Positions 1 to 35,590 of a stretch of DNA of 35,590 bases are shown here, piece by piece. Where the stretch lies: contig JAOPVX010000293.1 of the NCBI GenBank assembly GCA_025965975.1, positions 1 to 35,590 on the forward strand. Direction: 5' to 3'. Numbering within the stretch: position 1 is the stretch's first letter; every line of letters starts with the position of its first letter. Source of the stretch: Mycobacterium sp. Its GTDB lineage: Bacteria; Actinomycetota; Actinomycetes; Mycobacteriales; Mycobacteriaceae. The notes under the pieces were generated by a model. That model was given only the letters and a program-made list of their open reading frames with translations. It had not been told where the DNA came from and ran no database searches. Position numbers and translations under genes: made by a program.

Positions 1-1152
1 CGGTCGACGACGTTCGTCATGCGCCGTGCTCTGACGCTCGGCCTGGCCGTTGTCGCCCTGCTGTTGGTACTCGGCGCGCCTTTCCTCGGTGTGAAGTGGG
101 GATTCCCCGATGACCGGGTGCTGCCGACGTCGGTGTCGGCGCATCAGGTCGGCGACCAGTTGCGCAACGACTTCGCCGACAACTCGGCCACCGCGGTCAC
201 CGCGGTGATCCCCGACGCCCACGGCCTCACGCCGGTCGATCTGGAGCGCTATGCCGCTGAGTTATCCCGCGTCCCAGACGTTTCAGCGGTGTCGGCAACG
301 ACGGGCACGTTCGTCGGCGGCACCCGGGTTGGGCCACCCTTGGCGGCCGCGGGGGTGTCGCAGGGCAGCGCGTTCCTCACCGTCGACAGCACGGCGTCAC
401 GGTTTTCTGACGCCTCGCAGACTCAACTCGACCGGCTGCATGCGGTACCGGGACCGGCCGGCCACTCGGTTGAGTTGACCGGTATCGCACAGACCAACCG
501 CGACAGCGTCGACGCCATCACGTCACGGCTGCCCGCGGTGTTGGGCCTGATCGCCGTGATCACCTTCGGACTGTTGTTCCTGCTGACTGGCAGCGTCGTG
601 CTGCCGGTCAAGGCGCTGGTGCTCAACGTGCTGTCGCTGACCGCCGCGTTCGGTGCGCTGGTGTGGATCTTCCAGGACGGTCACCTGGGTGCGCTCGGAA
701 CGACGTCCGCAGGAACCCTGGTCGCCAACACGCCGGTCCTGTTGTTCTGCATCGCATTCGGGCTGTCGATGGACTATGAGATGTTCCTGGTGTCCCGGAT
801 CCGCGAGTACTGGCAAAAGTCCGCTAAGACCGGTGCCGACAACGACGAGAGCGTCGCACTGGGGCTGGCTCGTACCGGCCGGGTGATCACCGCCGCGGCG
901 CTGGTGATGTCGATATCATTCGCGGCACTGCTCGTCGCCCACGTGCAGTTCATGCGGATGTTCGGGCTCGGCATGACGCTGGCCGTACTGGTCGACGCCA
1001 CGCTGGTGCGGATGGTGCTGCTCCCTGCCTTCATGCACGTGCTGGGCAGATGGAACTGGTGGGCACCGAAACCGTTGGTGTGGCTGCACGACCGCATCGG
1101 CCTGCGCGAGGGTGAGACGTTGACCGAACGCACGACGGTGCCTGTGGCGTAA
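1..1152 (+). CDS. MMPL family transporter, C-terminal part (5' end outside window)
   Basis: This is the last 383 codons of an RND-superfamily MMPL transporter, an inner-membrane exporter of lipids or lipid-like products. The frame is open to the left window edge, so the ATG at 19 is internal and not a start. A hydrophobic helix comes first (about residues 7-30 of the fragment). A periplasmic porter-like domain follows (about 30-175), and then five more membrane segments. The signature FGLSMDYEMFLVSRIREY lies near residue 250; its Asp-Tyr pair is the family's proton-relay position. The protein ends normally after a cytosolic tail, and the stop is 9 bases from the putative insertion-sequence end. 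It faces the minus-strand methyltransferase gene beyond the insertion, so the two were convergent before the element arrived. The substrate cannot be read from the sequence. Confidence 0.93.
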   Translation, partial: RSTTFVMRRALTLGLAVVALLLVLGAPFLGVKWGFPDDRVLPTSVSAHQVGDQLRNDFADNSATAVTAVIPDAHGLTPVDLERYAAELSRVPDVSAVSATTGTFVGGTRVGPPLAAAGVSQGSAFLTVDSTASRFSDASQTQLDRLHAVPGPAGHSVELTGIAQTNRDSVDAITSRLPAVLGLIAVITFGLLFLLTGSVVLPVKALVLNVLSLTAAFGALVWIFQDGHLGALGTTSAGTLVANTPVLLFCIAFGLSMDYEMFLVSRIREYWQKSAKTGADNDESVALGLARTGRVITAAALVMSISFAALLVAHVQFMRMFGLGMTLAVLVDATLVRMVLLPAFMHVLGRWNWWAPKPLVWLHDRIGLREGETLTERTTVPVA

Positions 1153-1300
1153 CGGATCACGTTGACATCCTCCACCTGCTGAAGCAGGTGGATTCCCTTG
1201 GCCGTCATGCGGCGGTGGGTGGTTTGCGGTTCATCGCAGATGCCGCCGGCCCAGGGGCCGGACCTGTGAGGGGGTCGGTCTTACTCTTGCTCCCCGCCTG
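1145..1300 (-). ncRNA. Candidate omega RNA (reRNA) of TnpB
   Basis: TnpB nucleases use an RNA transcribed from the 3' end of tnpB through the right end of the element, with the flanking DNA serving as guide. By that rule the scaffold should cover roughly the last 100 codon-bases of tnpB plus the hairpin at 1171-1192. The guide should then begin at about plus position 1161, reading leftward on the minus strand into the end of the MMPL gene. Only the hairpin and gene order are seen directly. The limits and existence of the RNA are inferred from the family. Confidence 0.4.
1171..1192. repeat. Right-end hairpin of the IS200/IS605 element
   Basis: There is a perfect 10-bp stem, TCCACCTGCT pairing with AGCAGGTGGA, around a two-base GA loop. 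It lies 12 bases beyond the tnpB stop. In this family such imperfect or perfect hairpins are what TnpA binds as single-stranded DNA, and the transcribed copy forms part of the TnpB guide RNA scaffold. Confidence 0.8.
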
Positions 1301-2719
1301 GCTGACGGCTTCGCCGCCCGCGTTCGCCGCGGATGTCCCAGCCAGTTGTTCGGTTTGTGCCGCCCAGCGTGTGAGGGCTTCCTCACGCACATTGACGGCA
1401 GCGTTGGTATCAGCGTTGCCCGTCCAGGCACACAGTTGGCATCGGAACACCGCTTGGCTTTCGCGGTTCTCCCGTGCTGTGTGCCCGCACTGATGGCAAC
1501 GCTGACTGGTGTAGGCCGCCGGCACCTCAACCCAGGTGACACTGGCCAGTTCGGCTTTGTATTCGATGTGTTTGGCCAACCGCGCGAGCGCGGCGTTCTG
1601 CAGGACCCGGTTCAGTCCACGTTTGGTGGCCGCGCCGGTCCCGCGGCGTTTGCGGGTCATGCGGTCCAGGTGCAGAGTTTCGATCCCAATGAAGTCGTGC
1701 TCACGCACGAGCTGGGTGCTGAGTTTGTGCGCGAAATCGTCCCTGATCCGCGCTTGCCGCGCGGCCAGGTTGGCGGCGGCGGTCTTGTGCGCCTGATAGC
1801 GGCGACTGTCCCAGTAACGGCGTCCCTCACATGCCGCGATCACCCTGGATTTGGCCATCCGACGTTGATGAAACTTGCGGTGTTTGTCCAAACCAGCGGT
1901 GTCGGGGGCATCGTAGAAACGGCCGCGGTCATCAGCGGCGGTGTGCACCACACCCCGATCAATACCGACCACCCCACCCGTACGGACCTTGCCAGTGACG
2001 GGTAGCGGTTCGTTGACGAACACCAACTCCCGCCGAGTCCAGTTCACCCGCACCGACGTGTACGCGCGGATCGGCTGCGACAACCGGACGTGCAGCGTGA
2101 CCTTCCAGCCGAGTTTGTGCGGCTTCCCGTCCGCTCCACGCCCTGGTGCGCGGTGCGTTCTCGGATTCGCCCCGCTGATCGTCACCATGCCAGAGCGGCG
2201 GCCCGTCTTGGTGAAGACCGCGTTGCGGCCACCGTTGAACCAGCCCACAAACCGCTGATCGGAATCCTTACGGCGGAAACCGGGCATCGCCCCCGCCCGC
2301 CGGCCCTGAGCCTTGTTGGTCTTGCGGCGTTTGCCCGCCGAGAACCAATCCGTCGCTTCGGTTTTCAGCGTCGCTTCCAACACCAGTGACGGCAAACCGG
2401 CCAGAAAACTGTGCCCGCGCCGGGCTTGCGCGTCGGTGATATCAGTAACCGTGCGCCCGATGGGCACCAACACCGGCTCGCCAGCCTGATCGATCACCAT
2501 CACCGGATCACCGTTGCGGTCTTCGCAAGTCAAATACCGGCAGCGCGTCGAACGGCGCTGGTTGAACCGGAACCGGAACCCATCGCACAGCCAGCCCAAA
2601 ACCTCATCCGGGTTGGCCGACCACACCGGCGCCTCGGTGCCATCCGGCCCCGTGACGTCGCCCAGATACACGGCGCTGCCGTGCAGGCGGGCGCGGGTGA
2701 TCTTGACCTGTTGACTCAT
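1205..2719 (-). CDS. tnpB: TnpB, RNA-guided RuvC-like nuclease of IS605-type element
   Basis: The product has 504 residues, starting at the ATG that overlaps the tnpA stop (ATGA). An upstream GTG at 2815 would add 32 residues overlapping tnpA and is less likely. All RuvC parts are visible: GIDRGV with the first Asp near residue 254, IGIETL with the Glu near 347, and GNADTNAAVNV with the last Asp near 437. A CxxC...CxxC zinc finger (Cys near 408, 411, 427 and 430) lies just before the third motif. The N-terminal 250 residues are basic and would hold the wedge/REC-like domain. The protein is longer than the roughly 400-residue average for TnpB because of this N-terminal part and a polar tail of about 50 residues. 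Known family role: cutting DNA next to a target-adjacent motif to keep the element at its donor site. Confidence 0.93.
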   Translation of the reverse strand: MSQQVKITRARLHGSAVYLGDVTGPDGTEAPVWSANPDEVLGWLCDGFRFRFNQRRSTRCRYLTCEDRNGDPVMVIDQAGEPVLVPIGRTVTDITDAQARRGHSFLAGLPSLVLEATLKTEATDWFSAGKRRKTNKAQGRRAGAMPGFRRKDSDQRFVGWFNGGRNAVFTKTGRRSGMVTISGANPRTHRAPGRGADGKPHKLGWKVTLHVRLSQPIRAYTSVRVNWTRRELVFVNEPLPVTGKVRTGGVVGIDRGVVHTAADDRGRFYDAPDTAGLDKHRKFHQRRMAKSRVIAACEGRRYWDSRRYQAHKTAAANLAARQARIRDDFAHKLSTQLVREHDFIGIETLHLDRMTRKRRGTGAATKRGLNRVLQNAALARLAKHIEYKAELASVTWVEVPAAYTSQRCHQCGHTARENRESQAVFRCQLCAWTGNADTNAAVNVREEALTRWAAQTEQLAGTSAANAGGEAVSQAGSKSKTDPLTGPAPGPAASAMNRKPPTAA

Positions 2720-3129
2720 GACGCCAGCACCACATCCCACTGGTGCTCGATATAGCGGCGCACCGTCGTCTCCGACACGTAGCCGACCGACGCGGCGAAG
2801 TACGCCGGTGACCACAACACCTTCGCGAAATTCCGCAGGTGCGGAAACTCCTGGCGGAGCACTCGCGCGGTGCGCCCTTTGAACGCGCGTACCACCGCAG
2901 CCGGCGCATCCGTCGGCCCGACCCCCACGAACAGGTGCACATGATCAGGCATCACTTCGTGAGCCACGATCCGCCAACCGTGCTCGTCGGCGATCTGCTC
3001 GATCAGTTCGTCCAGGCGGCGGGCGACCCGCCCGCCCAACACCCGACGCCGGTACTTCGGGCACCACACCAAATGCAGCCCAAGCCAGCACACGCCTCCC
3101 GGCCTGCGACGAAACCGCTGACCTGACAT
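2716..3129 (-). CDS. tnpA: TnpA, IS200/IS605 Y1 transposase (HUH)
   Basis: This single-strand transposase has 137 residues if started at the ATG at 3129. A GTG at 3174 would give 152. The HUH motif DHVHLFV puts the two metal-binding His at about 63 and 65. YIEHQ holds the nucleophilic Tyr at about 126 and the third metal ligand Gln at about 130. These spacings match IS608 TnpA almost exactly. Conserved family stretches WCPKYRRRVL and SVGYVSETTVRRY are also present. The stop overlaps the tnpB start by four bases, so the two are probably translationally coupled. No key residue is missing, so the enzyme should be active. Confidence 0.94.
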   Translation of the reverse strand: MSGQRFRRRPGGVCWLGLHLVWCPKYRRRVLGGRVARRLDELIEQIADEHGWRIVAHEVMPDHVHLFVGVGPTDAPAAVVRAFKGRTARVLRQEFPHLRNFAKVLWSPAYFAASVGYVSETTVRRYIEHQWDVVLAS

Positions 3130-3212
3130 GACCCGAACGTTACGCAACGACACCGACAAAACTCGCGTGACCACGCCATTCGCCTACGCCCCGATTCCCC
3201 CGGCCGCTAAAG

Positions 3213-3236
3213 CGATCGGCCCCTCGGGGCTGATCG
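3213..3236. repeat. Left-end hairpin of the IS200/IS605 element
   Basis: An 11-bp stem (left arm CGATCGGCCCC, one G-T wobble) closes on a two-base loop. It stands about 85 bases upstream of the tnpA start and 30 bases from the end of the methyltransferase gene, where the family carries its left-end structure. It could also act as a terminator-like structure for the neighbouring gene, but it lacks a T-run. Confidence 0.65.
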
Positions 3237-3268
3237 GTGGATGCTCGTGCGTTCCGCCCCCGTTGGCG

Positions 3269-4360
3269 CTACGCGGCTCTGGCCTCCACCACGCTGAGAG
3301 GTGACGCCGTTTGCACCACCCGCGTCATCCGGAATCCGGCTTGGCTGAGCAGGTCGCGGTACTCGGCCGCGGTGCGTTCACGGGCCCCCAAGTTCAGCAT
3401 CATCTCCAGATCCACCCATTTTCCCGGGAAGTCACGATTGTGCTTGGGGATGACGAATTCGACCAGCAACACCGTGGCTCGGGGGCCGGCTGCCGCGCGA
3501 ACGTTACGCAGGATCTGCAGCGCCTTCTCGTCGGGCCAGTCGTGAATGATGTTCTTGAGGATGTAGGCGTCACCATCGGCCGGAACGCTGTCAAAAAACG
3601 ACCCCTCGGCGATAAGCACCCGGTCGGCGACATGATGCTCGCGCAACAGGTTCGGGGCATCCGCGACGACCGGCCCCAGGTCGAACAGGACGCCGCGCGA
3701 GGCCGGCGCCGCCGCCAGGATGGCTGCCAGCAGTGGGCCATGCCCGCCACCGACGTCGACGATCGTCGGATAGGCGCCGAAGTCGTAGCCGGCGACAACG
3801 GTCGCCGTCGTCATCTCCGAGACACTCGTCATGGTCTGGTTGAAAAGTTCTGCAAGCTCAGGCTTCTCGGCGAAGTAGTCGAAGCTCTCCTTGCCGCGCA
3901 ACGTCTCGACGACCGCGTTGCCGGTGCGGACCGAATCGACCAGAAGGGTCCAGCGTTCGCGCTGCTCCTGCGATCCGTAGAACCGTGCCGCCGACTTCAT
4001 CGACACCGGCGCGTCGGAACGCAGAGTGTCGGCAAGGGAGTTCAGCTCATACCGGCCGTCGCGACGATGACGGAAGATGCCACGGCTGATCAACGCCCGC
4101 AACAGCCGGCGCAGTGCGTCCGCGTCCGCGTCCACCCGCGCCGCCAACTCGTCGATCGGCAGCGGCCCGTCGGCGAGGGCGTCGGCGACACCGAGTTGGG
4201 CCGCCACAGTGATCGCCTGCGACGTCCAACCGGCAAGGATCATCTCGATCATCGCTGCCGGCGGGGGTGTCAGCCGTTGGTTGAGCCGATACAGGTGGTG
4301 GCGAATCCGCTCGACAACGCGGGCCAGCTTGGCGGGTGGCACCTTGGCGGTCGTCGACAT
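3269..4360 (-). CDS. SAM-dependent O-methyltransferase, plant-OMT/hydroxyneurosporene type
   Basis: The product has about 363 residues and probably methylates a hydroxyl group on a small (aromatic or polyketide-like) molecule. The N-terminal part (about 20-120) is the helical dimerisation/winged-helix domain with LGVADALADGPLPIDELA. The Rossmann domain shows the SAM loop VDVGGGHG near 204, and LKNIIHDWPDEKA with the likely catalytic His near 273. A terminal AEYRDLLSQAGF is typical of the family. The start chosen is the ATG at 4360, with GAAGGG seven bases upstream. An ATG at 4393 overlapping the preceding stop (TGATG) is an alternative and would be translationally coupled. It is the last gene of the flavoenzyme run, so it may methylate a hydroxyl made by the monooxygenase just upstream. 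Confidence 0.9.
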   Translation of the reverse strand: MSTTAKVPPAKLARVVERIRHHLYRLNQRLTPPPAAMIEMILAGWTSQAITVAAQLGVADALADGPLPIDELAARVDADADALRRLLRALISRGIFRHRRDGRYELNSLADTLRSDAPVSMKSAARFYGSQEQRERWTLLVDSVRTGNAVVETLRGKESFDYFAEKPELAELFNQTMTSVSEMTTATVVAGYDFGAYPTIVDVGGGHGPLLAAILAAAPASRGVLFDLGPVVADAPNLLREHHVADRVLIAEGSFFDSVPADGDAYILKNIIHDWPDEKALQILRNVRAAAGPRATVLLVEFVIPKHNRDFPGKWVDLEMMLNLGARERTAAEYRDLLSQAGFRMTRVVQTASPLSVVEARAA

Positions 4361-4392
4361 CGCGTGACCCTTCACAGTCGTATGGATCGTCA

Positions 4393-5652
4393 TCAGCAGC
4401 GGATAAACCGGTGAGACAGGTCTCGGTTGACTTCCGCGGATATCCGGCGGTGACTTACCGAACGCAGAAACGTCGTCATCGCCCAGGTACCAAACGAATC
4501 CGAGATCATGGCGGCCGGTTTCAACACTGACTCACTCTGAGACATCTGCCGCGACGTCACCCAGGACACGGCAGTGACCCTGCGTCGCCTGGTCCTCTCG
4601 TACCAGCGCAGCGCGCTCGAGAGATCACCGTTGCCGCCGATCGCTGGATTCCGGGAATCCGAAAGTGCCTTGCACAACACCATCGTGTCGAGCAGCGCCT
4701 GATTGGTTCCCTGCGCGAGGATCGGCGGCATCGCGTGAGCGGCATCGCCGAGCAACGTCACCGCGGGCAGGCGCGGCGAGCGGGGAATCGGATGCCGGAA
4801 ATGCGGGAACGGCGAACCCGCCAGATCGTCGTCGGTCAACGTCGCGAGTACTCGATCGACGGCGTCGGACCATCCGGCGAAGTTGGACCGGATCATGTCG
4901 ATCGGACGTTCTGGTCTGATGAAGTCGGACGACCACGGCAAGTCGAACCACCACTGCAGATCACAGCCGCCCGCCGGCCACAGGCCAAGGTTTCCGTGCC
5001 TGCCGATGACCTGCAGGGCGACGTCCTTTTCGGCGATGTCCGGGAGCGTGATCAGTCCCTGCCAGCTGCACCAGCCGGTCGGCTTGGCGGGTGGCGCACC
5101 GGCGATATCTCGGACCATCGAGTGCAGACCATCCGCACCGATCAACAGATCCCCTTCGGCCGAGCTGCCGTCTTCGAACTCGATCCGCACCCCATCGCGC
5201 GTACTGACCGCCCCTACCGCACGGGAATTGCATCGGATGCGTTCGGCCGGAAAGCCTTCCAGCAGACGGTCAAGCAGGACTCGACGTGGGACCATCCGAA
5301 CAGGCCCGCCCAGCCGCTCCACGATCGTGGTCACGTCGATATTGACGAGCCGGCGACCGGTCGATGTCGCGATCCGCACGGTGGACAGCAGCTGACCCGC
5401 CCCGTCCATATCGACGCCAAGCTGCTCAAGAACCGTCGAGCCATTGGACCAGATGGTCACCGCACCGCCACCGGGCCGCATATCCGGCCGCTTTTCGAAG
5501 ACGGTGACGTCATGCCCGTCTCGCAGTAGTCCCCGAGCAATGGAAATGCCGCCAACCCCGGCGCCGATGACGAGGATCCGAAGCCCATTCGGTATCGGGA
5601 TCTGCTTGGCCGATCTCCTGTCGAAAAGGCGATGCGGCACGGCCATTTTCAT
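4393..5652 (-). CDS. FAD-dependent monooxygenase (PHBH-type, aromatic hydroxylase fold)
   Basis: This 419-residue class A flavoprotein monooxygenase would hydroxylate or epoxidise a small molecule using NAD(P)H and oxygen. The FAD-binding GAGVGG lies near residue 32, the GDLLIGADGLHS motif that contacts FAD and NAD(P)H near 180, and the second FAD motif LLGDAAHAMPP near 300. The start ATG at 5652 overlaps the stop of the oxidase gene upstream (ATGA), so they are one transcript. The same frame stays open to 6366 but runs antisense across motifs of that oxidase, so the longer version is rejected. The last residues (SHRRISAEVNRDLSHRF) are polar and unremarkable. The substrate is unknown; a quinone or polyketide ring would fit the neighbouring BBE oxidase and methyltransferase. 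Confidence 0.9.
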   Translation of the reverse strand: MKMAVPHRLFDRRSAKQIPIPNGLRILVIGAGVGGISIARGLLRDGHDVTVFEKRPDMRPGGGAVTIWSNGSTVLEQLGVDMDGAGQLLSTVRIATSTGRRLVNIDVTTIVERLGGPVRMVPRRVLLDRLLEGFPAERIRCNSRAVGAVSTRDGVRIEFEDGSSAEGDLLIGADGLHSMVRDIAGAPPAKPTGWCSWQGLITLPDIAEKDVALQVIGRHGNLGLWPAGGCDLQWWFDLPWSSDFIRPERPIDMIRSNFAGWSDAVDRVLATLTDDDLAGSPFPHFRHPIPRSPRLPAVTLLGDAAHAMPPILAQGTNQALLDTMVLCKALSDSRNPAIGGNGDLSSALRWYERTRRRRVTAVSWVTSRQMSQSESVLKPAAMISDSFGTWAMTTFLRSVSHRRISAEVNRDLSHRFIRC

Positions 5653-6989
5653 CCCCGGCCCATCCAGCTGTGGAAGCGACCTTCTGGATCGTAGGTCGAG
5701 CGCACCTTGTCGAGACGCGCCATGTTCGGATCGGTGATGAATGTCGCGGGGCGCCGGCCGAGATTCTCGTCGGCGAGCGCAATGCCGGTCGCCAGGTGCG
5801 ACATCGCCGCCATGTTGGACCCTGCCCACTCGCGGTACTTTTCGTCGTCGGCCGGATCCTGCCAGACGGTGTACAGCGCCATGTAGATCTCGTCCTCCAA
5901 GCCGTACACCTTGTCGGCGCGGTCCGCGAACTTGCCCCAACCCGTCAAAATGAAGTGCGAGGGGTGCGGTGGCATCGTTTCGATGATTTTGCGGATGCCC
6001 GGCAGTAGCTCTTCGGCTGAAGCCGAAGTGAACATGTTGTCGGCGATGTAGCGGTGCCCCTTCGGGTAGTTGGTCATTATCGCGCTGTACCAGCTGGCCA
6101 AGTTTGTCGGGGCATAGGGAATGTTGATCATCGCCTTGTCGGCGACCGGGCAGGTGCCAAGTACGGCAAGCGCTTTCGCCGCCTCCTCTTCTGATTCGGC
6201 GAACACTGGCGACGCGATAGCGATGGCGGGGTGGTCGATCCCGGCTGCCGGATAGGCACGCGTGGTGAGGATTTGCAGTTCGACGCGATCGTCGACCTCG
6301 GGACTTATGGAGCGCCCCCACGAGTAAACCTCGTCGACGAGCTCGATCGGGTACATGTACAGACACGTGCCCAAGACGGCCGGGCGCCGGTAAATCCGCA
6401 GTTTGAACGAAGTGACCACACCGAAGAAGCCGGTGCCCGAACCGCGGGCAGCCCAGTACAGGTCAGGGTGGTTCTCGGGGTCGCAGTAGATCTGTTCACC
6501 CTCGGCAGTGACGACCTCGAGTCCAAGCACGCTCTCACATGCCGGTCCGACCACCTTGCTGTTCCAGCCGTACCCGCCCTGCAGCAGATAGCCGCCGAGC
6601 CGAATGCCTTCGCAGTGGCCCGCGGGGAAGAAGAGCCCCTGTGAGTCGAGTTCGGTCGCGAAGGCGCTGGCGATCTTGCCCGGCCCAGCATCCGCGGTCA
6701 TCCGATCCGTGTCGACGGTGCAGTGGTCGAGGCGGCTGACGTCGAGCAGCAGGCCGCCGTCGCGCAGGTGACTGGCCGCCCAGCTGTGCCCCCCAGAACG
6801 TACGCCCACTTTGTGGCCGTTGGCGCGCGCATAGCGGATCGCTGCGACCACGTCGTCGGTGTCGTGAGCTTGCACGATCACGTCGGGAAAGCGGTCCGGC
6901 AGAAGGCCATTCCACACCGTTGCACGACGGGCTGTTTCATATCCTTCCGAGCCGCGGAAGTAGTACTTTTCGACGGAAAGCAAAACCAT
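5649..6989 (-). CDS. FAD-linked oxidase, berberine-bridge-enzyme type with bicovalent FAD
   Basis: This 446-residue flavin oxidase has an FAD_binding_4 (PCMH) domain at about 35-205 and a C-terminal BBE segment ending in a YDPEGRFHSW-type motif. RSGGHSW gives the His (68) and AGHCEGI the Cys (126) that carry the FAD covalently in this family, so bicovalent flavin is expected. GGYLLQGGYGW follows, as usual. There is no signal peptide, so it should be cytosolic. The ATG at 6989 has AGGGGG six bases upstream. Bacterial relatives oxidise hydroxyls or close rings late in natural-product pathways, or oxidise sugars; the gene context favours the former. The gene begins the three-gene unit with the monooxygenase and O-methyltransferase. 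Confidence 0.92.
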   Translation of the reverse strand: MVLLSVEKYYFRGSEGYETARRATVWNGLLPDRFPDVIVQAHDTDDVVAAIRYARANGHKVGVRSGGHSWAASHLRDGGLLLDVSRLDHCTVDTDRMTADAGPGKIASAFATELDSQGLFFPAGHCEGIRLGGYLLQGGYGWNSKVVGPACESVLGLEVVTAEGEQIYCDPENHPDLYWAARGSGTGFFGVVTSFKLRIYRRPAVLGTCLYMYPIELVDEVYSWGRSISPEVDDRVELQILTTRAYPAAGIDHPAIAIASPVFAESEEEAAKALAVLGTCPVADKAMINIPYAPTNLASWYSAIMTNYPKGHRYIADNMFTSASAEELLPGIRKIIETMPPHPSHFILTGWGKFADRADKVYGLEDEIYMALYTVWQDPADDEKYREWAGSNMAAMSHLATGIALADENLGRRPATFITDPNMARLDKVRSTYDPEGRFHSWMGRG

Positions 6990-7408
6990 TGCGTCCCCCT
7001 TTGGTTTCGGACAGCGGAGTTGGCTGCCATTCGGATTGACATCGGCGCTCTTTGACTGCGCGCGCCTCGGTAACTGCGCTACGGGTGGCTTTGCGGTGAT
7101 AGCACCGCGGCGACCAGATACATTGCGGCGACCAGATACATTGCACCCACTAGCACTTTCACTTTCTTTCCGAGACCTGGCCTAACCTCCGCCTGCAAGT
7201 GACACGACGTGTGGGCAGTTTCTGTTCATCAGACGTGGTCGACGTCACAGACTGCACGGTAGCTGCGCATCCGGTGACATCGAATCTGGCCAAGATCTGT
7301 TGGTGTGCTGAGCGGCACCTGGGATTCCGGTTGATCGGGTGGTCGAAATGCACCCTGAACTGGACATTCGTAGCCGCGAGGGGTCCGCAGATCGCGCGAC
7401 GGACGAGG
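6990..7408. other. Intergenic region upstream of the oxidase operon
   Basis: These 419 bases separate the end of the FMO-type gene from the oxidase start. No frame has convincing coding character. The region holds the 18-bp tandem repeat at 7107-7142 described separately, and presumably the promoter of the oxidase-monooxygenase-methyltransferase unit. No clear terminator hairpin was seen after the FMO-type gene. Confidence 0.5.
7107..7142 (-). promoter_or_regulatory. 18-bp direct repeat, possible operator
   Basis: The 18-mer GCGGCGACCAGATACATT occurs twice head to tail without a spacer, and the copies are identical. It is 118 bases upstream of the oxidase start codon, in non-coding DNA. A direct repeat with a period near two helical turns puts both copies on one face of the DNA, as for a regulator bound as two dimers. 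The regulator is unknown. A chance slippage duplication is the alternative. Confidence 0.35.
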
Positions 7409-8602
7409 TTAGTCCACGACTGGCACAGTCAGCGGCTCGGTGGCGGTGGTGGACGACGTCGTGGCCAGGTAGGCGGCGATCTCACGGGCTAGAGGGGTGG
7501 CGGCGAGGCGGATCGCGCGCAGTGGGCCATTGGGCGGAATGCCGTAGCCGATCGCGAACATTCCATCGCCGATGTGCGAGGCGAATCCGCTGCGCGGTTT
7601 GCCGCGTTCGTCAAGGACGCCAAGGTGGCCGACCAAACCGTCGAGATCCATGCTGAAACCGGTTGCGGCGATGATCACCTCGGGCGGTATGCGGGTGCCG
7701 TCGGCGAGGATCACACGGTCGGATTCGACCGCCTCCACGGCACCGACGACCTCGACGCGGCCGGCCCGCACGGCGCCGATGAGCTCGTCGGCCAGCGTGG
7801 GGATGCGGCCTGTCGTTTCCACCGTCGCCTTCAGCCCGAGCGGCGGCCGGTTGAAGCCGTAGGCCGACAGGTCGCCCCACATCAGGCGCTCGGAGAGGGC
7901 GATAATCGGATCGACCGCGCTCGCCGGCGCCCAGGCGAACAGCTCGAGCAAGATGTCGGATGGAAGGGGTCCGATGGCACGCCGCACGAGATGCGGCGGT
8001 GTGCGGACCGCAAGCCAGATCCGGCGCGCGCCGTTGTTGGCGAGCTGGACGGCGATGTCGGCGGCCGAATTGCCGGCGCCGACAACAAGGACGTCGCGGC
8101 CGCGGAAGGGCCAAGCGTTTCTGAAGGTGCCGGAGTGAACGAGCTCGCCGGTGAAGCGACTCAGGCCCGGCCATTCAGGGATGGTGGGGGTGCGGTAGTT
8201 GCCCGTGGCGAGAACTATTGCCCGTGTTCGGATTTCGCCTGACGATGTGTCAAGCCGCCAACCACCTCCTGCGCGGTCGACCCCGTTGACCTCACAGCCA
8301 AGCTCGAGCGTGATGTTCTGCCGCCGCACGTAGTCGTCGAAGTAACGAACCATGTCCTCCCGCGTCGGCCAACGGCCGGCGGTCAACGGGATCCGCTGTC
8401 CGGGAAGGTGCGATAAGAACCCGGTGGTGTTGAGACGGAAGTTGTCGTAGCGCGTGCGCCACGAAATGGCCGGCGCCGCTGCACGGTCGATAACGAGAGT
8501 CTTGATGCCGTGCCGATGCTCGAGCTGACGTGCGACAGCGAGACCGGCGGGGCCCGCGCCGATGACAACAGCGTCGCGGTTGTCCTTGACCTGTGTGGTC
8601 AT
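7409..8602 (-). CDS. Flavin-containing monooxygenase / Baeyer-Villiger-type (class B)
   Basis: The product has 397 residues and two Rossmann folds: GAGPAG for FAD at 15-20 and GAGNSA for NADPH at 175-180. Between them FTGELVHS (150-157) fits the FxGxxxH fingerprint shared by FMOs and BVMOs. ATGFSMDL near the end is the usual late FAD-contact motif. It would insert one oxygen into a carbonyl, amine or sulfide using NADPH. The start is the ATG at 8602, with AGGAG about eight bases upstream. The frame extends to 8713, but that part overlaps the hydrolase and has no motif. The start overlaps the hydrolase stop by ATGA, so the pair is co-translated. A lactone or ester made by a BVMO could be the substrate of the paired hydrolase. 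Confidence 0.92.
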   Translation of the reverse strand: MTTQVKDNRDAVVIGAGPAGLAVARQLEHRHGIKTLVIDRAAAPAISWRTRYDNFRLNTTGFLSHLPGQRIPLTAGRWPTREDMVRYFDDYVRRQNITLELGCEVNGVDRAGGGWRLDTSSGEIRTRAIVLATGNYRTPTIPEWPGLSRFTGELVHSGTFRNAWPFRGRDVLVVGAGNSAADIAVQLANNGARRIWLAVRTPPHLVRRAIGPLPSDILLELFAWAPASAVDPIIALSERLMWGDLSAYGFNRPPLGLKATVETTGRIPTLADELIGAVRAGRVEVVGAVEAVESDRVILADGTRIPPEVIIAATGFSMDLDGLVGHLGVLDERGKPRSGFASHIGDGMFAIGYGIPPNGPLRAIRLAATPLAREIAAYLATTSSTTATEPLTVPVVD

Positions 8603-9369
8603 CGGGATACTCCTGTTCCGTGAGGTCGACGAGTGCCACCGATCTGAGGCAACCGCGGAGTGACCATGTGGTCGCCGCCAAGTAAGGTGAGCGCCGTTTG
8701 CACGCCGTCGCAAAACTGGGCGGTCTGGCGGACCGGTGCGTCATGGTCCGCGGCGACATCGACGTGCGGGCAGCCCAAGTACCTGGCGAGTGCCCGCTGA
8801 AGCCCCGGCGGCATCCGCCGGTCGCGGGTGAGCACGATGACCGCGCACGGTATCGGCGGCGGCGGGGTGCCGCGCACATCGAACCGCGTCAACTGCCTTG
8901 CGGCGCGCCATAGCTGGGCCGGCCCGACGTCGGCGGAGCGGGCGACGGTCACGATTTCACGGCCCCGTAGGCCTGCGGCGTGAGCGAGTAATTCGCGACG
9001 GCCAACCGCAGCCGAGAGCGCTCCGACGGCCGCCGCCACCGTTAACCCGCACCTGACGAACCGGTCGTTCCAGCAGGCCCCCGCCCCGCTGAGCACCAAA
9101 CCGGCAAAGCTGCTCGGCTCACGCTGGGCGGCGTACATGGCGGTCGCCGCCCCGAGTGAAAAGCCGACAAGGACCGGCTTCTCAGGCCCGAACCGCTCGG
9201 CTGCGGCACGGACCGTCGCCCTAGCACTCTCCCACGTAAACGAGGTGTCGCGGGAGGTCCCGTGTCCGGGCAGGTCTGGTGCCGCAACGCGATAGCCCGC
9301 TGCGCGAAGCGATTCCGCAAGTGGCGCCCATGACATCGCACCCGTCGAGCCCAAGGGATGCAACAGCAT
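8599..9369 (-). CDS. Alpha/beta-fold hydrolase
   Basis: This 256-residue serine hydrolase has an oxyanion-loop segment LLHPLGSTG at the very N-terminus, PDLPGHGTS, and the nucleophile elbow GFSLG with Ser 71. Late VLTRDRRMPP and ADHDAP supply candidate Asp and His. The ATG at 9369 leaves almost no residues before the first strand. In frame upstream there is a CTG at 9414 preceded by GGGGAG with a five-base gap, and no ATG, GTG or TTG before the stop codon upstream. Either the ATG without a good ribosome site or a rare CTG start is used. It is co-transcribed with the FMO-type enzyme, with which it overlaps by four bases. Confidence 0.87.
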   Translation of the reverse strand: MLLHPLGSTGAMSWAPLAESLRAAGYRVAAPDLPGHGTSRDTSFTWESARATVRAAAERFGPEKPVLVGFSLGAATAMYAAQREPSSFAGLVLSGAGACWNDRFVRCGLTVAAAVGALSAAVGRRELLAHAAGLRGREIVTVARSADVGPAQLWRAARQLTRFDVRGTPPPPIPCAVIVLTRDRRMPPGLQRALARYLGCPHVDVAADHDAPVRQTAQFCDGVQTALTLLGGDHMVTPRLPQIGGTRRPHGTGVSR

Positions 9370-9780
9370 CAGCGGTGGAGCGGCGGTCAGCGCAACTGCA
9401 GACGACGGTGACAGGTTTACTCCCCGCGGCGATTACTGAACATAAGCGCCATGACTCCATCGTCACGGCTTCCCGCTTGTAACACGGTGTAGAAGGCCGT
9501 GCGGTTCATCGGTCACGGCAGGACGCTGCTCAGGCGTCGAATTTGGACTTAGTTCGCTGCTGGATACCTTCGACGTGTTCAATACCCCGCCCGCGGCAAC
9601 GAGGGAGCTGTTCGAGCGGGGCGGCCCCCGCGATGGGAACTTCAAGGGTATCTGGTCTTTCGCGTCGCCTGATAACTCAGCGTCGCCAGCCTCCGGACGT
9701 TCCCGCACCTGCGGTCCACTGCGAGGCCAAATCCCGACGAATACGCGGAAGCCGCCCGCCCACCGTTGCCGGTCAGGATG
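9370..9780. other. Gap with one coding-like stretch of unknown origin
   Basis: No complete gene was found. From about 9507 to 9665 on the plus strand one frame reads like ordinary protein, including SSLLDTFDVFNTPP and RELFERGGPRDGNFKG, with no plausible start and no family I recognise. It may be a gene remnant. The rest shows nothing. Confidence 0.3.
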
Positions 9781-10545
9781 CTACCAAGTCTGTTCGGCGG
9801 CGCGGACCAGGATCTCGTTGACTGCGACCCGGCGGTCGCGGGTGACGATGAACATCACCGCGTCCGCGATGTCGCCCGCTTGTAGCATCTCGATCTCTGC
9901 GCTTTGTCGATCGATGTCTGCGCGGGTTTCCGGCGGCAGATGAGTGCTGATTTCAGTGTCCACCCTGCCCGGTTCGACTAGTCCGACGCGGACCCGATTG
10001 CCGAGTACCTCCTGGCGCACCGACTCCGAAAACGCGCCGATACCGAACTTCGTCAGCGCGTACCCAGATGTGCCGGGTCGGGCGACTCGGCCCGCAGTCG
10101 AGCTGATGTTCACCAGATCGGCCACCCCGCGGGGCGAGTCGGCCGCTGCCTGGATCAGGTAAGGCAAGCTGGCGCGAGTCGTGTACAGCAGACCCTGCAC
10201 GTTCACCGACAACATGGCGTCCCAGTCGTCGGGATCCGCCTCGGCCGCCGGGCCCACACGCATCAGACCCGCGTTGTTGACCACGGTGTCCAGCCGGCCC
10301 AGCTCGCTGACCGCCCTCGTTACCGCCGCCTCGGCCTGCTGACGGTCGGCGATGTCGGCATCGACCGAGATGGCGGTCGCGCCGTCCGCCACGATTCGGT
10401 CTCTGAGGTCGTCGAGGCGGTTGCGGCGGCGGGCCACCAACGCCACGGCGGCGCCCGCGTTAGCGAGAGCCAGCGCGGTCGCCTCGCCGATACCGCTGCT
10501 GGCGCCGGTGACCAGGGCGACCGTTCCCGCGAGTGCGCTTGTCAC
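9781..10545 (-). CDS. Short-chain dehydrogenase/reductase (SDR)
   Basis: This 254-residue classical SDR has the cofactor motif TGASSGIG at 13-20 and NNAG at 90-93. The catalytic Ser is in NISSTAG near 149, and Tyr 162 and Lys 166 are in GYALTKF. ARRRN after the second strand suggests NADP(H) preference. VEPGRVDTEIS is the usual PG segment. The start is a GTG at 10545, seven bases after the stop of the lipoprotein gene, with only a weak ribosome site. The substrate is unknown. The close spacing puts it in one transcript with the lipoprotein, although the two have no obvious shared function. Confidence 0.93.
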   Translation of the reverse strand: MTSALAGTVALVTGASSGIGEATALALANAGAAVALVARRRNRLDDLRDRIVADGATAISVDADIADRQQAEAAVTRAVSELGRLDTVVNNAGLMRVGPAAEADPDDWDAMLSVNVQGLLYTTRASLPYLIQAAADSPRGVADLVNISSTAGRVARPGTSGYALTKFGIGAFSESVRQEVLGNRVRVGLVEPGRVDTEISTHLPPETRADIDRQSAEIEMLQAGDIADAVMFIVTRDRRVAVNEILVRAAEQTW

Positions 10546-10552
10546 AAGAGGC

Positions 10553-10858
10553 TTAATTGACGCCGTTGATTCCTGGATGTAGGCCGGGGGGAACTGTTGG
10601 TGCCGGCGGCGCTACTACTGGGGGTGTGAAGAGGTTGCCCCCGGTCGGGTTGATGCTCTTTTCGGTTTCGGTTGGGGAGGCCGGTCCACTGCTGGCCGGC
10701 GCTGGCGTCGTGGTGGCCGCGGTTGTGGTTGTCGTGGTGGTGGTCGTTGGCGTCTGGTTACCACTGGTGCCGCAGGCCGTGGTTAACGCACCCAGCGCAA
10801 TGAGTACGGCCCCACCCGCCAGAGCCATTCGTCGACGATCAACGCTACGAGCGTTCAT
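10553..10858 (-). CDS. Small Thr/Pro-rich secreted lipoprotein
   Basis: The product has 101 residues. A basic start with DRRRM, a hydrophobic core (12-25) and LTTAC at 25-29 form a lipoprotein signal, slightly off consensus. The RRR before the core could also fit Tat export. After Cys 29 comes an unbroken run of nine Thr with more Thr, Ala and Pro, then a Pro-rich tail ending in a Gly-Ile-Asn sequence. There is no enzymatic domain. The low-complexity Thr/Pro stretch resembles glycosylated stalks of mycobacterial surface proteins. The ATG at 10858 has GGAG seven bases upstream; a TTG at 10864 is less likely. It is first in a two-gene unit with the SDR. Confidence 0.78.
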   Translation of the reverse strand: MNARSVDRRRMALAGGAVLIALGALTTACGTSGNQTPTTTTTTTTTAATTTPAPASSGPASPTETEKSINPTGGNLFTPPVVAPPAPTVPPGLHPGINGVN

Positions 10859-11362
10859 CTGCAACTCCGATCTACGTATTAACTTCCTAGCCAGAGCAAT
10901 TCGTGAAGCGATTCGGTCGTCCTACTGTCATTAGCGGTCGAATACTGCTCGTGGCCAATGGCCTTGGGTGCGGATGTCGCGAGTGCTCGCCCGGCAGTAC
11001 GAGCACGTCGCTGCGACCATCGCCAACCCAGTCCAGTAAACCGTCCAGCGCCGCGGATTCGCTGACTCGTCCCGGTAGCGTCGCGGATGCGAGCGGTAGA
11101 GCGCAGCGCTCGTCCGTCAGTCCAACCACCACCCTCAGCTGCCTGGTTCCCCCCGAACGATCGTATGATATGCCGTAACCTCAGCGCCACCGCTGCGTTG
11201 GCAGGCGCTGTCAGTCCCCGTCGTAATGGGCGTGGTTCGTCTCCACCGGCGGCAACGGTCGAAGCGGTTGAGTGCCGTCGGTGGTGGTTGATTCGTTCCG
11301 CCGCGTTGATGGTGACGACGCGGGCGTCCGTCAGTGTCGCGGAATGTGCGCGCTCCGGTGTC
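10859..11362. other. Intergenic, no gene seen
   Basis: These 504 bases lie between the HTTM gene end and the lipoprotein start. Frames are open on both strands because of high GC, but none has a ribosome site plus a recognisable product. It presumably contains the lipoprotein promoter. Confidence 0.4.
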
Positions 11363-12610
11363 CTACGTCTCGGTGTGTCGCGGGGCGAACAGGTCTCCTG
11401 AGTGCGACTGATCGACGCACAGTGGCTGGCCATTGGGCACGTGCATGTCGACTTTGGCGGTGATAGGTGGCGGTCCCTGCACGAGGAGCGCGCGCCCATT
11501 GACATGATGAATCCCGTTGGTGATGGGCGATATGCCGACCGTTTCGTCCCCGCGCGACTCATCCGGTTTGATCCCGTCCAATGGTTCTCGCGCTGGCGGT
11601 CTCGTTGATGAGCCGTCGTCGACTTCGTCGCTTTCCCGTCTGCGGTCGCGTCGGTCGTTGGCGAGGGGAATGCGGCGCCGGAGAAACGAAAGCGATCTCG
11701 CGCCAACGCCTTTGATTCTGCCGGGCAGTCGCCGCACGGCGCCGGCTGGAACGAACGCCAGGTAGAGCACGAACATTGCGGGGGCGAAGAACCCCACAGC
11801 GATGGTGATCATGATCATCGAGTGCATCACCACCCCACCCGCCAGTACCCAGGGCCGGAATCGCTTATTCCATACCAGGATTGCTATCGACAACTCTAGG
11901 GCCAGAGTCCCCCAGGTCGCGAAGTTCATCAGTAACGCGTTGGCGGTCAACCAGTGCGGGGTCGGGAGGATGAGCATGTCCTGGAGTCGCAACGCGTAGG
12001 AAACTGCGGTGCCCTGGGGCCAGGCGTTACCGTCCACTTTGGCGCGGACAGTCGCCAGATAGATCAGTGAAAGTTCAATCTGCAGAAGGCGGATCGCCCA
12101 TGGCGCGCGGATCTGCGCAGACCAGAAAGTGCCGGTGCTGCGGCGGCGATCCAGTGACAACGCCGCCCCGCACGGGGACAGTGCCAGGATCAGCGCCTCG
12201 ACGCGGATCAGGATGTCACCGGAATTGAAGATCCACGGATTGCGGTATTCGAACGACACGACGAGTACGAACACGGCTAGGGCCGCGATCCGGCTGTGCC
12301 ATCCGACGGTCATCGCGATGGCGGAGACAAGCAGCACCGCCCACCCGATCAGCAGGGCGCGGTCGCTGGTCCAGACGTCGAAAAAGCCCCATTGGAAGGC
12401 GATGGGCAGTTGGCGTGGCATGACCCCGTGCTCGCCGAGCAGGTCGTCCAGGTCGGGCAGCAGTGACAGGGTCCACGCCACCATCAACGCGCCGAACGCG
12501 ATCCTGATCAGACCCAGTGTGTAGGCGGGTTTGGGTTGAAACCAGAACGTCCGCCACGCTTCGGCCAGAGCGGCCGGGCGCAGGCGTAGGGCCCGTTCGG
12601 GTTGGATCAT
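11363..12610 (-). CDS. HTTM-domain membrane protein (vitamin K-dependent carboxylase-like)
   Basis: This is a 415-residue integral membrane protein. The N-terminal 290 residues contain several membrane segments (around 28-50, 88-108, 113-130, 225-250 and 260-290) and family features such as LGLIRIAFGALMVAW, SFEYRNPWIFNSGD and the amphipathic LIYLATVRAKVDGNAWPQG. That is the HTTM layout, named for its likeness to gamma-glutamyl carboxylase, although bacterial members have no proven reaction. The last 115 residues are a polar, Arg/Asp-rich cytosolic-type tail not typical of the family. The ATG at 12610 overlaps the stop of the preceding gene (ATGA). The neighbour upstream of that encodes a Gly/Ser-repeat protein. 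It may modify or help display that protein, but this is inference. Confidence 0.86.
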   Translation of the reverse strand: MIQPERALRLRPAALAEAWRTFWFQPKPAYTLGLIRIAFGALMVAWTLSLLPDLDDLLGEHGVMPRQLPIAFQWGFFDVWTSDRALLIGWAVLLVSAIAMTVGWHSRIAALAVFVLVVSFEYRNPWIFNSGDILIRVEALILALSPCGAALSLDRRRSTGTFWSAQIRAPWAIRLLQIELSLIYLATVRAKVDGNAWPQGTAVSYALRLQDMLILPTPHWLTANALLMNFATWGTLALELSIAILVWNKRFRPWVLAGGVVMHSMIMITIAVGFFAPAMFVLYLAFVPAGAVRRLPGRIKGVGARSLSFLRRRIPLANDRRDRRRESDEVDDGSSTRPPAREPLDGIKPDESRGDETVGISPITNGIHHVNGRALLVQGPPPITAKVDMHVPNGQPLCVDQSHSGDLFAPRHTET

Positions 12611-13158
12611 GGCCGGCCGCTGAGATCTTCGCTGTAAAGTGTTTCTACTTTGGAGGTTCGGGGTCCGTCGCTACCGGGGGCTGGCAAATCCTGTGTGCGG
12701 AACACCATTTGGACCCGGATCGGATGTTCAGAGGGCTTGGTGAGTTCGCGCACCACCCAGTGCGCAATGCCGGCTCGGGTACCCCATTCACGAATCGTTT
12801 GCTCTTTGAGCTTTTGCCAGCGATACCAGGCGAACGGGCCGATCACGAGATCACCCTTATGGATCGTCCACACTCGGTCGGCACCATCGGTCATGGTGAC
12901 CTGCACCTCGACCGTCTCCAGTTGACTGATGGGTTCAGGGGCGTACATCCGCCAGACTTGATCCAGCCCTGTCGCCGCCTCGATCGGTTGCAGGGTGGGC
13001 GTCAGCACCCGCTTGACTTCCGAATCGGGAAGATTCCCCACCACACCTGTCACGACGACTACCGACACCACCGCACTGATCAGCGCCTCACCCACATGAG
13101 AGCGTTCGAATCGTTGGCCGATCGTCGACGGCCTCCCGACGCTCCAGCCCGCACCCAT
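12607..13158 (-). CDS. Single-pass membrane protein, usual partner of HTTM genes
   Basis: This protein has 183 residues with no enzyme family that I recognise. A short polar N-terminus is followed by one membrane helix (about 24-45, GEALISAVVSVVVVTGVVGNLP). An outside domain of about 135 residues follows, rich in beta-strand-like segments such as LETVEVQVTMTDGADRVWTIHKGD and VVRELTKP. The order of GLDQVWRMYAPEP after the helix recalls small proteins found beside HTTM genes in actinobacteria, a likeness I recall and have not checked. Its stop overlaps the HTTM start, and it begins 16 bases after the repeat-protein gene, so the three form one operon. It could be a periplasmic subunit of the HTTM protein. 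Confidence 0.75.
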   Translation of the reverse strand: MGAGWSVGRPSTIGQRFERSHVGEALISAVVSVVVVTGVVGNLPDSEVKRVLTPTLQPIEAATGLDQVWRMYAPEPISQLETVEVQVTMTDGADRVWTIHKGDLVIGPFAWYRWQKLKEQTIREWGTRAGIAHWVVRELTKPSEHPIRVQMVFRTQDLPAPGSDGPRTSKVETLYSEDLSGRP

Positions 13159-13174
13159 CGCCGGCTGTCGCGAT

Positions 13175-13864
13175 CTAGAAGAACCATCCGGCGCGGCGTC
13201 TCGAGCCCAAGCCTAGTAACCCCAAGAAGGTACTAATCAGGCCACCCACAAACGCCACAGAGCGCGACACCAAACTCCGGAGGAACCCGCCGATACCGCC
13301 CCCGCTGGAACTGCTGCTGGCCCCCGAGCTGGAGCCGCTGGCCCCGGAGCTGGAGCCGCTAGCGCCGCTGGAGCTACCGCTAGCGCCGCTGGAGCTACCG
13401 CTGGCCCCGGAGCTGGAGCCGCTGGCCCCGCTGGAACTTCCGCTGGCCCCGGAGCTGGAGCCGCTGGCCCCGCTGGAGCTACTGCTGGCCCCGCTGGAAC
13501 TGCTGCTGGCCCCGCTGGAACTTCCGCTGGCCCCGGAGCTGGAACCGCTGGCCCCGCTGGAACTGCTGCTGGCCCCGCCGGAGCTGGAGCCGCTGGCCCC
13601 GCTGGAGCTTCCGCTGGCCCCCGAGCTGGAACCGCTGGCCCCGCTGGAACTGCTGCTGGCCCCGCCCGAGCTGGAACCGCTGGTACCGGCAGTCAGTTGA
13701 ACCGTCGCAGGTTGTTCTAAAGGTTGGTAGAGCGCCCCGCCGCAGACGGCCAGGCCGCCGGCCAAGAGAGCGGCACTAATGGTGCTGCGCGTGTTCGAGG
13801 ATGACGATCGCTTGGCGCGGTTTCCCGCGTCGGCGGACGGTGGCGGATTTGTTCGGTCGGGCAT
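13175..13864 (-). CDS. Gly/Ser heptad-repeat surface protein
   Basis: The product has 229 residues, starting at the ATG at 13864 with GAGGAG upstream. Residues 1-25 are polar. A hydrophobic segment (about 27-45, ISAALLAGGLAVCGGALY) would be a signal anchor. From about 58 to 185 the chain is almost purely Gly, Ala and Ser, as 17 units of GAS(G/S)SSS, two of them lengthened by one Gly. A hydrophobic C-terminal segment (SVAFVGGLISTFLGLLGLG) then precedes a basic turn and the ending GWFF. This looks like an exported disordered stalk with a membrane-inserting end. There is no LPxTG signal and no PE domain, so it is not a PE_PGRS protein. It leads the operon with the one-TM and HTTM genes. Confidence 0.8.
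   Translation of the reverse strand: MPDRTNPPPSADAGNRAKRSSSSNTRSTISAALLAGGLAVCGGALYQPLEQPATVQLTAGTSGSSSGGASSSSSGASGSSSGASGSSSGASGSSSGGASSSSSGASGSSSGASGSSSGASSSSSGASSSSSGASGSSSGASGSSSGASGSSSGASGSSSGASGSSSGASGSSSGASGSSSGASSSSSGGGIGGFLRSLVSRSVAFVGGLISTFLGLLGLGSRRRAGWFF
13311..13685. repeat. 21-bp tandem coding repeat (17-18 units)
   Basis: A roughly 21-base unit (for example CCCGCTGGAACTTCCGCTGG plus one base) recurs with point differences such as GGAACT/GGAGCT and CTTCCG/CTGCTG. Two units carry an extra three bases. The period is seven codons, so changes in copy number keep the frame. Such arrays are prone to slippage and to assembly collapse, so the copy number may differ between isolates. 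Confidence 0.85.
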
Positions 13865-14101
13865 CAGCCGATCTCCTCTAAGCATTGCGCGGGAATCCGA
13901 GAAAGCCGCGCTTCCTCAGTGACGGTTGGCTGGACGATGGTCACGACGAGGTCGGGTCGCTGGGATCGCGCATACAAATCCACACGGGCACACATCGGTG
14001 GGGTTGCTGCCATGGCGGGCGGGCTGACCGCCCGGTTGTTGCCGCGGGATCGCGGGACTCGTAATGCCTGGTCACAGACCACCCTCGTCCCGGAGCGCTG
14101 G

Positions 14102-14455
14102 CTAACTCCTGTGAACTGACGCTAAAGGGGTGGCGCCCAGCGATAAATCAGGGGTTTCCCTACGATTGGCCAGCAACATGCCAAAGTGCACCGCGGCAGT
14201 GAGTCGCTCCGCTGGGATACCGGCCCGCTGGCACACTTCGGTGACGGCGTGAGCCGAGCCGGCAGCGAACACGCCGAAGACGACCTCGTCGATGGGTACC
14301 GCGAGCGCCATGAGCAGCTGCACCGGTGAGCCCGCGGTGGATACCGACGCCACGCAGTCGTCCAGCTTGGTCACGATGTCGTCGAGATCCGCGGTGACAG
14401 CGGGCCGGTACCACTCGACGAGGTAACACGGCGGGTGAGGCACCGGGATGCTCAT
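14102..14455 (-). CDS. Small DUF4242-like protein
   Basis: The product has 117 residues. It begins with CYLVEWYRPAVTADLDDIVTKLDDCV, continues with beta-strand-like LLMALAVPIDEVVFGVFAAGSAHAV, and then CQRAGIPAERLTAAV. That pattern of a short strand, helix, strand pair and final helix with AGIP is like DUF4242 (ferredoxin-like, SCO4226-type) proteins, but I am not certain. The terminal 30 residues are polar. It begins 47 bases after the LuxR-type regulator gene on the same strand and is probably co-transcribed with it. No strong ribosome site was seen. A stress-responsive or ligand-binding accessory role is possible, but nothing in the sequence proves it. Confidence 0.7.
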   Translation of the reverse strand: MSIPVPHPPCYLVEWYRPAVTADLDDIVTKLDDCVASVSTAGSPVQLLMALAVPIDEVVFGVFAAGSAHAVTEVCQRAGIPAERLTAAVHFGMLLANRRETPDLSLGATPLASVHRS

Positions 14456-14502
14456 CGATTCGACGCTAGGGCCGCGAGACGTCGAAGAAATCAGGTGTTT
14501 CC

Positions 14503-17286
14503 CTATTCGTCGGACCGGCCCATGCGTCGGCCGAGTTCGGCCCGCGAGTGGATGTCGAGCTTGCGATAGATGCGGGTGAGATTGACCTCGACCGTTTTCG
14601 GGCTGATGAACAGTGCGGCCGCAACGTTGCGATTGGTCATTCCCGAGGCCGTGAGTTCGGCGACACGCTTTTCTGAGGGGGTGAGCACGACGGTTTGGCG
14701 CGGGCCGACGTTGGCGCGGTCCAGTTCGGCACGGGCGCGGTCAGCCCACAGCGGGGTATCCAGATCCTCGAAGGTGACAAGTGCCTCGCGCACGTTGGCC
14801 GCGCCGGCGTCCTTCCGGCGTAATCGACGCTGGAGCTGCCCCTGCAGCAATTGGGTGCGTGCTCGCTCGAAAGGCATTGGCAGCCGAGCGTGTTCATTCA
14901 TCGCCCGCTGCGCCGCCAGACTCGCCGCCTCGACGTCGCCGTTGGCGGCCAGCAGCATGGCGCGGCAGCGGGCACCGACGGCCAACATCCACGGCCGGTC
15001 CAGCCTGAGGCCGTTACGTTCGAGCCGGTCGATAAGCGGCTCGGCCTCGGCGAGGCGTCCCAGCTGGATCACGGCCTCAACCGCGTCGGGCACAAACGAG
15101 GCGCCGATGATTTCCGTGCCGTCCGGCGCCGCGTCAAGCCTGGACACCTGCGACTGCAGTGTGTCAAATGCCGCCCCGTAGTTGCCCAGCGATACGTCGA
15201 GGAAACCGAGAATCGTGACCGGCCACTCCGACAGGAGCTGCGAGCTGGTACGTTGGCCGGCCGCGAACGCCTCGGTGGCGTCGCTGCGGGCCTCGTCAGC
15301 TCGCCCGGCATAGGCGGCCAGCGCGGCCCGCGCCACCAGGCCCACACAGCGCGGCAGGTCGCCGCCCAGCTGCAGCGCCCGCTCCATCAGGTCCTCACCG
15401 ACCAGGGTGGCTTCGGCGAAATCACCCCGCCAGATCTCGAGCAGAACGGTGTGGAAATCGATGAAGATCAGGTCGGCCTCTTCGCCGCGCTCGATGGAGC
15501 GCCGCCGCGTCGCACGCATCTCCTCGTGGGCCTGCTCGAGCTGCCCGGTGCAGGCCAGCAGCAAGGCGCTGTGCACGCTGGGGCGGAAGACCGAAGGAAC
15601 GGCCGCTTCACGGTCCTCCAACTCGAGTGCACGTCGCAGACCGGGCGCATCGAAGCCGTCGCCGCGCAGGAAGCACACCATCACCCGCATGCTCAGCGCC
15701 TGACTCAACAGATGCGACTGCCCAAGCCGCGCGGCATCGCTCACGGCGTCCTCGACGCTGTTGACGGCGGCAGCGAGCAGACCCGCGTTGAAGCGGGCAA
15801 ACGACTGTGTGACCAACATTTGGACGCGCAACGCGAGATCATCTCCGGTCTCGCCGAGCCCGCGCTCGAGCAGGCCGGCGGCCTCGAGGAAGCTGTCGTC
15901 GGACAGACGCACGATGGCAAGTAGGCACAACGCCGCCGCTCGCAACGTGCCCGCCCCCAGGTCCTTGATGGTCTTCTCGAGCACGGCCCGGGCCCGCCCA
16001 GGGTCACCGGCGTCCATGTGATGGGTTGCTGACCGGATCCGGCGCTCCGGCGTGTCACCGCCAAGCCCGATTGCCAACTCGACGAGCTCGGCTGCGGCCG
16101 CGGGCGCTCCCCTGATGCGTGCCATCTCAGCGGCCTCGTCGAGGGTCTGCAAAGTCAGCGGGTCAGCGCTAGTGGCGGCCAAGGCCAAGTGCCTGGCGTG
16201 CAACTCGGGCTCCTCGACGATCCCGGCCAGGCGCCGATGCATTTCTCGGCGCCGTGCTGGGCTGGCGCCGGTGTAGACACCTCTGGCCAACAGCGGGTGA
16301 GTGAAACGCAGCCGGTTGCCCTCGATCCCGACGATCCCGTTCGCCTCGACCTCGGCGAGCGATCCAATCAACTCGTCAGCATCCATCTCTATCGCGCACG
16401 CAACAAGTGCCACCGTCGGAGCCGCCAGACATGCGCTGGCAAGTAGCGCATCGTTAACGCCGGTGTTGACGCTCCCGATTCTGGCCCGCACCAGCTCGGC
16501 AAGCGTGCCGGGCAACGACAACTCGGCGGGGTGCTCCGCCGGGCCGATCCCGCGCGCCAGCTCAATCGCGTAGAACGGGTTTCCCCCCGAGACTTCGTGG
16601 ATGCTCAGCAAGGTCGGCCGCGGGAACGTTCGCCCCAGCCGCTTGACAAGGACCGAGCGCAAACCACCAAGGCTCAACGGGTGCAGCTGGATCCGCCGGA
16701 TCGCATCGGGCTTGGGCAACTGCAGCCACGACGCGTCACCGTCGCTGCCCGGACCGGCGCGGATCGTGCCGAGCATCCCGACCCGAGCCGAAAGGCGTCG
16801 CGCGGCGAACGCGGCAACCCGCACACTTGAGGGATCAAGCCACTGCAGGTCGTCAATCGCAATCAGTACCGGCGCTTCCTCGGCCAGGCCCTCCACGATC
16901 GACAGGAAGCTCGCCGCTACCGCCTGCTGATTTGTAGCAACGCCATCGGCGTTGACCCGCAACAGGATCCGGTCCACCGCGAGTCGCTGCGGTTCGGGTA
17001 GGTCGGCCCAGATCGCGGCGTCGACCTCGCCCAGCAGGTCGGCCAGCGAGCCGTAAGCCAGCACCGACTCCGCCGCCGCTGGGCGCGCCGACAACACCTG
17101 AAACCCGCGCTCACGGGCCTGCGCCACCGCGGCCAACAACAGCGTGGTCTTGCCGATACCAGGCTCACCCTCCACCACCAGCCCCGATGGCTCACTAGAG
17201 GCTGAGGCCAGGAAGTCGGCGATGGCTCGACCCTCGACAGGACGGCTCACAACACCGGCCGGCGTGGCCGAAGAATCTTCAGCCAT
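14503..17286 (-). CDS. LuxR-family transcriptional regulator with AAA ATPase (LAL type)
   Basis: This is a 927-residue large ATP-binding LuxR regulator. The N-terminal AAA/NACHT-like domain shows Walker A GEPGIGKT at 40-47 and Walker B VLIAIDDLQWLD near 140. A long helical, TPR-like middle part (about 350-840) follows with many Ala-rich helix pairs. The C-terminal 60 residues are the LuxR helix-turn-helix: LTPSEKRVAELTASGMTNR, then AALFISPKTVEVNLTRIYRK. Such proteins activate transcription after binding a small ligand and ATP. Length and layout are complete. Targets are not evident. The gene just downstream (DUF4242-like) is likely in its transcript, and the divergently placed space upstream has no obvious palindrome. 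Confidence 0.95.
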   Translation of the reverse strand: MAEDSSATPAGVVSRPVEGRAIADFLASASSEPSGLVVEGEPGIGKTTLLLAAVAQARERGFQVLSARPAAAESVLAYGSLADLLGEVDAAIWADLPEPQRLAVDRILLRVNADGVATNQQAVAASFLSIVEGLAEEAPVLIAIDDLQWLDPSSVRVAAFAARRLSARVGMLGTIRAGPGSDGDASWLQLPKPDAIRRIQLHPLSLGGLRSVLVKRLGRTFPRPTLLSIHEVSGGNPFYAIELARGIGPAEHPAELSLPGTLAELVRARIGSVNTGVNDALLASACLAAPTVALVACAIEMDADELIGSLAEVEANGIVGIEGNRLRFTHPLLARGVYTGASPARRREMHRRLAGIVEEPELHARHLALAATSADPLTLQTLDEAAEMARIRGAPAAAAELVELAIGLGGDTPERRIRSATHHMDAGDPGRARAVLEKTIKDLGAGTLRAAALCLLAIVRLSDDSFLEAAGLLERGLGETGDDLALRVQMLVTQSFARFNAGLLAAAVNSVEDAVSDAARLGQSHLLSQALSMRVMVCFLRGDGFDAPGLRRALELEDREAAVPSVFRPSVHSALLLACTGQLEQAHEEMRATRRRSIERGEEADLIFIDFHTVLLEIWRGDFAEATLVGEDLMERALQLGGDLPRCVGLVARAALAAYAGRADEARSDATEAFAAGQRTSSQLLSEWPVTILGFLDVSLGNYGAAFDTLQSQVSRLDAAPDGTEIIGASFVPDAVEAVIQLGRLAEAEPLIDRLERNGLRLDRPWMLAVGARCRAMLLAANGDVEAASLAAQRAMNEHARLPMPFERARTQLLQGQLQRRLRRKDAGAANVREALVTFEDLDTPLWADRARAELDRANVGPRQTVVLTPSEKRVAELTASGMTNRNVAAALFISPKTVEVNLTRIYRKLDIHSRAELGRRMGRSDE

Positions 17287-17816
17287 CGAAGCCAGACTTC
17301 ACCTGCGGGCCAGGCAGTTTCAGCCTGGCGCGGTTCGATTTGGCGGCGCCTAGGAGTTTGGTTGGCCTGGATGCAACCGGACTGGTGGACGTGCAGCGAT
17401 GCAATCTTGGCAAGAGAAGGGACTTTCGAACACACGGGCTGCCAGTTACGCCGGCCGTCCTCGCCGACGCGGATCGTTCGAGTTGGACGTAGACAACCCT
17501 CACGACGATTCCGGCCACCGATTAGCGTATCGGCGGACGCTTCAGCTCGCAGCCAAACAAGCGTCCTGTTCAGATGCTTGTAAGGTGCTGTACGACTGCT
17601 GTGGTCAAAAGCGAAGCCGAGTGGTCGCAACGAAAACCGTGGCCGCCATCCAGCGCGACGGGAGGGTTGGCTCGGCGGCAGAACCTGGCACGGCCAGCAC
17701 GTATTGCGGCTGTCAATTTCGAACCGGACAACAGGCGGCGTCGTGGGACCGCTGCGCTGACGCGATAGTGTTCGCCGCACAGGCTGTTTGGTCACGGTGA
17801 GGCAATGGTCGCGTGA
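17287..17816. other. Intergenic region upstream of the LuxR-type regulator
   Basis: These 530 bases have visibly lower GC than the flanking genes. A plus-strand frame from 17399 to 17800 stays open, but its product is unusually Cys- and Arg-rich, resembles no family and lacks a ribosome site. I treat the region as non-coding, carrying the regulator's promoter. Confidence 0.4.
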
Positions 17817-19670
17817 TCAGCCCGGGATGATCGGTACTGTCACGGCGGACGGGTGCGCGGCATCATGCAGGATGGTTTGGGTTGCGGTCTGGATTGACGA
17901 GTCCTGTCCGAACGGTGCTCCGGTGTTGGGGTTCGGCGCGAACTGGGGATAGTCACTGCTCGAGATCTCCAGCCGGATGCGGTCGCCTGTTTGGAACTCG
18001 TAACTCGTTGGCCAGACCTGGATCTCATATTGGTACGGCCGGCCGGGCGTGGTCGGTGACGGGTCGGACAAAGAGTCCCGGAATGAGGTCCGCAGAATGC
18101 CGTTGTTGAGGTTGATCGCGGCGCCGTCAGGCTTGACCACCGTCAGCTTGGCCGTGAAATCCGTGTCGCTGGCGCTGGATTCGGCCCACAGTCGGACGGA
18201 TACCGGACCTGTCACCTCGGTGTCGTGATCGAGCGGTGAGCCGCTGTAGACCAGGACGTCGGAGCGCTGTTCGACGGGAATCTGGTCGTAGGGTCCCTGC
18301 GGGCCCGATCGCGCGCCGCAGCAGGAGTGACCGCCCAGGCTCGGCACCGGGAAGGCGGGGTTGTAGTTGTAAGTGTCCGGCGGTTCAGTGCCGGGCGCGG
18401 CGGACACGAGTTGTCCCTTGCGGTCTGCGATTCCGCCGGCGCCGGACAGATACAACGTTGTCCACTGGGTCTGCGGTAGTGGCCAACTGGACGCGTGCTT
18501 CCAGACGTCGGCGCCCATCACGAAGTAGTCCACCCGGGGCGGTCCGGCGACGGGGTTGTTCTCGCCTTTGAGGAAGTGATCGAACCAGTCCAGCATCAGG
18601 TCGTTGATGGGGCTATCGCCGACCGGGCCGATGTCGGAGAGTAACGGCGCCGGCTTCGATGCGGGTCTCCCCCAGTTGACGTGATCCCACGGGCCGATCA
18701 CCAGACGCTGGTTGTTGCGGGCCATGTCGGTCCCTCCATGGGCCACCATGCCGGCGAAGTTCTCGGTGCCGCCGGCGAGAAAGGCGTCATACCACCCCTC
18801 GACGTCGAGCACCGGCACCTTCACCGACCCGTAGCGTTCCCTGATGCTGAACTGACGCCAGAAGTCGTCGCGACTGGAGTGCCGGATCCAGTCGAAGTAC
18901 CAGGGCGCGACGGCAGGGTTCTGCGGTTGCAGCGGCGGAAGGTCCTTGAACGGCCTGAAGTTCAGCCACCGGGTCGGATCGGCAGCGGCGGCTTTCAATT
19001 GGGCAACGGTCGCCTGATCGTTGCGGTTCTGTGCGGCCGTCTGTGCGATGGAACCGATCGCCCACGGTTGCACGAACGCCAGTCGGAACTCGCCTCCCTC
19101 GTAGGTCCACCCGTCGTAGTAATCCGATGCAGTATTGGCGGGCACGATGGTCACCAGGTGCGGCGGGGCCGTCACTGCCGCCAGCCACTGAGTGGCGCCG
19201 ACGTAGGACGACCCGTACATGCCGACCTTGCCGTCGGAGCCGGCCAGCGCGGCGGCCCACTCGACCGAGTCGTAGCCGTCGTCCATGTCGTGGGTGAACT
19301 CCCTGAACGTGCCGCCGGATGCGCCCTGGCCGCGGACGTCCTGGACCACGACGAGATAGCACTGCGACGCGAACCAGTCCGGCGGCTGGTATCGCGACGC
19401 CGCCTGCGCGTCCGATTTTCCGTACTGGGTGCGCATCAAGATCACGGGTACCGCACCTTTGGTGTTGGGTCGGTACACGTCGGCACGCAACACGGTGCCG
19501 TCGCGCATTGTGGCAGGCACGTCAGCCTGTTTGGTCACTGTGCACTGCCCGCGTCCAGCACCTCTCGTGAATCCCCCTGGCCCGCTCGCGCGGTGGTCGC
19601 CAGCGCACCCGCTCATGGCCAGCGCGACGGCGGCCGCGATAGCACAAACACGAACGGCGATGGAACCCAC
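17817..19670 (-). CDS. CocE/NonD-family hydrolase, exported lipoprotein
   Basis: This 617-residue S15-type serine hydrolase acts on acyl esters or amides. The GTG at 19670 gives a signal with core VCAIAAAVALA and lipobox MSGC, Cys at 22, so it is anchored outside the membrane. The alpha/beta domain has VVQDVRGQGASGG, and GMYGSSYVG with the nucleophile Ser near 155. Later it has LDVEGWYDAFL with the likely Asp and IGPWDHVNWG with the likely His. The C-terminal jelly-roll domain ends in RLEISSSDYPQFAPNPNTG, the standard family ending. The frame is open back to 19889, but that part precedes the signal peptide and looks like a different, lost gene. Whether it is an esterase, a peptidase or a lipid hydrolase cannot be told. 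Confidence 0.92.
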   Translation of the reverse strand: MGSIAVRVCAIAAAVALAMSGCAGDHRASGPGGFTRGAGRGQCTVTKQADVPATMRDGTVLRADVYRPNTKGAVPVILMRTQYGKSDAQAASRYQPPDWFASQCYLVVVQDVRGQGASGGTFREFTHDMDDGYDSVEWAAALAGSDGKVGMYGSSYVGATQWLAAVTAPPHLVTIVPANTASDYYDGWTYEGGEFRLAFVQPWAIGSIAQTAAQNRNDQATVAQLKAAAADPTRWLNFRPFKDLPPLQPQNPAVAPWYFDWIRHSSRDDFWRQFSIRERYGSVKVPVLDVEGWYDAFLAGGTENFAGMVAHGGTDMARNNQRLVIGPWDHVNWGRPASKPAPLLSDIGPVGDSPINDLMLDWFDHFLKGENNPVAGPPRVDYFVMGADVWKHASSWPLPQTQWTTLYLSGAGGIADRKGQLVSAAPGTEPPDTYNYNPAFPVPSLGGHSCCGARSGPQGPYDQIPVEQRSDVLVYSGSPLDHDTEVTGPVSVRLWAESSASDTDFTAKLTVVKPDGAAINLNNGILRTSFRDSLSDPSPTTPGRPYQYEIQVWPTSYEFQTGDRIRLEISSSDYPQFAPNPNTGAPFGQDSSIQTATQTILHDAAHPSAVTVPIIPG

Positions 19671-19739
19671 GTCTTCACGGTAGTAGGTAGAGGCAATGGG
19701 CCCAGCCGCATCGGCGTCACCGGGTGGTGAGCGCTGTGT

Positions 19740-19859
19740 GACATCCGGCGGAGTGAGAATACGGCGGGCACAGGCTGCCGGATCCAGGTAAAGCCAACAC
19801 TCGACGATTCGTCCGTCCCGTATCCGGGGTCGACGCGATCGAAATCTCGGCTGGCCCAT
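19740..19859 (-). pseudogene. Possible SnoaL/NTF2-like C-terminal remnant
   Basis: In frame with, but upstream of, the lipoprotein hydrolase start, the sequence reads PRIRDGRIVECWLYLDPAAC. RDGRIVExWxYxDPAA is the usual last-strand signature of SnoaL-like polyketide-cyclase folds. Nothing upstream continues the domain and no start codon fits, so this is at best a gene stub. Confidence 0.3.
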
Positions 19860-20020
19860 TGGGTTCGGTACGTGTCCCATCAGCGGCATCGGTCACGATC
19901 ATCGTCGGCCTTGCCGTTCGCTCGCCGGCCGCAACAGATGAATCAACGAGATCGGCTTACTATCTGACGGCCAGTTACGGACGGCGGCCCTGCTCGTTAT
20001 CACGTTGCGCGCCAACGGAT

Positions 20021-20398
20021 TCAGTCACGCGGGTCAATGACATTGCGGAAGCTCGCCGCCGGACAGGCGGATGCGCCCGCGTCTCGGACCCGATCGGCCA
20101 GTGTGGCGTCCGATGTCACCACGGTGATCTGCTGAGGTCGATCGTCGGCCCTGACCAACCGCACGATCTCGTCGTCGGCCGAGTTGGCGCCCGCCGCGGG
20201 CGCGTGTCCTATGCCGATCACCGACGAGCGAATCGGCGGCGACGTCGGCTGCTCGAACACAACTGTCACGTCTTGCCGTTCCGCCGAGGCCCAACGCTCG
20301 AGCTGGTCCACCAGGCCGACCATCGCGCGCCGGCGGTTCTTCCACCAACCGTCCGGGCGAGTCCCGATCACGTTCATGCCGTCGACAATCCACCGCAC
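20021..20398 (-). CDS. NYN-domain protein (PIN-like RNase fold)
   Basis: The product has 125 residues. The start MRWIVDGMNVIGTRPDGWW is the NYN/YacP opening with the metal-binding Asp in VDGMNVIG. SADDEIVRLV in the middle and TVVTSDATLADRVRDAGA near the end supply the other acidic positions of this PIN-like nuclease fold. The likely role is an endo-RNase acting on structured RNA or tRNA. The GTG at 20398 was chosen because the domain begins exactly there; upstream in-frame residues have no domain. It is divergent from the prolyl-tRNA synthetase gene, which starts 212 bases away, so the two may share a control region. Whether the pairing is functional is unknown. Confidence 0.85.
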   Translation of the reverse strand: MRWIVDGMNVIGTRPDGWWKNRRRAMVGLVDQLERWASAERQDVTVVFEQPTSPPIRSSVIGIGHAPAAGANSADDEIVRLVRADDRPQQITVVTSDATLADRVRDAGASACPAASFRNVIDPRD

Positions 20399-20609
20399 AC
20401 AAAGACGATACGGGCTCGCGTGCAACAGAGCCCGACGAGTGGGACGACCTGGCAACGTGGTGGCTGGCGACTGGAGCGTTGTGAGCGCACTGCCACAAGC
20501 CATACCGGCCGACGTTGCGTGTGACAATCGGCAAGTGCCCGATTGGACGTACCACCCCGTCGACAACCGCTGCCGCGCGCCTCGCAGAGAAACGGACCAG
20601 GACTGAGGC

Positions 20610-22019
20610 ATGAAATCGGTGTTGACTCCTCAGCAAGAAGACTTTCCACGGTGGTACCAAGATGTCCTGACCAAGGCGAAGCTGGCCGAGAACGGTCCGG
20701 CGCGCGGAACCATGGTTATCCGGCCGAACGGCTACGCGATATGGGAGCGGATGCAAACGGAGCTCGACGGGCGGATCAAGGCCGCAGGAGCGCAGAACGC
20801 TTACTTCCCGCTGCTGATCCCGATGAGCTTCTTCGAGCGTGAAGCCGAGCATGTCGAGGGTTTCAGTCCCGAGCTCGCGGTCGTGACGCATGGCGGCGGC
20901 AAGGAGTTGACCGAGTCACTGGCCATCCGTCCGACAAGCGAAGCCGTCATCGGTGAATACATGGCCAAATGGGTCGATAGCTACCGCGATCTACCACTGC
21001 TCCTCAATCAGTGGGCCAATGTCGTGCGCTGGGAACTGCGGCCGCGAATCTTCCTGCGCACCACGGAGTTTCTGTGGCAGGAGGGCCACACCGCGCACGC
21101 TACGGAGTCCGACGCGCGGCAGTATGCCCGCGGCATCCTGCACGACGTATATCTGGATTTCATGCGCAGTGTCCTCGCCATGCCCGTGATCATTGGCAGT
21201 AAGACCGCTCGAGAACGGTTCGCCGGGGCGGAGAACACCATGACCTGCGAGGGCGTCATGCGTGACGGCAAAGCGCTGCAGATGGCCACGTCCCACGAGC
21301 TTGGCCAGAGGTTCAGCCGCGCCTTTAACATCAGCTACGCCAGCGCCGAGGGCGCGACGGAGCTCTGCTGGACCACCTCATGGGGCGCGTCGACACGGAT
21401 GCTGGGCGGGCTGATCATGTGCCACGGCGACGACGTCGGGCTCGTCCTGCCGCCGGCGCTGGCACCGGTGCAAGTAGTCGTCGTGGTGGTCAAGGACACC
21501 GATGGTGCCGTCACCCGCGCCGCCTCCAGGCTGGCTGCGGAGCTCACGGCCCGTGGCGTGCGGGTAAGGCTGGACGACAACGTCTCGCAGGCCTTCGGCT
21601 GGCGGGCCACCGACTGGGACTTGGTCGGCGTGCCGATCCGGGTGGAACTCGGCCCACGGGACCTAGCCGAGAACGCAACCCTGCTCTACCGGCGCGATAC
21701 CCGCGATAAGACCAAGGTGGGCATCGACAACGTCGCTGACGAGGTGCAGCGGCTGACAAGCCGTATCCAGAAGGACATGTTCGAAGCGGCGACGGCGCGC
21801 CGCGACGCCACCATCTCCGACTGCAGCACGCTCGACCAGGCGCGCGACGTAGCGCAGACGGGCGTCGCCCGCCTGCCATGGGAGTTCGTCGGCACCTCCG
21901 GCGAGCAGGACCTCGCCGCCGGTGGCCTCACGGTGAGGTGCCTGCAGCTTGGCGACGGATCGCTGCCTGAAACCGATCACGACGCGGGTGCGCTCGCCTA
22001 TGTCGCGCGAGCCTACTGA
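20610..22019 (+). CDS. proS: Prolyl-tRNA synthetase, archaeal/eukaryal type
   Basis: This 469-residue class II synthetase charges tRNA-Pro. Motif 2 is in FLRTTEFLWQEGHTAHAT, preceded by RPTSE, and motif 3 is around LGGLIMCHGDD. There is no editing insertion between motifs 2 and 3 and the length is below 500 residues. Both features mark the archaeal/eukaryal lineage; the usual bacterial enzyme is longer and has an editing domain. The anticodon-binding domain is at about 280-390. The C-terminal domain ends in Ala-Tyr, the terminal Tyr being characteristic of this lineage, but only two Cys remain where archaeal enzymes bind zinc. The ATG at 20610 has GAGG four bases upstream. Mycobacteria normally carry the bacterial-type proS, so this is likely a second copy. 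Confidence 0.93.
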   Translation: MKSVLTPQQEDFPRWYQDVLTKAKLAENGPARGTMVIRPNGYAIWERMQTELDGRIKAAGAQNAYFPLLIPMSFFEREAEHVEGFSPELAVVTHGGGKELTESLAIRPTSEAVIGEYMAKWVDSYRDLPLLLNQWANVVRWELRPRIFLRTTEFLWQEGHTAHATESDARQYARGILHDVYLDFMRSVLAMPVIIGSKTARERFAGAENTMTCEGVMRDGKALQMATSHELGQRFSRAFNISYASAEGATELCWTTSWGASTRMLGGLIMCHGDDVGLVLPPALAPVQVVVVVVKDTDGAVTRAASRLAAELTARGVRVRLDDNVSQAFGWRATDWDLVGVPIRVELGPRDLAENATLLYRRDTRDKTKVGIDNVADEVQRLTSRIQKDMFEAATARRDATISDCSTLDQARDVAQTGVARLPWEFVGTSGEQDLAAGGLTVRCLQLGDGSLPETDHDAGALAYVARAY

Positions 22020-22219
22020 GTTTGCTGTTTAGCCACCTGGCGGGCCGCAACGCCGCAGCCGCTCTCGAGCCAGGCCCGCCCATCCCCTCGTGTGTCGACG
22101 GCAAGGCTGTGATCGAATGTTGACGACTACAGACCATGGGTCCACGGCAGTCTCACACCTCCGCCCGACGTTGTGCGGGGACGTCCGGTGGTATTGGGGC
22201 CTTACCCAGGGAGCAGGCA

Positions 22220-23860
22220 TTGACGAAACCGGCTGACCAGGCCCATGCCACCGATGACTTCGACGACGCGGTTGACCAGCTGCGCGCCGACTATGACAGG
22301 ACGCCCTACCACTCGGTTTCTTTTCCGCAGTCGGCGCCGGGACAGCTGGCCGCGGTCGCCCATTTGTTCGGGTTGGAAACGCGCGAGGTATCCAGCGCGC
22401 GCGTGCTCGAAATCGGCTGTGCCACCGGGGGCAACGTGATCCCGTTTGCCGCTGCGCATCCCCGGGCACGTGTCGTTGGCCTCGATCTTTCGCAGGTTCA
22501 GGTCGACCTAGGACGCGCGCGTGTGCAGGCATTGGGCTTGACCAATGTGGAGTTCGTCGCGGGTGATATCGCGCGGATGGATCTCACGGCATTGGGGCAG
22601 TTCGATTTCATCATCGCCCACGGCGTGTACAGCTGGGTGCCGCCGGCGGTGCAGGAAGCGCTGTTGTCCGCGTTTCGAAGGCTGCTGGTTCCCGAAGGCG
22701 TGGCCTACATGAGCTTCAACGTGTATCCGGGCTGGAAGTCCAAGCAGGTCCTTCGCGATGCCATGCAGTTGGCCAGCGGCGCCAGCGCCACCCCTGACGA
22801 GAAGGTCCGCGAGGCGCGCGGCATGGTCGACTTCCTCGAGGAGGTGTCACCGGCCGACGGTGTGCTGGCGCGAGTCATGGCCGATTTCCGTGCCCACTCA
22901 GAAGGTTTCGGGGATTCGCACCTGTTGCACGACGAACTTGAGACGTTCAACGCACCGTGCTATTTCTACGAAATGGTCGGACGTGCCGGCGCGCACGGTC
23001 TCGCCTATCTCGCGGAAGCCCGCCCCGAGGCAATGTTCCCCGGCAACTTCGGCCCCAAGGTTGAAGAGTATCTACTCAAGAAATGCGGGGGCGTCCAGGT
23101 GCTGGTGGAGCAGTACATCGATTTCGTCGTCAACCGCATGTTCCGCGAATCACTGCTGGTGCATGCCGAACGAGCGCCGCAGATCCGCTACCACCCGGAC
23201 CGCAGCCGTTTCCGCCGCTTGCACATCGCCGGGTGGGCGCCACCTGCTGACGGGCAGACTCGTCTCGATAAGTCCCGCCAGGAGTACCAGCAATCCGACG
23301 GTGCGACGCTGTTCACAAACGATCCCGGCATCAAGGCGGCGCTGGATGCGCTCACTGCCCGTTGGCCGTGGACGCTGTCACGACAGGAGCTGGTGGACGC
23401 GGTGCACGCACGGCTAGTCTCCGAAGGTCTCACGCCCAGCGCCAGCGTCCCAGACCTCGTCGACAATCTGATGGGAGTTCTGATCCTGCAGGGCCAGGCG
23501 CGTTACCGGCTTGATCCGGTGTTGCCGGAACCGGCACCCGCACCGTTACAGCTGGAGGAGGCGGCCAGGCGCATTGTGGAGCTGACGGGCAGTGAAAGCC
23601 AGGCGTCAACCTTCAACCTCTGGCACGAGACGCATATGTTGTCGCCGGTGGACCGCCATCTACTACCCCTGCTGGACGGCACCCGTGATCGCAATGCACT
23701 CGTCGAGGCCCTCCTGGCCGTCGACCGTGAGGACCCGATTCCGATCGAGCGCGATGGCAAGCCGGTGTCTGGCGAGGCCGAGCGGCGCGACGCCGTAATT
23801 GATTACATCGACGCGTTGCCACAACTCCTGACAGAGATGAAGCTGCTGCGAGTCAGCTGA
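22220..23860 (+). CDS. SAM-dependent methyltransferase with C-terminal regulatory domain
   Basis: The product has 546 residues. The class I methyltransferase domain occupies about 20-200, with VLEIGCATGGN for SAM, VVGLDLSQVQV ending in the acidic residue that holds the ribose, and FDFIIAHGVYSWVP. The second part, from about 210 on, has DFLEEVSPADGVLARVM and LHDELETFNAPCYFYEMV, which match the MethyTransf_Reg domain that follows such enzymes. A third winged-helix-like segment runs from about 380 to the end. The TTG at 22220 is preferred because AGGGAG lies six bases upstream and the conserved part starts soon after. An ATG at 22136 is in frame but preceded by no such site. It follows the ProRS gene by 200 bases; the methyl acceptor is unknown. 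Confidence 0.88.
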   Translation: MTKPADQAHATDDFDDAVDQLRADYDRTPYHSVSFPQSAPGQLAAVAHLFGLETREVSSARVLEIGCATGGNVIPFAAAHPRARVVGLDLSQVQVDLGRARVQALGLTNVEFVAGDIARMDLTALGQFDFIIAHGVYSWVPPAVQEALLSAFRRLLVPEGVAYMSFNVYPGWKSKQVLRDAMQLASGASATPDEKVREARGMVDFLEEVSPADGVLARVMADFRAHSEGFGDSHLLHDELETFNAPCYFYEMVGRAGAHGLAYLAEARPEAMFPGNFGPKVEEYLLKKCGGVQVLVEQYIDFVVNRMFRESLLVHAERAPQIRYHPDRSRFRRLHIAGWAPPADGQTRLDKSRQEYQQSDGATLFTNDPGIKAALDALTARWPWTLSRQELVDAVHARLVSEGLTPSASVPDLVDNLMGVLILQGQARYRLDPVLPEPAPAPLQLEEAARRIVELTGSESQASTFNLWHETHMLSPVDRHLLPLLDGTRDRNALVEALLAVDREDPIPIERDGKPVSGEAERRDAVIDYIDALPQLLTEMKLLRVS

Positions 23861-24138
23861 TTCTCGTCGCAACGCACGTTGGTTGTCCCCAGTGCCGCAC
23901 CGGCGTCCATCAAGCACGACAAGTCGGAGATCAGTGTGGCTCCACTCCGTCAGCCAGCGCTTGCCCGCTTCGCGGTGCCGACGCGGGGGTTTGTTGTAGC
24001 GTCTCAGTTTTGACTGCAAATTCTCAGTCATGATGCCCGGGTCAGGCGTTGATGTGCGATGTGGGTGTCCGATCCGCGTGCGGGGGCCTTGGCTACAACG
24101 TGCCGGGACAGATCACTTGTGCGACCGGCGAATCTGAG

Positions 24139-25260
24139 TGTGGTCACCTGACCTGGCCCCGTTGTTCTTCACGAATGTTGGCCCCTTCGGGGTGGTGATC
24201 ATTCCGGCGGGGTGGGTTCGGTGTGTCGTCACGAATTTTGGCCCCACCCTCGTTCAGATCGTTCCTGTCGCCCGTCGTCCCTGTCGGCCGTCGTCAGGGA
24301 GGGTCGGTCAGGATGCGGTCACGCGTGGAATTGTTCGAAAAGATCAGGAGAGACCGGCGGCTCGATGAACTGTCGATCCGCGAGCTTGCCGATCGTCACG
24401 GCGTGCACCGTCGGACGGTTCGGCAAGCGCTCACGGCCGCGGTTCCGCCGCCGCGGCGGGTGTATCCGGTTCGGCCCCGGCCGGCGATCGATCCGTGGGT
24501 CACGGTGATCGACGCCTGGCTCCTCGCAGACAAGGACGCTCCGCGCAAGCAGCGACATACTGCCCGGCGGGTCTGGCAGCGTCTGGTCGCCGAGCATCAG
24601 GCGAGCTTGGCGGAGGTGACGGTGTCGCGTTACGTCGCCCGGCGTCGGGTCGAACTCGGGCTGCTGACCCATGAGGTATCGATCCCGCAGACCCATCTGG
24701 TCGGGGCCGAGGCCGAGGTCGACTTCGGCGAGTTCTACTCGACGATCGCCGGCGTGGTCGTGAAGTGCTGGATGTTCGTGATGCGACTATCTCACTCGGG
24801 CAAAGCCTTTCACGTCGCGTTCGCCACTCAGGCGCAGGAAGCCTTCCTGGAGGGCCATGTGCTGGCCTTCCAGCATTTCGGGGGCGTGGCGGGCCGGGTC
24901 CGTTACGACAACCTCAAACCTGCTGTCGTTCGGGTACTCAAGGGCCGCGATCGCATCGGGTCTGAACGGTTCACCGCGCTGCGCAGCCACTACGGGTTCG
25001 ACTCGTTCTTCTGCCGTCCCGGCATCGACGGTGCCCACGAGAAGGGCGGCGTGGAGGGCGAGATCGGCCGCTTCCGGCGGCGCCACCTCGTCCCCAAGGT
25101 CGCCTCGCTGGGGGCGCTCAATGAGTTGATCGCCGCCGGTGATCGCCTCGACGACGATCGGGTGATCACCGGGCGCCCGGTCACGATCGGGGACGCGTTC
25201 GCCATCGAGGTGAGCGCACTGATGGGGTTGCCGGGCGAGGCGTTCGACTGCTCCACCGCC
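24139..25260 (+). mobile_element. Truncated IS21-family element (left end plus most of istA)
   Basis: The left end is proposed at TGTGGTCACCTGACCTGGCC (24139 onward). It is followed by two copies of a terminal-type repeat 60 bases apart and by an istA reading frame. There is no istB and no right end. The istA frame instead runs into Tn3-type transposase sequence at about 25250-25262. The element is therefore cut off on its right side, and only this end could still be recognised by an IS21 transposase supplied elsewhere. Confidence 0.7.
24169..24245. repeat. Paired IS21 end repeats
   Basis: TCACGAATGTTGGCCCC at 24169-24185 and TCACGAATTTTGGCCCC at 24229-24245 differ by one base and are spaced exactly 60 bases. 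IS21-family ends typically carry such multiple internal repeats as transposase binding sites. A third weaker match, CTGACCTGGCCCC, lies at about 24148-24160. Confidence 0.6.
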
Positions 25261-26178
25261 GTCGCCTCGGACTCCATGCATTTCGGATCGTTCGATCAGA
25301 ACATCTTCACCGAGTGGCATTCCCGTTACGGTGGTCGCGGCGTACTGATCTACTGGCACGTCGAGAAGGGCTCGGTGGTGATCCACTCGCAGCTGCTGAA
25401 CTGCTCGGCCTCCGAGGTCCACGCCATGGTCGACGGCGCGATCCGCCACGGCACCGACATGGCCGTGGAAGCCAATTACGTTGACACGCACGGCCAGTCG
25501 GAGATCGGATTCGGCATCACGAGGCTGCTCGGCTTCGACCTCCTGCCTCGGATCAAGCGGATCAACAAGGTGAAGCTGTACCGGCCCGCGGCCGGGGAAC
25601 CGGATCTGTGGCCGGGCCTGGCTCCGGCGATGACGCGCCCGATCCGGTGGGACCGTGTCGGCGAGCAGTATGACCAGATGCTCAAGTACGCCACCGCGAT
25701 CCGCGTCGGCACCGCCTCCACCGAGGCGATCCTGCGGCGGTTCATGAAGGCCAACGCGACCCACCCGACCTATCAGGCGATGATCGAGCTCGGCCGCGCA
25801 CAGAAGACGATCTTCCTCGCCCGCTATCTTCGCTCGCGCACCCTGCAACGCGAGATCCACGAAGGACTCAACGTGGTCGAGTCATGGAATCGGGCCAACA
25901 ACGTTATCTTCTACGGCAAGAACGGCGACCTCGCCACCAACCGCCGCGACGAGCAGGAAATGTCCGTGCTCTGTCTCCGGATCCTGCAGGCGGCTCTCGT
26001 GTACGTGAATACGCTTATGCTGCAAGACATTCTCGCCGATCCCGATTGGGAGGACGCGCTCACGGCCGAGGACGAGCGCGGCTTGACCCCCTTGTTTTGG
26101 TCGCACGTCCTGCCCTACGGAGAAGTGAAACTCAACATGTCGTCGCGGCTCGCGCTCGGCACGGCGCCGGATGCCTGA
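24313..26178 (+). CDS. Chimeric transposase: IS21 IstA fused in frame to Tn3 TnpA catalytic domain
   Basis: This is one open frame of 621 residues. Residues 1-312 are IstA: a helix-turn-helix (ELADRHGVHRRTVRQAL) and a complete DDE set, Asp 137 in AEVDFGEF, Asp 199 in RYDNLKPAV and Glu 248 in GGVEGEIGRF. At GLPGEAFDCSTAV the IstA pattern stops. VASDSMHFGSFDQN begins the RNase H-like domain of a Tn3 transposase, with Asp 320, Asp 391 in YVDTHGQSE, and the Glu of DEQE (546-549), continuing to a normal Tn3 C-terminus. The Tn3 N-terminal DNA-binding domains, about 650 residues, and the first part of its catalytic fold are missing. The ATG at 24313 has GGGAGG upstream; the frame opens at 24223 without a better start. 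It is probably the scar of a deletion between two elements and unlikely to work as a Tn3 transposase, yet the frame is unbroken. Confidence 0.88.
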   Translation: MRSRVELFEKIRRDRRLDELSIRELADRHGVHRRTVRQALTAAVPPPRRVYPVRPRPAIDPWVTVIDAWLLADKDAPRKQRHTARRVWQRLVAEHQASLAEVTVSRYVARRRVELGLLTHEVSIPQTHLVGAEAEVDFGEFYSTIAGVVVKCWMFVMRLSHSGKAFHVAFATQAQEAFLEGHVLAFQHFGGVAGRVRYDNLKPAVVRVLKGRDRIGSERFTALRSHYGFDSFFCRPGIDGAHEKGGVEGEIGRFRRRHLVPKVASLGALNELIAAGDRLDDDRVITGRPVTIGDAFAIEVSALMGLPGEAFDCSTAVASDSMHFGSFDQNIFTEWHSRYGGRGVLIYWHVEKGSVVIHSQLLNCSASEVHAMVDGAIRHGTDMAVEANYVDTHGQSEIGFGITRLLGFDLLPRIKRINKVKLYRPAAGEPDLWPGLAPAMTRPIRWDRVGEQYDQMLKYATAIRVGTASTEAILRRFMKANATHPTYQAMIELGRAQKTIFLARYLRSRTLQREIHEGLNVVESWNRANNVIFYGKNGDLATNRRDEQEMSVLCLRILQAALVYVNTLMLQDILADPDWEDALTAEDERGLTPLFWSHVLPYGEVKLNMSSRLALGTAPDA

Positions 26179-26760
26179 TCAAGTCTCGCTGGACTGCTGC
26201 CCCACGGCGCTGCGAAGATACTGATAAACTGTCTCCCGGCTAATCCCGAAGTCCTTGGCCAGCAACGTTCTCGACTCGCCGGCGAATGCGCGGCGCCGGA
26301 GTTCGGCGACCTGTTGGGTCGTCAGGGACCGTTTGCGGCCGCGGTAGGCGCCGCGCAAACGCGCCTGAGCGATGCCCTCGCGTTGTCGTTCCCGGATCAA
26401 CGCGCGTTCGAACTCGGCGAATGCCCCCATCACCGACAGCAACAGCGTCGCCGTCGCTGTGTCCTCGCCGGTGAAAGTCAGGTTCTCCGTGACGAATTGG
26501 ACACGAACCCCCTTGCCCGTCAACGCCCGCACCAACCGCCGAAGATCGTCGAGATTTCGCGCCAGCCGGTCCATCGAGTGCACGACGACGGTGTCGCCGT
26601 CTCGGACAAAAGCGAGCAGCGCGTCCAGATGCGGCCGCACGACGTCCTTGCCTGACGCATTGTCCGTGAACACTCGATCCAGCTCGACACCATCGAGCTG
26701 GCGATCGGTGCGTTGATCCAACGTGCTGACCCGAACGTAGCCGACTCGCTGTCCCGCCAT
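26179..26760 (-). CDS. tnpR: Tn3-type resolvase, serine recombinase
   Basis: This 193-residue resolvase/invertase has the catalytic Ser 12 in GYVRVSTLDQ and the arginine-containing HSMDRLARN. GAFAEFERALIRERQREG forms the long E-helix, and a C-terminal Hin-type helix-turn-helix includes LLAKDFGISRETVYQYL. It would resolve transposition cointegrates at a res site. The ATG at 26760 has GGAGG about six bases upstream; the frame continues to 26901 without motifs. Its stop codon directly abuts the transposase stop, so the two genes converge with no space between. All catalytic parts look intact, so the resolvase may remain active even though its transposase partner is broken. Confidence 0.95.
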   Translation of the reverse strand: MAGQRVGYVRVSTLDQRTDRQLDGVELDRVFTDNASGKDVVRPHLDALLAFVRDGDTVVVHSMDRLARNLDDLRRLVRALTGKGVRVQFVTENLTFTGEDTATATLLLSVMGAFAEFERALIRERQREGIAQARLRGAYRGRKRSLTTQQVAELRRRAFAGESRTLLAKDFGISRETVYQYLRSAVGQQSSET

Positions 26761-26891
26761 CGTGCCCTCCAACCCGAAGGTGTCAGGCTGAACTCTGAGA
26801 CCCTCGCGGGCCGTGTGTCCAACAATTCCGATTCGCACCCTATTCTGACACAGTTCGCGCGCAGATCGGACGTCCAGTTGGGGTGTACCCC
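26761..26891. promoter_or_regulatory. Candidate res site and transposon end
   Basis: Upstream of the resolvase start there is an inverted pair, GTGTCAG near 26782 and CTGACAC at 26845-26851. A perfect hairpin TGGGGT/ACCCCA lies at about 26878-26891. Resolvases bind subsites placed directly before their own gene, so this is the expected place for res. Individual subsites could not be assigned. Confidence 0.4.
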
Positions 26892-26934
26892 AGATGGACA
26901 CCTCCCCGCAGGGGGTGGCCGAGTGGCGAGTGGA

Positions 26935-27126
26935 TTACTCCCCGCGGAAGTCCGGAGGCCGCTTCTCGAGGAAGGCACGAAGTCCCTCGTCGGCGTCGGC
27001 GGTGCTCTGACTGACCGCCGTGGTCAGTGCCTCCGCCCATAATCCGTCGTTGCGGGACATGTCGCCGATGCGTGGCAGTGCGGTGAGGATGAGTTGGTTG
27101 GTCAACGGTGCGTTGCCGACTTCCCG
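26935..27126 (-). pseudogene. C-terminal stub of an enoyl-CoA hydratase
   Basis: About 63 codons read GNAPLTNQLILTALPRIGDM, then DGLWAEALTTAVSQST and LRAFLEKRPPDFRGE before a normal stop. AFLEKRPPxFxG is the classic end of mycobacterial enoyl-CoA hydratases (crotonase family). The catalytic core, about 200 residues, is missing, because the upstream side is replaced near 27127-27133 by recombinase sequence on the other strand. The stub begins 44 bases from the putative Tn3 end. Confidence 0.8.
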
Positions 27127-27132
27127 ATACAT

Positions 27133-27267
27133 CTCGCCGCAAAGCTAGTCGGGCACAACAACATCGAAGTCGCTCAGGGTTATACCGCGGTCTACCAAAA
27201 GGATGTGTTCGACGCCTACGCACGGTTCATCACCAACCGCGCCGACTCGCCAGACCCTCGAGCCTAA
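27133..27267 (+). pseudogene. C-terminal stub of a tyrosine recombinase/integrase
   Basis: The 44 codons include LAAKLVGHNNIEVAQGYTAV, then YQKDVFDAYARFITNR, and a TAA stop. LxGHxxIxxxxxYxxVY is the conserved end of phage-integrase-type recombinases, in which the Tyr of QGYTAVY is the nucleophile position. Everything before it, including the catalytic Arg residues, is lost. GGAGG follows the stop directly, with a GTG two bases on that opens only 16 codons (27275-27325). This may be the cut-off start of a second recombinase, as in the tandem recombinase arrays of Tn554-like elements. Confidence 0.7.
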
Positions 27268-27500
27268 GGAGGTCGTGAACCGCGCGTCCAGCCCGGCATT
27301 GATTGACTTGCGAGAGTGGTCGTGAACGGCACTTCGTCACAAACTAGCCGGCGAGGTGTTGCGCGACGCCTGTCGGTTCTCACGGCGGCTGAACCATGTT
27401 GCAGCAGATCGGTTGGTGATAAACGCGCTGTTCAGGGAGTGTGACGCCCTATCCTGGGAGAACCCCGACAACTCCGGGGACCGCGGACGTGGAGGGTCGG

Positions 27501-30500
27501 ATGACGGCGGCGACGGCGTGCCGGACATGTGGGACTGAACCGCTGGAGAATGCTCGTTTCTGTCATGGCTGCGGTTCCCCTCTCGTCTGGTCGGAGACCC
27601 GCGCGGAGTACAAGCAGGTAACTGTGTTGTTCGCCGACGTGGTGCATTCGATGGACATCGCTGCACGGGTAGGGCCGGAGCGCCTGCGCGAGATCATGGC
27701 GGAATTACTGGATTGTTCGACAGCCGTGGTCAAGCGCTACGGCGGGACCGTCAATCAGTTCACCGGCGACGGCATCATGGCCGTGTTCGGCGCACCAACC
27801 GCCCTGGAGGACCATGCCTTTCGCGCGTGTCTGTCAGCTCTGGAGGTCCAACGGGCAACGGAAATAGTTGCGTTCGAGGTCAACCGGCGCGACGGTATCG
27901 AGTTCCGATTACGGATAGGCCTGAACTCAGGTCAGGTCATCGCGGGCGAAGTCGGTTCGAGCCCTCTGGGGTACACGGCCATCGGCGAACAGGTCGGGAC
28001 GGCCCAACGCATGGAATCGGTTGCCCCGCCCGGTGGAGTGATGCTCAGCGAGTCCACCGCACACCTGGTCGAGCACGCCACCATCCTCGGTGAGCCTGAA
28101 CTGGTACGCATCAAGGGCGCTGACACACCGGTGCCCGCCAGGCGGCTGCTGGGCATCGGTGATCATGCGCCCAGTCGCCGCACCGAATCACCCCTGGTCG
28201 GCCGCACTTGGGAAATCGGCACCGTCACCGCGATTCTCGAGGAAGCCGTCGGCGGCGCCGGGTGTGTGGTCAGTGTCTCGGGCCTGGCGGGCATCGGCAA
28301 GAGCCGACTGGTGCGCGAAGCCGCGGCGCTCGCGGCGAGCCGCGGGGTTCCGGTGTTCACCACCTACTGCGAGTCCCACGCCCGCGACATCCCTTTCCAT
28401 GTGGTGGCCCGGTTGTTGCGCGCCGCCCTGGGGGTGGCAGATCTCGACGACGGGGCGGCCCGGGCAGCCATACGCGTTCAAGTCCCCGACGCCGACCCGC
28501 AAGACCTGCTGTTACTCGATGACCTGCTGGGCATCCGCGACGCCGCGGTGGCGTTGCCCGACATTGCACCCGACGCCCGTCGGCGGCGGTTGACGGCGCT
28601 GGTCGATGCCGTCGCGCTGGCGCGGGAGACCCCGGGGGTGTATGTCGTGGAGGACGTGCACTGGATCGACGAGGTCAGTGAATCCATGCTGGCGGACTTC
28701 TTTGCGGTGGTCCCGCGCACGCCGGCGCTGGTGTTGATCACCTACCGCCCCGAATACCATGGCGCGCTGAGCAGGGTGTCGGGCGCGCAGACCATCGCGC
28801 TGCGGCCGCTGACCGATGCGCAAACCTCGGCGTTGACCGCCGAACTGCTCGGCTCGGACCCATCGCTCAGCGGGGTGGCTGCGCTGATCTGCGCCCGCGC
28901 AGTCGGCAACCCGTTTTTCGTCGAGGAGATCGTGCGCAATCTGGCCGAACGCGGCACACTGTACGGCGAGCCCGGCGCCTACCTGCTGCGCGGTGACGTC
29001 GCCGACGTCCGTGTGCCGGCCACCCTGCAGGCCACCATCGGCGCGCGCATCGACCGGCTGGGCTTCACCGCCAAACACACCCTGAATGCCGCGGCGGTGA
29101 TCGGGTCACGATTCGACACCGACCTGCTGACCAGCCTGGTCGACAGTCCGGACGTGGCACCGCTCATCGAGGCGGAGCTCGTCGATCAGGTGCGCTTCAC
29201 CCAACGCGCCGAGTACGCGTTTCGGCACCCGCTGATCCGCACGGTGGCCTACGAGTCGCAGCTTAAATCCGATCGTGCCGCTTTGCACCGGCGCCTGGCC
29301 GCCACGATCGAACACCGCCAACCGGAATCGGCCGACGAGAATGCGGCCCTGATCGCCGAGCACCTGGAGGCCGCCGGCGATCTCCGCGGGGCCTTTGGCT
29401 GGCATATGCGCGCCGGAACCTGGTCGACCAACCGCGACATCGCCGCGGCGCAGACGAGCTGGCGCAGGGCTCGGCAGGTCGCCGATCGGCTCCCCGACGA
29501 CGACCCCGACCGGGCCGCGATGCGCATCGCGCCGCGCACCCTGCTATCTGGCAGCGCATGGCGAGTGGGTGGCAGCGGCGCCGACACCGGCTTTGAGGAA
29601 CTGCGCGACCTCTGCACGGCGGCCGGCGACCACGTATCGCTGGCCATCGGCATGACCGGTCAGGTGGTCGCGACCTTCTTTAATGCGCACCGTCGGGAGG
29701 CATCTCGTCTCGCCACCGAACACACCGCACTTCTCGAATCGATCGGCGACCCGACGTTGACGGTCGCACTGTCGTTCGCCGCCCTTGCAGCCGAGCACGA
29801 GACCGGCGAGATGGCCGAAGTGTTGCGGTTGGCCCAGCGCGTCATCGACCTCGCCGACGGCGACCCCACCAAAGGCAACCTGATCTTCGGATCACCGCTG
29901 GCAGCCGCGATCGCATTCCGCGGCGCCGCCCGATGGTGCCTGGGCATTCCCGGCTGGAAGGACGACTTCGCCCAGGCCGTCGCCATGGCGCGTGCGACCG
30001 ACCCGACCGCCCTGGCCGGTGTGATCTACCACACGTACCCTCTCGCGATTCCCGGTGGGGCGTTGCTGCCCGATGCGACCGCCCTGCGTGACACCGCCGA
30101 CGCACTGGCGAGCGCGGAGCGGTCGGGTGACGAAATAGCGCTGCACATTACCCGATTCGCTCGAGGTATCACCCTGGCCCATCGGCATGGTCCGGAGCGC
30201 GAGGCCGGGTTCGCCCTGCTTGCGCAGGTCCGTGAAGCCGCCGTACAGCAGCGGTTCAGTTTGACCGCGCTACCGATTGTCGACATCCACCTCGCACACC
30301 AGAAGGCCAGATCCGGAGATCTCGACGGCGCCATCGAACTAGCGCGGACAGTCCTCGAGGACTTGTTCGGCTCGGGTGGGGCCATTTGGAGTGTGCTGGC
30401 CACCACCGTTCTAGTGGAAGCGCTAGTGCGCCGCGGCAGCGACGGCGACCTGCAGGAGGCGCAGGCCGCGGTCGAGAGGTTGGCGGCGGTGCCGACCGAC

Positions 30501-30665
30501 CCTGGCTTCGTACTGCACGAGATCTGGCTGCTGCGGTTGCGGGCGTTGCTGGCGCGTGCCCACGGCGACGAGGCGACCTACCGCGACTTCGCGGATCGCT
30601 ACTGCATCATGGCCACGTCCCTCGGTTTCGAGGGCCACATGGCGCTGGCCGAGGCGATGACATGA
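27501..30665 (+). CDS. Class III cyclase-homology / AAA ATPase regulator with zinc ribbon
   Basis: The product has 1054 residues. An N-terminal zinc ribbon (CRTCG and CHGCG, Cys at 7, 10, 21 and 24) is followed by a class III nucleotide cyclase homology domain (about 38-200). Metal-binding Asp residues are kept (46 in FADVV, 90 in FTGDG). The base-recognising Lys is Gln 86, though, and the usual GDxVNxAxR is GEQVGTAQR, which loses the transition-state Asn. Activity is therefore doubtful. An AAA domain follows (Walker A GLAGIGKS near 280, Walker B VYVVEDVHWID near 395), and then a long TPR-like helical part. The ATG at 27501 has GGAGGG upstream. The family is common in mycobacteria and usually regulatory. 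No LuxR helix-turn-helix was found at the C-terminus. Confidence 0.92.
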   Translation: MTAATACRTCGTEPLENARFCHGCGSPLVWSETRAEYKQVTVLFADVVHSMDIAARVGPERLREIMAELLDCSTAVVKRYGGTVNQFTGDGIMAVFGAPTALEDHAFRACLSALEVQRATEIVAFEVNRRDGIEFRLRIGLNSGQVIAGEVGSSPLGYTAIGEQVGTAQRMESVAPPGGVMLSESTAHLVEHATILGEPELVRIKGADTPVPARRLLGIGDHAPSRRTESPLVGRTWEIGTVTAILEEAVGGAGCVVSVSGLAGIGKSRLVREAAALAASRGVPVFTTYCESHARDIPFHVVARLLRAALGVADLDDGAARAAIRVQVPDADPQDLLLLDDLLGIRDAAVALPDIAPDARRRRLTALVDAVALARETPGVYVVEDVHWIDEVSESMLADFFAVVPRTPALVLITYRPEYHGALSRVSGAQTIALRPLTDAQTSALTAELLGSDPSLSGVAALICARAVGNPFFVEEIVRNLAERGTLYGEPGAYLLRGDVADVRVPATLQATIGARIDRLGFTAKHTLNAAAVIGSRFDTDLLTSLVDSPDVAPLIEAELVDQVRFTQRAEYAFRHPLIRTVAYESQLKSDRAALHRRLAATIEHRQPESADENAALIAEHLEAAGDLRGAFGWHMRAGTWSTNRDIAAAQTSWRRARQVADRLPDDDPDRAAMRIAPRTLLSGSAWRVGGSGADTGFEELRDLCTAAGDHVSLAIGMTGQVVATFFNAHRREASRLATEHTALLESIGDPTLTVALSFAALAAEHETGEMAEVLRLAQRVIDLADGDPTKGNLIFGSPLAAAIAFRGAARWCLGIPGWKDDFAQAVAMARATDPTALAGVIYHTYPLAIPGGALLPDATALRDTADALASAERSGDEIALHITRFARGITLAHRHGPEREAGFALLAQVREAAVQQRFSLTALPIVDIHLAHQKARSGDLDGAIELARTVLEDLFGSGGAIWSVLATTVLVEALVRRGSDGDLQEAQAAVERLAAVPTDPGFVLHEIWLLRLRALLARAHGDEATYRDFADRYCIMATSLGFEGHMALAEAMT

Positions 30666-30909
30666 CCGCGGCAACGTCCGCCGGACGTGTGGGGCAGAGC
30701 CATGGGAGAGCGCCCACTTTTTGTGATGCCTGCGGCTCACTGATCACCGTGTCGGACGAACCTGCCGAGTAAAAGCAGGTGAAGGTGCTGTTCGCCAATG
30801 TCGTGGCGGTCGATGGATATCGCCTCCACGATTGGTTGCGGAGCGGTTGCGCGAAATCATGACGGAGCTGGTCAACCGCTCGGGGAGCGTGGTGCGGCGT
30901 TATGGGGCA
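30662..30909 (+). pseudogene. Decayed second copy of the cyclase/AAA gene start
   Basis: The ATG at 30662 overlaps the stop of the intact gene (ATGA). The frame gives a zinc-ribbon half, FCDACGSL, then SDEPAE followed by TAA at 30770-30772, where the intact copy has a Tyr codon (TAC) before KQV. Beyond it KQVKVLFANVV matches the cyclase start, with the metal Asp changed to Asn. SMDIA and then ERLREIMTELVNRSGSVVRRYG appear in other frames. There is thus a nonsense change and at least two frameshifts, and homology ends near 30909. It is a remnant of a tandem paralogue that was once translationally coupled. Confidence 0.85.
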
Positions 30910-30958
30910 CGCCCCTCGGCTAGCTGCTACTGCCGGCGCACCAACCTCATTAACGTGC

Positions 30959-31202
30959 TCAAAATCCTTGGACCCTCTCGATGTTCACAAACACGCCGTG
31001 ACCAGTGCTGTCGATGGTGAAGCGGGTTCCGGGTCCGGTGGCCGATACGGTCCGGCCCAGCGCGGTAGGTCTGGTAGTCGAGTGTGGTCCTGGGGGTGAG
31101 GCCCATGTGGCGGTGCGTCCATTCAATGGCGTCATCGGCGCTGAACCCTGACGCTGTGATGGGGCGTTCCTTCGAGACGAAGGGACCCTGCGTAATCCGC
31201 AC
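30959..31202 (-). pseudogene. Small gene with probable frameshift, unknown family
   Basis: From a GTG at 31202 the minus strand reads SGFSADDAIEWTHRHMGLTP and then RTTLDYQTYRAG. From about 31070 a neighbouring frame continues in the same style (ALGRTVSATGPGTRFTIDST, then GHGVFVNIERVQGF) to a stop at 30959-30961. Joined, this would be a protein of about 80 residues. I do not recognise it. Either it is decayed by one indel or the two pieces are accidental. Confidence 0.35.
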
Positions 31203-31296
31203 GGAAAATTAGAGTAGTTGCCTACGCTATTCAGCTCCCCGCACGCACGTGAGCATTGATTTCGTCACAGGCAGCACGACTGAAATGGGTGGCGAC

Positions 31297-32688
31297 ATGG
31301 CGAAAATCGGTGACCGCGCGGTCGTGTTGGGTGCAAGTATGGCCGGCCTGCTGACCGCACGGGCCTTGTCCGACTTCTTCGAGACGGTCACGGTCGTCGA
31401 GCGCGACGTGCTGCCCGACAACCCCGTCAACCGCCGAGGAGTGCCACAGGGGCGCCACGCACACGGCCTCCTGAGCCGGGGCGCGCAGGCGTTGGAGGAG
31501 TTGTTCCCCGGCCTGCTCGATGAGCTGGTGCTGGCCGGCGCGCCGTACTTCGACGGGCAAGACTTGTCGAAGCTGCACTACAACCTGGGCGGACACCGCG
31601 TCGTCAGCACGGGTTCGGCCGAGGATTTCAGCGCGTATGTGACGAGCAGACCGTTCCTGGAATATCACGTCCGGCGGCGTGTCCGCGCCGTCGCCAACGT
31701 CATGCTGCTCGACGATCACGACGTGTTCGAGTTGACGTCGACGCCGGACCGCGGCCGTATCACCGGCGTCCGGACCGTCAACCGGCACAGCCGCGAAGAG
31801 TCCACGCTGGCCGCTGATCTTGTCGTGGATGCGACCGGGCGCGGCGCCCGGACGCCGGCGTGGCTGGAAAGCCTGGGCTACGGCCGCCCGGTCGAGGATC
31901 ACGTCGTGGTGCATCTGACCTACACCAGCCAGGCGCTGCGGATGCGCCCCGGTGCCCTGCACGAAATGGGCTTCATCATCGGCGTCGTCCCCGGGCGGCC
32001 GACCGGGATGTTCCTTGTCGGCTGTGAAAACGACACGTGGCTGTTCACCGCGATGGGGATGGCGGGTCGGGAGCCGCCCTGCGAGCGCACCGCGATGTAC
32101 GAGTTCGCCGAGGACTTCACACCCGCGCATGTGCTGCCCGCCCTGCGGGCCGCCGAACCCCTCGGGGAGGTGGCACGACACCGCGTCCCGTCCAGCCAGT
32201 GGCGCCGATATGACAAGATGCGCCGATTCCCCGACGGCCTTCTGGTCTCCGGCGACGCGATCTGCAGCTTCAACCCGATCTATGGGCAAGGCATGACGGT
32301 GGCCGCGCTGGAAGCGCTGGCGTTGCGGGACTGCTTGTCCCGCGGCACAAACGATCTGCCGCGGCGATTCTTCCAAGCCGCGGCAGGCCCGATCCGGCAG
32401 GCGTGGCAACTGGCCGCCGGCGGCGACCTTGCCCTGCCCGAAATCGGCGGCGCACAACCGCTGGCCACGCGACTGTTCAACGGCTATGTGGATCGGGTGC
32501 TGACCGCCGCCGAATTCGACGCCGCCGCATTCAATCAGTTCGCGAGGGTGACCTCACTGGTGGACCCGGCGACCCGGCTGCTGCGCCCAGCCATGATGTG
32601 GCGTGCCGCCACGGCCAACTACCGCGGGCGGCAGCGCAGCAGCCAACCCGCAGAGCCTCCCACTTTGGTTGACAGCACGCCGATCTAG
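31297..32688 (+). CDS. FAD-dependent oxidoreductase (geranylgeranyl-reductase/halogenase-like fold)
   Basis: The product has 463 residues. Residues 8-35 (AVVLGASMAGLLTARALSDF) form the FAD Rossmann motif in its GASMAG form. RRGVPQGRHAHGLLSRG follows, a signature of a mycobacterial subgroup of these reductases and hydroxylases. ADLVVDATGRGARTPAW is the middle motif, and VSGDAICSFNPIYGQGMTVA the late FAD motif. There is no halogenase WxWxIP motif. The product may hydroxylate or reduce a lipid or polyketide. ATG codons at 31285 and 31297 and a GTG at 31249 are possible starts; 31297 has GGGTGG upstream and sits just before the fold. It stands alone between a pseudogene region and the terminator at 33006. 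Confidence 0.88.
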   Translation: MAKIGDRAVVLGASMAGLLTARALSDFFETVTVVERDVLPDNPVNRRGVPQGRHAHGLLSRGAQALEELFPGLLDELVLAGAPYFDGQDLSKLHYNLGGHRVVSTGSAEDFSAYVTSRPFLEYHVRRRVRAVANVMLLDDHDVFELTSTPDRGRITGVRTVNRHSREESTLAADLVVDATGRGARTPAWLESLGYGRPVEDHVVVHLTYTSQALRMRPGALHEMGFIIGVVPGRPTGMFLVGCENDTWLFTAMGMAGREPPCERTAMYEFAEDFTPAHVLPALRAAEPLGEVARHRVPSSQWRRYDKMRRFPDGLLVSGDAICSFNPIYGQGMTVAALEALALRDCLSRGTNDLPRRFFQAAAGPIRQAWQLAAGGDLALPEIGGAQPLATRLFNGYVDRVLTAAEFDAAAFNQFARVTSLVDPATRLLRPAMMWRAATANYRGRQRSSQPAEPPTLVDSTPI

Positions 32689-33283
32689 CTCGCTGGTATC
32701 GCCGTTGGCTCCCAACGGTTTACAGCGACCGTCTCCCTTCATCACAGAATCGGCGTTCTCGAGCATGTCGACATGTGCCGTGCAGCCAGTCCCTCCACGG
32801 TCATGTCATCGCATCGGCCATCGACATATGCCCTTCGAAGCCAAGCGATGTCGCCATCACCCGGTAGAGCTCGAGCAATTGTCAATACTGGATCAAGATT
32901 TTTAGGCACGATCTCATCGATCAACGACGACGAATCCGAGGAGCACCGTCGCAATCGACGGAATCAGAAACTGATATGTGGGCGGGTTTGTCAAGTGGGT
33001 AGGTGAAAGCCGCCCCGGTGGTGGCCGGGGCGGCTTTTGGTTTGGCTGGCCTGGTGGTGGCGGTGGCGGTCGTTGCTCACGACGGTGGTGTCAGGCTGAT
33101 ATGCGCGGGTTGGGTACCGCATGACGATGGTTCGGATGTGAACGTTACTGCTGTCTACAATCGAGCGTCACATGTGATTTCAGATCGAATCGTGTTGTGG
33201 CTCATAGGTTCTTGACAGGTTGGTTCACTCACCGCGCCAACGCCTGGTTCACCAGGGCCAGCCAAGTATGTGGTGCCGGCTGG
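32689..33283. other. Intergenic region with a terminator; one weak frame
   Basis: These 595 bases lie between the FAD oxidoreductase and the IS110 element. The terminator at 33006 is the one clear signal. A minus-strand frame at 32742-32954 would give 70 residues, including PGDGDIAWLRRAYVDGRCDD, but its codon use is less GC-rich than its neighbours and I know no relative. I leave it unassigned. Confidence 0.4.
33006..33042 (+). terminator. Rho-independent-type terminator hairpin
   Basis: A perfect 13-bp stem, AAAGCCGCCCCGG with CCGGGGCGGCTTT, closes on a six-base loop and is followed by TTTTGGTTTGG-type sequence on the plus strand. It is by far the strongest hairpin in the right third of the window. 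It would stop transcripts coming from the oxidoreductase gene about 320 bases upstream, and shield that gene from the IS110 side. Confidence 0.75.
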
Positions 33284-34365
33284 CTATTGCAGGGTCGCCA
33301 GTGACCAGCACCAGCCCGCGAGTTCACGGGCGATCGCGACGTTGGCGACCAGAGGGTTCTTGCCGCGTTCGGTGAAACGTTGCCAGCGCTGATGCAGGCG
33401 CCGGTTACCGACGTGCCCGCGTGCCTTGAGGGCTGGGTTGACCCGCGTCCAGCGGGCCCGCATTGTGGGTCCGGAGGTGCTGTAGGACTTGCGGTGATGC
33501 CAGGCCGCTTCGATCAACAGTCGGCGCACATGGGTGTTGCCCGCCCTGGTGATCGAGCCCTGGGCCCGAGGGGTTCCCGAGGAGTATTCGCTCGGCACCA
33601 ACCCGACGTAGGCGCCGATGGACGAACCGGTGAATCGGGACCAGTCACCGATCTCCACGGTCAACGCCAGCGCGGTTAGCGCGGAGATGCCGCGCAGGCA
33701 GCCCAACCGGTCCACCGGGTCGGCGAACCGGGCTGAGGTGGCGACCACCGCGATCTGCTCATCGAGGCGATCCCGCGCCGCGGTCGCTGACAGCACGGCG
33801 TCGAAGTAGTGGTCGAATGCCGCCGCCTGATGGACGTCGTCGAACCGCTGCCGACGCAGCCACAACTCATGGATACCGGTCCAAGGGGTTCCACCCGAAT
33901 TGACGATTCCCTGCCGCAGAAGCATTTTCGACAACCGGTGGCGGACCCGCATCAGATCGGCGCGGGCATCTTCGCGGGCCCGCACCAGATCGCGTACCGC
34001 CTCAATCTCACGATCGGGCACCGTTACCGCCGTGATCTCACCCAGGCGCCGCAGCTTGGCCAGATGCGCGGCATCGCGGGCAGGTCGGTTTCACCCGATC
34101 CCCGGCCGGGGGGCAACTTCGACGGTGCCGCGACCACACATTCCATCCCGGCCTCGGTCACTGCCCGCGCCAACCCGAACCCGGTCGGCCCGGCCTCGTA
34201 GGCCACCCGTACCGGCGCTCGCAGCTGATGCAACCAGCCCAGAATTTCCCGGTGGTCCGGGCACAACCGTGCCCGAGCGATCTTGCCTGTCTCCTCGTCA
34301 ACGGCGTGCGCCACCACCGAAAGCGCGTGCACGTCCAACCCGACACTCGTACCCTGAACAATCAC
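33284..34365 (-). pseudogene. IS110-family transposase, broken by several indels
   Basis: The N-terminal part (from the GTG at 34365, with AGGAGG upstream) reads GTSVGLDVHALSVVAHAVDE and VRVAYEAGPTGFGLARAV, giving the first Asp and the Glu of the DEDD RuvC-like domain. The C-terminal part (ending at 33284) has LGCLRGISALTALAL, TGSSIGAYVGLVPSEYSSG and GNTHVRRLLIEAAWHH, the Transposase_20 domain with its serine region. Between them the frame changes three times within about 35 bases. A C-run at 34108-34113 has one base too many for KLPPAGDRVK, and single bases appear missing near 34089 and 34083 around VKTD.RARDA. With those corrected the protein would be about 360 residues, the normal length. 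It is a true pseudogene, unless the indels are sequencing errors. Confidence 0.85.
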
Positions 34366-34600
34366 CGGAGGCCTCCTGATCTGCAAATGTGGCACTACCA
34401 GCGCGAGTGTTCACCCACGCCGGCAACCCACGAATCGTTTTGCAGCACGAGGCCTTCGGCCTCAGCTAGCCCCTTTACCGTCTACAGTCAGCATCGGGTC
34501 GCACCTTCCCGACCAGCATTGCCACGCTGGTCTTGCTTGGAACCTTTCATCGGTCACCCGGGAAGGTACGCCCCTTCCCGAGCCGATCCACAGATTTCAA
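34366..34600 (-). ncRNA. Candidate IS110 bridge RNA region (left end)
   Basis: IS110-group elements carry a structured guide RNA between their left end and the recombinase start. This stretch precedes the transposase on its strand and has three clean hairpins: GAGGCC/GGCCTC at 34449-34463, GACCAGC/GCTGGTC at 34511-34532 with an eight-base loop, and CGGGAAGG/CCTTCCCG at 34559-34580 with a six-base loop. Stems with sizeable loops are what such RNAs look like. No target-binding or donor-binding loop pairing was demonstrated and the element end is not defined, so the call rests on position and structure only. Confidence 0.35.
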
Positions 34601-34781
34601 GCATTGCTCACCTGCGGTCACACTCGTCGAATCAGCCACCGAGCGCGGCGCCGGGGCAGGCCGTTCGATCTCGCGGGTGTGCCCGAATGGGCCCATGTCG
34701 TCCAGGATGGTGGGCGGGCTCGCGACTTCCGGATCCGAAGAACTGGGCCCTCGGCCTGCTGCACGGCAATAGGCCATGTCG

Positions 34782-34851
34782 GGTAGGCGTGCGCGGTCTG
34801 GGCGAGCCAGCCGGCAGGTAGGCGTGCGCGGTCTGGGCGAGCCGGCCGGCA
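34782..34851. repeat. 35-bp tandem duplication
   Basis: Two adjacent 35-base units (34782-34816 and 34817-34851), each beginning GGTAGGCGTGCGCGGTCTGG, differ at one position (CCAGCC against CCGGCC). They are not part of a recognised gene. A recent slippage duplication next to the IS110 element is the simplest reading. Confidence 0.75.
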
Positions 34852-35399
34852 AACATGCCGTCCTTATCGTGAGGGCGGGTTCGTGGATGCGTTCGCCGGC
34901 CCCCCAAGCCGGAACCAAGTTGATGCCACACTTTTGACGAAACGCGCTCAGCGAGCGTCGGTTATATGTGTAGTGCAACCCGTGCGCTCACCACAGGTCC
35001 GATGCATGTCACCAACGCGGCTAATAGCAAGAAGACGCGATTCGCCGTTGCCGTTACGGATAAGCCGTGCGGATTGCGGCCGGTGACACGATCCTTACCG
35101 ACACCCCTAGTGGAAATACTTGACGACTTCATCGCCGCCACCGCGGCGCCACATGCCGATCTGACGAATCGAAAAACTTGATCAGCACGTTGATGCGGCG
35201 AGCGTCGGCTTCTCATTCTCTCCGGTGTCGGTCCCGACAGCTGCCAATCTGAACCGTCGGGACCTCAGAATTCTGGGCGGCCGGCCGCACACAACTCCGT
35301 ACCTCGCGAATACCCTGTTTCGGCTGCGGCAACCGTCCGACCTGGCTGGCGAGGGTCGTGGCTCCGGGTCGGCTAGCAGGCTGAGTCCGCCAGAGCCAC
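34852..35399. other. No gene recognised
   Basis: These 548 bases contain short open frames on both strands (for example 34962-35216 minus and 34966-35181 plus), but none has a ribosome site with a recognisable product. Nothing further was seen. Confidence 0.4.
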
Positions 35400-35590
35400 T
35401 TACATTTTGGTGTATCGGGCCATGGCGAAGCTGTACAGGCCGTAGGTGATGATTCCCAGGCCGGCGGCGATCAGGAGTGCTGCTCAGTAGGGTTGGGCAC
35501 CGAGCGTTTTGAGGGCCCCGTCGAGTCCGGTGGCCTTGTTCGGCTGCGAACGGCTGGCCGCGACGATGACCAGCACCCCGGCGCCGGCGA
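35400..35590 (-). pseudogene. C-terminal end of a DUF1206 membrane protein with an in-frame TGA
   Basis: Reading leftward from the window edge, the frame gives AGAGVLVIVAASRSQPNKAT, then LDGALKTLGAQPY, a TGA at 35484-35486, then AALLIAAGLGIITYGLYSFA and MARYTKM before a TAA. TLGAQPYG followed by LLxxxALGLxxYGxYSFxxARY is the repeated two-helix unit of DUF1206 proteins. The TGA sits where a Gly codon (GGA) is expected, so one base change explains it. The product would lose its last membrane helix. The N-terminal part lies outside the window. Confidence 0.75.

Follow-up and report, generated by a model that had tools for sequence, protein, structure and literature searches.

An in-frame fusion of IS21 istA with the catalytic region of a Tn3-family tnpA in a Mycobacterium genome, most likely an ordinary deletion scar

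Transposons of the Tn3 family make a 5-bp target duplication, carry inverted repeats at both ends, and encode a transposase (TnpA) of about 1000 residues and a serine resolvase. IS21 elements are recognized by a transposase (IstA) with HTH, DDE and beta-barrel domains, by an adjacent istB gene, and by two repeat-bearing ends. Integration of IS21 in vitro is reported to need both IstA and IstB and to be weakened by a change in the C-terminal region of IstA; the beta-barrel of IS5376 IstA is described as starting at residue 300 (PMC10122671). The solved structure of Tn4430 TnpA provides the order of domains used here and the catalytic residues D679, D751 and E881, and according to the same account the TnpA catalytic domain needs transposon-end binding in order to refold into its active form (PMC9579193). 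Reading-frame fusions made by mobile elements have been published, as in the transposase gene fusion ureC::IS5075 of Klebsiella pneumoniae, which its authors judge likely accidental. That case resembles the present one in being such a fusion but differs in that, as its authors describe it, the element was inserted into a host gene and a second transposase is absent (PMC8269217). Among the papers listed on chimeric, fused or hybrid transposases, titles and opening lines of abstracts yielded no natural IS21-Tn3 fusion.

The locus described here lies in a stretch of 35,590 bp, hereafter the window, which is a whole contig of a draft Mycobacterium sp. assembly (449 contigs, completeness 93.4%). 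An ORF on the + strand (24223-26178) encodes 651 aa from a GTG and has 621 codons from the ATG at 24313; the latter is taken to be the natural start, with a GGGAGG ribosome-binding-like sequence upstream. The frame 24313-26178 joins residues 1-313 of an IS21 IstA to the C-terminal 308 residues of a Tn3 TnpA, in the following setting:

24135..24312, + strand: IS21 left end (starts TGAGTGTGGTCACCTG); IS21 DNA similarity begins at 24127-24135, and end-type repeats are present
24313..25251, + strand: IstA half, residues 1-313, with two HTH domains and a DDE domain (NF033546; DNA identity)
25250-25252, + strand: IS21/Tn3 breakpoint (base-by-base comparison with 9 IS21 and 10 Tn3 relatives)
25252..26178, + strand: TnpA half, residues 314-621 and stop (PF01526; aligns with Tn4430 TnpA 673-965)
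26179..26901, - strand: serine resolvase, convergent with tnpA, likely start near 26760 (Pfam Resolvase and HTH_7)
35074..35111, - strand: Tn3 right-type terminal inverted repeat, 33 of 38 bases identical to L173 2943-2980, orientation matched to tnpA

In the 651-aa version, the NCBIfam IS21 transposase model NF033546 matches aa 43-337 (218.8 bits, cut-off 160) and the Pfam family DDE_Tnp_Tn3 (PF01526) matches aa 341-634 (340.5 bits, cut-off 24); the two matches almost touch each other. The NCBIfam whole-protein Tn3 model reaches 329.1, under its cut-off of 500, which is what a fragment of TnpA should give. The ORF and these profile matches bear out the unbroken 621-codon frame, fusing IS21 IstA to the Tn3 TnpA catalytic domain, that a preliminary description of this DNA had announced. 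The same description credited the frame with two complete catalytic sets, and every residue that it numbered is found: D137, D199 and E248 of IstA, invariant in a four-row alignment (A3), and D320 and D391, which align with D679 and D751 of Tn4430 TnpA. The third Tn3 residue had been placed at the Glu of a DEQE motif (E549), whereas it is E523 (GLNVVESWN) that aligns with Tn4430 E881; the Tn3 triad of the fusion is nonetheless complete.

Similarity to the closest IS21 copies extends from 24127-24135 to 25250-25254 of the window, and that to most Tn3 copies from 25250-25252 to about 26139-26166. DNA identity is highest, at 84%, between the IstA half and L005/L134, and at 82% between the TnpA half and both L054 and L025. 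Since the best relatives match up to the breakpoint at these identities, the composition of the frame from two halves is, as judged from the sequence, beyond chance. Alignment of each half to its own family, proposed earlier as a check, has placed the breakpoint at 25250-25252. Bases 25250-25251 (GC) fit both families, a possible 2-bp overlap, and the longest collinear identity between the 9 IS21 and 10 Tn3 relatives at this point is 3 bp. In the protein, the join lies between residues 313 and 314, close to the first Tn3 catalytic Asp as had been claimed, at six residues before D320 and not at about four codons. The last IstA residue, C313, aligns with approximately residue 298 of IS5376 IstA, and the first Tn3 residue, S314, with residue 673 of Tn4430 TnpA; on the IstA side, the cut thus falls within about two residues of the boundary between the DDE domain and the beta-barrel, and on the TnpA side the first catalytic Asp comes six residues after it.

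Such a cut is tidier than a random cut need be, which is a point against reading the fusion as a deletion scar. It would suit an expressed and kept chimeric DNA-binding protein, joined at domain boundaries, that occupies IS21 ends and blocks or redirects IS21 transposition. In such a protein, IS21 end-binding and DDE domains would be combined with a Tn3 catalytic region that replaces the IstA beta-barrel, a combination that is possible but unsupported. A kept protein of this kind is very improbable: the searches made yielded no orthologue for a test of selection, and the IstA half is two residues short of a motif kept by the intact relatives.

The nearest named IS21 copies are those on Mycolicibacterium chubuense plasmid pMYCCH.01 (L134) and on a plasmid of Ca. 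Mycobacterium methanotrophicum (L136), where the intact gene order with istB is seen. With these the window shares, at 84% DNA identity, the left end, the start of istA, the two HTH domains and the DDE domain. Repeats within the left end (near 24135-24160, 24166-24185 and 24226-24245) are of the type seen at both ends of the two intact copies, and the left end presumably carries the istA promoter. In contrast to the family, the window has neither beta-barrel nor C-terminal tail in IstA (alignment to IS5376 IstA), no istB and no right end. IS21 similarity ends at 25251-25254 with Tn3 sequence in the place of istB, and the only right-end-type motif found in the window is within the left end, on the - strand. 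Neither the full IstA domain set, nor the adjacent istB, nor the pair of repeat-bearing ends that mark an IS21 element is present in full. Also gone are two residues of the [VTC]PxP proline motif just after E248, which is kept in 39 of 39 intact IstA relatives (34 fit the pattern as first written, and five have Cys). Elsewhere among the loci, an IS21 copy with an internal deletion (L034) matches the istA of the window in two abutting pieces, leaving about 24432-24774 unmatched, and a further locus (L174:2566-2695) has a second IS21 left end directly beside the first, as if the left ends were in tandem.

The TnpA half retains the catalytic RNase H-like region, the scaffold and the C-terminal tail; DNA-binding domains 1-4, the dimerisation domain and the linker, which make up the N-terminal two thirds of TnpA, are missing. 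Near copies are found in Phytoactinopolyspora endophytica (L054), in another genome of the genus (L173) and on a Nocardia asteroides plasmid (L135). Shared with these are the full catalytic region (79-82% DNA identity), a resolvase and a right-type inverted repeat, whereas the window has lost the N-terminal two thirds of TnpA and the left inverted repeat. The serine resolvase at 26179-26901 is one part of the Tn3 equipment that is present; a TnpA of about 1000 residues and inverted repeats at both ends are not. The convergent order of tnpA and resolvase also occurs in L131, which is collinear with the window over 25252-26673. This Intrasporangium MAG locus (L131:5398-7403) is itself another 5'-shortened Tn3 tnpA with the convergent resolvase of the window.

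The repeat at 35074-35111 matches one in L173, in which an intact Tn3 is bracketed by two repeats, and it is the probable right end of the Tn3 element of the window. When the window was scanned with the right repeat of L173, no second repeat was found, the next best site matching at 23 of 38 bases. A repeat near tnpA was also sought with five Tn3 repeats over 23801-27700 and was rejected, the best score (22 of 36) being background. The convincing repeat is 9 kb from the tnpA remnant, a distance that suggests a formerly long Tn3 with cargo. The element would once have extended to about 35107, enclosing such cargo; between remnant and repeat there are now the resolvase, a cyclase/AAA gene, an oxidoreductase-like gene and IS110 pieces. 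To the left of the IS21 end lie a methyltransferase gene and proS, both of which are also neighbours in a relative (L167). None of the four loci that share the methyltransferase flank (L167-L170) has a match to window sequence beyond 35111, and an empty site is therefore not defined; a search of the own genome for a second copy of 23860-24140 returned that segment only.

The IS21 end at 24135 and the Tn3 repeat at 35074-35111 bracket the region that holds the chimeric gene, which would suit a composite mobile element of a new kind, with the IS21 left end and the Tn3 right end as substrates of the chimeric transposase. The arrangement is, however, seen as a single copy in one genome only, the Tn3 half has no DNA-binding domains 1-4, which are reported to be needed for refolding of the catalytic domain (PMC9579193), and istB is absent, yet IS21 integration in vitro is described as needing IstA and IstB together (PMC10122671). 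A composite element is extremely improbable, and presumably neither the IS21 nor the Tn3 remnant can move itself.

It is highly probable that the fusion is a deletion scar joining IS21 and Tn3 remnants. An IS21 would have adjoined, or sat inside, a Tn3-family transposon in the same orientation, and one deletion would have run from istA codon 313 to about tnpA codon 673-687. This event would have taken the remainder of istA, istB and the right end from IS21, and the left end together with two thirds of tnpA from Tn3. The ends, sharing 0-2 bp of sequence, may have been joined by end joining or by other illegitimate recombination, and the frame would have survived by a one-in-three chance. Left behind would be an IS21 left end before a chimeric frame, with no working transposase of either family. 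The own assembly encodes Ku, which may make non-homologous end joining possible; a junction left by other illegitimate recombination would look alike. The chimera should be inert as a transposase, because the Tn3 end-binding domains are missing and IS21 integration in vitro needs IstB. A single precursor copy was not seen among the loci examined, and this counts against a scar. The geometry is illustrated by plasmid pSA3 of Novosphingobium resinovorum (L176:4001-8166), where a whole IS21 with istA and istB lies ahead of a 5'-truncated tnpA of like orientation, after which comes a recombinase gene. It is like the window in having IS21 directly upstream of such a tnpA, with a recombinase gene next; unlike the window, it keeps both IS21 genes and unfused frames, and the proteins are 35% and 56% identical. 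It is an analogue from another phylum, not an ancestor.

A query of 124 residues across the junction was compared with 396 genomes of the genus, 401 of the family, 397 of the order and 335 of the class, which are overlapping samples of larger groups. Matches of any kind occurred in 30, 40, 32 and 40 genomes, respectively, own genome included, and at all four levels only the own genome covered positions 1-124 among the matches listed. A second fusion, which the preliminary description had suggested looking for in mycobacterial genomes, is thus not seen in the 396 genomes of the genus, among the matches listed. Wide genome matches reach 12-124 at 65% identity, and those sampled hold one half only; eight of them, with the halves tested apart, were rejected as further fusions for this reason. 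Also set aside were G291 (query 2-81 at 54%), an IstA; G1118 (14-124 at 64%), a TnpA; and a Pelobacter propionicus protein matching 210-646 of the 651 residues, which is a full-length TnpA whose low-similarity alignment spreads into the IstA half. A scan of IMG/VR found no fusion, and of 21 phage records matched, none had one place covering 80%. Plasmids gave 998 records with the junction query, six of them with one place covering at least 80% of it; the three widest (95-99% of the query, 43-44% identity) proved to be Tn3 only, and neither these nor the other plasmid records examined, including one from Rhodococcus ruber (L179), hold the fusion. With the whole protein, tblastn matched at least 5000 plasmid records, 15 of which had one joined place covering at least 80%; the only one of those 15 among the matches listed is pSA3 (L176), which is unfused. 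Over 259 loci, the IstA half was found in 81 and the Tn3 half in 134; the eight with both are seven copies of the window and L176. The same fusion in more than one lineage, as expected of a conserved chimeric family, was therefore not found in the genomes, viral contigs and plasmids examined, from which collections records of the own genome or very near ones may be omitted.

Within the own assembly, the fusion alone passes the IS21 cut-off, next to five weaker fragments, and it is the sole match to the Tn3 domain. The intact IS21 and Tn3 parents that had been expected elsewhere in the genome did not appear in this assembly. The draft state of the assembly, with 449 contigs, a contig of 35,590 bp here and 93.4% completeness, leaves room for a junction artefact, either a chimeric library molecule or a misjoin of IS21 and Tn3 in assembly. 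A misjoin by shared words needs shared sequence, however. At the junction the families have no more than 3 collinear bases in common, and no other copy of either half, hence no visible repeat to confuse, is found in the assembly, which makes such a misjoin unlikely. The contig end overlaps its neighbour by 49 identical bases, which suggests an assembly word of about that size. An artefact is quite improbable. In this overlap the window ends with the 49 bases with which contig C313 of the assembly begins; in addition, window positions 35373-35590 have a 94% identical copy at C313:2207-2423.

The preliminary description had left a choice between a recent scar and a kept protein. For the former speak the absence of the fusion from the relatives searched, the presence of neither element with both its ends, and another in-frame IstA fusion in the genus, described below; the latter has gained no positive support. 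The freedom from stops since the fusion, to which it had pointed, is no evidence of maintenance, because each side just inherited its own unbroken frame. Conserved columns were taken from relatives that match at least 95% of the half in one unbroken stretch; in the window they are changed at 2 of 91 positions in IstA (26 intact relatives) and at 0 of 118 in Tn3 (57 intact relatives). At least two changed columns are seen in 15 of the 26 IstA relatives, so the window is within or below the range of its relatives. This test passed over gaps and therefore missed the two-residue IstA deletion, which was shown by alignment A3. In mean pairwise dN/dS, the IstA half (0.166) ranks 11th of 17 sequences, inside the range of its intact relatives (0.136-0.215), and the Tn3 half (0.167) has the lowest value of 15. 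With dS to the relatives listed at 0.49-0.95, nearly all of the divergence may predate the fusion, and the substitution tests then show only that decay is not far advanced. Neither half has an excess of substitutions, which counts against a deletion scar.

The same lack of excess would be expected of a retained regulator, in which the IstA HTH domains would bind the IS21 left end and its own upstream region and silence IS21 in the manner of a dominant-negative transposase. Both HTH domains and the left-end repeats are present, the cut is at or near domain boundaries, and the N-terminal helical domains are the most confident part of a weak AlphaFold model of the full fusion (mean pLDDT 47.9, intact TnpA control absent). 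In that model part of the IstA catalytic domain is also predicted with confidence and the Tn3 half is not; folded alone with 33 sequences, the Tn3 half has a mean pLDDT of 40.6, again with the intact TnpA control absent. A regulator is nevertheless quite improbable, as no intact IS21 to be regulated was found in the assembly, where only the fusion passes the family cut-off beside the five weaker fragments, no orthologue emerged in the searches made, and the motif that has lost two residues is kept by all 39 intact relatives.

The best reading is that of a fairly young scar, in frame by luck, and a chance deletion is most likely, rather than the birth of a new working enzyme. In-frame accidents between mobile-element genes recur, as seen in a sample of six loci chosen for exceptionally long IstA- or Tn3-bearing frames. 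In another genome of the genus, a 708-codon frame (L244:1710-3833, + strand) joins an IS21 IstA to a Mutator-family transposase. Like the window, it has a truncated IstA in frame with an unrelated transposase; it differs in the partner, which is joined near its N-terminus, and in the breakpoint, which is in or just after the beta-barrel. In another family of the order, IstA and IstB form one 805-codon frame with no stop between them (L246:963-3377, - strand). Two further loci (L243:104-3205 and L247:555-3548) have stop-to-stop frames of about 1000 codons, in which 450-500 codons with no Pfam match precede the IstA match.

The sequence feature is real, and it is most likely an ordinary deletion scar that happens to carry an in-frame chimeric frame. 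If so, it is another case of decaying mobile elements yielding long chimeric frames that are annotated as transposases, and it cautions against taking two catalytic triads in an intact frame as evidence of function. If the protein were expressed and bound IS21 ends, it would represent a natural domain swap between DDE transposase families with different activation requirements.
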